From: Cordylochernes scorpioides
Lineage: Eukaryota > Arthropoda > Arachnida > Pseudoscorpiones > Chernetidae
Assembly: GCA_030710605.1 (NCBI GenBank)
Contig: CP092863.1
Span: 137,486,994 to 137,550,993, forward strand
DNA: 64,000 nucleotides
Reading direction: 5' to 3'
Of this stretch, positions 1 to 64,000 are shown piece by piece (position 1 is the stretch's first letter; every line of letters starts with the position of its first letter). The position numbers and the translations under genes were made by a program. The notes beneath the pieces are model-generated. The model was given only the letters and a program-made list of their open reading frames with translations. It was not told where the DNA came from and made no database searches.

Positions 1-115
1 TATTCTCTGTGCTGTCTGGAGTATTGGAGCTCCATCTATGCTTTCTTCCCATGGTGAATCTGTATAAGACCTGTGGTCTTAATAAAGCTGTATCTGTGTG
101 ATTATTAATGGTCTA
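1..115 (+). repeat. Repeat family A: hairpin plus AATAAA module
   Basis: The unit ends in a conserved hairpin (TAAGACC-tgt-GGTCTTA, about 68-86) directly followed by AATAAAGCTG. Related copies lie near 20118-20160, 34497-34810, 55390-55455 and 57060-57155. A polyadenylation signal beside a hairpin resembles the R region of an LTR element, but I cannot identify the parent. The left edge is cut by the window. Confidence 0.6.
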
Positions 116-144
116 TATTATATTGAGAGATGTTAATATTATCT

Positions 145-370
145 CATTGGGCACTTTTTTTCTGATAAAAAATACTCCAATGGCCCCTGATACTTTCAAA
201 AGTCCAACCCCACCAGCAAGTGCAAGTAACCAAACGGGGCTTTGATATATTTGTAAGTGCAAAGTCTAACTGCTTTTCACATATGTAGAGATGTGGTTCA
301 CTTACAGTAAAAGCAGTCGCTAACTACCCACCATGATTATCATGGCCTTTACCACGTGTACTAGGGATAA
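145..370 (+). mobile_element. tRNA-derived SINE (family G), headless copy
   Basis: This matches the body and tail of the SINE seen whole at 39807-40113. Shared blocks include GGGCACTTTTTTTCTG at the left, a central AGTGCAAGTAACCAAACGGG block, CCATGATTATCATGGCC and the terminal TACTAGGGATAA. The tRNA-like promoter head is missing, so it is a 5'-truncated or eroded copy. Confidence 0.75.
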
Positions 371-654
371 TTTATATATATATAAACAGGATTTTTATCG
401 ACTTCTATATTTATATTAATTATAAGGAGAATAATTCATTCTTTCTAATAATTTGTAGAGAAAATTTCTTTACAATTTTTTCCCAAAAAAAATTAATTAA
501 ATCTAACGAAGAACAAAATTATTCCTCGTCAATTTTAATAATTAGAAAAGTCCCAAATAGATATTGGGGTTTTGTAATATTGGATTTCTCTTTGTTACAA
601 GAAAAAGAAAGAGTTTTCATTTATTTTATAGAAACAGTGTATATTATAATTATA

Positions 655-957
655 TATATATGTTATGAATATTTTGTGTTGTTGTTAGATTAGGCTTGAT
701 AAGACAAAGGATCGATAAGATAAAGGGTTGAGGTGCAGTCGTGATAAAAAAAAGATAATTATTTACCGTCAAGTAGCTTTTATTTTCAATTACTTGAGGA
801 AATATTACACATTTGTTAGTTTCACATTATATAGAATTTATAATTTAATCCTATATTAGTGATTTAAAAGGATTGATTGGTTAACTACGCATATTTACAA
901 CAAAATTATACAACTAAAACTGAAAGTCTTTCTAAAAACGATGATAACCAAAATAAA
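655..957 (+). repeat. Dispersed repeat K, copy 1
   Basis: About 300 bp is closely matched, in the same orientation, at 60584-60873. Shared blocks include GACAAAGGATCGATAAGATA, GTGCAGTCGTGATAA, CAAGTAGCTTTTATTTTCAA and AACGATGATAACCAAAA. No coding potential or termini are recognised. Weakly related GCAGTCGTGG blocks occur near 1650 and 41100. Confidence 0.75.
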
Positions 958-1212
958 ATTATCAATGAATAAAATAGAGTATATATTTTTTAAAATATAG
1001 AAATATTTGAGGTTTTTAGATTATATAATATTTTTAGATTATATAATATATATATTATTTATAATTGATTTGAGAGAGAGAGAGAAAATGTGAGTTGTTA
1101 GGACAATATATTATTATTTACATACCTATATGTGTATATGTAAATTTTATATATGCCTATATGTAAATATAATTAATTTACATAGAGCCCTATATGTATC
1201 TATGTATATGTG

Positions 1213-1255
<43 letters not shown>

Positions 1256-1261
1256 CTATGT

Positions 1262-1570
1262 ATACCAAAAGTGGCGCACCTCTCCCTTTAATAATGGATT
1301 AAAACAATAGTTCATCACAACATTATTCCCTTTTTGAAGGGAGAGGTGCCACTTTGAGTACATCAATATCATCCTCCCGCAGCTTTAGGTTATATGTATA
1401 TATTTATTTATTTATAAAAGCATACGGCGGTTCTCCCGTCAAAACTAGACGTCATCTGTTTATTTATTTAAATATTTACCAAAAGTGCACTTCTTCCTTT
1501 ATTTAATCCTTAAAACAATATTTTATTACCCCATTATTTTATTTTAAAGGGAGAGGTGCCACTTTTATTA
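1262..1570. repeat. Two short foldbacks (family E) about 210 bp apart
   Basis: At 1267-1356 an AAGTGGCGCACCTCTCCCTT arm faces AAGGGAGAGGTGCCACTTT. A second, more diverged pair lies at 1480-1567. Each is followed by a tail of the form CATCCTCCCGCAGCTTTA. Related tails occur at 15740-15800, 18560-18600 and 62243-62345. These look like small inverted-repeat elements of unknown class. Confidence 0.6.
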
Positions 1571-2298
1571 CATGAATATCATATCCTACCGCAACTTCAC
1601 GTTATATATATGTCATATAAAAACGTATATTCTAGATACGTTACCTTTCATGCAGTCGTGGATAAAAAAAATGAAGTATAACCTTTTATGTTTTCCCCAA
1701 ATTATATGTATTTTTCATTATTTCTCAAAGCAAACAGTTTTACATACAAAGACAACTAACAATGTTTTTAAATAATAGCAAATTAGGTTATATTCTTTTT
1801 GTTTGGCATTCCTTTACATTTTAAAAATTAACTCTGTGTTCTTATTTTTAATTTGATTATTTAAATTATAATTTCAGTTATATTAGGAAAACAATTTTAA
1901 TAAATATTGTAGTTATGTAATTATTTTGTTCTAGAATTTTAATTATATTATGAATAATAAAAATCATATTTTTATTATGTCATATATATAGCAATGATAT
2001 AGTTTCATGATAAGGAGATGCCTTTCTTTTTACTCAATGTTACCTATACATAGGTGTAATTTAAACGACACCTCTGTGAAACAATTTATGTGAAAGGTTT
2101 GGTATGTAAACATGTAACACATGGAGCATTACTGTAATTGTACGTTTTACGAGTGTACGTCCCTGAGAGAATTCTATGGGTCAAATAGCCTTGTTTGTCA
2201 GTCTATGGGCCTATCGATCCTGAATATATTTACATCTCTCTGTTTTCATTGATTTCCTATGGTGTGTGTGGTTCTTACATTCTCACTGCAGCTGTGTA

Positions 2299-2538
2299 TC
2301 ATAGGCGGGTAAATAATTCTATTCGCGATTGAACGTTGTACTGTACTATTACATCCCAAACACGACACCAGCCATCTCTCTGTCTTAAGCTCGATGTACC
2401 ATCTCGACGACTGTTAAGCCAGTGAGTTCCTTTAATTGGTCCAAGAAGCGGCGGGCATCCAGGTATGTGTCGCCCAAACATCTTTCCGGTCAGTATGGTG
2501 TACTCCATGTGTCGTGCGATGTGGCCGTAGAATCTCAA
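2299..2538 (-). pseudogene. Non-LTR retrotransposon (LINE) C-terminal fragment
   Basis: The 79-codon minus-strand frame begins LRFYGHIARH and continues through TGKMFGRHIPGCPPL to RQRDGWCRVW. This is the pattern of the region downstream of the reverse transcriptase domain in many animal LINE polyproteins (FGHIxR...GKxxGxRxRGRPxxRW...RDGWR). The frame is closed upstream by a stop close to the first codon. No reverse-transcriptase YxDD or endonuclease motif is visible nearby, so it is a short dead remnant. The overlapping plus-strand frame at 2422-2652 is its shadow. The LINE clade cannot be assigned from so short a piece. Confidence 0.6.
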
Positions 2539-2739
2539 ACAATTCCGTTTTACAGAAGTCTGTCATCTTCCGAAATCAATAGTTGGGATAGTATTGATGT
2601 ACTACGTGCTGTCCAAGGTACACTTCGCCAACAATACTTCTCGAACGTATAAGCGGGTAGAAAGTAAAATTGACTCATAGTACTATGGCGTTTATGTGTG
2701 AATAGGGTTAATATATAGTGTTGTATTTAGGTATTCTAA

Positions 2740-2811
2740 GTGTACTGGTTCATGATAATCATGGTGGATAGTCATTTATGGCTTTCTGCTTAAACAGTAG
2801 CGCACCACATA
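2740..2811 (-). mobile_element. SINE family G fragment
   Basis: The reverse-complemented 3' part of the SINE is recognisable by CATGATAATCATGGTGG and GCGCACCACAT. It stops where a Tigger-like element begins at 2814, so the latter may have landed at or near its edge. Confidence 0.55.
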
Positions 2812-2813
2812 CA

Positions 2814-3085
2814 CAGTAGAACCTCCCTTTAGCGGACACCCCATTAGCGGAGACCTCTCCACAAAAGAGAGTTTTCATTTACAAAATTACCATTTTTACT
2901 ATTTAGAAACTCTCTGGTAAGAGGACACCTCTCCCTAAAGGACACTTTGGATCTGTAACTAGGTGTTGTCCTTTACAGAGAGGTAGTTCTACTGTAGCAA
3001 CTCTCTGGTAAGAGGACACCTCTCCCTAAAGGACACTTTGGCTCTGTAACTAGGTGTTGTCCTTTACAGAGAGGTAGTTCTACTG
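2814..3085. mobile_element. Pogo/Tigger-like miniature element, duplicated right end
   Basis: The left end reads CAGTAGAACCTCCCTTTAGC and the right end AGGTAGTTCTACTG, giving imperfect inverted ends beginning with CAG as in pogo/Tigger elements. The right-end segment of about 120 bp (CTCTCTGGTAAGAGGACACC onward) occurs twice in tandem. A second copy of the family lies at 42263-42556. Confidence 0.65.
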
Positions 3086-3089
3086 GATA

Positions 3090-3757
3090 CAAAAATTGTT
3101 TAAAATGTTGCAAGCTTGCCAAAATTTGAATGTATTCAACAATCCACTTAACATTTTATAAACGAGAGGAACACAATCATGTTTAATTAATCTGAAATTA
3201 ACACTACATAGAACCTAACTATACTTAACTATTAAAAATAATATATATTAAGATAATTTGCTAACTATTATTTATGAGGTAGCAGGTATTTATATATTTT
3301 ATGATTATCATTAGTACACACAGTGAACCTCATTAAGCCTAATTAAAACATTAATTAATTTAAACTTATATATACACTTACCCAAGTTGTGGTTTAGTTA
3401 AGGTTATAATTAATAACTAGTAAAAATTGAAAGGGAAACTTAATTAAGTTAAATTTTGAATGGAACTTTTGGCTGAAATTTAACCCTATTTACATAATTT
3501 GCTTGAAAGCTACTTACAATGACGTGTCAATTTCCTATTGGTGGAAAGATATGATTGGATACTTCTGATTGGTTTACAAATCTTCAAAGGAACTGTGTGT
3601 TTATTCATGTTTTAATAGAAGGTTGTATTTTTATTTGATAAATAAGAAATCGTTAGAAATATAGCGGTAAATTGATGGTATTGTTTAATGATGTATTTAT
3701 GGATATCGGATTTAATACTTTGGAAGCTTTTCACTTTATGGCTTTTAGCCAATTCAA
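3090..3757. other. No feature recognised
   Basis: AT-rich sequence without open frames, terminal repeats or tandem structure that I can support. One CCTATTGGTGGAAAGATATG stretch near 3534 carries an inverted CCAAT-like motif, but there is no gene for it to serve. Confidence 0.5.
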
Positions 3758-3982
3758 TAAATAAAGGCAGAAGACTGCTAGAGGAGAAGCTTGTCTTTTA
3801 TTGATGAATAGAATGCAAGCTTTCGGAGACATTTCTCTTTCATTAGTTAAGAAAGAACGCGGGAAAAAACGTTTATTTTGTTATCTATTTAGAAAGTAGA
3901 AAAGAATAGTCCTCGAAAGCTTGTTTTTATCAATTAATAAATGACAAACGCTTCGTTCAACAGTCTTCTGTCTTTATTTAAG
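3758..3982. repeat. Foldback repeat, family I
   Basis: AATAAAGGCAGAAGACTG at the left is mirrored by CAGTCTTCTGTCTTTATTT at the right. Both halves contain an AAGCTTTCG or CGAAAGCTTG motif. The same motif occurs in palindromes at 8692-8950 and 18349-18566 and near 20025, 35185 and 58785. It is probably derived from retroelement ends. Confidence 0.6.
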
Positions 3983-4181
3983 ATATATCCTGTAATTATT
4001 CTGCGTAGTATAAAATGAATGTCGAAATATATTCAGATTATTATTATTTTAAATGTTTTATTTTTTCTAATATGCAAAATTTATAATATAGAAAAAGATA
4101 CTACTATGTAACCAACGTTGATATACGCGTTTATTCCCTAATTATTAACCTATTTTCTTGATAAATCAAGATAAAGCTAGT

Positions 4182-4221
4182 AACGTACGGGTTTCGGGCT
4201 GTTGGTCCTCGACAACGTGGT
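4182..4221 (-). pseudogene. Decayed hammerhead ribozyme
   Basis: The minus strand aligns with the intact copy at 45687-45726 over its 40 nt. The core is changed to TTGTCGA, the cleavage triplet to GTA, and stem I is CCACG facing CGTTA, so it is not expected to cleave. AGATTTATCAAG-like flanks match the neighbouring part of the intact elements. Confidence 0.55.
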
Positions 4222-4224
4222 GTA

Positions 4225-5620
4225 GATAAATGAAAAAAATAAAAAGATGATCAGGACAATATATCATAATTTTTAAAAAGAGCATCTTTTGGTTATGCAA
4301 ATAAATATTAATGTAATCTATCGGTGTGTATATATCTTTTTAACGTTTATTTCGATTTCAAACAAAAAATTCAAATAAATTTGCCAAAATTTGAGATAAA
4401 GCATAATATTGTCACGATAGTGATAACGAGTATTGCAAAAGTTTAAGTAAAAAATAATTTATTGATTAGAATGTAAACTATTTTTAAATTTACAAGTAAT
4501 AATATGCAAGCATGGTAAGGGATGATGACTATGCAAATATTTATGATGATAAAAAAACAATGTATTCAGAATAATTATTCAGCGACAATATAATACAGAC
4601 CCAAATGAAGTCGTTATTGAAGGATATTTTATTCCATTTTAGGCTTAACGATTCGAACACGTACAAAGATAGATTAGTATTCTGTAATTTTTCTTCTTTT
4701 TAATTATCAATCCCCTATTTGGAATTCTGAAACCACTTCCAGGAAAACCAAGTTGATTATCACAAAAATATATTCCAAACGTAACCAAAGAAATACGTGT
4801 TTAATAGTTTCCTTTATATACTACATTGGGAAATCGCCTAAACTAAACATTCATATGCGTAAAACGTGGCTTCCTATTGGGAAATAAACAAACAATGTGT
4901 TACTTTTCCATGGGTAGCACGCGTTTGTTTCAATAATTCAACAAATTTCAACACCCTTCTTCTTGTTATTGTTGATTTATCGCCTGTACTTCTTCTAGCT
5001 AATCCAATTCCATATTCAATTTCCTTTTTTTTTTCTTTTGGAAACAAATCCCAATTAATTCTATCGTCTGTAACACATGTTAAGAAAAAAAAACACTAAC
5101 GTCTGATTCGAAATACAGGCCGAAATTTATCGGTTGCTTGAGTAAGGAAGCCCCTTTCGCAACTTTAACAGCTTTCAGCACGTGGCACGGCGCATGCGTA
5201 GCAGACGACTTTTATATCAATCAATTTCGAGCCAAACGAAAATTTGAAAATTTAACCTTTTTTTTTTTTTAGATTTTCAGAAAATGTATTTATTCGGAAT
5301 ATCCTTTTTTAGGTTTATAATTTTCATATTAATGAATAATTTGGTTATTACACACACACAATATAAATGGAATATTGTTAATATTTTATGATTAAATATT
5401 TAGAATTAGTTATTTAAAAACAGGTATCTATTACTTAATCTTCATTTATTTTATTTTTTATAAAGAGATAAAGTATATTATAAAGAGATATAATAATTTG
5501 ACATTTATATATGTAAAATAAAGGTCGTTTCTATTATATATAATATTTCTCTCAAATGTATTTTTATTTCTATCTATACATAAATACATTATCTATATTT
5601 CTTAATTTATTATTTGCATA
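4225..5620. other. No gene recognised
   Basis: AT-rich DNA with homopolymer runs. The 77-codon frame at 4866-5099 has a biased, low-complexity composition and no recognised motif, so I do not call it a gene. Confidence 0.5.
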
Positions 5621-5623
5621 ATA

Positions 5624-5850
5624 TAATACCTCGTGTATCTTCAATAAAGGTCACTGTAATATCTTTCAGAGTTATTGTCTCAATCCCGATATACATGCTG
5701 AAAGGTACAACTTCCTTAAGTTTTGTTCACACTTGGTTATCTCGTGTGTCTTCAATAAAGGTCACTGTAATATCTTTCAGAGTTATTGTCTCAATCCCGA
5801 TATACATGCTGAAAGGTACAACCTCCTTAAGTTTTATCTCCATGAGAGTT
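5624..5850. mobile_element. Tc1/mariner-like MITE (family M), two 111-bp units
   Basis: It contains two copies of the 111-bp unit (CTTCAATAAAGGTCACTGTA ... CAACTTCCTTAAG). It ends in an eroded right terminus, TTTTATCTCCATGAGAG, where the family terminus is TTTTGTCCATGAGTG. The left terminus is missing. Confidence 0.75.
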
Positions 5851-6406
5851 TATATATCCACATAATAATAATAATAGTAAAATCCACACATACAACAATC
5901 TATTGTTATTATTTCTTTGAATAGTTCATTTTATTCGGGATTAAAAAAATAGTTGCACAACAGTCTTCAATATTTTCAAGCCATATAAAACTAAAAATTC
6001 ACTTTAAAACTTTATCAAAGCCAGAAAAAAAAACAACTTCAAACACTGTGATTTCTAGGGGAAAAAAGTAATCTTTTAAAAGAATGTTTTAAAAGAGTAA
6101 GTAAAATATATGTTGAGAAACAGTCTTTTAGAAAGTGTTGGTTCACTATTGTGAAAGTCTATTTTCTTATTTCGCTCAGGTGAAAATAAAACTTCGGTGT
6201 TTCTGTTGACTAGATTGTACTGGTTCCAATCTGATCCCTAATATACTTTTTTATTAAAAATAAAGAAGGCATCTCCTGACCACGAGCACATGTGCTTTAT
6301 AGAAGGCAGAGCGCCATCTAGTGGAGCAAGAATAAACTAAACGTTTATTTAGCTTGCTCCGTGATATTTGGCCAACCCAATTTCTTGATAAATCAAGAAA
6401 AGCCAT

Positions 6407-6446
6407 CCACGAACGCGTTTCGCGCTGTTGGCGCTCGTCAACGTGG
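6407..6446 (-). ncRNA. Hammerhead-type ribozyme, core mutated
   Basis: Minus-strand order: stem I CCACG, core TTGACGA, stem II GCGC-CAACA-GCGC, GAAAC, GCGTT, then stem I CGTGG. Stem I is a perfect 5 bp. Stem II is a perfect 4 bp and differs from other copies by a compensated change (GCGC/GCGC instead of GGGC/GCCC). The first core base C3 is T, which should abolish or strongly reduce cleavage. Confidence 0.65.
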
Positions 6447-6548
6447 AGTAGGCTGTAACCACTGCGACCAAAAATATTTTTTGGTCCCAATGGCTTCCCG
6501 AGAAATCAAGAAATATGTAAAAAAAAGTGATAAATAAAGAAAAACTAA

Positions 6549-6588
6549 CCACGAACGCGTTTCGGGGTTTTGGCCCTCGTCAGACTGG
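6549..6588 (-). ncRNA. Hammerhead-type ribozyme, stem I weakened
   Basis: The core CTGACGA and GAAAC are intact on the minus strand, with GCGTT as palindrome plus cleavage triplet. Stem II is GGGC-CAAAA-CCCC with one mismatch. The 5' side of stem I reads CCAGT instead of CCACG, leaving only three pairs with CGTGG. Confidence 0.6.
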
Positions 6589-6789
6589 TGCAGGCAATCA
6601 AGAAAATGGGTTGACCAAATATCAGGGAACAGGCTAGATCAACGTAGTAGAAAATTGTTTAATTTTTAAAAGAATCATATACGTCTATAATAGTTTCGAA
6701 ATTGAATTATAACTATACAGAGTCGTGTATGTATGAATAAACATACCCTTTAAAAAAGTGATATATATATATATATATATATATTATTA

Positions 6790-6830
6790 CTAGAAGAATG
6801 ACCCGGCTTCGCCCGAGAAATCCCCCGAGT
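6790..6830 (-). mobile_element. Helitron 3' terminus (second family)
   Basis: Read on the minus strand, the sequence is a GC hairpin (CGGGC-GAA-GCCGGG with one mismatch), then a short spacer TCATTCTT, then CTAG before T. That is the hairpin-CTRR-T layout of Helitron 3' ends and parallels 59161-59193. The 5' end of the element to its right is not identified. Confidence 0.55.
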
Positions 6831-7053
6831 GAAGTATCCTTCATACTGAAAGTACATTAATAATAAATTGTAGAAGTGCCATAGAATAGCAATACAGAAG
6901 AAACGCATAAACTACAGGGAAAAAAGTGTGTAATGGCAAAAATTGTATTATATTAGTGTTTAGGTATTTGATTTAATTATTTTTTGCAATCCATTTAGTT
7001 GTTTCGAAATTAATATAGTTTAAATAGACGGCAGCTTTTCCCCCAAACCCCCA

Positions 7054-7465
7054 TTAACCTTTGAAATTGCCTGCGTTGAGTGACTGACTGTAAAGAATCC
7101 TGACTGCGATGCCCATCTTCTCAGTAAGAATTAAAAAAAAAAGGTTTATAAAAAAAAATAATCTAAAATACTGGCATGTAAATATGTTTCTGTAAAAAAA
7201 TAAAAGAGAATATGGAAATATTAGGCAAACATATGTGTTCGCTAATGATTGCGACTGCATTTTAAACGATTTTTAAAGAGATTTAAACAAATAAAGGCCA
7301 GAACAAAAATTAATAAAAAATATGAAATCCATTATTTACATACATTGACAAAAGCAAACGATGACAGAATTGATGACTCTGATACTTGTATATAGAATAA
7401 TAAGTGATATAATATACATATATGTATGTATAAAAGAGTGTGTTTGTGTGATATAATTTAAAAAT
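7054..7465. other. No gene recognised
   Basis: This may still be Helitron interior on the minus strand, given the 3' end at 6790. I see no Rep, helicase or other motif. Low-complexity frames here have no recognised content. Confidence 0.4.
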
Positions 7466-7466
7466 A

Positions 7467-7644
7467 CAGTTAAACCTGTCTATAGCGCTCCCTCTAAATA
7501 GCGCCTCCCTTTCTATAGCGCCCGATCTTAAATACGTAGTACGATACGATTTACATTAAAAGTGACCTGTCTATATCACCTCCTCTCTATAGCACCCTAT
7601 TTTGGTGAGTCCCAAGAGGGAGCCCTATAGACAGGTAAACTCTG
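7467..7644. mobile_element. Pogo/Tigger-like MITE, 'tatagcgc' family
   Basis: Starts CAGTTAAACCTGTCTATAGC after TA. It ends CTATAGACAGGTAAACTCTG, an inverted copy with one extra base. The shorter sibling at 39314-39416 has perfect TA flanks. Confidence 0.75.
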
Positions 7645-7899
7645 TCGTATATTTACATTCTAATAATTTTAAATCCACAGATTATTATTCAGTGATATAT
7701 TGTAATATATAACTTATCATCATCATTCTATTGTTGTTTACTTGTAATTTTGGATTTTTGTATCTAATACGGTGTAATATAATAAAAGTCATTTAAATAA
7801 ATAAGACCTAAAATCAATTTCTACTTTTTAATCAACCTAAATACACCACATATAGTAACAAACACTCAGGATATAAACTTCAGGATGGCTATTCTACCA

Positions 7900-8110
7900 C
7901 AGTGACGTAACACAGGGTAAAAAGTGGAGTAAGCAGGGGGGAACTTGAGGATTGGAACAGATTGGGGGTTGGGGGGTGATTTTTTTTTAAAGAAACGGAA
8001 GTGAGGGGGGAGACGGCCACGGGGGTGTTGACCCACAGGGACCTCGGGGGTCCTTCAAAGGTCCTGGGAGGGGGAACTGTCCTTGGAACACATCTAAATA
8101 TTGGTGACCT
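7900..8110. other. G-rich island
   Basis: Runs of four to six G recur on the plus strand (for example 7935-7977 and 8005-8085) in otherwise AT-rich DNA. They could form G-quadruplexes. No coding frame or known element is recognised. Confidence 0.4.
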
Positions 8111-8226
8111 TGTTTGTCGCGACCTTGGCCGTGAAAAATGTCACTCACCCTCATGGTAATGATGTGACATATGTGTGTCCTGTTTGTGACATTTTCTCTC
8201 TTTTTTTTTTTACTCTATTGACGCTT

Positions 8227-8365
8227 CCTCTTTTTTAAAATCTATTTTTAAACTTTTATATTCACTTTTTTATATTTTTCAACTTTTATATTCACTTTTT
8301 TATATTTCTTAACTTTTATATTCACTTTTTTTTATATTTTTTAACTTTTATATTCACTTTTTATC
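8227..8365. repeat. Minisatellite, about 30-bp unit
   Basis: Four imperfect copies of AACTTTTATATTCACTTTTT separated by TTATATTTTT-like spacers. Confidence 0.8.
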
Positions 8366-8514
8366 TTTTTTTTTTTTTTAATATCAGAGTTGATTGTAAG
8401 GTTATTACGTGTTATATATATAATCAATATTGATTTTTGTTTATTTATATATATATATGAAAAAAACAATAGAAAAAATAAAAGATAAATGGGTCAGGTG
8501 TTGATATCAAAAAT

Positions 8515-8667
8515 AATAAAGAAGGCATCTCCTGACCACGAGCACATGTGCTTTTTAGATGGCAGAGCGCCATCTAGTGGAGAAAGAATAAACTAAACGT
8601 TTATTTAGCTTGCTCCGTGATATTTGGCCAACCCAATTTCTTGATAAATCAAGAAAAGCAATCCACG
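8515..8667 (-). mobile_element. Family C ribozyme repeat ending at cleavage site
   Basis: The sequence matches 6262-6411 closely: AAGGCATCTCCTGACCACGA, CAGAGCGCCATCTAGTGG, then TTTGGCCAACCCAATTTCTT. It stops after the stem I bases CCACG at 8663-8667 and passes into unrelated ATATATATAT. On the minus strand the element's RNA would start with CGTGG, exactly the 5' end a hammerhead leaves. Confidence 0.7.
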
Positions 8668-8691
8668 ATATATATATATTTTTATATTTCT

Positions 8692-8950
8692 GTTGAAGAA
8701 GGAATCAAAGTTTACGGTGACGTGTTTCTTTTATTAATGATGTAAATTCGGCAAGCTTTCGAACTCTGACGTCCTTCAACAGGCTACTTTCCAAGAAACT
8801 GAAAGATAATATTTACCTATATATAAATATTATATTTCAGTTTCTTGGGAAGTTACCTGTTGAAGGAAGGCATAGTCCGAAAGCTTGCCGATTATACCGC
8901 ACAAATAAAAGAAACTCGTCACTCCGTAAAACTTTGATTCCTTCTTCAAG
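8692..8950. repeat. Foldback repeat, family I
   Basis: TTGAAGAAGGAATCAAAGTT at the left is mirrored by AACTTTGATTCCTTCTTCAA-type sequence at the right. The arms include CAAGCTTTCG and CGAAAGCTTG and CTTCAACAGG and CCTGTTGAAG. The short AT-rich centre also contains a TTTCAGTTTCTTGG inverted pair. Confidence 0.75.
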
Positions 8951-9057
8951 ATGATGTCAGGCGATTCCTTCCTTCTCTTGTAATTTATTTGTGTGTGTGT
9001 GTGGTCTATTTTCAATGATAACACATAATAATTATATTTTTAATTTTTTTAATGAAC

Positions 9058-9380
9058 GCACATATATCTTTACTGCGCAATTCTGGCCATAACTACCCGT
9101 TTCATGATTTTTCAGGATGTCTGAATGACCAGTTTTTTTTTGTCGTTGAAATACAGTTTGAATCACGCTGATGAGGGCCAACATCCCGAAACGTGTCTGT
9201 GGTTAGCTTTTCTTGATTATTCAAAAATGGGTATTTGACCAATTCTTGAATAATTTAAAAAATCAATAAATAGTTGATATTTATTCCGATAGATGGCGCA
9301 AGTAATGGGTTGGCCAAATATCAGGGAACAGGTTAAATCAACGTTTAGTTGATTTCTGTTCCTTTAGATGGCGCTCTGCC
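9058..9380 (+). mobile_element. Penelope-like/retrozyme-like repeat with hammerhead (H then C)
   Basis: It runs GCGCAATTCTGGCCATAACT, CATGATTTTTCAGGATG, the hammerhead, GTGGTTAGCTTTTCTTGATT, and TTTATTCCGATAGATGGCGC. It then continues with family C sequence GGGTTGGCCAAATATCAGGG to GATGGCGCTCTGCCATC. A SINE fragment abuts at 9382. The same H layout occurs in reverse at 45540-45850. No protein-coding part is visible. Confidence 0.65.
9163..9202 (+). ncRNA. Hammerhead ribozyme, apparently complete
   Basis: Stem I TCACG pairs with TGTGG (9198-9202) with two wobbles. The core CTGATGA is at 9168-9174. Stem II is GGG-CCAACAT-CCC, GAAAC is at 9188-9192 and the cleavage triplet GTC ends at 9197. Stem III is only ACGTGT, too short for a monomer hairpin, as in Penelope-type hammerheads that act as dimers. 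All core bases are conserved. Activity is inferred, not shown. Confidence 0.75.
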
Positions 9381-9381
9381 A

Positions 9382-9535
9382 TCGGGTTCAAATCCCGCAT
9401 TGGACCCTTTTTTTTTTTCTTGAAAAATAATTGTTTCAATAAAAAACCCGTTTCTTGTGAAAGTCCAACCTCATCAATGAGTACAAGTAACCAATCAGAG
9501 CTATAGGAGATTTGTAAGTAACAAATCAATAAAAA
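9382..9535 (+). mobile_element. SINE family G, partial
   Basis: Begins at the B-box region GGGTTCAAATCCC (9383-9395) and continues CGCATTGGACCC and AGTCCAACCTCATCAATGAG, then AGTACAAGTAACCAA. It joins a ribozyme repeat at its left and lacks the A-box side. Confidence 0.65.
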
Positions 9536-9659
9536 AATCCCTTGTATCAATATTGAGTAAAATATATCAGACCTCCAGGGAAAAGTATCTTTTCAAAACA
9601 TTTTTTATTCTCTAAATTCGAAACTATTTTAAAGGCGTAAGATTATTTTTGAAATTAAA

Positions 9660-9927
9660 CAATTTGGTGGGTAGAAGAAGGCGACTGCTTTTACTGTAAG
9701 TGCACCGCATATCTACACACGTGAAAAGCAGTTCGACTTTGCACTTACAAATGTGCCAAAGCCCCATTTGGTTACTTGCACTCGCTGGTGGGGTTGGACT
9801 TTTGCAAGAATCGGGGTCCATTAGAGAATTTCTTTTAAATCAGAAAAAAAGTGCCAAATGCGGGATTCGATCCCGGGTCTTAGTGGTCGAAAACCAACGG
9901 TTTATTCCAGCCTTCCACCGACCCCCT
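9660..9927 (-). mobile_element. SINE family G, near full length
   Basis: On the minus strand it starts GGGGGTCGGTGGAAGG, carries a B box GGATCGAATCC (about 9863-9873) and the T-run after the tRNA-like head. It then has the shared body and ends near the CCACC block. The tRNA-like head gives polymerase III promoter potential. The parent tRNA is not clear. Confidence 0.8.
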
Positions 9928-10287
9928 GGGATATGTAAATAAAGTAAGTTAGTATAGAAGAAGATATGATGAGGAAATATTTGTTATTATCGAATAAGAT
10001 AGAAAAAACTGAGAGAAGAGAATGTTGTTAATCCTATCTGTTGCAATTATCCCCCTACAGAGATATCCGAGCACGTGCTGTGAGAAATCGCCGGGATTAG
10101 GTATTTCCACATCTCCTTAATGTGAAATTCCTGATTTTCCAGGGTGCCACTTCTGGTTATCTCTGCTCCTCCAATGTCTTGAAGGACTTCTCCTTGTTGA
10201 CTTCTATATCATCTTTTTTTGATTGGTATTGAATTTGTTATAAGAATTTGAAACTATTATAAACGTGCATGATTATTTTAAACAATT

Positions 10288-10690
10288 TCTACTGCCCTTA
10301 CTGCAATGGAAAAAAAAATAATGGGAGGGCCTGGCTTATCAGTGGTGAACCCTCCCAGCGGTATGGTAGTTTAAACTGACGAAACCGCCAGATTATATCT
10401 GTCTAGCTGTCTAGGTGAATATTTAACGGATAGGTAAGTGTCTATCTGTTTAGGTGAATGTCTAGCGGTATAGCTGTCTAGGTGAATATTTAGTGGATAG
10501 GTAAATGTCTATCTGTTTAGGTGGATGTCTAGCTGTCTAGGTTAATGTCTAGCGGTATAGCCAGGCTCTCCCATTATTTTTTCCATTGCAGTAAGGGCAG
10601 TAGAATATTGTTTATTTTTAAAAAGAATCATACGCGTCTATAATAGTTTCGAATTTTGATAACAGATGGCGCGATAATGCATCATAATAT
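10288..10690. mobile_element. Foldback of family B enclosing a minisatellite
   Basis: The left arm (minus copy) has CTTACTGCAATGG, GGGAGGGCCTGGCTTATCAG and AACCCTCCCAGCGG. The right arm (plus copy) has CCAGGCTCTCCCATTA, CCATTGCAGTAAGGGCAGTA and CATACGCGTCTATAATAGTT, then GATGGCGCGATAATGC. Between the arms, 10390-10560, lies a short stretch of the GTCTAG-type minisatellite that expands massively further right. Confidence 0.65.
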
Positions 10691-10865
10691 ACTTCTATAT
10701 TATCTTATATTTGATTGTTATTGATTTTGTTGTTGGGATGTTTGCCTATATGTGTGGTTAATGTGCTTGTTAAAATATATTCTCATCATTTCTTTGAGTC
10801 AAATTATATATAAGTAGGTCTTTAACAGATGGTTCTATGAATATACATCTATATTTTGTGAGTGA

Positions 10866-12200
10866 TAACGTGGTCTAGGTGAATGTCTAGGTGTTGTCTA
10901 GAGGTTTAGGTGGCTGTCTAGGTGAATGCCTAGGTGTTGTCTAGAGGTTTAGGTGGCTGTCTTGGTGAATGTCTAGCGGAATATATGTCTAGGTGAATAT
11001 TTAGCCGATATGTAAGTGTCTATATGTTTAGGTGGATGTCTAGCGGTTTATCTGTCTAGCTGTCTAGGTGAATATTTAACGGATAGGTAAGTGTCTATCT
11101 GTTTAAGTGAATGTCTAGCGGTCTAGCTGTCTAGGTGAATATTTAGTGGATAGGTAAGTGTCTATCTGTTTAGGTGGATGTCTAGCGGTATAGCTGTCTA
11201 GGTGAATATTTAGTGGATAGGTAAGTGTCTATCTGTTTAGGTGGATGTCTAGCGGTATAGCTGTCTAGGTGAATATTTAGTGGATAGGTAAGTGTCTATC
11301 TGTTTAGGTGGATGTCTAGCGGTATAGCTGTCTAGGTGAATATTTAGTGGATAGGTAAGTGTCTATCTGTTTAGGTGGATGTCTAGCGGTATAGCTGTCT
11401 AGGTGAATATTTAGTGGATAGGTAAGTGTCTATCTGTTTAGGTGGATGTCTAGCGGTATAGCTGTCTAGGTGAATATTTAGTGGATAGGTAAGTGTCTAT
11501 CTGTTTAGGTGGATGTCTAGCGGTATAGCTGTCTAGGTGAATATTTAGTGGATAGGTAAGTGTCTATCTGTTTAGGTGGATGTCTAGCGGTATAGCTATC
11601 TAGGTGAATATTTAGTGGATAGGTAAGTGTCTATCTGTTTAGGTGGATGTCTAGCGGTATAGCTGTCTAGGTGAATATTTAGTGGATAGGTAAGTGTCTA
11701 TCTGTTTAGGTGAATGTCTAGCGCTATAGCTGTCTAGGTGAATATTTAGTGGATAGGTAAGTGTCTATCTGTTTAGGTGGATGTCTAGCTGTCTAGGTTA
11801 ATGTCTAGCGGTATAGCTGTCTAGGTGAATTTATGTGAATATTTAGCCTATAGCTGGATATTTAGCTGCCTTGTGAATGTCTAGCGGTATAGCTGGATGT
11901 CTAGCTGTCTAGGTGAATATTTAGCGGATAGGTAATTGTCTATCTGTTTAGGTGAATGTCTAGCCATCTAAGTTAATTTGTAGCGATCTATACGATGTCT
12001 AGCGGTTTAGATGGTTGTTAATATGAGTGTTTAGCTGTCTATGTAATTGTTTTAGCGGTCTAGATTAAAGTCTAGCGGTCATACACACAATAAAAATGTC
12101 TAGCGGTCTAGATGATTGATTAACAATCTAGGTGAATATCTAGAGTTCTAGTGAACGTCTAGCTGTCTAGGTGTAGGTGATGTCTAACAGTTTAGACAGT
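10866..12200. repeat. Minisatellite, 67-bp unit
   Basis: About ten nearly identical 67-bp units (period measured at 11161, 11228 and so on) lie at about 11095-11790. They contain GTGAATATTTAGTGGATAGG, TCTATCTGTTTAGGTGG and GTCTAGCGGTATAGCTGTC. Both flanks, 10866-11095 and 11790-12200, hold degenerate GTCTAG-rich versions. A fragment in opposite orientation lies inside the SINE at 12838-12950. Confidence 0.9.
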
Positions 12201-12284
12201 TGATCTAGCATCCCATATATTCAATATTTACACCCATTACACAATATTGTAACATAGTATTTATTAATTTTATTATTTTTTATT

Positions 12285-12437
12285 AACAGAGTGGTCATTT
12301 TTTTATGTTTATATCTTGCGACTCTGTAAATTTCCCTCGTGACTTATCTTTGTTTACAATTCATAGTTTGTCCTTGCCTGTAATAAATTTTTGTCTCCTC
12401 CTGAAGTTTTTTGTCTTCCCTAATTTTCCACGTGGCA
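12285..12437 (+). mobile_element. LTR fragment, 3' part
   Basis: It shares TCATAGTTTGTCCTTGCCTG, AATAAATT and TTCCCTAATTTTCCACGTGG followed by CA with the solo LTR at 46615-46987. The 5' TG end is missing. A target duplication therefore cannot be tested. Confidence 0.6.
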
Positions 12438-12734
12438 ATATATATAGTATTATCTAACCTCCGAATGACCTAATCTGTTTTCCACCACAAGACATAAAGT
12501 GGTGTGACCACGCCGTGAGCATATCCAAGTAATGCTATGTTTCGGCCGTTATGTAGTCCATTAGTATTCCATAATATCTACTGGCTATGCAGGACACGTC
12601 TTAGACAAACAACTGTGAAATACGAGCCTAATCAACCTGACGTAGAATACGTATTTGTCGACAGCGCTGGAAATGTCAGAGGTTAGTCTTAGTCCCACAG
12701 TTGGAGAGCTTCACAGAGAAATACACAACTAGGA

Positions 12735-13137
12735 AGTTGGCAGACGAGTGGAATAACCCGTCGCTTTCAGACAGCCAAAACCCGGGTTCGAATCTCGTAT
12801 TAGACACTTTTTTCTTTAAAAAAAGGGTATTTTTCCGCCTATACAGCTAATAATTCACGTAAGCAACTAGACATTCATTTATACTGCTAAATATGTATAT
12901 AGACAGCTAGACATTCACCTAGACACAACTAGACATTCTTCTATACCGCTAAAAAATTACTTCGATGGTCACCGATTCTTGCAAAAGTCCAACCCTACTA
13001 GTGAGTGGAAGTAACCAAACATGGCTCAGGAACACTTACTTGTGTACGTATAAATCGACCTATTTTCTATAGGTATAGACATGTGGTGCTTTTAAACAAA
13101 CATCATGATTATCATAGCTTGTACCACGTATACTTGG
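12735..13137 (+). mobile_element. SINE family G interrupted by minisatellite fragment
   Basis: B box GGGTTCGAATCTC at 12783-12795, then GACACTTTTTTC. The body resumes at about 12966 with CACCGATTCTTGCAAAAGTC and ends with CATGATTATCATAGC and TATACTTGGGG. The intervening 12838-12960 is TATACAGCTA- and CTAGACATTCA-rich sequence, the reverse complement of the neighbouring 67-bp minisatellite. Confidence 0.7.
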
Positions 13138-13348
13138 GGAGATATGTAAATAAAATACAATTATACTCATATGAAAACTTTCTGTTTTTACTTTTCTGTT
13201 TGTCTTTGTATCTGACGTTAATTCTGTCAGCCTTTGAATGTCTTTCACCCCATTACATGGGAGGTAACTGGAAAGAACGGGGTTCTCTCAACTTGTAGAA
13301 TTGATATCGAATCTTTATTTTAGAAATAATTTTATATTTATATATATA

Positions 13349-13521
13349 CAGTCGAACTTGGATAATTCGAACCCCAAGGGACCATAAAAAAAATCGAATT
13401 ATCCAAAAATTCGAATTAAAGATGTTATATTATTTATATAGGAAATTCTAGGGACCAAGATAAATATTCGAATTAAAGAGGTTTTCGAATTAAAGAAGTT
13501 CGAATTATCCAAGTTATACTG
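13349..13521. mobile_element. Pogo/Tigger-like MITE, 'attcgaa' family
   Basis: CAGTCGAACTTGGATAATTC at the left is mirrored by GAATTATCCAAGTTATACTG at the right, with TA on both sides (13347-13348, 13522-13523). It is 173 bp and contains repeated TCGAATTA motifs inside. It is clearly noncoding. Confidence 0.85.
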
Positions 13522-13616
13522 TATTGATATTCAATACCATATCTATTGTTTGAAAGTTTGAACTAATTTTACCATTTTTTCTTATCCTAAGTTTAAATGG
13601 TATAGATTAGAAAAAT

Positions 13617-13790
13617 CGTGGTGGATAGAAGTTGGCGACTGATTTTATTGTAAGTGCAGTCTACACATGTAGAAAGCAATTCGACTTTTACATTTACAAA
13701 TGTACCAGAGCCCCGTTTGGTTACTTGTACTAATTGGTAAAATTGGACTTTTGCAAAAATCGGGGGATTTCTTTTTTTTTTTTTTGTTTA
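13617..13790 (-). mobile_element. SINE family G, partial
   Basis: Reverse-complemented body: GTGGATAGAAGTTGGCGACT, AGAGCCCCGTTTGGTTACTT, ACTTTTGCAAAAATCGGGGG, ending in a T-rich run. A family M array begins immediately after it. Confidence 0.7.
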
Positions 13791-13792
13791 GA

Positions 13793-14654
13793 AAAAACTT
13801 AAGGAAGTTTTACCTTTCGGATACCTATATCGGGATTCAAATAATAACTCTGAAAGATATTACAGTGACCTTTATTGAAGACACACGAGATAACCAAGTG
13901 TGAACAAAACTTAAGGAAGTTGTACCTTTCAGCATGTATATCGGTATTCAGACAATAACTCTGAAAGATATTACAGTGACCTTTATTGAAGACACACGAG
14001 ATAACCAAGTGTGAACAAAACTTAAGGAAGTTGTAACTTTCAGCATGTATATCGGGATTTAGACAATAACTCTGAAAGATATTACAGTGACCTTTATTGA
14101 AGACATACGAGATAACCAAGTGTGAACAAAACTTAAGGAAGTTGTACATTTTAGCATGTATATCGGGATTTAGACAATAACTCTGAAAGATATTACAGTG
14201 ACCTTTATTGAAGACATACGAGATAACCAAGTGTGAACAAAACTTAAGGAAGTTGTACATTTTAGCATGTATATCGGGATTTAGACAATAACTCTGAAAG
14301 ATATTACAGTGACCTTTATTGAAGACATACGAGATAACCAAGTGTGAACAAAACTTAAGGAAGTTGTACCTTTCAGCGTGTATATTGGGATTTAGACAAT
14401 AACTCTGAAAGATATTACAGTGACCTTTATTGAAGACATACGAGATAACCAAGTGTGAACAAAACTTAAGGAAGTTGTACCTTTCAGCGTGTATATTGGG
14501 ATTTAGACAATAACTCTGAAAGATATTATAGTGACCTTTATTAGAGACACACGAGATAACCATGCGTGAACCAAATTGCCTCTGTTTCCTTTTAAAAATA
14601 GACGAACGGCGATATCAAAGAATTTCCACTTTTTTATATTTTGTCCATGAGTAT
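13793..14654. mobile_element. Family M MITE with seven 111-bp units
   Basis: TTAAGGAAGTT recurs at 13799, 13911, 14022 and 14133, and so on with period 111. The right side has the family's internal tail (AGACGAACGGCGATATCAAA) and ends TTTTGTCCATGAGTATA, close to the canonical terminus. The left terminus is missing. The 254-codon minus-strand frame is a by-product of the period being a multiple of three. Confidence 0.85.
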
Positions 14655-14897
14655 AATTCGGATATTTTGAATTACCCAAACAATAGAAATAGTGTTTAAC
14701 CTCAATTAAATCAAAATATTCGAATTATTTTTTAAAATAACTTCTCAGCTAAAGTTAGTGTTTCACTATCAGTGTGTTCATATAGACTTTATCTTATTTA
14801 TTTCTACCGCGGTATCAGAGATGGTAAGATAACCTCTCCTATCTGGTTGATAACATAAGCTCAAGGCCGTGTAAATAACTTTCACTACCGGATATTT

Positions 14898-15535
14898 GGT
14901 GACATTTTCCATGTAGTCCAGTTACGCCTATTTAATTTGAATGGGATTTTAAAATGCTTTTTTCCACGCATTGATCACTTTTTTTTCTAATAAAAACATG
15001 CTCCAATTTTCCCCCTATTCTTACATAGGTCCAAATTCAGCATCGAGTGCAAGTAACCAAACAGGTGACATGTTCCATGTATGTCCAGTTACGCCTATTT
15101 AATTTGAGGTATTTTAAAATGCTTTTTCCACGCATTGATCACTTTTTTTTTTCTAATAAAAACATGCTCCAATTTCCTCCTATTCTTACAAAAGGTCCAA
15201 ATTCAGCATCGAGTGCAAGTAACCAAAAAGGTGACATGTTCCAAGATGTCCAGTTACGTCCATTTAATTTGAGGGATTTTAAAATGCTTTTTTAGAGCAT
15301 TGATCACTTTACCATTCTAAGAAAAAATGCTCCAATTTTCCCCCTATTCTTGCAAAGGTCCAAATTCAGCATCGAGTGCAAGTAGCCAAACAGGACAATG
15401 ACACATTTGTAAACCCTAAAGTCGAATTGCTTCTCACCTGTTTAAACAGTGGATGCACTTACAGTAAAAAAAGTCGCTTACTATCTCCTATCATGATTAT
15501 CATGGCCTGTATCACGTGTACTAGGGATAATAATA
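14898..15535 (+). mobile_element. SINE family G with internal triplication
   Basis: A block of about 167 bp (CCAGTTACGCCTATTTAATT, CACGCATTGATCACTTTTTT, TCCAATTTTCCCCC, AGCATCGAGTGCAAGTA) occurs three times from about 14898, 15066 and 15232. The third copy continues into the normal SINE tail, CATGATTATCATGGCCTGTA and TACTAGGGATAATAATAA. The TAA tail fits SINE retrotransposition. Confidence 0.75.
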
Positions 15536-15904
15536 ATTAAAGAATTGTCATGCTCAGAACTGACAATAGAGGACCTATTTTCCAGGCCTATAACTACCAT
15601 GGCAAAATTGGAGAGGAGTGGACTTCAGGAATTGGTTTAACCATGGAGATATGCACCACTACCACCATAATTAAAGACATTTTTCTCACTATCTCATTAG
15701 AAACATCCTGGTTCACCTTTCTGAAGGTTATATACAATATAAAGTTGCGGTAGGATGATATTCATGTATTAAAATTATCTCCCTTTAAATATGCATTAAA
15801 ACAATACATTTTGTTAAAAGTTTACACAAATAAATTTACTGGCAATGCATTTATTTTTAAATATCATCGAATATTATCTCTACAGACATTACTGAAATGA
15901 TATG

Positions 15905-15990
15905 ATTTATTGAATGAGAGGGCTTGGCTCATCAGTAGTGAACCCTCTCAGCGGTTTCGCCAAATTAATCTCTAGACCGCTCTACTATTG
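15905..15990 (-). repeat. Family B repeat with hammerhead-like blocks
   Basis: The minus strand reads TTTGGC, GAAACC, GAGAGGG, CTGATGA, GCCAA, CCCTCTC. Both potential helices, TTGGC/GCCAA and GAGAGGG/CCCTCTC, are perfect. The second differs from other copies by a compensated base pair. Confidence 0.6.
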
Positions 15991-15994
15991 TATT

Positions 15995-17312
15995 GGATTG
16001 GTTTGGAGTATACCCTGTATTTTCTATGGAAGGCAGCTTAGGTGTGTTTAGTGAACTATAGACATAAGCTTATAGGTCTGTAGAGGTACATACATATGAT
16101 ATCAAGGTATTGCATCGAGCAAATATATTTTGTGTTTCACCTCAGTACAAAACGTAATCAGCCTTGCCACTTCAGTTCAAAAAAAAACTTTTTTATAATA
16201 TCGACCGATTTTCTCACCGCTCTCGTAGGATGTTATGAAATCGAAGCCGTCCCTGTACTGATGAGGGACATAGTACGATACCATGATATACAGGTTGTTG
16301 GCTTTTGTCTGAATTTGCCTAAACTGGTGTTGTGGTTCATTCTTTATCATCATCATTACGTTTTGTACTGGAATGTTAAACTAAACGCATTGCTTCAATA
16401 CAATTTTAAATTACAAAAATGCCATTTTTGATACAGTATATGATATTTTTGCAGCAAAGAATACCACCTATGTATATGCAACCCTTAATGGCACATACTA
16501 TCAATCTTATCCCAGTTGGTAGAGACCCACCCCAACTACGCGATTTTTTAAAAACGACCGGCGACATCAAAGACTTACTACCTAAATATTGTCCATGAGC
16601 GTAGATTAAAAGACCACAAATATAGCACCTATAAATCCAGCAGAAGTCACATGAACAGTAGATATAAGGGGTAAACTTACATTAAGCAATAAAGCCTTGA
16701 GTTTGCTTTGAATGATTCATAGTTGGAATTTGCTAGTCTTGCATAGATTTGGTTTAGGTATCAGTTTTCTATGTCACCTGTGTATGTGGGAGTAAATATA
16801 ATTCTGCTGATATTTCTAAGGTCTATTATACTTAAGGACTTGGTAATAGGAGTACGGATGATATAGCCTATGGTTCTGGGACCCGGAATCCTAATACTAT
16901 GGCCTTTAGGACCATAGAAATCAACAGTATAGAACAAAACACTATAAAGGAATGGCAATACATCCAGATGGCACAAGAACCTATAGGGCATGCAACAACT
17001 CTCCTGGTGTGGAACTGACACCTACTCACATATTCTCATGCCCAGCAATGGCTGCAGCTTGCACAAAATTGACATAGACCCAGAGCAGCAGCTTTACACA
17101 CCCAAGATAGAGAACAATGCTGTGATAGAGATGTATGGAGACATCTGAGGCTCTTCTTTGGACACGACGACAACAACAACAAATCAACAGTAGCCGGTGT
17201 ACTCCATGTCCTGCCTACAGACAATATCCATCAGAATGAGAGAATATGGTTTTACGGGCTACTAAACAAAGTGTATAATTTTCGAACCTAAAAGAGGGCT
17301 AGTCCGGGATAT
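15995..17312. other. No gene recognised
   Basis: Less AT-rich than its surroundings at 16850-17250. Frames at 16096-16431(+), 16761-17021(-) and 17036-17224(-) show no recognised motif. A block TATCCATCAGAATG occurs at about 17226 and again at about 17360, a diverged tandem duplication around the tRNA-like fragment. Confidence 0.4.
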
Positions 17313-17352
17313 AAAAAAAAAGGGAATCGAACCTGGGCCTCTTGGGTGAGAG
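17313..17352 (-). repeat. tRNA-like fragment (tRNA-Glu-like 3' half)
   Basis: The minus strand reads GGGCTCTCACCCAAGAGGCC then AGGTTCGATTCCC. It resembles the anticodon arm and T arm of tRNA-Glu(CTC) with a perfect B box. There is no 5' half or acceptor stem, so it is a pseudo-tRNA or SINE head, not a working tRNA gene. Confidence 0.55.
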
Positions 17353-17599
17353 CCCGGTATCCATCAGAATGTAAATATCTTTATTTATGGGACTGCTAAC
17401 CAAAATAGATGATTTTTGAGCCCCAATGGCCGCGTAAAGTGGAATATATACAAAGCACTATGACCAGGCTGGGGAGGCTAGGGACAGGATCTCCGTCACG
17501 GAAAAGGGAGGTTAGGCCGTATTGGGTCCGCCGAGGTCAGGAGGCAGGAAGAAGGCGTAACATCAGAATAAAAGAACAGCGATAATATATAAAAATATA

Positions 17600-18028
17600 G
17601 AAGCATAGGGCGCCTCTCCCGTTAAAGTAAACGTCAAAACTTGACGCTATCTATTGACCGTCGCCGCAACTAGCGGCCTCGGGTCGGTGACAAATCCACA
17701 ACACCAGCTTTGGCAAACTGAGAAGCGTCCTCTAGAGACCATGGTTTCGGGCTAATGGCCCTCGTCAGTCTAGGGTGGACTTTAATTCCATGAGATCCAC
17801 ATAGGATCTAATGGAATCTTGACAATCTGCCAAAGAGGTGTTTAGCTGGCAAAGTGGATGAGCCAAATCTATGGCTAGAATATAGATGGAAATTTTGCCG
17901 GACGCTTCTCAGTTTGCCAAAGCTGGTGCTGTGGCTTTGTCACCGACCCGAGGCCGCTAGCGGCGACGGTCAATAGATGGCGTCAAGTTTTAACGTTTAC
18001 TTTGACGGGAGAGGCGCCCTATGCTTCT
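17600..18028. mobile_element. Family D inverted-repeat element with hammerhead
   Basis: The left arm 17600-17730 (AGAAGCATAGGGCGCCTCTC ... GCAAACTGAGAAGCGTCC) is mirrored by 17900-18028. A hammerhead sits just inside the left arm, and the rest of the centre contains CTGCCAAAGAGGTGTTTAGC. Family D repeats at 29885-30210 share the same blocks in one orientation. This one therefore looks like two head-to-head pieces. Confidence 0.7.
17732..17773 (-). ncRNA. Hammerhead ribozyme, apparently complete (family D)
   Basis: Minus strand: stem I CTAGA, core CTGACGA, stem II GGGC-CATTA-GCCC (perfect 4 bp), GAAAC, then ATGGTC ending in the GTC cleavage triplet, then stem I TCTAG (perfect 5 bp). The stem III position holds the palindrome ACCATGGT, which can pair between two molecules or tandem units but not fold as a hairpin. 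All core bases are conserved. Confidence 0.8.
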
Positions 18029-18348
18029 ATGGATCAATTTCCTCCCGGCAAATTCTCCATCTATATAAAAATATATTAAATCCTTTGTTTGACTAATTGA
18101 GTAAGTTACTGTTATACTACCGTTCAAGACCTAATAAGTCTGAAAGCTTGAATCAAGTTATACAAGAAATTTATCCCTGGAATCATTATTGGTGCAATTT
18201 CTTGGTACATGAAGGATTTATAATAACGTTCTTCCTTTGACTTATCCCCTCAATAATGGACCCATTATTTGCTTTATTAAATTTTATAAGTCAAGAAAAA
18301 ATTATTTTTATATATCCTTTATTGAAGCAATAGTTAACCAGAAATTAT

Positions 18349-18566
18349 TTGAAAGAGGATAAATAAAAATCAGGTAAAAAGTTTCTTTTAATTTTGAATT
18401 TGCAAGCTTTCGAGCAAATATGCTGCTCTTCAACGGGAAAATACTCTATGTACAATCTCTGTACATAAAGTGTCAGCCCGTTGAAGAACAGTATATTTGC
18501 TTGAAAGATTGCAAATTCAAAATTAAAAGAACCTTTTTACCTGATTTTTATTTATCCTCTTTCAAT
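18349..18566. repeat. Palindrome, family I
   Basis: The left arm 18349-18436 (TTGAAAGAGGATAAATAAAA ... TCTTCAACGGG) is mirrored by 18478-18566 (CCCGTTGAAGA ... TATCCTCTTTCAA). A related single-arm copy is at about 58735-58815. Confidence 0.8.
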
Positions 18567-18689
18567 GACACCTCTCCCTTCAAATATACATTAAAACAAT
18601 TCATTTTGGTTTATTACCAAAATACCAAACGATAGCGGTGATGATGAATGAGATACAACACCATTTTATGCAAATACAGACAATATGCA

Positions 18690-18995
18690 ATATGTATACC
18701 ATGGTTTCGGGCTATATGGCCTTCATCAATACATAAAAGGCTTCAATTTCAGAACATCTCCTTCAAGAGTAGTTATAAAATTGGTTCAATTTGACAAAAA
18801 AAAAGTGAAAATCGCTTTTTTATCAGCATATAAGAGAAACAAGCCACATTTTAATCGACAAGAAATTACCTCAAGAGACAAGGGTCGCCTCTCTCGTCAA
18901 AACAGACGTCTAAAACCAGACGGCATCTATCATAATTTTGACGGGAGATGCGACCCGTGTCTCTTTAGATCAATTTCCTCCCAGCAAAATTTCAA
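18690..18995. mobile_element. Family D repeat with diverged hammerhead
   Basis: Left part: hammerhead remnant on the minus strand. Right part: GAGACAAGGGTCGCCTCTCT facing TTGACGGGAGATGCGACCCG, then CTCTTTAGATCAATTTCCTC, the family D signature also seen at 29890 and 31565. Confidence 0.6.
18692..18734 (-). ncRNA. Hammerhead-type ribozyme, C3 mutated, stem I covarying
   Basis: Minus strand: stem I ATGTA, core TTGATGA, stem II AGGCCATATAGCCC, GAAAC, CATGGTA, stem I TACAT. Stem I is a perfect 5 bp although almost every base differs from the sibling (CTAGA/TCTAG). C3 is T, so it is probably inactive now. Confidence 0.6.
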
Positions 18996-19016
18996 TCTAT
19001 AAGAAAATACCTGCCA

Positions 19017-19424
19017 TTACCATATCATTTTACCGATTATTTTATTTCCAAAGCGCTATATCCCGCAAGGGATATTTGCGCCAAACAAGGTGAAAAGTTT
19101 ATTTACATAAGTTATTTACATTATTCAACGCATGAAAAATTAGAGATCCAGATTTTGTAGAAAGTTTAGAATGTATTTACAAAATGAATTGAACTTTAAT
19201 GAATTTAACGATTTGATTTCCGATTTAAAAAATCATATCTAAAGGTCAATTCATTTTGTAAATACATTCTAAACTTTCTATAAAATCTGGATCTCTAATG
19301 TTTTCATGCGTTGAATAATGTAAATAACTTATGTAAATAAACTTTTCTCCTTGTTTGGTGCAAGTATCCCTTGCGGGATATAGCGCTTTGGAAATAAAAT
19401 AATAGGTAATTACGATATCATAGG
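19017..19424. repeat. Large palindrome, about 400 bp
   Basis: The left arm to about 19192 contains CCAAAGCGCTATATCCCGCA, CTTATTTACATTATTCAACG and GAAAGTTTAGAATGTATTTA. It is mirrored from about 19238 to 19424. The arms are nearly identical, with a 45-bp unmatched centre. No target duplication was identified, and there is no coding content. Confidence 0.85.
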
Positions 19425-19790
19425 TTTCCGAGCAGAAAATCGTATTCTTTAATCCTTAATAACTAAAGAGAAAACAATGGCGTAAACCTCCGAATTGATT
19501 CACCTAAACAATTCCAACACCTTAAGACAAAAATGATTTAATTCTTAAATCCTCATTCATTGTTTTCACAGCACGTCTACCGAATGGATTCCCCCCCCCC
19601 CCCCCCCCTATCTTTTTGCCTTTGTTTTATTCCTTTTGTGTTTTTTAAACAGAATTTTTTTTTTTTTTTGTAAGTTGATTGTTTTTATTTTTAGCCTCTT
19701 TAAACTGATATGTAAATATGTGGTATCATTAAATTTATATCTTATTTAACTATTTATATCTTGGAAATATCATTTTTTTGTATTATTCCA
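19425..19790. other. No gene; homopolymer runs
   Basis: Contains a pure C run of about 18 at 19591-19608 and T runs nearby. Nothing else is recognised. Confidence 0.6.
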
Positions 19791-19946
19791 AGAACACGTG
19801 ATATAAGCCATGATAATTATGGTGGGTAATTAGCGACTGCTTTTTACTGTAAGTGTACCACATGTATAAGCATGTAGAAAGCAGTTAGAATTTTGCATTT
19901 ATAAGTGTGTAAGAGCCCCGTTTGGTTACTTGCACTCACTAATGTT
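19791..19946 (-). mobile_element. SINE family G, partial
   Basis: Reverse-complemented tail and body: CATGATAATTATGGTGGG, GCGACTGCTTTTTACTGTAA, AGAGCCCCGTTTGGTTACTT, GCACTCACTAATG. The head is missing. Confidence 0.7.
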
Positions 19947-20117
19947 TTTTTAAATTAGTTTTAACGTTATATGTTTCTATATTTACTAATTCCGTAAGTC
20001 TGAGAAAGAGTTATCACTTGAAAGCTTGTCTAAATTTGATAAACATGTTTCAATATTTTCCTCTTATTTTTCTAACTCTATTTTCAACTATATTTATAGA
20101 TATATTCACACACAAAG

Positions 20118-20160
20118 ATTTTATTAAGACACCAGTCTTATACAGATTCTCCTCTCTTAT
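20118..20160 (-). repeat. Family A fragment
   Basis: TTTATTAAGACACCAGTCTT then ATACAGATTC, the reverse complement of the hairpin plus AATAAA module. Confidence 0.6.
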
Positions 20161-20260
20161 TACCGGCTTACAATGATATCCTCACAATGATCAATCATAT
20201 TTATACACATGTGCAAAATAATAGAAAAAATAAAAAGGTCAGGTGTTAATAAATAAAAAT

Positions 20261-20513
20261 AAAGAAGGCATATCCTGACCAGGAGCACATGTAATTTTTA
20301 GATGGCAGAGCGCCATCTAGTGGAACAGAAATCAACTAAACATTGATTTAACCTGTTCCCTCATATTTGGCCAACCCAATTTCTTGATAAATCAATGGGT
20401 TGGCCAAATATCAGGAAACAGGTTAAATCAACGTTTAGTTGATTTCAGTTCCACTAGATGGCGTTCTGCCATCTAAAAAGTACATGTGCTCCTTGTCAGG
20501 ATATGTCTTCTTT
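20261..20513. mobile_element. Palindrome of family C ends (ribozyme region absent)
   Basis: AAAGAAGGCATATCCTGACC at the left is mirrored by AGGATATGTCTTCTTT at the right. Both arms carry the GATGGCAGAGCGCCATCTAG block and the TTTGGCCAACCCA block, and they meet at TTTCTTGATAAATCAATGGG. In the sibling at 6255-6655 this junction holds two hammerheads, which are missing here. Confidence 0.8.
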
Positions 20514-20519
20514 ATAGAT

Positions 20520-21236
20520 ATAGTTAAAAGATTTTCTAATGCTCGAAGTGATGCAGTTGGCAATCCAAATGTATTCTCCTCTCTTTTTAAAGGCCAACTG
20601 AAGCAATCGTAAATGGCATAAATAATTGCATGACCTTGGTTCGATCAATAATATAAAGTAGGAATAAAAAACCATTTAATTCTTTACCACATTCATTCTC
20701 TTTTTCATTAATATTCATTTCTTCTTTGTACCTTGGTGTGTGTGTTAATTGTTTGAATTGTAATAATTCTTCCCCTTTTTATTCACTCAATAACTTTCCC
20801 CTGACAATACATGGATTACATATAAACACATACATAAAAAAAAAACGAATGAAATGTGAATATTTAGAAAAAAAGAACAAATTGATATAGAGTCCATAGA
20901 AACCTGAACATAAATATGAGTTTCATCACTCTGGGTGTGATAAAATAATTTAGGATATTTCTATGAAAGACATCGTTATTTCTTGTCTGGCAACTTTGGA
21001 TCGTAAATATGTAAGGTTTTTTTTTTTTTTCGTTTCTCTTATGTAATCATAATATCTCTCCCATTGTAGCTATCATAGCATCGTCTGCTTAGAATTCTCC
21101 TTTTTAGGGAAAGATCGATAAGGGTTAACAATATGTCGCCTAACCTGAGCCTATAAAGGGATATGTCACGAGAAACATTGTCACCAATTAGCGACATCAT
21201 GACAAAAGGATATCACTCGATGATTATCTTACTGTA
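20520..21236. other. No feature recognised
   Basis: AT-rich DNA with no supportable open frame or repeat boundary. Confidence 0.5.
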
Positions 21237-21238
21237 TA

Positions 21239-21442
21239 CACTCAAAGACAAAACTTAAGGAAGTTGTACCTTTCAGCATATATATGGGGATTCAGGCAAT
21301 AACTCTTAAAAATATTACAGTGACCTTTATATATTGAAGACACACGAGATAACCAAGTGTGAATAACCTCTGTCTCATACAAAAAAAAAAAAAGACGAAC
21401 GACGATATCAAAGACTTTCCACTTAAGTTTTGTCCATGAGTG
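21239..21442. mobile_element. Family M MITE, single-unit form
   Basis: The element is 204 bp between TA dinucleotides (21237-21238 and 21443-21444). Ends are CACTCAAAGACAAAACTTAA and TTAAGTTTTGTCCATGAGTG, a Tc1/mariner-type layout. It holds one 111-bp unit followed by the tail segment GACGAACGACGATATCAAAG. This is the ancestral-looking form from which the arrays can be derived. Confidence 0.85.
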
Positions 21443-21649
21443 TATCATTTTGTTGAGTTTCAGCTTCGTCTATATAGTTACAGCACACTTTACAGTACCC
21501 AAAATGAAGTAATTCAATGATAATAATGAGTTATTTACCTTTGGTTGAAGATCTTGATTTTGAAGTAAAGGTCTCTACACAAAATAACAAACATCGGTTA
21601 GTTTATTACAAGCCATTAAAGAATGGAATAAACCTTGTAAAATAACGTA

Positions 21650-21727
21650 AAGTTCAGAGTTATTGTTTGAATCTCAATATACATGCTTAAAGGTACATCT
21701 TCCTCAAGTTTTATTCATGAGTCTATA
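21650..21727. mobile_element. Family M MITE, right-end fragment
   Basis: CAGAGTTATTGTTTGAATCT, GGTACATCTTCCTCAAG and the eroded end TTTTATTCATGAGTC. Confidence 0.65.
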
Positions 21728-21829
21728 TTTGTTTCTCAAAATGTGCTTTTGAATAAATTTATATGTAAAAGTGTTAACAGTGAATTCACATCCCGGGATC
21801 TGGTTGATAAATTAAGGTGAAAAACATAT

Positions 21830-22165
21830 TCATGATCGTGTAACTGAAAGTAACTGATGGCTTGCACCATCTATCGGAATAAATATAAATTAATCATTAA
21901 TTTCGCTAATATTCTGAGAGATAGTTGAAAAAAATCAACGATTAGTTGACATTTATTCCGACAGATGGCGCAAGCCATAAGAAAATTTCAGTCGCACAAT
22001 CATGAGTTGTTCTATTGTTGTTGTTCTTGTTAAAAGGAATGTTATTTAAAGCCAAATAAAACCGAATTATGAAAAATAATTTTAAAAAATCGATTAGTTG
22101 ATATTTATTCCGACAGATGGCGCAACCTATCAGCTATTTTCAGTCAAACGATTAGAAGATTTTTT
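21830..22165. repeat. Family H foldback plus adjoining copy
   Basis: GATGGCTTGCACCATCTATC facing GACAGATGGCGCAAGCCATA forms the foldback to about 22010. Another GACAGATGGCGCAACCTATC copy follows at about 22115. These are the outer parts of the ribozyme-bearing H repeats. No hammerhead is present here. Confidence 0.65.
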
Positions 22166-22839
22166 ATATTTCTTAATTGATCAATTTGATCCCAGTATAA
22201 TTTCAGTATAGTACTATTTTTCAAAGAATAAAGATGTATCGTATAAAGGTAATATCGTATAGAGAAATATACCTTTCTCTCTCTCTCTAAGATGAAGAAC
22301 ATATCTGTGAAAATGTTTAAGAATTCTCCACATCTTAAAGTCATAGTTCCATTAGATGGCCAAGAATTATGGTCAGAGAACACAAGCAATGCGGTAGTTG
22401 ACGCATTCAAGTTAGATTCAAACTGGCAAAATTGCTTGAAAGTTTGTTCACCAATGTTAACTAAACCTTATTAACATTTTATATCATCTACTTGTAAATA
22501 AAATTAGAGAAATTTTTTCAGTGAAAAAGTAACAAAAGTAAAAATTGGAGTAATATTTACAGAGAAAGAAATGAAAGAGAAGTCTCGAGGTGAGAGTAGG
22601 GCGTGGTCGTCCATGCACCAGTTTGGAGATGTCGGGAGGAGCATGCGGTCCCTAGGTACCCACCAGGTGTGGAAGGAGGAAGCAGACTGGCGTGGCATTG
22701 ACCTACATCTCCAACGGCAGCGAGGATATTGGAAAAGAGTTGAACTTGGCGCTGAATCAATGAGGGTGTTGCCCTGGAGATGTTGGCCTTCCAATCGATC
22801 CCGTGCGCATCCGGAGGACGCCTGTCCTTAATAGGGCCG

Positions 22840-23600
22840 TCCGTTCTTTTCCTGCTTCCACCACCTCTTCTAGGTCAGCACATACCCCTGGCTTCCACCG
22901 CCTCTTCTAGGTCAGCACATACCCCTGGCTTCCACCGCCTTGGCCTCTTCTTCTTCTAGGTCAGCACATACCCCTGGCTTCCACCGCCTTGGCCTCTTCT
23001 TCTTCTAGGTCAGCACATACCCCTGGCTTCCACCGCCTTGGCCTCTTCTTCTTCTAGGTCAGCACATACCCCTGGCTTCCACCGCCTTGGCCTCTTCTTC
23101 TTCTAGGTCAGCACATACCCCTGGCTTCCACCGCCTTGGCCTCTTCTTCTTCTAGGTCAGCACATACCCCTGGCTTCCACCGCCTTGGCCTCTTCTTCTT
23201 CTAGGTCAGCACATACCCCTGGCTTCCACCGCCTTGGCCTTTTCTTCTTCTAGGTCAGCACATACCCCTGGCTTCCACCACCTTGGCCTCTTCTTCTTCT
23301 AGGTCAGCACATACCCCTGGCTTCCACCACCTTGGCCTCTTCTTCTTCTAGGTCAGCACATACCCCTGGCTTCCACCGCCTTGGCCTCTTCTTCTTCTAG
23401 GTCAGCACATACCCCTGGCTTCCACCGCCTCTTCTAGGTCAGCACATACGCCTGGCTTCCACCGCCTTGGCCTCTTCTTCTTCTAGGTCAGCACATACCC
23501 CTGGCTTCCACCGCTTCTTCTAGGTCAGCACATTCCCCTGGCTTCCACCGCGTTGGCCTCTTCTTCTTCTAGGTCAGCACAAAATCCTTGCTTCCAAGTC
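22840..23600. repeat. Minisatellite, 49-bp unit
   Basis: About 14 units contain CTAGGTCAGCACATACCCC, TGGCTTCCACCGCCTTGG and CCTCTTCTTCTT. The period is 49, measured at 22921 and 22970. A few units are shortened to about 36 by loss of the TTGGCCTCTTCTT segment. Units abut with no spacers. Because 49 is not a multiple of three and the minus strand unit holds TGA and TAG, it is noncoding. Confidence 0.9.
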
Positions 23601-24260
23601 CTTGGCATCTCTTAGGTCACATACTCCTGAATTCTGATTTCACCGTCTTGGCCTTTTCTTAGTCTAGGTCAGCACACAGTCCAGGCTTCCAACACCTTAG
23701 AATCGTTCAGGTCACATTGACCCACTCCCGGAAGCAGGATTCTAGCATAATATTTATTTCTACTCTTAGGTCAGAATACTCTGAGAAAGAGGCTACCTGA
23801 GACTAGTCTCCCGTACGCCATCAATTCTGCTTTCATCGCCTTGACATCTTCTTCTGAAAGGTCACACAATCCATATCTTGGAGCTGACTTTCACCGCCTT
23901 GGCCTCTACTAGGTTATCCAGTTCCTCTCCCTGGACTCTGGCATTCATTGCCTTGTTCACTTACCGGATCTCTCAGCCCATCTTCTGGCTTCAGCTTCAA
24001 CTTCCATGGCCATTTCTTCTGGTCACAACGTCTTGAGATAGAGGCTAATTGGAGCTAACATTCGTACCCCCATCAATACACCACCTTGATCTATTCTATT
24101 TTTCTAGGTCACAGAGTCCATCGGCCATATTTGACTTTCGCTCTCATGAGATCTTCTAAATTACACAGTCCATCTTCTGACTTCTGTTACCATCACGTAA
24201 TCTCTTATTATAAAACAAACAATCCTAGCTTTCACCACTTTGGTCTCCTCTTTTTCGAAA
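23600..24260. repeat. Degenerate flank of the 49-bp minisatellite
   Basis: Diverged motifs of the same unit recur irregularly (TTTCACCGTCTTGGCC, TCTAGGTCAGCACACAG, TTTCACCGCCTTGGCCTCTA, TTCTAGGTCACAGAGTCC). This gradient from homogeneous core to decayed edge is typical of old tandem arrays. Confidence 0.65.
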
Positions 24261-24504
24261 TTATATACATTTCCTTTTCTCTTGCTTCCATCTATATTCT
24301 TCTTCTTTTATAGACACGATATTTCTTCTTTCTTGTGACCAGATCAATTATAATTCTGAGGTATAAGGAACGGACAACATTAGTCATTTTTCTCTAACAC
24401 TCTCTTGTTAAAATTTTGAATATATTATGTATAGATACAAGTCAACTATATATCTCCAAGAGGTTATCTTCAGTGTCGATATAAAAGGAAAACAGTCAAA
24501 TACA

Positions 24505-24690
24505 ATATTACAACGGTATGGTAGATTAAACTGGCGAAACCGCTGGGAGAGCTCACCACTGATGAGCCAGCACCTCCAATCAATTTATCATTGCAGTAAG
24601 GACAGTAGAAAATTGTTAAATTTCAAAAAGAAGCATACACATCTAAAATAGTTTCAATTTCTAATAACAGATGACGCGCTAATGCATCAT
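24505..24690 (+). repeat. Family B repeat with hammerhead-like blocks
   Basis: CTGGC at 24531-24535, GAAAC at 24536-24540, CTGATGA at 24559-24565 and GCCAG at 24566-24570. The CTGGC/GCCAG helix replaces TTGGC/GCCAA of other copies. It is followed by CATTGCAGTAAGGACAGTAG and AACAGATGACGCGCTAATGC, the family tail. Confidence 0.65.
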
Positions 24691-25104
24691 CATGATTTTT
24701 TAAGAGTTCCTTGTAGAGGAATTTTTTTTATATATAAGAGACTTTTCACTTCATGACGTTTTTCTTTTGATATAATACTTAAGTTGATTGTTCAACTTAT
24801 AATGTTCTTTATCGGTGTGTTACCATGATAGTTTTCATTATAATTGTATATATATGGTGATATATAAAGGATTTATGCCTAACTATGCAACTTAATATTA
24901 CAAAGATGGTTAACCACCTATCGGAATATTTATAATTATACGTTTTTTTTTTTTTTTTCAATTCTCGAAGTTAATAGTTGTATCATTAAGTTTGTTTACT
25001 ATCATTTATTACCCTTTAATCTTAAAAAATATATATTCTTTCATTCATATACACTAAATAGACAAAGCCTAAAGGAAGTTGTACCTTTTCGAGATTTATG
25101 TATA

Positions 25105-27764
25105 CACTCATGGACAAAGCTTAAGGAAGTGGAAAGTCTTTAATTTCGCCGGTCGTCTATTTTTATTTATTTATTTTTTTTGAAGGAGACAGAGGCAATT
25201 TTGTTCACACTATGATAACTCGTGTGTCTTCAATAAAGGTCACTGTAATATCTTTCAGAGTTATTGTCTCAATCCCGATATACATACTAAAAGGTACAAC
25301 TTCCTTAAGTTTTGTTTACACTTGGTTATCTCGTATGTCTTCAATAAAGGTCACTGTAATATCTTTCAGAGTTATTGTCTCAATCCCGATATACATACTA
25401 AAAGGTACAACTTCCTTAAGTTTTGTTTACACTTGGTTATCTTGTGTGTCTTCAATAAAGGTCACTGTAATATCTTTCAGAGTTATTGTCTGAATCCCGA
25501 TATACATACTAAAAGGTACAACTTCCTTAAGTTTTGTTTACACTTGGTTATCTTGTGTGTCTTCAATAAAGGTCACTGTAATATCTTTCAGAGTTATTGT
25601 CTGAATCCCGATATACATACTAAAAGGTACAACTTCCTTAAGTTTTGTTTACACTTGGTTATCTTGTGTGTCTTCAATAAAGGTCACTGTAATATCTTTC
25701 AGAGTTATTGTCTCAATCCCGATATACATACTAAAAGGTACAACTTCCTTAAGTTTTGTTTACACTTGGTTATCTTGTGTGTCTTCAATAAATTCACTGT
25801 AATATCTTTCAGAGTTATTGTCTCAATCCCGATATACATGCTAAAAGGTACAACTTCCTTAAGTTTTGTTTACACTTGGTTATCTCGTATGTCTTCAATA
25901 AAGGTCACTGTAATATCTTTCAGAGTTATTGTCTCAATCCAGATATACATGCTAAAAGGTACAACTTCCTTAAGTTTTGTTTACACTTGGTTATCTTGTG
26001 TGTCTTCAATAAATTCACTGTAATATCTTTCAGAGTTATTGTCTCAATCCCGATATACATGCTAAAAGGTACAACTTCCTTAAGTTTTGTTTACACTTGG
26101 TTATCTCGTATGTCTTCAATAAAGGTCACTGTAATATCTTTCAGAGTTATTGTCTCAATCCAGATATACATGCTAAAAGGTACAACTTCCTTAAGTTTTG
26201 TTTACACTTGGTTATCTCGTATGTCTTCAATAAAGGTCACTGTAATATCTTTCAGAGTTATTGTCTCAATCCAGATATACATGCTAAAAGGTACAACTTC
26301 CTTAAGTTTTGTTTACACTTGGTTATCTCGTATGTCTTCAATAAAGGTCACTGTAATATCTTTCAGAGTTATTGTCTCAATCCAGATATACATGCTAAAA
26401 GGTACAACTTCCTTAAGTTTTGTTTACACTTGGTTATCTTGTGTGTCTTCAATAAAGGTCACTGTAATATCTTTCAGAGTTATTGTCTCAATCCAGATAT
26501 ACATGCTAAAAGGTACAACTTCCTTAAGTTTTGTTTACACTTGGTTATCTTGTGTGTCTTCAATAAAGGTCACTGTAATATCTTTCAGAGTTATTGTCTG
26601 AATCCCGATATACATGCTAAAAGGTACAACTTCCTTAAGTTTTGTTTACACTTGGTTATCTCGTATGTCTTCAATAAAGGTCACTGTAATATCTTTCAGA
26701 GTTATTGTCTCAATCCAGATATACATGCTAAAAGGTACAACTTCCTTAAGTTTTGTTTACACTTGGTTATCTCGTATGTCTTCAATAAAGGTCACTGTAA
26801 TATCTTTCAGAGTTATTGTCTCAATCCAGATATACATGCTAAAAGGTACAACTTCCTTAAGTTTTGTTTACACTTGGTTATCTTGTGTGTCTTCAATAAA
26901 GGTCACTGTAATATCTTTCAGAGTTATTGTCTCAATCCAGATATACATGCTAAAAGGTACAACTTCCTTAAGTTTTGTTTACACTTGGTTATCTTGTGTG
27001 TCTTCAATAAAGGTCACTGTAATATCTTTCAGAGTTATTGTCTGAATCCCGATATACATGCTAAAAGGTACAACTTCCTTAAGTTTTGTTTACACTTGGT
27101 TATCTTGTGTGTCTTCAATAAAGGTCACTGTAATATCTTTCAGAGTTATTGTCTGAATCCCGATATACATGCTAAAAGGTACAACTTCCTTAAGTTTTGT
27201 TTACACTTGGTTATCTTGTGTGTCTTCAATAAAGGTCACTGTAATATCTTTCAGAGTTATTGTCTGAATCCCGATATACATGCTAAAAGGTACAACTTCC
27301 TTAAGTTTTGTTTACACTTGGTTATCTTGTGTGTCTTCAATAAAGGTCACTGTAATATCTTTCAGAGTTATTGTCTGAATCCCGATATACATGCTAAAAG
27401 GTACAACTTCCTTAAGTTTTGTTTACACTTGGTTATCTTGTGTGTCTTCAATAAAGGTCACTGTAATATCTTTCAGAGTTATTGTCTGAATCCCGATATA
27501 CATGCTAAAAGGTACAACTTCCTTAAGTTTTGTTTACACTTGGTTATCTTGTGTGTCTTCAATAAAGGTCACTGTAATATCTTTCAGAGTTATTGTCTGA
27601 ATCCCGATATACATGCTAAAAGGTACAACTTCCTTAAGTTTTGTTTACACTTGGTTATCTTGTGTGTCTTCAATAAAGGTCACTGTAATATCTTTCAGAG
27701 TTATTGTCTGAATCCCGATATACATGATAAAATGTACAACTTCCTTAAGTTTTGTCCATGAGTG
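25105..27764. mobile_element. Family M MITE expanded to about 23 units of 111 bp
   Basis: Ends CACTCATGGACAAAGCTTAA and TTAAGTTTTGTCCATGAGTG lie between TA dinucleotides (25103-25104, 27765-27766). The left 115 bp is single-copy family sequence (TTTCGCCGGTCGTCTATTTT, GGAGACAGAGGCAATTTTGT). Then the unit CTTCAATAAAGGTCACTGTA ... CAACTTCCTTAAG repeats to the right end with period 111. Units near 25790 and 26015 lack one base. Neighbouring units are almost identical, suggesting recent amplification. Long plus-strand frames, including 26097-27761, are by-products. Confidence 0.9.
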
Positions 27765-27869
27765 TATATTTGTTTCTCAAAGTGTGCTTTTAAAAAGGTT
27801 TATGTATAAAAATGCTAAAAGAAATCCGGGATCTTGGTTGATAAATTTTGGGGAAAAAAATTCACTTGA

Positions 27870-28045
27870 TTATGCAAATAAATGTTGCTGATGGCTTGCA
27901 CCATCTGTCGGAATAAATATCAAATAATCACTGAATCGGCTAATATCATGGAAGATAATTTTTTTTTAAATGAACGATAAATTGATATTTATTCCGATAG
28001 ATGGCGCAAGCCATCATCAACTTTCAATTACACAATCGGGAGATG
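27870..28045. repeat. Family H foldback
   Basis: GATGGCTTGCACCATCTGTC facing GATAGATGGCGCAAGCCATC, with GTTGCTGATGGC and GCCATCATCAACTTTC extending the arms. There is no ribozyme core in the centre. Confidence 0.7.
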
Positions 28046-28130
28046 ATTTTTCTAGTTCTTACTTTAATTCAATACTCTTAATTTAAAAGGAATGCTTCTT
28101 CTCTCTTCATTATATAAAAGGAAAGCTTTT

Positions 28131-28686
28131 GGGGTCGGTGGAAGGATGGTCTAAACCAGGGGTGGCGAACGTGCGGCCTTAAGGCCGCATGTGGCCTTTT
28201 CTTGCCCAAGTTGTGGCCTTTTCTTAAATTCAAAACTATAATTTTTGTTTCGCAGTTTTCAATTACTTTCATTATTTTATTGAAAATATATAATACGAAT
28301 GTCATATATTATATAATATATATAATATATATATATATATAAATATGCGGCCTTCTCAAAAATGGTAAAATGAAAATTGGCCTTCTAATATAAAAAGGTT
28401 CGCCACCCCTGGTCTAAACCATTGGTTTTCTACCGCTACGACCCGGGTTCGATTCCCGCATTGGGCACTTTTTTCTGATTTAATTTTTTTTTTAAATGCA
28501 CCAATGGCCTCCTATTCTTGCAGAGTCCAACCCCACCAGCGAGTGTAAGTAACCAAACCAAATTTGTAAGTGCAAAAGTCTAACTGTTTTTCACATATGT
28601 CGACACGTGGTGCACTTACAGTAAAAGCAGTTGCCTACCTCTACCCACCATGATTATCATGGCCTGTACAAGGTGTACTAGGGTTA
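28131..28686 (+). mobile_element. SINE family G, split by a hAT-like element
   Basis: The head GGGGTCGGTGGAAGGATGGT is followed by an insertion at 28157-28411. The SINE then resumes with CATTGGTTTTCTACCGC, a perfect B box GGGTTCGATTCCC (28444-28456) and GCATTGGGCACTTTTTTCTG. The usual body follows to TGTACTAGGGTT. Removing the insert restores the order seen at 39807-40113. Confidence 0.85.
28157..28411. mobile_element. hAT-like MITE with perfect 8-bp target duplication
   Basis: It is 255 bp with inverted ends CAGGGGTGGCGAAC and GTTCGCCACCCCTG, flanked on both sides by GTCTAAAC (28149-28156 and 28412-28419). CAGGGG-type ends plus 8-bp duplications are hAT-superfamily features. The inside is AT-rich with TGCGGCCTTN motifs and no transposase. 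Confidence 0.9.
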
Positions 28687-28714
28687 AAAAAAGGGAAAGC
28701 TTATTTTCTTAATG

Positions 28715-28825
28715 GAGATTTATTGAAGACCCACGAGTTATCATAGTGTGAACAAAATTGCCTCTGTCTCCTTAAAAAAAAAATTAGACGACCGGCGACA
28801 TCAAAGACTTTCCACTTAATCTAAG
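28715..28825. mobile_element. Family M MITE fragment
   Basis: TTTATTGAAGACCCACGAGT, GTGAACAAAATTGCCTCTGT, and GACGACCGGCGACATCAAAG match the unit end and tail of the family. The ends are missing. Confidence 0.65.
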
Positions 28826-28829
28826 CAGA

Positions 28830-29420
28830 TTTTTTTCCATATTTGGTATTTCTACCTGTTGATATCTTCTTTTACCATCGTCAGGACCATATGGTACTTC
28901 CGTGGTGTTACGTAAAGACGGCTTCTCTCGGCCCCTTTCATCTTCCTGCTTGTCATTAAGAGCTTCCGGTCCAGTTTGGAAAGCTAATTAATGGGTGAAA
29001 GACATATTGAGTGTAGGTCGTGTTTCCTGATTTACCTTCTGTGATGATGTAACTTTGGATGCCCTAGAAACTTACGTAAGATGGTAGGTACATTGTTAGG
29101 GTTGGGTTTTTCTAAGAACAATGGTGGTAGGGCTGTTTTTTTATATTGTCGCGAAATTTGTTTAGAGTGAAATCAAAGTAATTGTTTAATTATTAAATAT
29201 ATGTAAATATATATTTAATAGATCGATGTTATGTAAATTTTGTAACTGTATATATTTCTTTCTTTTTCTTTAGATAGGGAGTGAGAAAGATATCACTCAA
29301 TTTGCGAGTCTTAATTTAATAATAAAACCTTCTGAAATAGCTCTGTGTACCTCTATTCGTTTAAAGGCGACAATATATATCATATTTGGTCGTTAATTTA
29401 TTGTACCTTTAGTGTTTTGT
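28830..29420. other. No feature recognised
   Basis: No supportable open frame or repeat boundary in this stretch. Confidence 0.5.
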
Positions 29421-29422
29421 AT

Positions 29423-29625
29423 TTATTATTATTATTATTATTCCTAGTACACGCGTGGTAAGGGCCATGATAATCATGGTGGGTAGAGGTAGGCAACTAT
29501 TTTTTTTACTATAAGTGCACCACAGGTAGAAATCAGTTCGAATTTTGTACTTAAAAATGTTCCAGAGCCCCGTTTGGTGACCTGCACTAACTCGTGAGGT
29601 TGGACTTTTGAAAGAATCGGAGAGC
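29423..29625 (-). mobile_element. SINE family G with TAA tail
   Basis: Reverse-complemented SINE beginning with a TTA/TAA-repeat tail (29423-29442), then CCTAGTACACGCGTGGTAAG, CATGATAATCATGGTGGGTA and AGCCCCGTTTGGTGACCTGC, to GAATCGGAGAGC. The promoter head is missing. Confidence 0.75.
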
Positions 29626-29884
29626 ATAAAAGCATTTTTTTTTTTAAATTAGAAAAAAAAAGTCAATGAAAATACTTAAAGATAATCAAGAGTATGTCTA
29701 TATTTAGGAAATTAAAATGAATTGACACTCTTTAAAGAGGATAATATTTAAGTTAGAAATAAACATTTAAAAAAGTTAAAATATATTGTCAATGTTGAGA
29801 ATAAAGATAAGAAAATAGAGGCGAGAGATAGTAAACCCCAATGTAGGCATTGTTTACAAAATCTACTATGAATAATACTACCAT

Positions 29885-30210
29885 TTTTTGACGGGAGAGG
29901 CGACCCGTGTCTCTTTAGATTAATTTCCTCCCGGCAAAATTTCCATCTATATTTTAGCCATAGATTTGGCCCAGTCACTTTGCCAGCTAAACACCTCTTT
30001 GGCAGATTGTCAAGATTCCTTTAGATCCAGTGTGGATCTCATGGAATAAAGTCCGCGCTAGACCGACGAGGGCCATTAGCCCGAAACCATGGTCTCTAGA
30101 TGGACGCTTTTCTGTTTGCCAAAGCTGGTGTTGTGGCTTTGTCACTGACCCGAGGTCGCTAGTTGTAGACGTCTATTTTGACGCGAGAGGCGACCCTTGC
30201 CTCTTTAGAT
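29885..30210 (+). mobile_element. Family D retrozyme-like unit, 290-bp period
   Basis: A block of about 36 bp (TTTTGACGGGAGAGGCGACC, then CTCTTTAGAT) at 29885-29920 recurs at 30175-30210, giving a 290-bp unit. The unit holds a hammerhead at 30058-30099 and CTGCCAAAGAGGTG-like and GTTTGCCAAAGCTGGTG blocks. No protein is encoded. This size and layout fit animal retrozymes, but a Penelope-like terminal repeat is an alternative. Confidence 0.65.
30058..30099 (+). ncRNA. Hammerhead-type ribozyme, one core change
   Basis: Stem I CTAGA pairs perfectly with TCTAG, stem II GGGC-CATTA-GCCC is perfect, GAAAC is intact, and the ACCATGGT palindrome and GTC triplet are present. The core reads CCGACGA, so U4 is C, which should impair activity. 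Confidence 0.7.
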
Positions 30211-30630
30211 ACGATAATAGTGTTATAATACACTAAAATAATATAATAGAGGTAATCAATTTAAAATGGTATTCTTTCAGTTAGAAATAAACATTTTTAA
30301 AAAGTGAAAATATATTGTCAATATTGAGAATAATTTTAGGAAAAATAGAGTCGAGAGATAATAAACACATATGTAAATAGTTTGTTTACAAAATCTATAA
30401 TGACCATTACTACGATAATAGTTATACTGAAATAATAGTAAAGGCAAATTAATTAAAATAGTAATCTTTAAGTTAGAAATAAACATTAAAAAAAAAGTGA
30501 AAATATATTGGCAATGTTGAGAATAAAGATAGGAAATAGAGTCGAATAGATTTTGTAAACAATGCCTCTATTTACATATATATTTACATACCTATTTATA
30601 TGCCTTTTTTATTTAAGATTTATTTATATT

Positions 30631-30700
30631 TGAAACTATTATAGACGCGTATGATTCTTTTGAAAATTAAACAATTTCTACTGTCCTTACTGCAATATAT
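30631..30700 (-). repeat. Family B fragment
   Basis: GAAACTATTATAGACGCGTA, then CTACTGTCCTTACTGCAATA, the reverse complement of the family B tail. Confidence 0.6.
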
Positions 30701-31354
30701 TTTTATTATTGTATGTAATTCTACTGTCCTCAAAGCTTATGTCCATAGTTCATCTAAAATACTCATTCCAAGAGTCTAGCATCAGTATCACTATAAAATG
30801 AAGTTCCGAAAAATGCAATATAACAGCGGTATGGTAATAGATTTATTTATGGATTGCTCTATTTACATATGTAAATAGAGGCATTGTTTACAAAATCTAT
30901 ACTACAATAATAGTTATACTAAACTAGTATATAACTAGGGTTGTATAGAGCTAGTCAATTGGGGGATTAAGGAGTGGCGAAGGGATGTATTTAAGAAGGG
31001 TAAATTCGAGGATTACCCTCGTTGTCCAAACAAGATTAGTCTGTGCAGAAGACAGTCTACTTTAATCTTCTGCTCACTTTTTTAAAAGTCATTTCTTTTA
31101 TTATTATTATTACTTTAAAATAGACCATGTTCGTATAATATATTTATTATATGTGTCTAAATCATATATATTCAAATTTTAAAATCATTCCTATTTTTTT
31201 TTTTTATTCCTTATTTACATATATATATTGTTTGGCAGACGATATTTAAATCTATTGGTAATATTTACATTTTAGAACTATTTTTCAAAATTATAGCAAT
31301 ATTTAGTAAGAAATAATAAGATAATAAACTGAAAAAATATATGTTATATTTAAT

Positions 31355-31465
31355 TAAAAAGGTATTGGATCAAAATATAATTTATTTACCAATATTTCAG
31401 TTGGCTGAACGCCAACCTTTTTCAAGATATTAATCCAATATATGCCTTTTTAATTAAATATCTAT
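31355..31465. repeat. Family J repeat
   Basis: TTAATTAAAAAGGTATTGGA, the hammerhead-like block at 31387-31429, then CCAATATATGCCTTTTTAAT, which mirrors the left end. Other copies are at 39420-39540, 40130-40320, 40740-41030 and 57150-57300. Confidence 0.65.
31387..31429 (-). ncRNA. Hammerhead-like fold, variant core (family J)
   Basis: Minus strand: stem I TATC, core TTGAAAA plus an extra A, stem II GTTGGC-GTTCA-GCCAAC, GAAA, palindrome AATATT, stem I GGTA. The layout equals the hammerheads in this window, but the core departs from CUGANGA at several positions. Function is unproven. Confidence 0.45.
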
Positions 31466-31499
31466 TTAGGGATTGCTCTATTTTAAAAATAGATATATT

Positions 31500-31615
31500 T
31501 ATATATCTAAAGAAACAAGGGGCTCCTCGGCCGTCAAAATAGACGTCTAAAACCAGAGAAAACCTAAAAACCATGTCTCTTTAGATCAATTTCCACCCGG
31601 CAAAATTTTCATTTA
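31500..31615. repeat. Family D fragment
   Basis: AAGAAACAAGGGGCTCCTCG, TCAAAATAGACGTCTAAAAC and CTCTTTAGATCAATTTCCAC match family D. No ribozyme is present. Confidence 0.6.
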
Positions 31616-32204
31616 TATTTATATATATATTTAAATAATATTATTTACATATAAAGGGTATTAAAAATATAATGAGCAGACGAAAAATTTAGATTAATAT
31701 CTTTATTTAATTAATATATTAAAAATGGTTCTAAATAATTATAATCAATATTAATTATCTTTTATTAACATTTTTTAACATGTGGATCATATCATCATAG
31801 TTTTCATAGGTTTCAATGAATTTGATAATATTTAAGATGGTCAACACGTAGCTTTTTGTAACCATTTTACCATATTTCATATATAAGCGACTAAATATTT
31901 TCATATCAGAATAGAAATTCCTTTTAAATTTCCATTCGGATTCTCATTTTTAAATATGGAAAGAAAAACCTATTTGTGGATCTAGTTAACTGACCGCTTT
32001 CTAATTCTGAAATGGCTTTGTCAATAAATCAATTTATTTTAGAAGTGGCGTATAAAATCATTTATCATTTTTCTTTATAGCTAAAAAAATTGACGCTTTG
32101 TTTTTAAGATATCTAGCGCTTTGCAAATAGTTATTTTATATTGTCTACATTTTAAATTCCTGTTTATTTCTAACAGTAGTTTTATTCTATTATCAATTAA
32201 GATT

Positions 32205-32485
32205 CACTCATGGACAAAACTTAAGTAAGTTGTACCTTTTAAAATGTATATCGGGATTGAGACAATAACTCTGAAAGATATTACAGTAACCTTTATTGAA
32301 GACACACGAGATAACCAAGTGTGAACAAAACTTAAGGAAGTTGTACCTTTCAGAATGTATATCGGGATTCAGACGATAACTCTGAAAGATATTACAGTGA
32401 CCTTTATTGAAGACACACGAGATAATCAAGTGTGAACAAAAACAAACGAACGGCGAAATGAAAGACTTCCCACTTCCTTAAGTGT
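32205..32485. mobile_element. Family M MITE, two units, right end eroded
   Basis: The left end CACTCATGGACAAAACTTAA is intact, and two 111-bp units follow. The tail GAACGGCGAAATGAAAGAC and CACTTCCTTAAGTGTTGTC then break into a CT-rich run. Confidence 0.75.
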
Positions 32486-32991
32486 TGTCTCTCTCTCTCC
32501 ATATAAGATAATGTATATATGTAATAATTATTAAAAAGAGATAAATTAAAGATGTTTTCGACAAGTAATTTTGTATATCGATAGATATTTTTTTCGTATA
32601 GGGAAATATCATTATTGGAAAAGTGTGGAGGTATCGATTTAAGTGTTTCTTTGATGTCGGTGAAATCAAACTTATCAACCAAATATATTTTGTCCAAATA
32701 TTTCTGTCTCATTCAAAGAGAGATATTGGGTGAAATATTCCCACAATATACCTACTTTACATAACTTAGGAATGTAATTTTCTTATAGACTGCTTCAAAT
32801 ATGTGGCTATTTCTTCTTCAGTTTCTCTGTTTATTGGCAGGTCGTGGTGTCCAATGACGTAATGCTTATTTCTATCTATTTAAAAAAAAATAGTTTTCTA
32901 ACAGAAGATTAATCTAATTGTTATTCTTTCCTAAGTTCAAATTCAATTCATTTACAACTTTCTTTATCAATATATTTTTCTCTCAATATAC

Positions 32992-33565
32992 ACTCATGAA
33001 CAAAACTTAAGGATGTTTTACCTTTCAGAGTGTATATAGGGATACAGACAATAACCCTGAAAGATATTACAGTGACCTTTATTGAAGACACACGAGATAA
33101 CCAAGTGTGAACAAAACATAAGGAAGTTGTACCTTTCAGCATGTATATCGGGATTCAGACAATAACTCTGAAATATATTACAGTGACCTTAAGATATTAC
33201 AGTGACCTTTATTGAAGACACACGAGATAACCAAGTATGTATACACTCATGTACAAAACTTAAGGAAATTGTACCTTTCCGAATGTATATCGTGATTCAG
33301 ACAATAACTCTGAAAGATATTATAGTGACCTTTATTGAAGACACACGAGATAACCAAGTATGTATACACTCATGTACAAAACTTAAGGAAGTTGTACCTT
33401 TCAGAATGCATATCGTGATTCAGACAATAACTCTGAAAGATATTATAGTGACCTTTATTGAAGACACACGAGATAACCAAGTATGTATACACTCATGTAC
33501 AAAACTTAAGGAAGTTGTACCTTTCAGAATGCATATCGTGATTCAGACAATAACTCTGAAATATA
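32992..33565. mobile_element. Family M composite with 123-bp units containing the terminus
   Basis: It begins CACTCATGAACAAAACTTAA and carries two ordinary units, then a short internal duplication near 33180-33200. Three units of 123 bp follow, in which the full end TACACTCATGTACAAAACTT recurs at 33242, 33365 and 33488. The right terminus is missing. Open frames here reflect periods divisible by three. Confidence 0.8.
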
Positions 33566-33574
33566 TTTGATTAT

Positions 33575-33612
33575 AATGGTCTGTACCATTTATGTGTACT
33601 AGGGATAATAAT
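33575..33612 (+). mobile_element. SINE family G tail fragment
   Basis: ATGGTCTGTACCATTTATGT then GTACTAGGGATAATAATAA, the 3' end of the SINE. Confidence 0.5.
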
Positions 33613-33904
33613 AAAATAAAAAGTCTTATTGAGATTTGAACAAAGAGCGGTTGAATCAAAGATGTTCTACTGTATAGTATCTTCCATTCTCTTATCCAAG
33701 CTGACAGAAGACAGTTATGTAAGACGTGGGGATAAAGGAAGACGGTGTAAAAGACTTATGTCATCACCTGTGACATCTGTCTGTCCGGCTAGGATGTGTG
33801 ACACTAGCGTGACAAAGATATCCAACCCAACCTTTACCTCTGTTTCCATCCATTCCGCCAACTCTTTATGGATTATGACAAATCACTTTGATTAAATCTC
33901 TATT

Positions 33905-34440
33905 TATGATGCATTAGCATGCCATCTGTTATCAAAATTCGAAATTATTATAGACGCGTATGATTCTTTTTAAAAATAAACGGTTGCGATGGGAGGGTTC
34001 GCCACTGATGAGCCAGGCCCTCCCATTAATTTTTCCATTGCAATAAGGACAGTAGAAATTGTTTATTTTTAAAAAGAATCATACGCGTCTATAATAGTTT
34101 CAAATCTTTATTTACTTTCTTTGATAGAACCGCTGAGAGGGTTCACCACTGATGAGCCAGGCCCTCCCATTAATTTTTCCATTGCAATAAGGACAGTAGA
34201 AATTGTTTATTTTTAAAAAGAAACATACGCGTCTATAATAGTTTCAAATCTCTATTTACTTTCTTTGATGGAACCGCTGAGAGGGTTCACCACTGATGAG
34301 CCAGGCCCTCCCAATATTTTTTAAATCGTAGTAAGGACAGTAGAAGTTTTTGATTGCTGTGTAAAAGAAAAATACGCGTCTTAATGTTTACATTTTCTGT
34401 AAATAGAGAGATGGCGCATTATTGTTTCATATTAAATCTT
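33905..34440. repeat. Family B cluster: one inverted and three tandem copies
   Basis: 33905-33985 is a minus-strand tail (GCCATCTGTTATCAAAATTC, ATTATAGACGCGTATGATTC). CTGATGAGCC then recurs at 34015, 34149 and 34293 with the tail CAATAAGGACAGTAGAAATT each time. In these copies the GGCGAAACC block is decayed (for example GATAGAACC). Confidence 0.7.
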
Positions 34441-34496
34441 TATTTCCCTATTATTTCTATACCCATATTGACATGGTAGTCAAACACATAACTACA

Positions 34497-34810
34497 ACTT
34501 TATTAAAACCACCGGTCTTATACAGATTCACCACAGGAAGCAAACATAGATAGAGCTCCTATACTCCAGGCAGCACAGAACCCAACAATATTTGATACAC
34601 ACATACAGATTTATTAAGACCGCCAGTCTCATACAGATTCCCCACAAGAAGGAAGCATAGATAGAGCTCCTATACTCCATGCAGCACAGAACCCAACAAT
34701 ATTTGATACACACATACAGATTTATTAAGACCGCCAGTCTTATACAGATTCACCACAGGAAAAAAGAAGCATAGATGGAGTTCCTATACTCCAAGCAAGC
34801 ACAATCAAAC
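34497..34810 (-). repeat. Family A, three tandem units of about 111 bp
   Basis: TTATTAAGACCGCCAGTCT recurs with period about 111 (34500, 34611, 34722). Each is followed by TACAGATTC, GAGCTCCTATACTCCA and CAGCACAGAACCCAACAATA. On the minus strand each unit ends with hairpin plus AATAAA. Tandem joining of an LTR-like unit is unusual. Confidence 0.8.
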
Positions 34811-34814
34811 AACA

Positions 34815-35808
34815 GCCTCCAGGTCCGACACATGTCCATAGATTACACCGTATTAAAGTTAGCGTATTTTGACATGGTAGTCTATTTAAAAAAATCAGAG
34901 AATTCATTGGAAGAAACATATAAAGAAGACCCCCATGTACTAGATTTGTAAACCAACCAAAGAGAAAAACCAGAAGACAACATCTTAAACCCTAATTATC
35001 AACTATGGATAGATCATTTTAGCAAATCTTAAAATCGAAAGGTCACGTCAGCCCCTTAGAATTATTCCACCTAACTGCTATACTAAGAAAAAGCATATAT
35101 CTTTAAAATACTATATAATCTCTCTCCATTACTTTTATTATATATGTTTTAGTTTGCTGAGAAAGGGCTTGTCCGAAAGCTACTCTAATCAATTAATAAA
35201 AAAGCTGCGGTGTCTTGTTGTCGGTAGGTTGGAAATACCCATAGAGACAAAGACAGAAGCCGCCTATGGGACAAAGGTTAGGGAGATTATATAAGCTGTA
35301 AAGACATCCATAAATCTAATGGAGAGGGTCTCGATCCATAAACTTCATCCCATGGCGAATTCATTTAAACCGTCTGAATAACACCTTTTTTGTTGTTTTT
35401 TTTTTATCCTTGGTGGGTTTCTGTGGAACGACTTCGTGGAAGTCAGGGTGGTGTCTGGACTCTATCCAAACCAATCGTCGGACACAGCGCCACACCAGGA
35501 ATAGGCTCTTGCAAAAATAGTGGAACCACGTGTATAGATGTCATGTACGTGTTTAGCACGATTTGGCAAATTGTTTTGGAAACTTCGAATTACTTCTTTT
35601 CTTCTTCTTTATCATTGATATCATAATTTCATATATACATCTTGAAACTAATCACATTTGACTCTTTTTTATAAAAAGTATGTATATAAGTATGTATGTA
35701 AATAAAAGGTAATGTATATAAATAACTACAATACAGCATAGTTTCCTTTTCTTAAACCATTTCCTGTAGAAGGGTTTTTTAAAAGCCGAAAACTTGTTAA
35801 AAGTGCAA
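34815..35808. other. No gene recognised
   Basis: A family I-like GGCTTGTCCGAAAGCTACTC lies near 35168. The 78-codon frame at 35390-35626 has no recognised motif. Confidence 0.4.
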
Positions 35809-35810
35809 TA

Positions 35811-36014
35811 ACTCATGGACAAAACTTAAGTAACTTGTACATTTCAGCATGGATATCGGGATTGAGACAATAACTCTGAAAGATATTACAGTGACCTTTA
35901 TTGAAGACACACAAGATAACCAAGTGTGAACAAAATTGCCTGTCTCCTAAAAAAAAATTAGACGACCGGCGATATCAAAAACTTTGCACTTCCTTAAGTT
36001 TTGACCATGAGTGT
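35811..36014. mobile_element. Family M MITE, single-unit form
   Basis: ACTCATGGACAAAACTTAAG at the left, one 111-bp unit, the tail GACGACCGGCGATATCAAAA, and CCTTAAGTTTTGACCATGAG at the right. Its length of about 204 bp equals 21239-21442. Confidence 0.85.
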
Positions 36015-36744
36015 CTAATCTAACAAAATATTATGTAGATACACACGTCTGTTTACTTCCTAGATGCGTTTAAAAGTGTCCTCTCCGCTTATTGCCTGGT
36101 TTTTTTCATCTTCTTAATCGCACGTATACTTTTTTTAAAAGTGCCGCAAAAAGATCCACGTGTTTAAAATCACTAGCTAATCAGTTGTAAATTATATATT
36201 ATGTTCTTTTTTTAAATCTTCTGATTGCTTCAAAACAAATTTGAACCTCTAAGGTGTATAGAAAAGCCACGTGTACATACATGTACGCGCATGTTTAAAA
36301 AGGCATATGTTCGAATTTTACATCAACATGTTATTGAAAAAAGAAGAAGCATATGAACAAGTCACGTGTTCATTTGGCAGATACATCTGTTTACGACTAA
36401 AAGGCTCATTATTTTGTCTTTTAATTGGTCCATTTAATTCGAATTTGTATCTCCCCAAATGATTAAAAAAAATGCCACGTGGCTGTTAAATCATCGTTTT
36501 ATATTCGTATGTAAGTTTTTTATTGGTTTATTTATTTTTCATAGTTTGTTTTGAAGGTCTTAAAAAAATATGAGGAAATAAACTTTGTTTTTAAATTAGA
36601 AATACTTCGTTTTATGTAGATAGCTTTGTTTATATTTACATTTATATCTATTTCATGCATACATGTGATGCGCACATTGTGGAATAAAAAAACATTTATT
36701 TTTAAAACTATTACAAAATTTTGAAATTGCTCTTGGATCAGATG

Positions 36745-36940
36745 GACACTTCCTCATCGTGCAACTAGAAGTTTCTAATGGATTGCGCCATCTGTCAGAA
36801 TAAATATCAACTATAAACGTTGATTTTTTTTCAATTATTCCATAATGTTAGCCGAATACCCTATCTTGATTGGCTAAAAAAGCCAATCGCGTACGCGTTT
36901 CGGGTTGTTGGCCCCCTTCAGCGTGGTGCAGGCTGTATAA
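36745..36940. mobile_element. Family H repeat with decayed hammerhead
   Basis: TGGATTGCGCCATCTGTCAG, a TATTCCATAATGTTAGCCGA segment, TGATTGGCTAAAAAAGCCAA, then the ribozyme remnant on the minus strand at about 36887-36926. It has core CTGAAGG, stem II GGGCCAACAACCC, GAAAC and GCGTA, and stem I largely lost. Same order as 45540-45850. Confidence 0.6.
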
Positions 36941-37569
36941 CGAAGATCAAAGTCTTTGAGGCTTCCAGAAAAAAATGAAGGGTATTTAAGGCCATAAGAA
37001 TACGTGAGAACACTTCTGTACTATTTTTATTCATAAAAGTGATTTCATTTGTCGAAATATAGAAGGCAAATACTTTTTTTTTTATAATGAAAATACAACT
37101 TTTTGGAATGTCATTTTCTATGGATTGCGAGAAACTAAATGTTTATCTTCAGCACCTATTCTCCTTTGTCTATGGAGTATTTCCTAGAAGCCACATGTTT
37201 CCTACGACCAGAACGTGCCCATTCCTTCAAACTGCTTCATTTTGTAAAGTTGCGACATCAATGTTAACACGTTGGTTATTGTGTTGGTTGATATTTCTGT
37301 CCTCTTCTTTTATTTGCATAGACACATTCTCTGGCGGAAATAATGGAACAACGTGTGTGTAGATGACAATTTAGATTATAGATATAAGACAACAAGATTA
37401 CATACAAATGATTTATTCAGTATTTTTCTCTGGAGATGGTATTTTTGTCTGTATTTTCCCAAACTGGTGTTGTGTCCCATTCCTTATCACCATTAATAAA
37501 GTTTTCCAATAGGATAATAAATATAATGCATTGTGTTCTAACACAAAGCAATAACGCGCCATCTATACA

Positions 37570-38040
37570 TATAAAATAAAAGGATTTAAAAGCGCGAATG
37601 TTTCTTTTATACATAATACGAACTTCTACTGTCCTTACTGCGATGAAAAATATATTGGGAGGGCTTGGCTCATCAGTGGTGAACCCTCCCAGCGGTTTCA
37701 CCAATTTAATCCACCAGACCGCTTCTCAGAGCTCTGATACTGTATTGGATCATTCTGCTTTTATATGCTACACTGAAGGATGGAATCTTATGTCCATAGT
37801 TTACTTGAAAACCATTCTAAGATTCCATCCTTCAGTGTAGCATATAAAAGCAGAATGATCCAATACAGTATTAGAGCTCTGAGAAGCGGTCTGGTGGATT
37901 AAATTGGCGAAACCGCTGGGAGGGTTCACCACTGATGAGCCAAGCCCTCCCAATATATTTTTTCATCGCAGTAAGGACAGCAGAAGTTCGTTTTATGTAT
38001 AAAAGAAACATTCGCGCTTTTAAATCCTTTTATTTTATAT
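37570..38040. repeat. Family B palindrome, about 470 bp
   Basis: The left arm 37570-37791 and right arm 37818-38040 are nearly perfect inverted copies. They contain AGCGGTCTGGTGGATTAAAT, TTGGCGAAACCGCTGGGAGG, CACCACTGATGAGCCAAGCC and TCGCAGTAAGGACAG. The centre is 26 bp. Each arm has the full set of hammerhead-like blocks. Confidence 0.85.
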
Positions 38041-38084
38041 TGTGTTCTAATGTACAATGAAAAAGAAGGTGATTCTTTTGGTAT

Positions 38085-38320
38085 ATATATAGTTTTGAAA
38101 ATAGAGCAATCCATACTTAATTCATTAGATAATAAAAGGCATATATTGGATTTAATAAAATTAAGTATGGATTGCTCTATTTTCAAAGGCAAAATAAATA
38201 TTTTATTAAATCCAATATATGCCTTTTATTATCTAATGAATTAAGTATGGATTGCTCTATTTTTAAAGGCAAAATAAATATTTTATTAAATCTAATATAT
38301 GCCTTTTATTATCTAATATA
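38085..38320. repeat. Family J-associated inverted/direct repeats
   Basis: AAAATAGAGCAATCCATACT and AAGTATGGATTGCTCTATTT face each other. The block CAAAATAAATATTTTATTAA with ATATGCCTTTTATTATCTAA then repeats twice in direct order. No hammerhead-like core is included. Confidence 0.7.
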
Positions 38321-38440
38321 TATAGTTATTTATTTAACTGTATTCAACAGAAAGTTTCGGAAGGATGATATTCATGTGTCAGAATTAAAGGGAGAGATGC
38401 TTCTTTTGGCACATATAATACAAATATATATTTACATATA

Positions 38441-38714
38441 CACCTATCCCCCGATTTACACGGTAGATACGTTCCTGAGAAAAACGTGTAAATCGAAAAA
38501 AAAGAATGTCTTATTTTAAATCTTTCAAACCAGCCATGATTTGCCAAAAAATTTGGCTTCTTTTCAGTTGAAGAAGAAGATGGCAATTGCTCTACAATTT
38601 TTTCGTATAGTATTTCGTTAGTATATTGCGATAAAAACAAAAAAAAAATATTTGGAAAACCGTGTAAAAGCGAAAACGTGTAAAACAAGTACCGTGTAAA
38701 TCGGGGGACAGGTG
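38441..38714. mobile_element. Tigger-like element with transposase remnant
   Basis: CACCTATCCCCCGATTTACA and TGTAAATCGGGGGACAGGTG form inverted ends of the CCCCCGATTTAC type known from Tigger elements. TA lies on both sides (38439-38440, 38715-38716). The 274-bp interior carries the remnant described at 38497-38628. Confidence 0.85.
38497..38628 (-). pseudogene. Pogo/Tigger transposase fragment, CENP-B-type HTH
   Basis: Within a minus-strand frame, about 44 codons read YEKIVEQLP, then NFLANHGWFERFKIRHSFF. The GWFERFKxRH core is the hallmark of the CENP-B-type helix-turn-helix that binds DNA in pogo/Tigger transposases. Everything else of the transposase is missing: the catalytic DDD/E domain and the N-terminal HTH. 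The remaining codons of the 148-codon frame (38344-38790) lie in the terminal repeats or outside the element. This is a deletion derivative and produces no working enzyme. Confidence 0.7.
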
Positions 38715-39221
38715 TATAATGAAAATCAACGAGAATAATTGATATGTATTCCGATAGATGGTGCAAGTCATCAGCAACTTTCATTTGCACGATAAAGAGA
38801 TGCCGTTTTCATAACATATAACTATGTACGAAAAAATTCTAAACTCTTTCTATTATTATCTATTATAAAGTGTGTGTGTGTTCATATGGAGTCCCTTAGA
38901 TAAAAATTTAACTCTATTTCTATAGATTTTTTTTCACACTTTAAGACACACACTATCTTAAGAAAATATATTTTAAAATAATTAGATTAGGTAAAGAAGA
39001 ATTATCGACAATTATTTTTTAACATCTCCATTCTATTCAAACAAAATGTAAAAAACAAATTTTAAAAAAGAGATTTAATGAAATATCAATATTGACACTC
39101 TCTATTAATACACGCCATCATTCGATTTTAAAAGGAATTAAACCCTAAAAATAGAAGAAGAAAAAAAAAACACTTTGAAAAAAAAATCTTCAATATATAT
39201 ATATATACAAGTTGAATCAAC

Positions 39222-39300
39222 GTTTAGTTGATTTTTATACCACTAGATGGCGCTCTGCCATCTAAAAATACTCATGAGAGCGGTCAGGATATGCTCTTTT
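39222..39300. repeat. Family C fragment
   Basis: GTTGAATCAACGTTTAGTTG, CACTAGATGGCGCTCTGCCA and GGTCAGGATATGCTCTTTTT, the outer part of the C repeat. Confidence 0.65.
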
Positions 39301-39313
39301 TGTTATATATATA

Positions 39314-39416
39314 CAGTTAAACCTGTCTATAGCGCCCCCTCTAAATAGCGCCTCCCTCTCTATAGCACCCTATTTTGGTGAATCCCAAAAGGGGGCGCTA
39401 TAGACAGGTTTAACTG
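39314..39416. mobile_element. Pogo/Tigger-like MITE, 103 bp
   Basis: Inverted ends CAGTTAAACCTGTCTATAGC and GCTATAGACAGGTTTAACTG are perfect, with TA on both sides (39312-39313, 39417-39418). It is a shorter sibling of 7467-7644 and noncoding. Confidence 0.9.
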
Positions 39417-39419
39417 TAT

Positions 39420-39540
39420 TTATATTTAATTAAAAAGGCTCATATTGGATCAAAATATCATTTATTTTACTAATATTTCAGTTGGCTGAATGCCAACCTT
39501 TTTCAAGGAATTATAACCTATTAATGTGTTCAGCTAACTG
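39420..39540. repeat. Family J repeat with decayed hammerhead-like block
   Basis: TTAATTAAAAAGGCTCATAT, then the minus-strand block 39468-39510 with core TTGAAAA, stem II TTGGC-ATTCA-GCCAA, GAAA and AATATT. Stem I TTCC/AGTA is broken. Confidence 0.55.
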
Positions 39541-39579
39541 AAATAGAAAAAAGGTCAGGTGTTGATTTAAAAACTAAAA

Positions 39580-39700
39580 AAGGTACATTCCCTGACAGTA
39601 CGTGTTCAAATGAGCATTTCTAGATGGCAGAGCGCCATCTAGTAAAACAAAAATAAACTAAAGGTTTATTTTAACTTTTTAGTGATATTTGACCAACCCA
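39580..39700. repeat. Family C fragment
   Basis: AAGGTACATTCCCTGACAG, TAGATGGCAGAGCGCCATCT, AATAAACTAAAGGTTTATTT and GATATTTGACCAACCCA. It stops before the ribozyme position. Confidence 0.65.
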
Positions 39701-39806
39701 AATATGTGTTTGTGTGTGAAAGCGTTGATATTAAAGACCAAAAAGGGGGATGTAAGTGTGGTCAGGATATGCCTTTTGTGTTTTTAATATATAATATTGT
39801 TTTGAG

Positions 39807-40113
39807 GGGGGTCAGTGGAAGGATGGTCTAAATCATTGGTTTTCGACCGCTACGACCCGGGTTCGATTCCCGCATTGGGCACTTTTTTCTGATTATAAAA
39901 ATAAATAAAATGCTCTGATGGCCCCCGATTCTTGCAAAAAATCCAACCCCACCGGCGAGTACAAGTAACCAAACGGGGGTCTGGCACATTTGTAAGTGTA
40001 AAGTCGAACTGCTTTTCACAATGTGTAGACATGTGGTGCACTTACAGTAAAAGCAGTCGCCTACTTCTACCCACCATGATTATCATGGCCTATACTACGT
40101 GTACTAGGGATAA
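39807..40113 (+). mobile_element. SINE family G, best full-length copy
   Basis: The head GGGGGTCAGTGGAAGGATGG is tRNA-like and A-box-like, followed by GACCGCTACGACCC and a perfect B box GGGTTCGATTCCC (39859-39871). Then come CGCATTGGGCACTTTTTTCT, the body AAATCCAACCCCACCGGCGA and AGTGTAAAGTCGAACTGC, TACAGTAAAAGCAGTCGCC, CCATGATTATCATGGCC and the tail GTGTACTAGGGATAA. It is about 300 bp and serves as the reference for all other G copies in the window. Confidence 0.85.
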
Positions 40114-40129
40114 GCAAAAGAAAAAAATA

Positions 40130-40320
40130 TTGTTTTGAAAATAGAGCAATCCTTAAATAAATCTTTAATTAAAAAGGCATATATTGGATCAAAATATTTA
40201 TTTTACCAATATGTTATAACACCTTGATAAAGGTTGGCGTTCAGCCAACTGAAATATTGATAAAATAAATAATATTTTGATCCAATATACGCCTTTTTCA
40301 ATAAAATAAAAAAGATATAT
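40130..40320. repeat. Family J repeat with hammerhead-like block
   Basis: TTGAAAATAGAGCAATCC, AAAGGCATATATTGGATCAA, then the plus-strand block 40220-40262: CACC, TTGATAA, A, GGTTGGC-GTTCA-GCCAACT, GAAA, TATT, GATA. Stem I is broken. TTTTGATCCAATATACGCCT closes the foldback. Confidence 0.6.
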
Positions 40321-40377
40321 ATGTTATATAAAAATATTTATTTATTTAAAATTATATTTCATATATTCAAATATTCT

Positions 40378-41345
40378 GTTTAAATCTACCACCAGATGTC
40401 GGTACTTTCCCTATATAAAACCTATTGTTGTTGTTTCTCGATGGCCGGCTCAAACCTTTTGCACATTATGTAAATAAGTTTTTCATTTTTAAGATTCTTA
40501 CGCCTCAAGTCAGGCATACCTTTCTCAAATTATGTTTTATATATTCCATAAGCTCAATTAAAGCTATTTCTAATATTCACTATTTTTTAATTATACTTTC
40601 AAGATTTTAACCACGACTGCATTACCATAGCATAATCCTCAAGTTAATCAAAATCATCAGAAAATCTTATTTCCTAATAAATCTATATAAAATCCTTTCA
40701 AATCAACAGAAAATCTTTTTTCGTAGTATATATATATATATATTAGAAAAGGCATATATTGAATTTAATAAAATATTTATTTTGCCAATATTTCGGCTGG
40801 CTGAACGCCAACCTTTATCAAGGCATTACATTTTTGTATACACAAACTCAGCGCCGCATAGTGATAAAATATCACAGTTGAAATCATTTCAAATACAAAG
40901 TAGGTGGGGGAAATTTGTGCATGAAAAAATTAATATAAAAATTACAATCAAATATGTTAAATATCTTAAAATATTAGAGGAAAAATGAATTAAATATGGA
41001 TTGCTCTATTTTCAAAACAATATATATATGTTATATTATAAATAAAAATAGAGATTTCTGTTTGATTTTTGATTAACTTGAGGATTATGCAATGGTGAGC
41101 AGTCGTGGCAATAATTAAATTAAATTAGTTATCAAAAATAGCTTTAATTGCGCTAAAGGAATATATAAAAACATAATTTGGTAAAAGTACTGCCTGGCTT
41201 AGGGCGAGTAGAAAAAGGAAAACAAAAGATTATTTACATAATGTACAAAAGATTTGAGCCGGCCATCGGGAAACAACAACAATGAGTTTTTATAGGGGAA
41301 GCATAACCTCTGGCGGTCAATTTAACAGAGTATTTGAATCTATGA
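40378..41345. repeat. Large inverted pair (L) around a family J copy
   Basis: 40430-40560 (TTGTTGTTTCTCGATGGCCG, GCTCAAACCTTTTGCACATT, CTTACGCCTCAAGTCAGGCA) is mirrored at 41165-41290 (CCATCGGGAAACAACAACAA and so on). TTAAAGCTATTT and GACTGCATTACCATAGCATA have counterparts at 41095-41155. The arms are clearly diverged. Arms of over 250 bp enclose the J repeat at 40740-41030. Confidence 0.75.
40783..40825 (-). ncRNA. Hammerhead-like fold, variant core (family J)
   Basis: Minus strand: stem I TGCC, TTGATAA plus an extra A, stem II GGTTGGC-GTTCA-GCCAGCC (7 bp), GAAA, palindrome AATATT, stem I GGCA. Stem I is a perfect 4 bp. The fold matches hammerhead topology, but C3 is T and G8 is A, so catalysis is doubtful. 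Confidence 0.45.
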
Positions 41346-41349
41346 AATA

Positions 41350-42260
41350 TAATTTTAAATAAAATAATATTTTAATATAACATATATATATAATATTATG
41401 ATCGAATATAATTGATATATATAGTTAAGTAGTAGAGATAGAAAAGATATATTTTAAGAAATGATAGGTAACATAATACAAGAACGTGTGTGTCGAGAGA
41501 AGGCGGCCTAGCAGCGGGTAAACACGGTTGCCATAGTAACCACTCTGTCAATAAAACAGGATGGTGGTGTTACGCGCCCTTGAGTTGGCGGGTGAAAAAT
41601 GATTTTTAAAATGTCCACCTCCTTCAACTGGTGTGAGACAACAAAACACTTTCTTTTTCCACCTGTAGATGGCGCATATTGTTGTTATTCGTTTATTGTT
41701 TTGTATTCATTAGGATTATGTAATGAGGTTTTTTTTTTCAGAAATATTGTAAGATTGTTATTGTTTATAAGGTTGTCCTAAAAGTTCGTGTTTTTCTTAA
41801 AACGTTGTTTTCCTTATTACTGTTATCAATTTTCTTTACGCATACAATATTGAGAAAAATCCTTATATTTATAAAATTTTAGTTTAAAATAAAGAGGAGA
41901 GTGTTTCCTTAGAAGTCATGTGTAAACATGTAATATATATTTACTTGAAGTTACCATGATTATCATGGGGTTTGTAGAGTATGTAAACGAGGAAGCTGTG
42001 AGACAAGATGTCATTTAGTGAGTGAAATCTAAGGCATTCCTATGGATCGAGGTCACCAGGATCTACCAATAAATGTGTTCATGGCATTCCTCAGCTGACC
42101 TCGTTGCTGATTGGTTCATTAAGTGGGAATCCTGTTGTGGCGTTTCCCCCATTCAGCTGTCTCTTTATATGGACATGGTTCCCCCCTAGAGCCTCCTCCT
42201 GGTGGAGTAACCGACTACCCACCTTCCAACATATTTTATACTTTTATTTGAGTATCCCAA
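41350..42260. other. No gene recognised
   Basis: Includes GGTTGCCATAGTAACC (41527-41542), a perfect 16-bp palindrome resembling an X-box-like site. A moderately GC-rich stretch lies at 41940-42235. The 60-codon frame at 41599-41781 has no recognised motif. Confidence 0.4.
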
Positions 42261-42262
42261 TA

Positions 42263-42556
42263 CAGTAGAACCTCCCTTTAGCGGACACATCTACACAAAG
42301 GACAGTTTTCATTTGCAAAATTACAATTTTTACTATTTAGTAACTCTCTGGTAATAGGAAATCTCTCCCTAAAGGACACTTTGGCTCTGTAACTAGGTGT
42401 TGTCCTTTACAGAGAGGTAGATCTACTGTAGCAACTTTCTGGTAATAGGACACCCTCCCTAAAGGACACTTTGGCTCTGTAACTAGGTGTTGTCCTTTAC
42501 AGAGAGGTAGTTCTACTGTAGCAACTCTCTGGTAATAGGACACCTCTTCCTAAAGA
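42263..42556. mobile_element. Pogo/Tigger-like element with repeated right end
   Basis: CAGTAGAACCTCCCTTTAGC after TA at the left. The right-end block CTCTCCCTAAAGGACACTTT ... GAGAGGTAG(T/A)TCTACTG TA occurs at 42429 and 42518. A further partial copy follows to 42556. The same pattern is seen at 2814-3085. Confidence 0.75.
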
Positions 42557-42656
42557 GGATACTTTGAAATTTACAAACTTCTTTCTGATATTGACCGATA
42601 AAAGCGTTCTCTACTTATATAACCAGTTTAGATTTCACAGTAACTAACTCAAAATA

Positions 42657-43157
42657 TACACCCATGAACGAAACTTAAGGAGGTTGTACCTTTTAGCATG
42701 TATATCGGAACAATAAATCTGAAAGATATTTGATACACAGTGACCTTTATTGAAAACACAGGAGATAACCAAGTGTGAACAAAACTTAAGGAAGTTGTAC
42801 CTTTTAGCATGTATATTGGGATTCAAACAATAACTCTGAAAGATATTACAGTGACCTTTATTGAAGACGCACGAGATAACCAATTGTGAACAAAACTTAA
42901 GGAAGTTGTACCTTTTAGCATGTATATTGGGATTCAAACAATAACTCTGAAAGATATTACAGTGACCTGTAAGTTTTGTGAACAAAACTTAAGGAAGTTG
43001 TATCTTTCAGCATGTATATCGGGATCGGGACAATAACTCTGAAAGAAATTTGATACATAGCGACCTTTGCCAAGTGTGAACAGACTCTGTCTCCTTGAAA
43101 AAACAGACGACGGGCGTCATCAAAATATGAAATTTCCTTAAGTTTGGTCCAGGATTG
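42657..43157. mobile_element. Family M MITE, about four rearranged units
   Basis: CACCCATGAACGAAACTTAA at the left. Units carry a GATACACAGTGACC insertion variant. The tail GACGACGGGCGTCATCAAAA is followed by the eroded end CCTTAAGTTTGGTCCAGGATTG. Unit lengths vary because of small indels. Confidence 0.75.
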
Positions 43158-43504
43158 TATTTTCATTCCTTTTGGTCCCTGCTATTCTCTAAATGTAAAA
43201 AGTATTATTTTTTTCAAAAATATAGTTCGAATTTAGCAAAGAATATTTTTAATATAGCTATAAGAAAATGAAAATTTGTATTGGGTGATAAGAGAACTGT
43301 GGTAAAATTAGATTAGGCAAGGATTATGTAATGGAGCTATAGGATGTGTGTAAAAACTGAAAGATAAAATTACTTATTCACAAGAGCTTTTGTATTTAAA
43401 TCACTAATTGCAATTTTTTTTCTGTCAACTTTTAATGGCGAGTATCGGCAGCAAATGGCCGTTTTTATCTGTTGGTAAGAGTCTTGCCAAACTCCATACG
43501 TCTT

Positions 43505-44800
43505 GACATTTTGTGTTTCAAAGGTCGTGTTTCAAAACCCTGTTTTAAAACCATGTTTGGAAGCCTTTGTTTTCAAAACTAAAGTTTCAAATCTATTGTT
43601 TTCTCAAAACAAAATTTTTTTTAAAGCCGTTTTCGAAACCAATGTTTCAAAATCTACATTTTTAAAAACACAATGTTTCAAAACCATTGTTTTCAAAACA
43701 CAATGTTTCAAATCCATTGTTTTTAAAACCATGTTTGGAAGCCATTGTTTTTAAAACTAAAGTTTTAAATCCATTGTTTTCAAAACACAATGTTTCAAAT
43801 CCATTGTTTTTAAAACCATGTTTGGAAGTCATTGTTTTTTAAACTAAAGTTTTAAATCCATTGTTTTCAAAATTGTTTCAAATCCATTGTTTTCAAGACT
43901 AAAGTTTAAATAAAAGCCATTATTTTCAAACCCAAGTTTCAAATTCATTGTTTTCTCAAATCTATTGTTTTCTCAAAACAAATTTTTTTTTAAAGCCGTT
44001 TTCGAAACCAATGTTTCAAAATCTACATTTTTAAAAACACAATGTTTCAAAACCATTGTTTTCAAAACACAATGTTTCAAATCCATTGTTTTTAAACCAT
44101 GTTTGGAAGCCATTGTTTTTAAAACTAAAGTTTTAAATCCATTGTTTTCAAAACACAATGTTTCAAATCCATTGTTTTAAAAACTAAAGTTTCAAATCCA
44201 TTGTTTTCAAAACACAATGTTTCAAATCCATTGTTTTTAAAACCATGTTTGGAAGCCATTGTTTTTTAAACTAAAGTTTTAAATCCATTGTTTTCAAAAT
44301 TGTTTCAAATCCATTGTTTTCAAGACTAAAGTTTAAATAAAAGCCATTATTTTCAAACCCAAGTTTCAAATTCATTGTTTTCAAGACTAAAGTTTTAAAA
44401 AAAGTCATTGTTTTCAAACCCAAGTTTTAAATCTATTTTTTTCAAGACTAAAGTTTCAAACCCATTGTTTTAAAAACAAATGTTTCAAAGCCATTGTTTT
44501 CAAAACACAATGTTTCAAGTTCATTGTTTTCAAAACACTTGCTTCTAAGCCACTGTTTTCAAAACTAAAGTTTCAAAGACATTGTTTTCAAATCCAAGTT
44601 TTAAATCAATTGTTTCAAAACTTAAAGATTCAAATCCATTCTTTCAAACCCGAAGTTTCAATACCATTGTTTTCAAGAGCCATGGTAAAATGCTCATGCT
44701 TCAGAGCCATTGTCTTAAAATCCCATATTTCGAAGTCATTGTTGAAGAAGCCACTGTTCTTAAAACGATTGTTTTAAAAGATTCTATTTCATAACTATTA
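43505..44800. repeat. Low-complexity satellite, 'cattgttttcaaa' type
   Basis: Irregular units of about 25-30 bp of the form TTTCAAATCCATTGTTTTCA, AAACACAATG or AACTAAAG. A higher-order block (CAAAACAAATTTTTTTTAAA, CGTTTTCGAAACCAATG and onward) starting near 43602 recurs about 370 bp later near 43972. Short open frames on both strands have the same repeated composition and are not genes. Confidence 0.85.
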
Positions 44801-45540
44801 TTTCCACAGTATCCATATTTTAAAGTATTTTTTCATAACTAATTTTATAAAATACTTTATATCCAGGAGCTCATGCTCAAAACCCCATGAGATCTCCAAA
44901 AGCTATATATTTTAAAATCTTATATATTTCTAAATTTATATCTAAATAGTATTTCTTTTAATGATATATATTTAAATTTAGAAAGAATTCTGAATATAGT
45001 ATTAAAATAAAAATCCTGAAAACATTTTTCATAATCATATAACTGTTTAGAAAACACACCAAAAAAGGTTTTTTTAATGAATATAACAATTTTTTATTTT
45101 TATATGTTCAAAACTATTTTGAAAGCGTCAAATTATTCTTAATCAAATAATATGTATATATATTTCAATGACAAAAAAAAAAGAATGAAAATGAAAAATA
45201 TCAACACAAATTTCTATAGTTCGTTATATAGATTTATATAACTAGATATTTTCAACTATATAAAAATACTTATACAAAATAAAGAATAAAATAAAGGAGA
45301 ATATCGCTATTTTAACATTAAAAGTTAATAAAAAAGATATAAGTGAATTTTAAAAAGCGTCACAATATATAGTGATGTTTTTTTCATTAGGTTCGACTAT
45401 ATTTTGTCATCAAATTGTCTTTTCCTTCACATCTGGTATAGCTGATTGGCGTGTATTAAATCCTGATGGGAATTTAATACCATCCAAGAAATTTAAAGAG
45501 AAAAGTTGAAAATGATATTTAGTGAGATACCGAGATATAT
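44800..45540. other. No feature recognised
   Basis: AT-rich DNA with no supportable structure. Confidence 0.5.
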
Positions 45541-45850
45541 TAAGAAAAAGGCATCTCCTTATTGTGCAACTGAAAGTTGCTGATGGCTTGCGCCATCTAT
45601 TGGAATAAATATCAACTATTCTCGTAGATTTTTAATTATTCCAGAATTGGCCAAATACCCATTCTTGATTAATCAAGAAAAGCTAACCACGGACGCGTTT
45701 CGGGCTGTTGGCCCTCATCAGCGTGGTGCAAGCTGTATCTCAACGACCAAAAAAACTGGTCCTTCAGGCATCCTAATGCCTGATGCCTTTTTCTTAATTT
45801 ATGCACCTTATCCCAGTACAATATCACATTTGTACTATTTTTCCCACCGA
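45540..45850 (-). mobile_element. Family H repeat with complete hammerhead
   Basis: Read from the minus strand: AAGGCATCAGGCATTAGGAT, GACCAGTTTTTTTGGTCGTT, GAGATACAGCTTGCACCACG, the ribozyme, GTGGTTAGCTTTTCTTGATT, TTTGGCCAATTCTGG and TTTATTCCAATAGATGGCGC. It ends in GCAACTTTCAGTTGCAC. This matches 9058-9330 in the other orientation. No coding region is present. Confidence 0.7.
45687..45726 (-). ncRNA. Hammerhead ribozyme, complete
   Basis: Minus strand: stem I CCACG, core CTGATGA, stem II GGGC-CAACA-GCCC (perfect 4 bp), GAAAC, GCGTC with GTC cleavage triplet, stem I CGTGG (perfect 5 bp). ACGCGT at the stem III position is self-complementary. Penelope-type hammerheads with such short stem III are known to work better as dimers. 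All conserved core bases are present. It is the cleanest copy in the window. Confidence 0.85.
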
Positions 45851-46029
45851 GATATATATCAACCTTCAATACCGAATCTGTTAGATTTCAGAAATGGTCA
45901 ATAGATGGCACTCAACTTCTATGTGTTGGAAATAGCTCATTTTACTGCTGGAAGAATTGATATTAGTTTAACGTTACATATGATGAGTCAAGTCCTACCA
46001 TAATTTCTCATAAAGAGGTCAGTGTGTGT

Positions 46030-46256
46030 GTGTGTGTCTTCAATAAAGGCCACTGTAATATCTTTCAGAGTTATTGTCTGAATCACGATATACATGCTGA
46101 AAGGTACAACTTCCTTAAGTTGTGTCCATGAGTGTATACACACTTGGTTATCTCGTGTGTCTTCAATAAAGGTCACTGTAATATCTTTCAGAGTTATTGT
46201 CTGAATCCCGATATACATGCTAAAAGGTACAACTTCCTTAAGTGTGTGTGTGTGTG
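46030..46256. mobile_element. Family M MITE, two units bounded by (GT)n
   Basis: Two 111-bp-type units are separated by an internal terminus TTGTGTCCATGAGTGTATAC. Each outer edge is replaced by a GTGTGTGT run (46020-46037 and 46243-46257), so the true ends are lost. Confidence 0.75.
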
Positions 46257-46614
46257 TAAATGGGAAAATAAATTGCAGTGTCAAATAATGAGTAGTTCAC
46301 GATTACATAAAGCGCTGAAGAATTCTATTACTCTATTTGTAAATAAAAAAAATAACAAATAAAATAATGAAGATTAAATTATCGTAAAGATAGAGGCTGC
46401 CTAGCCGGCGGCTTTCATATTTCTTGAAAAAATAGATACTTCGGCCAGTAAAAGGTTTTATTTTCTTAACGTGTCAATAAAAACCTTTTGTCTTCGTCAG
46501 GAGAAATAAATAAAAAATAAAGCATTTGGCAAGGCGTTAAAATTTGAAGATTGAATTGGGTAATAAAAATGATGAAAAAGGTCTTTTATTCCAATATTTG
46601 TAAATAATAAATAT

Positions 46615-46987
46615 TGACACGTGGAAAATTAGATGTCCCTATAGACGATACGACGACAAAGCCGCTCTTCACGCCGCAAGAAAAAGGACGCAAAGGTACT
46701 AGGGACAAAGTTCCAATGCTTCGATGAAATCCTTGGCAGAAGCACGTCAGATCCATGTCAGTATCTACAATAATTGCTAGCTGTGGGTCACAGCTCCCAA
46801 AGGGAAGGAGCTATGTAACAAAGTATTTATTTATTAGAAGAGTATTATTTTTATGTTTATATTTTGTTATACTCTGTACACTTCTCTCATTGCTTATATT
46901 TTGTTTATCACTCATAGTTTGTTCTTGCCTTAAATAAATTGCTGTGTCACCACGCCTAAGTTGTCTTCCCTAATTTTCCACGTGGCA
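46615..46987 (+). mobile_element. Solo LTR, 373 bp, with 4-bp target duplication
   Basis: Starts TGACACGTGGAAAATTAG and ends CTAATTTTCCACGTGGCA, so the TG...CA ends lie in an 18-bp inverted repeat with one mismatch. ATAT flanks both sides (46611-46614, 46988-46991). TTAAATAAATT near 46930 is a polyadenylation signal. The internal region is absent, as expected for a recombined solo LTR. The superfamily is not determined. A partial relative lies at 12285-12437. Confidence 0.8.
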
Positions 46988-46991
46988 ATAT

Positions 46992-49900
46992 ATTGAATTT
47001 AGTTTTTATTTCTTTCCTTAGATAGAGTAAATTATTCACAACCTTAAGTTGTGCTGATTCATGATCAAAAAGGTATTTCAAAAACATAAAACAATCTTCA
47101 GTTGCTGGTGCATAATAGAAAAGTCTTTAATAAATATATAAATCTAGAATAATATATCAATTACAAGTTAAATAGAAAATATTAATACTCTATCGTTGAA
47201 AATGGAATAAAATTATTTCATTTAAAAATGCCAAACTTCCTATTTAACTAGAAGTTATCCGAGCAAAAAAAAAAAGAGATAATACCAATAATAAAGACAG
47301 AGTTAAGTTTATTAGTTTGAAATAACATCAGTTACAGCATTATATAAAAAGATTTACACATCTCTTAACAATTTACAAACCTAACACTCAATCTAAAATG
47401 ATGAAATAAGGGGATTATGCCAAATGGAAAATTAAGCATATTGCCTGAAGCCTTTTACCATTAGAATTTAAACGTAAGCCTTTTATGTAAATGTAGAAAA
47501 CGAATGCATTATCCTTGAATAATTTACAATAGGTCCTCTAATTGTAAGATCCACTATATTTTCACAGAAGGTTCTTCTGTAAATGTTTGATTTGATACTT
47601 TTGTTTATATAAATATATTGCCATTTCGAAAATATATAAATAAACTTTTATTATCTTCATAAAATCTCGAAATTTTTAAATATGTGTCTGATGATATTTA
47701 TTCATGTGAATATTATAAATATTTAAAACAATAATTTTTATATTTTATATATATAAACCGTTTTAAATGCGTTTATATATAATATATATAAAAAGGTATT
47801 TAAAAATGTATTATAACACATTTATATCGTAAATAAAGTATATGTATAAATAATTAATTTAAATTATTTAATGTTTTTGACCATCTGTTGTTTAAAAAAT
47901 AATAATTCGTATAATATAGATATTATTATATTTATATTGCAGAATATAAAAAATGATTTTATAATAACTTTCTAAATTTTAATACATTTTGTTCATTTAA
48001 ATACACGCATAAAGAAAGATTACAAAGATAATAACTGAAATTTTGAAGAATAAATGTAAGCAGAATATTTATTCGAATAATATATGCCCCAATATTATAA
48101 ATGATTAATATATTTTGACATTCGATAATTGTACTTTTAAAATATTAATTCATCTAAAAAAATGTAGAAAGATAATATTAAGATATATATAATATTTTTA
48201 TATATATTGTATAAAATAAAATTTTAAAAATATATATGATTGATCCATTCAAGTTATATAAAATGTAGATTCGTTTATAAGTACTGAGAATGTTTATATT
48301 TTAAAAAATGTGTTATGTATATTTTCTACATCTATTAATAATTTTACATATTATAAATTGTATGGGTATTGTATAGTATATTCTTAATAAATATAAATTT
48401 ATTTTATTTACGATATATGTTATTACTTTTGATAACCATTTATGAACCAAAAAAAAAAGATGTTAACAATAATTTAAAACGTTTTAAAATTAGAGACATT
48501 AAAGAAATGTTATTTTTTTCTAAATTGAAAATACGACCGTTTAAAAATTATGGTTAAAAAATTTCAGGAAGAAGGATTTATAATAATTTGTATATTTATT
48601 CAAAATTTTCTCTTTTCACTTTTTTGATAATTTTAAGATTTTTCTATAATATGAAATTTATAATATAGCGTCGAAATATTAAATTTTTATAGACAATAAT
48701 ATTAGCATTTATGTGTATATATATTATGAAAATAGTCTTCGTTCAAACATATCTATATAGTTAAAGTTTTTAAAATTTCAAAATATGAAACAGATTGATA
48801 ATTAGGTTTGATATTTTTATATTAATTAAATTCCTGTATATAATAACCCAAAAGATCGAAAGTTCTTTATAAATAAAGGAATCTCTATTCATGATAAAAT
48901 TGTGAAAAGTTTTAAAATTACAAATATTTTCTCACAATGATATAAAGTCGCTATTTTATTAAGCCCGTTGAAGAGGATTATCACTTGAAAGCTAGCGTTT
49001 TTCAATAAAAAGAAACTCATTGTGAGAAAATATTTGTAATTTTAAAAATATAGGAATATATAAAACGCGCATTGCTGAAAAAAAAAAAGATTTTTTTTAC
49101 AATAAGTTAATTTTATAAAATATACTTAAATTATACTTACTTTTAAATTTTTAAAAATATATTAAGTGGCTTGCCTAAATGAACAAATAAAAATAAATAT
49201 TTATCACAATTAGGTTCAAAATTTTTAAAAATATATTTTCCTTACAGACGAGAGAAGTGGTGTGTACCTCGAAAAAAAAAGGGGAGCGTGTTAACAGGAA
49301 GAAAAGTATGATGAAATGTGATGGAGCAGACGCGCTTAATTCTTGACCAACCGAAGAAAAGCGCGGGTAGCCACGTGATCTAATGGAAGTTTGATTGAAT
49401 TCAGCCCTTGACATGATAAATGGCTTGTTGAGTAACCAGGAAATTCAGGGAGGGGTGCTTTTTTAATTACTTCCGAAAGTACAAAATACTCTGAGACGTA
49501 CTCTTAGATATTATCTTTTATATTTATAGTATTCAAATTTTATTTAAGATATCTTGTTTTGAAATACGATATTAAATATTTCGAATTTATATCTATATTT
49601 TATTCTCACTTTATATATATATCAAAAGTATCCTTTGAAAGATTTTTTTAAAGTTTTGAATGTATGGTCAAAATTATTATAGCATGCTTATTTATTTGTA
49701 AAATTTACGAAACCCTTAATAATGCAGAAAAATTATGGTAAAGTAAAAATAATATAACTATTCCAGTATTATTTAATAGAACTTCCCATGATAGTTCAGG
49801 TCTCTCCTTGAGGAAGTCTTTAATTGGAAGCTGGATTAGATAAACAAATGTCTTCTTTTTTAAAAAGTGGTCGTTCTGCGAGGTAGTCTTTTATGGGAAG

Positions 49901-51042
49901 TTTTTAGTCTTTTTTTCCGTGTTTGCATTTAACTCTTATCTTCTAATTTTGTGTCAAAATATTTAAAAATAAAATCCTGCCTTTAATATTTCTATAAACG
50001 AAATTCCCATAATTGCATATTGATTCTAACGCTATTCAAATTCTATTGTGAATACAGCCAATATAGACATTCAAGCAGAATTCAGCCTAATATTAAAAAG
50101 ACTGGATTCCATTAAGCTTCAAGGATATGACGATGACTTCAGAGAAATAAAGTGATGAAGAGCTCTAAAAGAAAAGTATAGGGGTGAACTACAAACCTGA
50201 CCTTAAAACGACACCATCTTTTTTAGTCTTTGTCAATTCTCTATCAACCAGTTTGACAGCTTCGTGTTTAGCCAGTATTATACAACATCTTACCTTCCTC
50301 TTCTCCCGTGATTTGTTTGCATTGATGTCTTATGTAAATAGGATCGTTTGAAAATAGGTTGTTTCCTAGAGGTCACTAAGCGGGTTTACGACGCCAATTT
50401 GTACGATGTCTTTATAAATTTATTTGAATCTTGAAGTGAACAGGTTTTAGGTAGCCAAAGAGATTGATAATACCTAACTATTATGACTATATAACCAGGC
50501 CGAACAGTAAATAAACTATTAAATAATAATAATGAGAATGGAAAACCTAGATTTAAGAAAAAGATAGGCCAAACTAGTTTGTAAGAATAACAATTCAATA
50601 TATATCAATAGCATAAAGCTAGGTCAGTAGCTAGCTTATCCATGGCATCAATTTTTCCAATTATCTTCATTACGTTTGACCTCTGCATTTTTTTTGGGGG
50701 TATTTTCAGAAGTAGAATTTCCTTTTTTTTTTTTTGAATGGTAAAATAAGTAATGCTCTCTTGGAAAATAGATACTGAAAAAAGAATAAAAAATTAAAAT
50801 AAAGTACATATTTAAAAAATGAGATGATGAAAGAAAATATGTTCTTTTTATCGAGAGAAAATCAAGAGCTAGAATCCAAGTAGGAGCAAAAATGATAAAC
50901 GATTAAGGTAAATCGATATGAAGGAAAAGTGAAATCGTAGTGAATGTATGATAGAAAGATTGGAATACATGGAAGTCACTAGGTGTGAAAAGAATAGAAG
51001 AGCATATAAACAATAGTAATGAAGGGGATGTATATATATATA
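46992..51042. other. Long featureless AT-rich stretch
   Basis: I see no gene or known element here. One 30-bp perfect inverted repeat (48911-48940 facing 49017-49046, containing AATATTTTCTCACAATGA) encloses a family I-like CACTTGAAAGCTAGCG motif. A family I-like GAGGAAGTCTTTAATTGG lies near 49816. Frames such as 48369-48557 and 50386-50598 are compositionally ordinary AT-rich noise. Confidence 0.5.
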
Positions 51043-52550
51043 TATTGCGTATGATATTGTTTTTTACAGCACAATACAACAATGTTGGCAAGGGATGTGA
51101 AAGGTACAAAGGAAACAGGTAGGGCGATCGAGGAAATGGAAGCAAAGAGCTATGAAGGATGAGGAGGTAGGCATCCGGTGAAATTGAAAGCTGCCACAGT
51201 CCAGATGGAAGGAAGGAAGGAAGAGTCCAGCTGATGGATGACTCTTGCCCAACAAGGCTGAGGCCCATCCAGCTGTCCAGCTGTCTAGACTCGACCATCT
51301 CTACGGGAGGCCAGAATTCCAAGACGGGCATTGCTACAGATGGAATCAACTAACTAATCTACAGAAAATCTAGGGGAGTATCTTATAAGTCACGTTTACA
51401 ATTAAAAATAATTATTCCTACGTATGTGTGATTACATGATGTCATGAAGATTCGTTGTGTTTTCCATAATTTGTTAAGGATTGTGGTATAAATTCTGCCT
51501 AGTGGCCATCCATCCAAGAAAGAAGATATTCTAACGCTGTATATTGCATATGGTACCAGTTGGGAAGATCCTTATTCCGCCTTCAAGTTTGATTTGTCTA
51601 GTATACCCCGTTTAGACGGTACAAGCACGAGGCATCTCCACTGGGCAAGTTGAAATTGATGATCTTCCCCTGATCTCTCAGGAAAGGCTCTGAAAAGCCG
51701 TCAGTGAGGCTAAAGAATCCCTCCTTCAGTTCAATGCAGCTTTGGATTATAAGACCATCTATGGATGGATAAGAATTCCTAGGTGGAAAGATTGTCGAGA
51801 ACTTGAGACTGATTTAAAGATTTTAAAGTAAGATCTTAATAACGAGAGAGAGAGAAAGATTTAAACCAGAATCGAGGTTGTTAATTCAACTTTGGGTTAT
51901 AAGACCGTTTAGAGTTGGAAATAAATCCCTAGGTGGAAAGACTGTCGGGAACTTGAGACTGGTTTAAAGATTTTAAAGTGAGATTATAATAGCGAGAGAG
52001 AGAGACAGAGAATGTTAAACCAGAATCAAGGTTGTTAATTCATCTTTGGGTTGTAAGACCGGTTAGAAAGGGCTTAAGCGCCTAGTTAGTCCATAAGTCA
52101 TTATGCCATAAATACTGAAGGTACATTACAAAGTGCAGAATACGCATGTATATATTTTATCTATGATAATATAGTCCTATTTGACCTTTCTTTAATCAAT
52201 AATCTCGTTCTCGATTACTTGCATATAAGATTATGCCAAGCCCTTTCTTTCTTTTCCTTCTTATTTGATACATTGTAAATAACATTACTGATTATTGCTG
52301 CTATTACTGTTATTCCTGTATATACCCTTTCTACTCGGAGAATCTGTATAAGATCAAAAGGTCTAATAAACCTTTTTGTTGTTTCTGTTATAAATAATAT
52401 ATCTTATGCATAGCATCAAATGATAATTTTATGAACCCCACCGGTGCACAGAGGAGGCCCTGGAGTGGATTCGTCACCTCGACATTCCACTCTAGAGAAA
52501 CTTGCCAACATTGTTGTATTGTGCTGTAAAAAACAATATCATACGCAATA
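51043..52550. mobile_element. 1.5-kb element with perfect 50-bp inverted ends
   Basis: 51043-51092 and 52501-52550 are perfect reverse complements (TATTGCGTATGATATTGTTT ... ATACAACAATGTTGGCAAG). The left flank is a TA run and the right an AAAT run, so no target duplication can be read. The inside is less AT-rich. It contains three diverged tandem copies of about 150 bp at 51730-52070 (AAAGACTGTCGGGAACTTGA, GCGAGAGAGAGAGA). A family A-like hairpin plus AATAAA is at about 52335-52370. No transposase is recognised. Confidence 0.7.
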
Positions 52551-54344
52551 AATAAATAAATAAATAAATAATTTTATGAAAAGAAAGACTATTGCTTAGT
52601 GAATAAGTGAATGTATATAAATATTAACGCAGGAAAACCAACCCTTTTTTGATTTATTATATTAAATTTAATGTTTAAATACTAACAATGAAATAGAGCA
52701 TTTAGACTAAATATATAAATTAAATAGTTTAGAAAACAAAGGAATCGTTAGGTTTAATGAGCCAACTAATGAAGTGTAATAAATTAAAGCAGAAGATACT
52801 TTGTTTTCCCGCTCAAATATTGACGCCATTATTTAACCCTGAACAATAATAAATTGAATATATTTTTACGACGCGTTAAATTTTAAAGTGTCTTAAATGC
52901 TTAAGGAAAATATTTCAATATAGTTTTTTAAAATAATATCTCTAATTAAGTAATTGAAAACGTTTTATTTTTAACAAAGTAAATACGTTAAATAATAGAA
53001 AAATATTTGAAATGTGATCGATTTGAATAAAAATATATTGAAAGCATAAAATTCTGGTAATTAGCGTTAATCTTTAAAAAAACATATATCGTATAGCTTC
53101 TCTCAATATTAGATTTTAAATAAGAAATTTCAATTAGATGTCATTCATCAAATATTGCCATTTTTTATCTTTTAATAAAATCGACAGTTTCATTATAGTG
53201 TGGATACCGCACGCTTTATTTAGTTTCTCACAGAGTGTGATTAGTTTTGGAATCTGGCAACACGGTTTATATTAAAATTCCGTTTAATAAGTACACTTTT
53301 AATCGCGGCTACTGCATTTTATTGGGATAAAAATAGAAATAAATTTTTACATATGAAAATGTTTTTATTGAAATAAAGTCAAATATTACAAAAAAAAAAT
53401 AGATTTTCACAGAACAAGGTGTTCAGTGAATACCGAATATGATATGAAATATATCAATTGTTGAAATTCGCTTATGAAATTCATTTTATAAAGTATTCTA
53501 AAATAAAAAATGCTAATCTATATAATCAAATATAAATTATAATTTTTCCAATAAAAATAATGCCAATTATAATGAAAAAACATACTGTAAATAACTACCT
53601 CGCGATTTCTTCTATGTTGTTGCTTATTTGTTTAATGTATATGTTTATTTAATGCTCTTTTTTCTTAATTGTTTATTTTCTTTTTGATAATTCTATTACC
53701 TATTCTGCTACAATATGAATTATTGTAAATAGTTTCACGCGCAATTATCCAGATCGGATATAGCGGGTTTTGTAATTGCAACTGGTAATAAATAAATTGG
53801 AAAAATAATAGAACACTAATATCTAGGTCAAAATAATAAATAAATACATTCGAATATATATAATATCAGAAATATATATATAATATAAATAACACACACC
53901 TCTTTCTGAATATTTAGCCAGACGAACAAGAAATACTATTCTATGCCATGTTGTTCTCTCTCTGGCCACCCTGTACATTAGAGATCGTGTTCGCAGACGC
54001 TTTATATCCATCTTCTGCTGAAATATTTATCTTGTATTTACTTTTCCATTTACCATCCTTTCTTATTAACGTATATATATTTCTCTTTTTTATTTCTATA
54101 TTATTAAATTATATATATTTACTATTTGTCTATTTTTTAGGTTTTACTATATCTTTGTTATTTGTATTACTCCTTTTTATATAGCTATGTTTAATAATAA
54201 ATATTTATTTAATATTTTATATAGAGAGGGGTTAAATAGAAGAATAAATATATTCTCATAAATATATATTTTGTCCCCGTATTATATTATTAATAATACT
54301 GCTTGTACCTGATATGAATGCGTGCATAATGGAGATTGTAAGTA
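52551..54344. other. No gene recognised
   Basis: AT-rich DNA. The frames at 53823-54011(-) and 53948-54184(+) overlap on opposite strands and have no recognised motif. Confidence 0.5.
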
Positions 54345-54650
54345 ATTCTACTGTCCTATAAGCTTATGTCCATAGTTTTCTTGAAACCCATTTCTGAGAT
54401 TCCATCCTTCAGTGCTGCGTATATAAGCAGAATCGTCCAATACAGTATTAGAGCTCTGAGAAGCGGTCTGGTGGATTAAATTGGCGAAATCGCTGGGGGG
54501 ATTCACCACTGATGAGCCAACCCCTTCCAATATATTTTTTCATCGCAGTAAGGACAGTAGAAGTTTGTATTATGTATAAAAGAAACAGTCGTGCTTTTAA
54601 ATCCTTTCATTTTATGTGTATAGATGGCGCGTTATTGCTTTGTGTTAATA
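54345..54650 (+). repeat. Family B repeat, long copy
   Basis: AAGCTTATGTCCATAGTTTT, AGCGGTCTGGTGGATTAAAT, TTGGCGAAATCGCTGGGGGG, CACCACTGATGAGCCAACCC, CATCGCAGTAAGGACAGTAG, then AGATGGCGCGTTATTGCTTT. It gives the order of blocks for the whole family. GAAAT replaces GAAAC, and the GGGAGGG/CCCTCCC helix is broken here. Confidence 0.7.
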
Positions 54651-55152
54651 ATGGAGATTGCCTGGCTAGCATTCATAACTTCTCAGAAAATAGAACATCT
54701 TAGTAGAGAAAATCTCTATTTTATCGACGATTGAGCAAAAGTCGTTTACTCTCGTCTGCATGAAATTGATATGTTTGCCAAATGTTTTAATTGTCCTGAC
54801 GAAGACACAAGATTATAGTCGAAATGTCGAAATTTTGTTAAAAAATTTACTCTGTGTGTTTTATATTTCTTATGAATGTTAAGAACGATATGTATCATGA
54901 AAATATCATTAATTTTATTTACTTTTGTCTATAAATTTAATATATTGTGGGGTTGTGTTTTTTATATGATACGATGGGTTAATCGTTTATACAATAATCA
55001 TTTTTGCATATCGCACACAACAATAGCATCACTATCGCACAATATACTTTTCCCGATATATATTTTCTTTCCCTGAAATATTTATTGAAAAAAAATCTCT
55101 TGTCTGCTTTTCACGCGCTTTAACCTTTATGTCTAAAGAGGTATAAAACGTC

Positions 55153-55252
55153 NNNNNNNNNNNNNNNNNNNNNNNNNNNNNNNNNNNNNNNNNNNNNNNN
55201 NNNNNNNNNNNNNNNNNNNNNNNNNNNNNNNNNNNNNNNNNNNNNNNNNNNN
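55153..55252. other. Assembly gap (100 N)
   Basis: Exactly 100 undetermined bases, the conventional placeholder between contigs. True distance and linkage are unknown. Confidence 0.99.
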
Positions 55253-55389
55253 GTAATTGAAATTAAGTATAAATATTTAACACACACTATGCCAAAAATA
55301 TAGTCATTTGGAACGACTATTATCTATATATTTTTTGTATAAAAAGAGCAAGGGTAAATATAAGGATGTGAACAAAAAAAAAACTTATA

Positions 55390-55455
55390 TTAGACACACA
55401 CAAAGCTTTATTAAGACCACCTGTCTTATACAGATTCACCATAGGAAGATCATAG
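55390..55455 (-). repeat. Family A fragment
   Basis: CACACACAAAGCTTTATTAA, then GACCACCTGTCTTATACAGA and TTCACCATAGGAAG. The hairpin plus AATAAA module is in reverse. Confidence 0.65.
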
Positions 55456-55799
55456 ATGCTCCTGTATCTTCTGTTATATAATTGAAAGAAATATAATGAC
55501 TTTCTACTCTCATCTTACTGAGGTGAAAATTGTTGGGGGAGTCTTGCTCATTCGTGAATGATTTCTTAATTTGAATTCTCATATATATTACACATATTGA
55601 TGAAATGATACTTTCATATTCGATAGAGGGATAGAATGCATTTTTCATAATGAGTAGATATAACTGAATATATTTATAGATGTAAGATATTTCTATGATG
55701 ACCTTATATAAATAAGATACATAGTTAAGAAAGCAATATTAACTATATATTACAAGTATATATATATATACCTATAAAAAGATTTTAAAAATCAAGTGA

Positions 55800-56960
55800 T
55801 GTATCAAGTAGCGGTGTTACTAGATAGCTACTGGAGTTATGTAAATGGGTGCCTCAAATGTTTATGGCGAAGAGCCATAATTGCTTTCAAAGTGGATTTC
55901 GTAAAGCTTGTCTCAGATGTCACTGAATCATCCAAACTGGCTGACTGAAATTCTAGCCGTTTAAATAACCTTAAAGGAATTCTTTAATATATCACATATG
56001 GTAGAGATGGCTTTAGAGATTTTACCTATCTCTCGATTTTTAATTTAGTTGAATACAATACACTTAAAGGCCTAAGTAATTGGAAAGTGCCTGATGTATC
56101 GATAGCGTAACTTGAATCCTAACATATCCTTTGTTAAAATAAGTGTGTTTATTTGAAGGCAGGGTGCTAATTGTTCATATCATTATGAACCTATCTACCT
56201 ATGGATTTTTAACCACGTAATCTCTAAACGGCTACTGAATAGCTACTGAGATTGAAGTGCTGACCATTGAAGTTTGAATTATCAATAGTGAAACAAATAT
56301 AGTTATTTTATTCGTTAGTGGGAAGTGACTACATTTCTGAGGGTGTTATAGATTCAACATGTAATAGTTAAAAATGAATCGACTACTGAATAATTGCTGA
56401 GATATGAAGATTTTTATTAGTGAAACCTGGCTCATCAATAGTGAATCAAATATAGGTTATTCGTTAGAGAGAGGTGGCTATATTTCTGAGAGTGGTATAG
56501 ATTCAACAGGTAATCGTTAAAAATGAATTGACTACTGAATAGCTGCAAAAATATGAAGATTTTCAATATTGAAGTTTTGATCATCAATAGTGAATCAAAT
56601 ATAGTTATTTTATTTGTTAGTGGGAAGTGGCTACATTTCTGAGAGTTTTATAGATTAAAAATGTAATTATTGAAGATAAAATATGCTATTTCATTGTTTC
56701 TGAGATATGAATATTTTGACTATTGAAGTTTGGCTCAACAATGGTGAATCAAATATAGGTCATTCGTTAGAGCGAAGTGACTACAATTCTGAAAGTGGTT
56801 CAATGTATGGTTATGTTATGGCTCCATGCAATGGTTAAAAATATTTACTACTAAATAGCTACTGAGAGAGTCTGATTCCTCAGTAGTGACTATCCTCTTT
56901 GTTATTTAGTCAGTTTATACGCTAAGTGACTAGTATTTTATAGAAAGTGATACGAGAAGG
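55800..56960. repeat. Degenerate satellite, about 150-bp unit
   Basis: TTCGTTAGTGGGAAGTGACT-like blocks recur at 56311, 56460, 56613 and 56763. Each is followed by CATTTCTGAGAGTGGTATAG and preceded by CATCAATAGTGAATCAAATA. More diverged copies with GCTACTGAATAGCTACTGAG extend to about 55800. It is noncoding. Confidence 0.75.
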
Positions 56961-57059
56961 AAGTACAAATGCTTCTAAAATATATGTAACCTAGAAAGTC
57001 GGTTGAAAATCTCTTATATAAATGTTTTCAACTGTTTATGTATTGGAGATATCACCGGG

Positions 57060-57155
57060 AGACTGTTGTTGGGTGCCTGGAGTATAAGAGCTCTATCTAT
57101 AATTGCTTCCTGTCGTGAATCTGTATAAGACTGGTGGTCTTAATGAAGCTGTATA
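57060..57155 (+). repeat. Family A copy
   Basis: TGTTGGGTGCCTGGAGTATA, AGAGCTCTATCTATAATTGC, GTGAATCTGTATAAGACTGG, then TGGTCTTAATGAAGCTGTAT. The hairpin is kept but AATAAA has changed to AATGAA. Confidence 0.7.
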
Positions 57156-57300
57156 TTGTTTTGAAAATAGAGCAATCCATATTTAATTCATTAGATAAAA
57201 AAGGCATATATTGGATTTAATAAAAGATTTATTTTGCCAATATTTCGGCTGGCTGAACGCCAACCTTTATCGAGGCATTACATCTTTGTATACACAAACT
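57150..57300. repeat. Family J repeat with hammerhead-like block
   Basis: TTGAAAATAGAGCAATCCAT, AAAAGGCATATATTGGATTT, then the minus-strand block 57235-57277: TGCC, TCGATAA, A, GGTTGGC-GTTCA-GCCAGCC, GAAA, AATATT, GGCA. Stem I is a perfect 4 bp. It continues as CATTACATCTTTGTATACAC. Confidence 0.6.
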
Positions 57301-57622
57301 CAGTATATGTATATATGTGTGTGTCTATTGGAGATATCTCATTGTAGATATATTATTATGCAATATAAATATTATTTTAAAAATATCAAACGTGTGATTA
57401 TTATGGGATTAAATAGTATAATGTTATAGATATGGAACAAGGATCCTATAGAGACCGAATTCTGGAGAGCTGATACAAGATTTGAAGGAAGAAATGATGG
57501 TGGTCATCCATGGGTGAAGATTTCAAGCAGGTACGTTGATATTGCTTTATTTTATAACAAAATGCACTTATAATACACCAGTGATATATTTAGAAATAAT
57601 TCTAAAAATAACAGATAATATA

Positions 57623-58259
57623 CACTCATGGACAAAACTTGAAGAAGTTGTACATTTTAGCATGTATATCGGGATTCAGACAATAACTCTGAAAGATATT
57701 ACAGTGACCTTTATTGAAGACACACGAGATAACCAAGTGTGAACAAAACTTAAAGAAGTTGTACATTTTATAATGTATATCGGGATTCAGACAATAACTC
57801 TGAAAGATATTATAGTGACCTTTATTGAAGACACACGAGGTAACCAAGTGTAAACAAAACTTAAGGAAGTTGTACCTTTTAGCATGTATATCGGGATTCA
57901 GACAATAACTCTGAAAGATATTACAGTGACCTTTATTGAAGACACACGAGATAACCAAGTGTGAACAAAACTTAAAGAAGTTGTACATTTTATAATGTAT
58001 ATCGGGATTCAGACAATAACTCTGAAAGATATTATAATGACCTTTATTGAAGACACACGAGGTAACCAAGTGTAAACAAAACTTAAGGAAGTTGTACATT
58101 TTAGCATGTATATTAGGGATTCAGACAATAACTCTGAAAGATATTTTATTGAAGACACACAAGATAACCAAGTGTAAACAAAATTGCTTTGTCTCCTTTA
58201 AAAAAACAGACGACCAGCGACATCAATATATGAAACTCCTTAAGTTTTGTCCATGAGTG
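57623..58259. mobile_element. Family M MITE, five units in alternating pairs
   Basis: CACTCATGGACAAAACTTGA and TTAAGTTTTGTCCATGAGTG lie between TA dinucleotides. Units alternate between two variants (AAAGAAGTTGTACATTTTAT and AAGGAAGTTGTACCTTTTAG), giving a higher-order period of 222 bp. The last unit has a deletion (GATATTTTATTGAAGACAC). Confidence 0.85.
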
Positions 58260-58734
58260 TAAATATTCCCCTAATTTAGTAATCGACCCTATAACCTGAA
58301 AAAGTGGATTTATTTTTTAAAACAGACTATATTTGTGTGTGTGAATACCTATATTCCTTATTTACATATATGTGTGCATATACTGTTTCAGAACTATTTA
58401 CTTAAAGAATAGAAATAATTTTGTTTTCTTTTTTTGATAAAGGATAGGATTTTGAAAATAATTGTGTTGCTGCTAAAAATAATGTGAGAATATTTTAAGA
58501 GATGGGAAAATAAAACGAAGAAAAAGAGAATTGGCATCTTGGTATTTTATCATTTACTTATTAAATAGTAAATATGGAGAAAATATTAAATTATTTATTT
58601 TTGACAATTTCACCACCTTCAGAATAGATTTTAAAAAGCAGACGATAGAAAACATAATGTTTACAATTAAAATGGCGCGATAATGCATCAAATTAATAAG
58701 TATAAATATTTGATTATTTGAAAAAGTAAAAATA

Positions 58735-58815
58735 AATATCAGGTAAAAAGTTTCTTTTAATTTAAATTTGCAAGCTTTCGAGCAAATATACTGTTCTTCA
58801 ACGGGCTGATATTCT
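58735..58815. repeat. Family I single arm
   Basis: TATCAGGTAAAAAGTTTCTT, AATTTGCAAGCTTTCGAGCA, and ACTGTTCTTCAACGGGCTGA match one arm of the palindrome at 18349-18566. The Helitron begins shortly after. Confidence 0.7.
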
Positions 58816-58840
58816 ATGTACAATCTCTAAATAATATTTA

Positions 58841-58862
58841 TCTACTTATATAATTGCCTTAT

Positions 58863-58905
<43 letters not shown>

Positions 58906-59192
58906 GAAGCTCACGGATAGAATGCCCGCCCATTGGCCGCCAGCAAACACGTGGCTTCCCTGTGCGCGCGCATGCGCCGGGAAGCCACTCTCACGCCGAC
59001 AGCCGACGGGAGCAGTCGCTTGCTCGCCGGGAGTCAACGGGCGCGCGCATGCGCCGGGAAGCAACTCGCACGCCGGCAGCCGACGGGAGCAGTCGCTTGC
59101 TCGCCGGGAGTCAACGGGCGCCGACAACCCTAGGAAGCCAGGTGTATTCGCACTCGGGTAAAACCCGGGCGTTGCCCGGGCCATTCGTCTAG
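58841..59192 (+). mobile_element. Nonautonomous Helitron, complete
   Basis: It starts TCTACTTATATAATTGCC after A (58840) and has a (CTGT)n run at about 58867-58905. It ends with the perfect hairpin CCCGGGC-GTT-GCCCGGG, spacer CATTCGT and CTAG before T (59193). The TC...CTRR ends, A/T insertion site and no target duplication fit Helitron rules. The GC-rich interior contains a 77-bp tandem duplication (GCGCGCGCATGCGCCGGGAA at 58964 and 59041). No Rep/helicase is present. Confidence 0.9.
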
Positions 59193-60583
59193 TACAAAAT
59201 AATTGAAAACTTTTGTTATTGGCATGTGCTCTCGCGGGCGTGCATCAGACTGTTTCCAGCTAAAGTAATATATATTATATTGGGATAAAATATATATACA
59301 TTCCAATAATTATTTAGATAATTAGTCAGGGATATTGTTATATTGGGTTGGGAGGTCAAATTTTCTATTGAAGTGCTTCCAGGAATAATCGTTGTTGCTT
59401 GCTTTCTTTGTCGTGATTATGCTTTTAGCTGTTGTTTCTGCTAGATAAATACTATATTTACATATTTAACTCTATACATCGAAATCTTCATCCAATCAGC
59501 TATTGATCTGCTGCAAGAAAATGTTGGAAAGAAGTATTAACGCATAAATGAGAGCAGAAGATGAGGCATTTTGGACGTAAGAAGAATCTCAGGGGAGAAA
59601 AGAATACAGCTTGGAGAGAGAGAGAGAGTAATGGAGAGAAGTTTCCCCAGGTGAAGGTCGAAGAAAGGAAGATTTATCACGCCTGGCAACAGTGGATTGT
59701 TCGTCTGCATTACCTCCAATATCTGTGAAAATAATAAGTATTTCTCTTTATTATCAATTCTGGCCATATAAAATATAAGAACATTTAAATTAATTAAATA
59801 TATCAAAATATTTAAATCTACTAAAATATAGAATTAGAATTATTTCAAAATGTTTATAGGTATTTTTTCAATTATATTTTTTATAATTAAAATATAGGTC
59901 GGCAGAATATCCTGTTTCGTTTTTTGTCTCAAATTTAAATAATTTTACTAAAAGGTATTAATTTATTTATTATTAAATAAGACGTGATATTCCCACAAGG
60001 GATGCTTGCGTCAAGAAACAACACTAAATTCAAATACTATATTACATAAACAATTGAATAATTACATGGCTTGAGTAGAGTTTAAAGAAGAAAATAAAGG
60101 ACATTAAAATCATGCTTGAATTTACAACCACCTAATGAAATAAACACAAACAAATATACCTAGTTTGGTAATTACGGGTTTTCTCTACTAAAAGATAATA
60201 ATTTTAAAGTTGTAATTTATTCATTTCATACCATTATTGTACATGTCAATATTATATATATACTATAAACAGAACACATTTTGTATAATTAATAAGTAAA
60301 ATGAATTTTAATTTATATATATATATAAATATAGAATAGAAAAAAGAGAGTTTTATCCAACTCTAATCTCCTTTTAATATTTTTAAAATTTCTTTTGATA
60401 TTTGATTTTAATACAAAAAAGGTATTTATTTTTATTTTAATTAAAAATATTTTTAGAAAATACTTTAAAATAAAGTAAAAGTTTGGATTCTCTGAAGTAG
60501 TTTTGATTTTAGAGGAGTTTTCAAATTCTTGGCTATATTTAAATTTTTATTTGACTTTAACGTGACATAAGAGTTTTTTTATA
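59193..60583. other. No gene recognised
   Basis: AT-rich, with a GA run at 59616-59628. The 89-codon frame 59537-59806 on the minus strand has no recognised motif. Confidence 0.5.
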
Positions 60584-60873
60584 TATGTTATGAATAATTT
60601 GTTGTTGTTGTTAGATAAAGGGTTGATAAGACAAAGGATCGATAAGATAAAGGGTTGAAGGTGCAGTCGTGATAAGAAAAAGATAATTATTTACCCGTCA
60701 AGTAGCTTTTATTTTCAATTACTTGAGGAAATATTACACATTAGTTATTTTCACATTATATAAAATTTATAAGGTTAATCCTATATTAGTGATTTAAAAG
60801 GATAGATATGTTAACTACGCATATTTACAACAAAACTGAAAGTCTTTCTAAAAACGATGATAACCAAAAGTAA
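60584..60873 (+). repeat. Dispersed repeat K, copy 2
   Basis: Near-identical to 655-957 over its length, including GACAAAGGATCGATAAGATA, GTGCAGTCGTGATAA and AACGATGATAACCAAAA, with a few small indels. Same orientation. Confidence 0.75.
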
Positions 60874-61002
60874 AAATATTATTCCATTGGTTAAAAATAA
60901 CATTGAATCTATATATAAATTATATTTTTATTGCTGTGATTGACTGGATATTTTACGACTTATATATAAAAAGGATATATAAAATAAAGAATATTATGTA
61001 TA

Positions 61003-61430
61003 TACTCATGAACAAAACCTAAGGAAATGAAAAGTCTTTGATATTTATATTTTTTTAAGGAGACAGAGACAATTTTGTTCACACGTGGTTTACTTGTGTG
61101 TCTTCAATAAAGGTCACTGTTATATCTTTCAGAGTTATTTTCTGAATCTCAAAATACATGCTGAAAGGTACAACTTCCTGAAGTTTTGTTCACACTTGGT
61201 TATCTCGTGTGTCTTCAATAAAGGTCACTGTAATATCTTTCAGATTTATTGTTTAAATCTCAATATACATGCTGAAAGGTACAACTTACTTAAGTTTTGT
61301 TCATGAGTGTATATTGGTTATCTCGTGTATCTTCAATAAAGGTCACTGTAATATCTTTCTGAGTTATTGTCTTAATCCCGATATACAAGCTAAAAGGTAC
61401 AACTTCCTCAAGTTTTGTCCATGAGTGTAT
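61003..61430. mobile_element. Family M MITE, three units with internal terminus
   Basis: ACTCATGAACAAAACCTAAG at the left and CAAGTTTTGTCCATGAGTG at the right. A second terminus, TTTTGTTCATGAGTGTATA, lies inside near 61297. Either two elements are joined or a unit including the terminus was duplicated. Confidence 0.8.
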
Positions 61431-61689
61431 ATTAAGAATAATATAATTTTCATTCTATTTTATATACGTGCGTAATGAAACCCCGCTATTTCATTATTTG
61501 GATGATCTGATGGGAATACCTCAAATCACACTTCCATTTCTTGTTTTTGAATTGTGTAGGATAAAATACCAGTTAGGATCTGTGGTCATTTTAGATGTCA
61601 GCTCTTAATGATGTGTGTAGTTGGATATTTGGATGATATTGGTAAATAATGGTTCAGTGATCTGGATCAATTGATTGGTCATATCATCC

Positions 61690-62215
61690 TGACCATCACA
61701 TAAGCATTTGTAAATGGCATAGCGCCTTTTAGCTTATTCCATTTCTTGACAAATTAAGAAGAGTCAGCCAGGTTTGCACAGACACATATATATATATGTG
61801 TGAAAAAAAAAAGTACAAATGTGATATTGTACTGGAATAAGGTTGATGAATTAAAAGAAAAAAGGGCATCTTCTTATCAGGTAACTGAAAGTTTCTGATA
61901 TTTGGCCAATTCTGGAATAATTAAAAATCAATAAGGAGATGCCCTTTTTTTATAATTTATCCACCTTATCCCAGTACAATATCACCTTTGTACTGTTTTT
62001 TCACATTGTGTCGCGGTCTCACGCAAATTCTGGCCTTTAACTACCCGTTTCATGATTTTTCAGGATGCCTGAATGACCAGTTTTTTGGTCGTTGGGGTAC
62101 AGCTTGCCAATTCTGGAATAATTAGAAATCAATGAATAGTTTATATTTATTATGATAGATAGTGCAAGCTATAAGCAACTTTCAGTTGCCTGATAAGTAG
62201 ATCCCTTTTTTTTTT
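61690..62215. repeat. Families C/H foldback with ribozyme deleted
   Basis: AAAGGGCATCTTCTTATCAG, TTGGCCAATTCTGGAATAAT and AAGGAGATGCCCTTTTTTT form a palindrome at 61858-61950. Then TTCTGGCCTTTAACTACCCG, CATGATTTTTCAGGATGCCT and GTACAGCTTGCC join AATTCTGGAATAATTAG directly. The hammerhead expected at that junction is missing. Confidence 0.65.
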
Positions 62216-62242
62216 CTTTTAAATACATATATATATATACCT

Positions 62243-62345
62243 AGAGAGGCATTTCTCCCTTTAATTATAATCAGAACAATATACAAATATAGGAAGAAAT
62301 GCCTCTATAGGTAGACGAATATACTCCTCCCGCAACTTTATATTG
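62243..62345. repeat. Family E foldback
   Basis: AGAGGCATTTCTCCCTTTAA faces GGAAGAAATGCCTCT. The tail TCCTCCCGCAACTTTATATT follows, as at 1370-1390. Confidence 0.65.
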
Positions 62346-62349
62346 TTTT

Positions 62350-63170
62350 ATAGCCACAGAATCGGCCCTTGTCACTTCACCATCTTAAACAACTATTTGG
62401 TAAAATTGGCCAATTTCATAACTCCTCAATTAATCAAAAATATATTTAAGAATAATATATATATTTTTAATATATACAGTGTGTATAGAAACATTTAATT
62501 AGAATAACATTGCACTTTCAAATATATATATTCGTATATATGTGTGTGTGATTTTATATACATATATATTCTATTTATTTTTACTTGGCAGAAGAGAAAT
62601 ATTTTTTTCCAAATGGTCGTCTGCGTTTTCCCGCCCAGAGCAGGTGCGGCTACCAATCAGGTTATGTAACAAGTGAAGGTTGGATAATAAAACGCAAGGG
62701 AATCACGTATGCAAATGTTACTTGGTTCTGTAACAAATTTATGCAAATTTTTATTCTGAGGAAGAATATGTATTCATTCCCAAAATTATTCATCAATTGG
62801 AGGAAGATGTTTCCCCTTTATTTTTGTACTTATTTTTTTCTCGTTAGGATATCGCATTTATATCAGGAATAGAGAGATATAAATATATATATGGAGTGAT
62901 AAGCTTTTCTGCCTTTATTTTCCCTATATTTGTAAGAAATTTATAAATAATAATGAAAGTCATAAAATAGATTGAAACAAATATTGGAAAAATGTTAGCA
63001 ACAAGGACACTTTATTCTTAGAATATCAGTATGCAAAGTGTATGTATGCAAATAATTATAAGTGAATGCATCGATCAACGCTCTTCCACAAATATATTAT
63101 TATATGGCTTTAGAGCGCCATCTATATATATAAAAATAAAACTTTTTAGCACGATTTTTTTTTCCAAATA
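62350..63170. other. No gene recognised
   Basis: A less AT-rich patch at 62610-62720 has ACCAATCAGG and GGATAATAAAA, which resemble CCAAT and TATA elements. The 95-codon frame at 62585-62872 overlaps it but shows no recognised domain. It could be a promoter or LTR relic, though nothing confirms that. Confidence 0.35.
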
Positions 63171-63376
63171 TACTCATGGACAAAACTTTAAGAATTGAAA
63201 GGCCTTTGATGTCACCGATACTTTTTTCCCCCAAGAAGACAGAGTAAATTTCGTTCACACTTGGTTATCTCGTGTGTCTTCAATAAAGGTCACTGTAATA
63301 TCTTTCAGAGTTATTGTCTGAATACCGATATACATGTTAAAAGATACAACTTCCTTAAGTTTTGTTCACGAGTGTA
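63171..63376. mobile_element. Family M MITE, single-unit form
   Basis: TACTCATGGACAAAACTTTA at the left, the tail segment GATGTCACCGATACTTTTTT, one 111-bp unit, and TTAAGTTTTGTTCACGAGTG at the right. About 204 bp, like 21239-21442. Confidence 0.85.
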
Positions 63377-63510
63377 AAATAATTCTATTGTCCTTACTGG
63401 GATGAAAAAATGTTGAAAGGCTTATTAGTGGTGAACCCTCCCAGAGGTATCGCCAATTGAAACCACCAGACCGCGCTTTTTAGAGCTTTAATACTGTATT
63501 GGACGATTCT
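63377..63510 (-). repeat. Family B copy, decayed
   Basis: CTATTGTCCTTACTGGGATG, GTGGTGAACCCTCCCAGAGG, TATCGCCAATTGAAACCACC, ACTGTATTGGACGATTCTG. The CTGATGA block is changed to CTAATAA. Confidence 0.6.
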
Positions 63511-63520
63511 GTTATATATA

Positions 63521-63991
63521 TTAGTTTGTATTAAAATATTTATAAAAATAACAAAAAATAAATATGTTACAGTGCCATCTATCTAATAAATTTTGTACTT
63601 TTTGTAAAGGGTGTGTGTAAGATTTACTCGACAGAAGAAGCTCTGCATTATAATAATTAAAAGAAAAAAGAGATGAGAGAAGATAAAGATGTGTCAGAAA
63701 TTGTGGGTGAGGCAATAATCTAATAGCAAGTTGATCAGTAGACATGGGATTACCTAGCGTCTGAATGGGTCCATAGGGACTTAAGTCCATTGCATGATGG
63801 CGTCCTATGGGACCTGACCTATATACCGCTTTCTCAACAACTCCCTCTCTCTCTTTATCTTCCTCCATCTCAGTGGAATGACAACCACAATTGTGGCTAC
63901 CATCTACAAGTACCATCTTGGTCTTGAGGTGGGTAACGCCAATCATCATATTGACTTGCCCACTCTGTGGCAAAGAACTCTGACGGTTCAT
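63521..63991 (-). other. 156-codon open frame, unrecognised
   Basis: This is the longest frame not explained by a repeat array. Its first two-thirds (MNRQSSLPQSGQVNMMIGVT onward) has mixed composition. The C-terminal third is low-complexity AT-rich sequence. No signal peptide, domain or catalytic motif is recognised, and there is no promoter or splice context I can support. It could be the end of an exon or transposon remnant, or chance. Confidence 0.25.
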
Positions 63992-64000
63992 TGATGACGG

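Follow-up and report, generated by a model that had tools for sequence, protein, structure and literature searches.

A hammerhead ribozyme in a pseudoscorpion genome probably belongs to a short non-coding, retrozyme-like element inserted by Penelope-type machinery

The hammerhead motif on the minus strand at positions 45687..45726 is very probably, on the sequence evidence, the ribozyme of a short non-coding retrozyme-like element, which would be inserted by the reverse transcriptase (RT) and GIY-YIG endonuclease of a Penelope-like element (PLE). The motif lies in a 64,000-nucleotide stretch of contig C1 of the pseudoscorpion Cordylochernes scorpioides (genome of 2.62 Gb in 24 contigs), referred to here as the window. 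It is the pattern of unit ends at insertion sites, together with the same rule in a PLE of the same genome, that makes the units look like retrozymes moved by PLE machinery.

The window hammerhead is genuine and its position is exact. Read from 45726 to 45687, the minus strand is CCACG CTGATGA GGGC CAACA GCCC GAAA CGCG TC CGTGG, comprising stem I (CCACG/CGTGG), the core CTGATGA, stem II (GGGC/GCCC), the GAAA and, at the position of stem III, ACGCGT. The conserved core and the three helices, open at stem I, are those of a type I hammerhead, and cleavage is expected after C45692. Stem I lengthens to ACCACG/CGTGGT (6 pairs), followed by a small internal loop and then AGCT/AGCT (4 pairs). Both the internal loop UGC/U and the loop CAACA can be read in the sequence, and stem III has at most 2 bp in the monomer. 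The original prediction had described these letters as a minimal type I hammerhead of the Penelope and retrozyme kind with a self-complementary stem III; the letters, the class and the palindrome were all as described. A descriptor of core plus stems matched the window 2 times under strict and 3 times under relaxed settings, compared with totals of 0 and 1 in 200 second-order Markov windows.

The covariance-model search that had been proposed as a check gave a divided outcome. No family reached its gathering score in an Rfam search of the window, which formally counted against the prediction; RF02275 (Hammerhead_HH9) scored the hammerhead at 26.5 bits in a focused search (E 2.3e-4; gathering score 52). 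A model, R1, whose 22 source copies were all taken from beyond the window, scored positions 45680-45735 at 87.6 bits (rough E of about 1e-25), the top of 8 matches in the window. An exact 29-mer found no match in the viral_contigs or genome_contigs collections, which may omit records of this genome.

The hammerhead is part of an insertion that the original prediction overlooked, a head-to-head pair of arms flanked by the 12-bp direct repeat ACCGAGATATAT (Table 1). We numbered the unit from the base just 3' of the cleavage site as position 1. On this scale, 45535-45774 maps to unit 257->157, with the start of the arm trimmed to the edge of the direct repeat, and 45782-45842 is a 61-nt plus-strand arm that maps to unit 137->197. 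The hammerhead copy is not tandem. Seven further R1 matches beside 45680-45735, mostly damaged, were also missing from that prediction. Six of the eight matches belong to the hammerhead family of the units termed A and D below and two (17723-17782 and 30049-30109) to another. Judged by the bases that are essential in the hammerhead core, 45680-45735 alone among the six same-family copies has an undamaged core and undamaged stems. In the copy at 9154-9209 the core is preserved, with G-U pairs and the loss of one stem II pair, and the remaining four have an altered core or a broken stem. A D-type copy at 8461-8668 has its 5' end within one base of the cleavage position, a single case that is probably due to chance; we set it aside as main evidence, 5' ends across loci showing no cluster at the cleavage site.

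Several other features of the window were recorded. The second hammerhead family, with ACCATGGT at the stem III position and inverted arms, has similar cores in loci L003 and L004 and may be another PLE or retrozyme family. By eye, 9299-9430 consists of the D-type arm of the 9076 copy followed by an apparent tRNA 3' half and a run of T; an ARAGORN scan of the window returned no tRNA. A 111-bp satellite forms several arrays (13794-14575, 25199-27755, 57632-58152 and others), and an open frame at 38344-38808 (-) gives a weak Tc5-type transposase DNA-binding match below the Pfam cut-off.

Table 1. Hammerhead copies and associated unit arms in the window
Feature	Position	Strand	Basis
Minimal type I hammerhead	45687..45726	-	Sequence reading; descriptor chance control
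Entire hammerhead domain including distal stem I AGCT/AGCT	45680..45735	-	87.6 bits; covariation
Long arm of the insertion, running from about unit A position 257 across the hammerhead as far as the short end	45541..45774	-	Unit mapping
Short inverted arm, running from about unit A position 137 as far as the long end, with tail	45782..45845	+	Unit mapping
Putative target-site duplication ACCGAGATATAT, one side	45529..45540	.	12 nt, 100%
Putative target-site duplication ACCGAGATATAT, other side	45846..45857	.	12 nt, 100%
Second copy with intact catalytic core, domain 9154-9209; joins D-type arm 9299-9383	9076..9302	+	R1; unit mapping
Two damaged same-orientation hammerheads, 6542-6597 (-) and 6400-6455 (-), with inverted D arm 6597-6642 (+)	6253..6642	.	
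Damaged copy: core A9 altered, stem I broken	36751..37014	-	R1; unit mapping
Damaged hammerhead fragment	4155..4222	-	R1; unit mapping
D-type copy without hammerhead core, AT-repeat flanks	8461..8668	-	Unit mapping
D-type head-to-head pair, ends long (193) and short (151), without hammerhead	20215..20514	.	Unit mapping
Other-family hammerhead with CTGACGA and the palindrome ACCATGGT, flanked by inverted arms of about 134 bp	17723..17782	-	
Damaged relative of the 17723 hammerhead	30049..30109	+	R1

The same family is abundant throughout the genome. A pattern of core, 11 unspecified bases and ACGCGT had 36,581 exact genome matches (18,262 + 18,319; reversed control 0 + 0), and a 36-base stretch of the downstream arm had 14,180 (control 0). 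Units occur singly, in tandem and as head-to-head pairs. From natural arrays we defined a unit A of 338 nt (GC 0.41) and a unit D of 350 nt (GC 0.40), which are 68% identical to each other and non-coding, with a longest frame of 44 aa across two units. Adjacent units are 100% identical inside each of the two reference arrays. Five hammerheads follow one another in the array at L044, and seven minus and five plus unit matches stand head to head in 338-base steps at C15:76584498-76588471. L010 repeats the plan of the window insertion with three ribozyme units (two direct, one inverted) that are more than 99% identical, and its ends carry the 12-bp repeat ATATTCTACTAT. A 201-base stretch of unit A was found at 100% identity in at least 40 places on 10 contigs (40 scored of 626 candidates). 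As far as sequence can tell, the family has been active recently. At L046 (C1:4128000-4130000), one arm carries a short internal tandem of three hammerheads spaced 114 nt apart, in which most of the unit is missing.

The original prediction had called the hammerhead dimer-type, and it is the modelled energy of the double hammerhead that speaks for this label. Two window-type 56-mers gave -42.9 kcal/mol as a double hammerhead, 0.5 kcal/mol above the lowest dimer energy of -43.4, and 2 x -18.8 as two monomers. For a pair of D-type domains the double hammerhead reached -45.1 kcal/mol versus a dimer minimum of -47.7, another fold being favoured by 2.6. The energy model forbids the active fold of the monomer because of its 2-nt hairpin loop; RNAalifold favours an alternative inner pairing over the core, as does the minimum fold of the monomer. 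Given a stem III of at most two pairs in the monomer and the single ribozyme in the window insertion, a partner RNA would be needed for the self-processing that the original prediction proposed, and dimer-type is a reasonable label within the limits of the energy model. Small hammerhead variants of PLEs that cleave as dimers are reportedly the subject of a 2017 study by Luense et al.; by title alone, these are alike in the small hammerhead and the proposed dimer action.

Covariation was assessed among 28 distinct domains extracted with a fixed 13-base-gap pattern, of which 22 were used together with six window copies. L027, L037, L085, L087, L097 and L101 were left out for changed flanks or as members of another family, and the fixed gap also kept out those copies whose spacer has 12 bases (L002, L005, L010 and others). 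In the resulting alignment (28 rows, 27 distinct), whose core columns are partly fixed by the extraction pattern, 94.9% of pair cells hold standard pairs. Cells changed on both sides numbered 30 over the 28 rows, compared with 11.4 +- 2.7 after shuffling and at most 5 in slid versions. The pairs with such changes numbered 4, no more than in shuffles (3.9); two of them fall in distal stem I, one in stem I proper and one in stem II. The covariation mostly reflects the division into A and D types and so records few events.

We mapped the ends of arms in L001-L105 other than L003, L004, L007 and L008, which belong to other families; nearly all of the loci come from contig C1. Arms that came within 40 nt of the edge of a locus were discarded, as were further occurrences of a flank already counted. 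Insertion ends fall in two narrow unit zones separated by about 48 nt, classed as short (unit 140-170) or long (unit 186-225). Head-to-head pairs numbered 56, of which 49 had both ends classified and 7 had an end that fitted neither class. A short end was combined with a long one in 45 of the 49, for which the binomial P of 4e-10 against one half is descriptive, the classes having been set after the first end lists were viewed. Three of the four exceptions were short-short and one was long-long. The rule held in 34 of 37 classified pairs at loci taken in listed order (42 pairs in total) and in 11 of 12 at loci chosen by ribozyme layout (14 pairs in total), and the long end lay on the left in 20 and on the right in 25 of the 45 short-long pairs. 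The direct repeats that bound these insertions had a median length of 12 nt and reached at least 10 nt in 35, compared with 11.6% of 878 pairings in a shuffled control, although AT-rich flanks leave some of the repeats uncertain. The 54 insertions with one arm ended at the short end in 34 cases, at the long end in 11 and elsewhere in 9. The 5' and inner ends were scattered with no cluster at the cleavage site, within positions limited by the patterns used to choose loci, and the 5' ends give no support for use of the ribozyme in insertion.

The same genome holds PLEs with which these ends can be compared. A GIY-YIG search of the genome gave at least 146 matches (150 scored of 17,015 candidates). 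One young family, seen at L107 and L118, combines an RT frame, whose motifs we read as Penelope-type, with a GIY-YIG frame (E 9.6e-7); its RT matched RVT_1 at E 1.2e-6 and 28.9 bits, slightly below the cut-off of 29.6, and the L118 copy is split into several frames. Forty scored places of this family (of 3,372 candidates) are 98-100% identical over 200 bases. Among the places listed, minus and plus neighbours within 2 kb occurred 6 times (L107 and five more), and each was read at both ends. All six of these close head-to-head pairs combine a short end with a long one, the same rule as in the hammerhead units. The longest direct repeats in the five pairs besides L107 measure 12, 12, 12, 14 and 12 nt. 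The long end has an extra tail of about 36-40 nt, which in L118 coincides, by eye, with the start of the reading frame, as the tail does in rotifer PLEs according to the available text of PMC3846280.

A different hammerhead-like stretch was found in this young PLE family by regular expression and eye. R1 had no match in L106, L118 or the PLE part of L107, and its one match in L107, at 4614, is a copy of unit A. In the three PLE loci inspected (L106, L107 and L118), no PLE was seen to share its ribozyme or its tail with unit A or D. L106 (C4:92404600-92408400) has an RT frame (RVT_1 E 1.1e-15) of another Penelope-looking lineage, with a GIY-YIG place in the next frame, where Pfam gave no family.

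Under the PLE-driven reading, a multimeric or circular unit RNA would be bound by the PLE protein, and the two target strands would both be cut, the two cuts being offset by about 12 nt. Each DNA 3' end would then prime reverse transcription on the unit RNA, at the short start site on one strand and the long start site on the other, and the two cDNAs would join head to head. With each strand using one site, the product would be a head-to-head pair with a short and a long end, and the length of the duplication would equal the stagger. The ribozyme would act, in this model, once two unit RNAs pair through ACGCGU, cutting multimers to unit length. As units run unbroken across the cleavage site, the templates would be uncleaved multimers or re-ligated circles. 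With more reserve, we think it rather probable that animal retrozymes are satellites of PLEs, and that each complete insertion is a two-strand event in which paired PLE RTs start at two sites of the ribozyme RNA, one per strand.

Other origins of the units were weighed against the same evidence. The units could be solo pseudo-LTRs (pLTRs) of a full-length PLE family with the same ribozyme, and not an independent non-autonomous element. PLE pLTRs with minimal hammerheads are described in the available part of PMC7761336, and the inverted pLTR and tail of PMC3846280 agree with such an origin; it is nevertheless unlikely, as the whole-unit arrays at L044 and C15:76584498-76588471 leave no space for a reading frame and the 44-aa maximum across two units provides none. 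Moreover, no PLE was recognised when frames of at least 150 aa in L001-L105 were inspected by eye. An RT frame does occur in L009, between two same-orientation ribozyme units 3.5 kb apart; it matches RVT_1 and other C. scorpioides RT proteins and looks LINE-like. L009 was rejected as a full PLE, and the arrangement is probably a nested insertion. This frame could also be taken to favour a LINE as the mover, which the retrozyme authors named as possible (PMC7229834, in the part available). To our knowledge, LINEs do not leave two end zones or head-to-head pairs whose ends both lie at the target junctions, which speaks against a LINE. We regard movement of the units by a LINE as very improbable.

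Inverted ends with target direct repeats, for example at 61805-62000 in the window and in L010, recall the terminal inverted repeats of a MITE-type DNA transposon that had acquired a ribozyme. Such a transposon should have equal terminal inverted repeats, but in 45 of 49 pairs one end is about 48 nt longer than the other, the inner ends are variable, 54 insertions have a single arm and tandem units have a fixed length, so that this origin seems remote. The unequal ends also disfavour snap-back (self-primed) second-strand synthesis at the palindrome TTGATTAATCAA, from which equal ends on both arms would be expected. Twelve inner ends of A arms do fall at unit 11-31, as in L052, and self-priming was inferred from junction palindromes in PMC3846280 (as far as its available text goes); snap-back may be the source of some junctions and is improbable as the source of the inverted arms in general. 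The least credible reading is an ordinary, immobile satellite DNA with a fossil ribozyme. Tandem arrays and the damage in most of the 8 R1 matches in the window would suit it, but it is disfavoured by dispersal, with insertions flanked by direct repeats and at least 40 places on 10 contigs identical to the 201-base stretch.

If paired PLE RTs do start at two sites, one per strand, the rule of one short and one long end would be a genomic fossil of an asymmetric PLE dimer, legible in tens of thousands of copies. The insertion sites themselves implicate one enzyme for animal retrozymes, whose mover is left open in the available parts of PMC7229834 and PMC7761336, and the hammerhead units form a large natural data set on PLE insertion, which has been examined in vitro with one lizard PLE (PMC11167929, in the part available). 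Retrozyme hammerheads and PLE hammerheads are both kinds already known. What is new, within the literature searched, is that a non-autonomous ribozyme unit follows the end rule of PLEs, as counted in many insertions and as matched by a PLE in the same genome; the titles and abstract openings of the open-licence papers listed contain no description of PLE-type ends on animal retrozymes.

Compared with known systems, the units resemble the animal non-LTR retrozymes of Cervera and de la Pena 2020 (PMC7229834, in the part available), which have one type I hammerhead in tandem non-coding units of 170-400 nt, a GC content below 45% and target duplications longer than 4 bp. The 338- and 350-nt units, at GC 0.41 (A) and 0.40 (D) and with repeats of at least 10 nt in 35 of 45 pairs, have all of these features, but differ in their minimal, self-complementary stem III; head-to-head pairs with two end zones are not described in the available text of that report. 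It attributes efficient cleavage to most invertebrate retrozymes and dimer action to vertebrate ones, and calls PLEs strong candidate movers, while PMC7761336, as far as available, notes no conserved motif in the repeats that would reveal the partner. The Hammerhead_HH9 model of RF02275 is alike in core and helix order and differs in a longer stem III, the window hammerhead scoring below its gathering score.

The resemblance to endonuclease PLEs lies in the insertions. Units A and D code for no protein, so the RT and GIY-YIG frames of a PLE are lacking, and their two ends are found about 157 or 203 nt beyond the cleavage site, in both of which they differ from the PLEs of PMC3846280 and PMC11167929 as described in the parts available. 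The inverted pLTR, the optional tail on one inverted pLTR and the TSD of 8-10 bp are given in the available text of PMC3846280. According to the accessible portion of Frangieh et al. (PMC11167929), the lizard PLE cuts and extends both strands, and its RT has two internal start sites on the RNA with the tail between them. Ribozyme mutants of that element insert in vitro and RNA-seq ends are absent at the cleavage site, which agrees with a ribozyme that is dispensable for insertion. Within these same sources, the C. scorpioides units share with endonuclease PLEs the head-to-head inverted copies with target duplication (56 pairs here), AT-rich targets, two start sites and an optional tail at one of the two inverted ends (45 of 49 unit pairs and 6 of 6 PLE pairs), and with the lizard PLE a hammerhead close to the ends.
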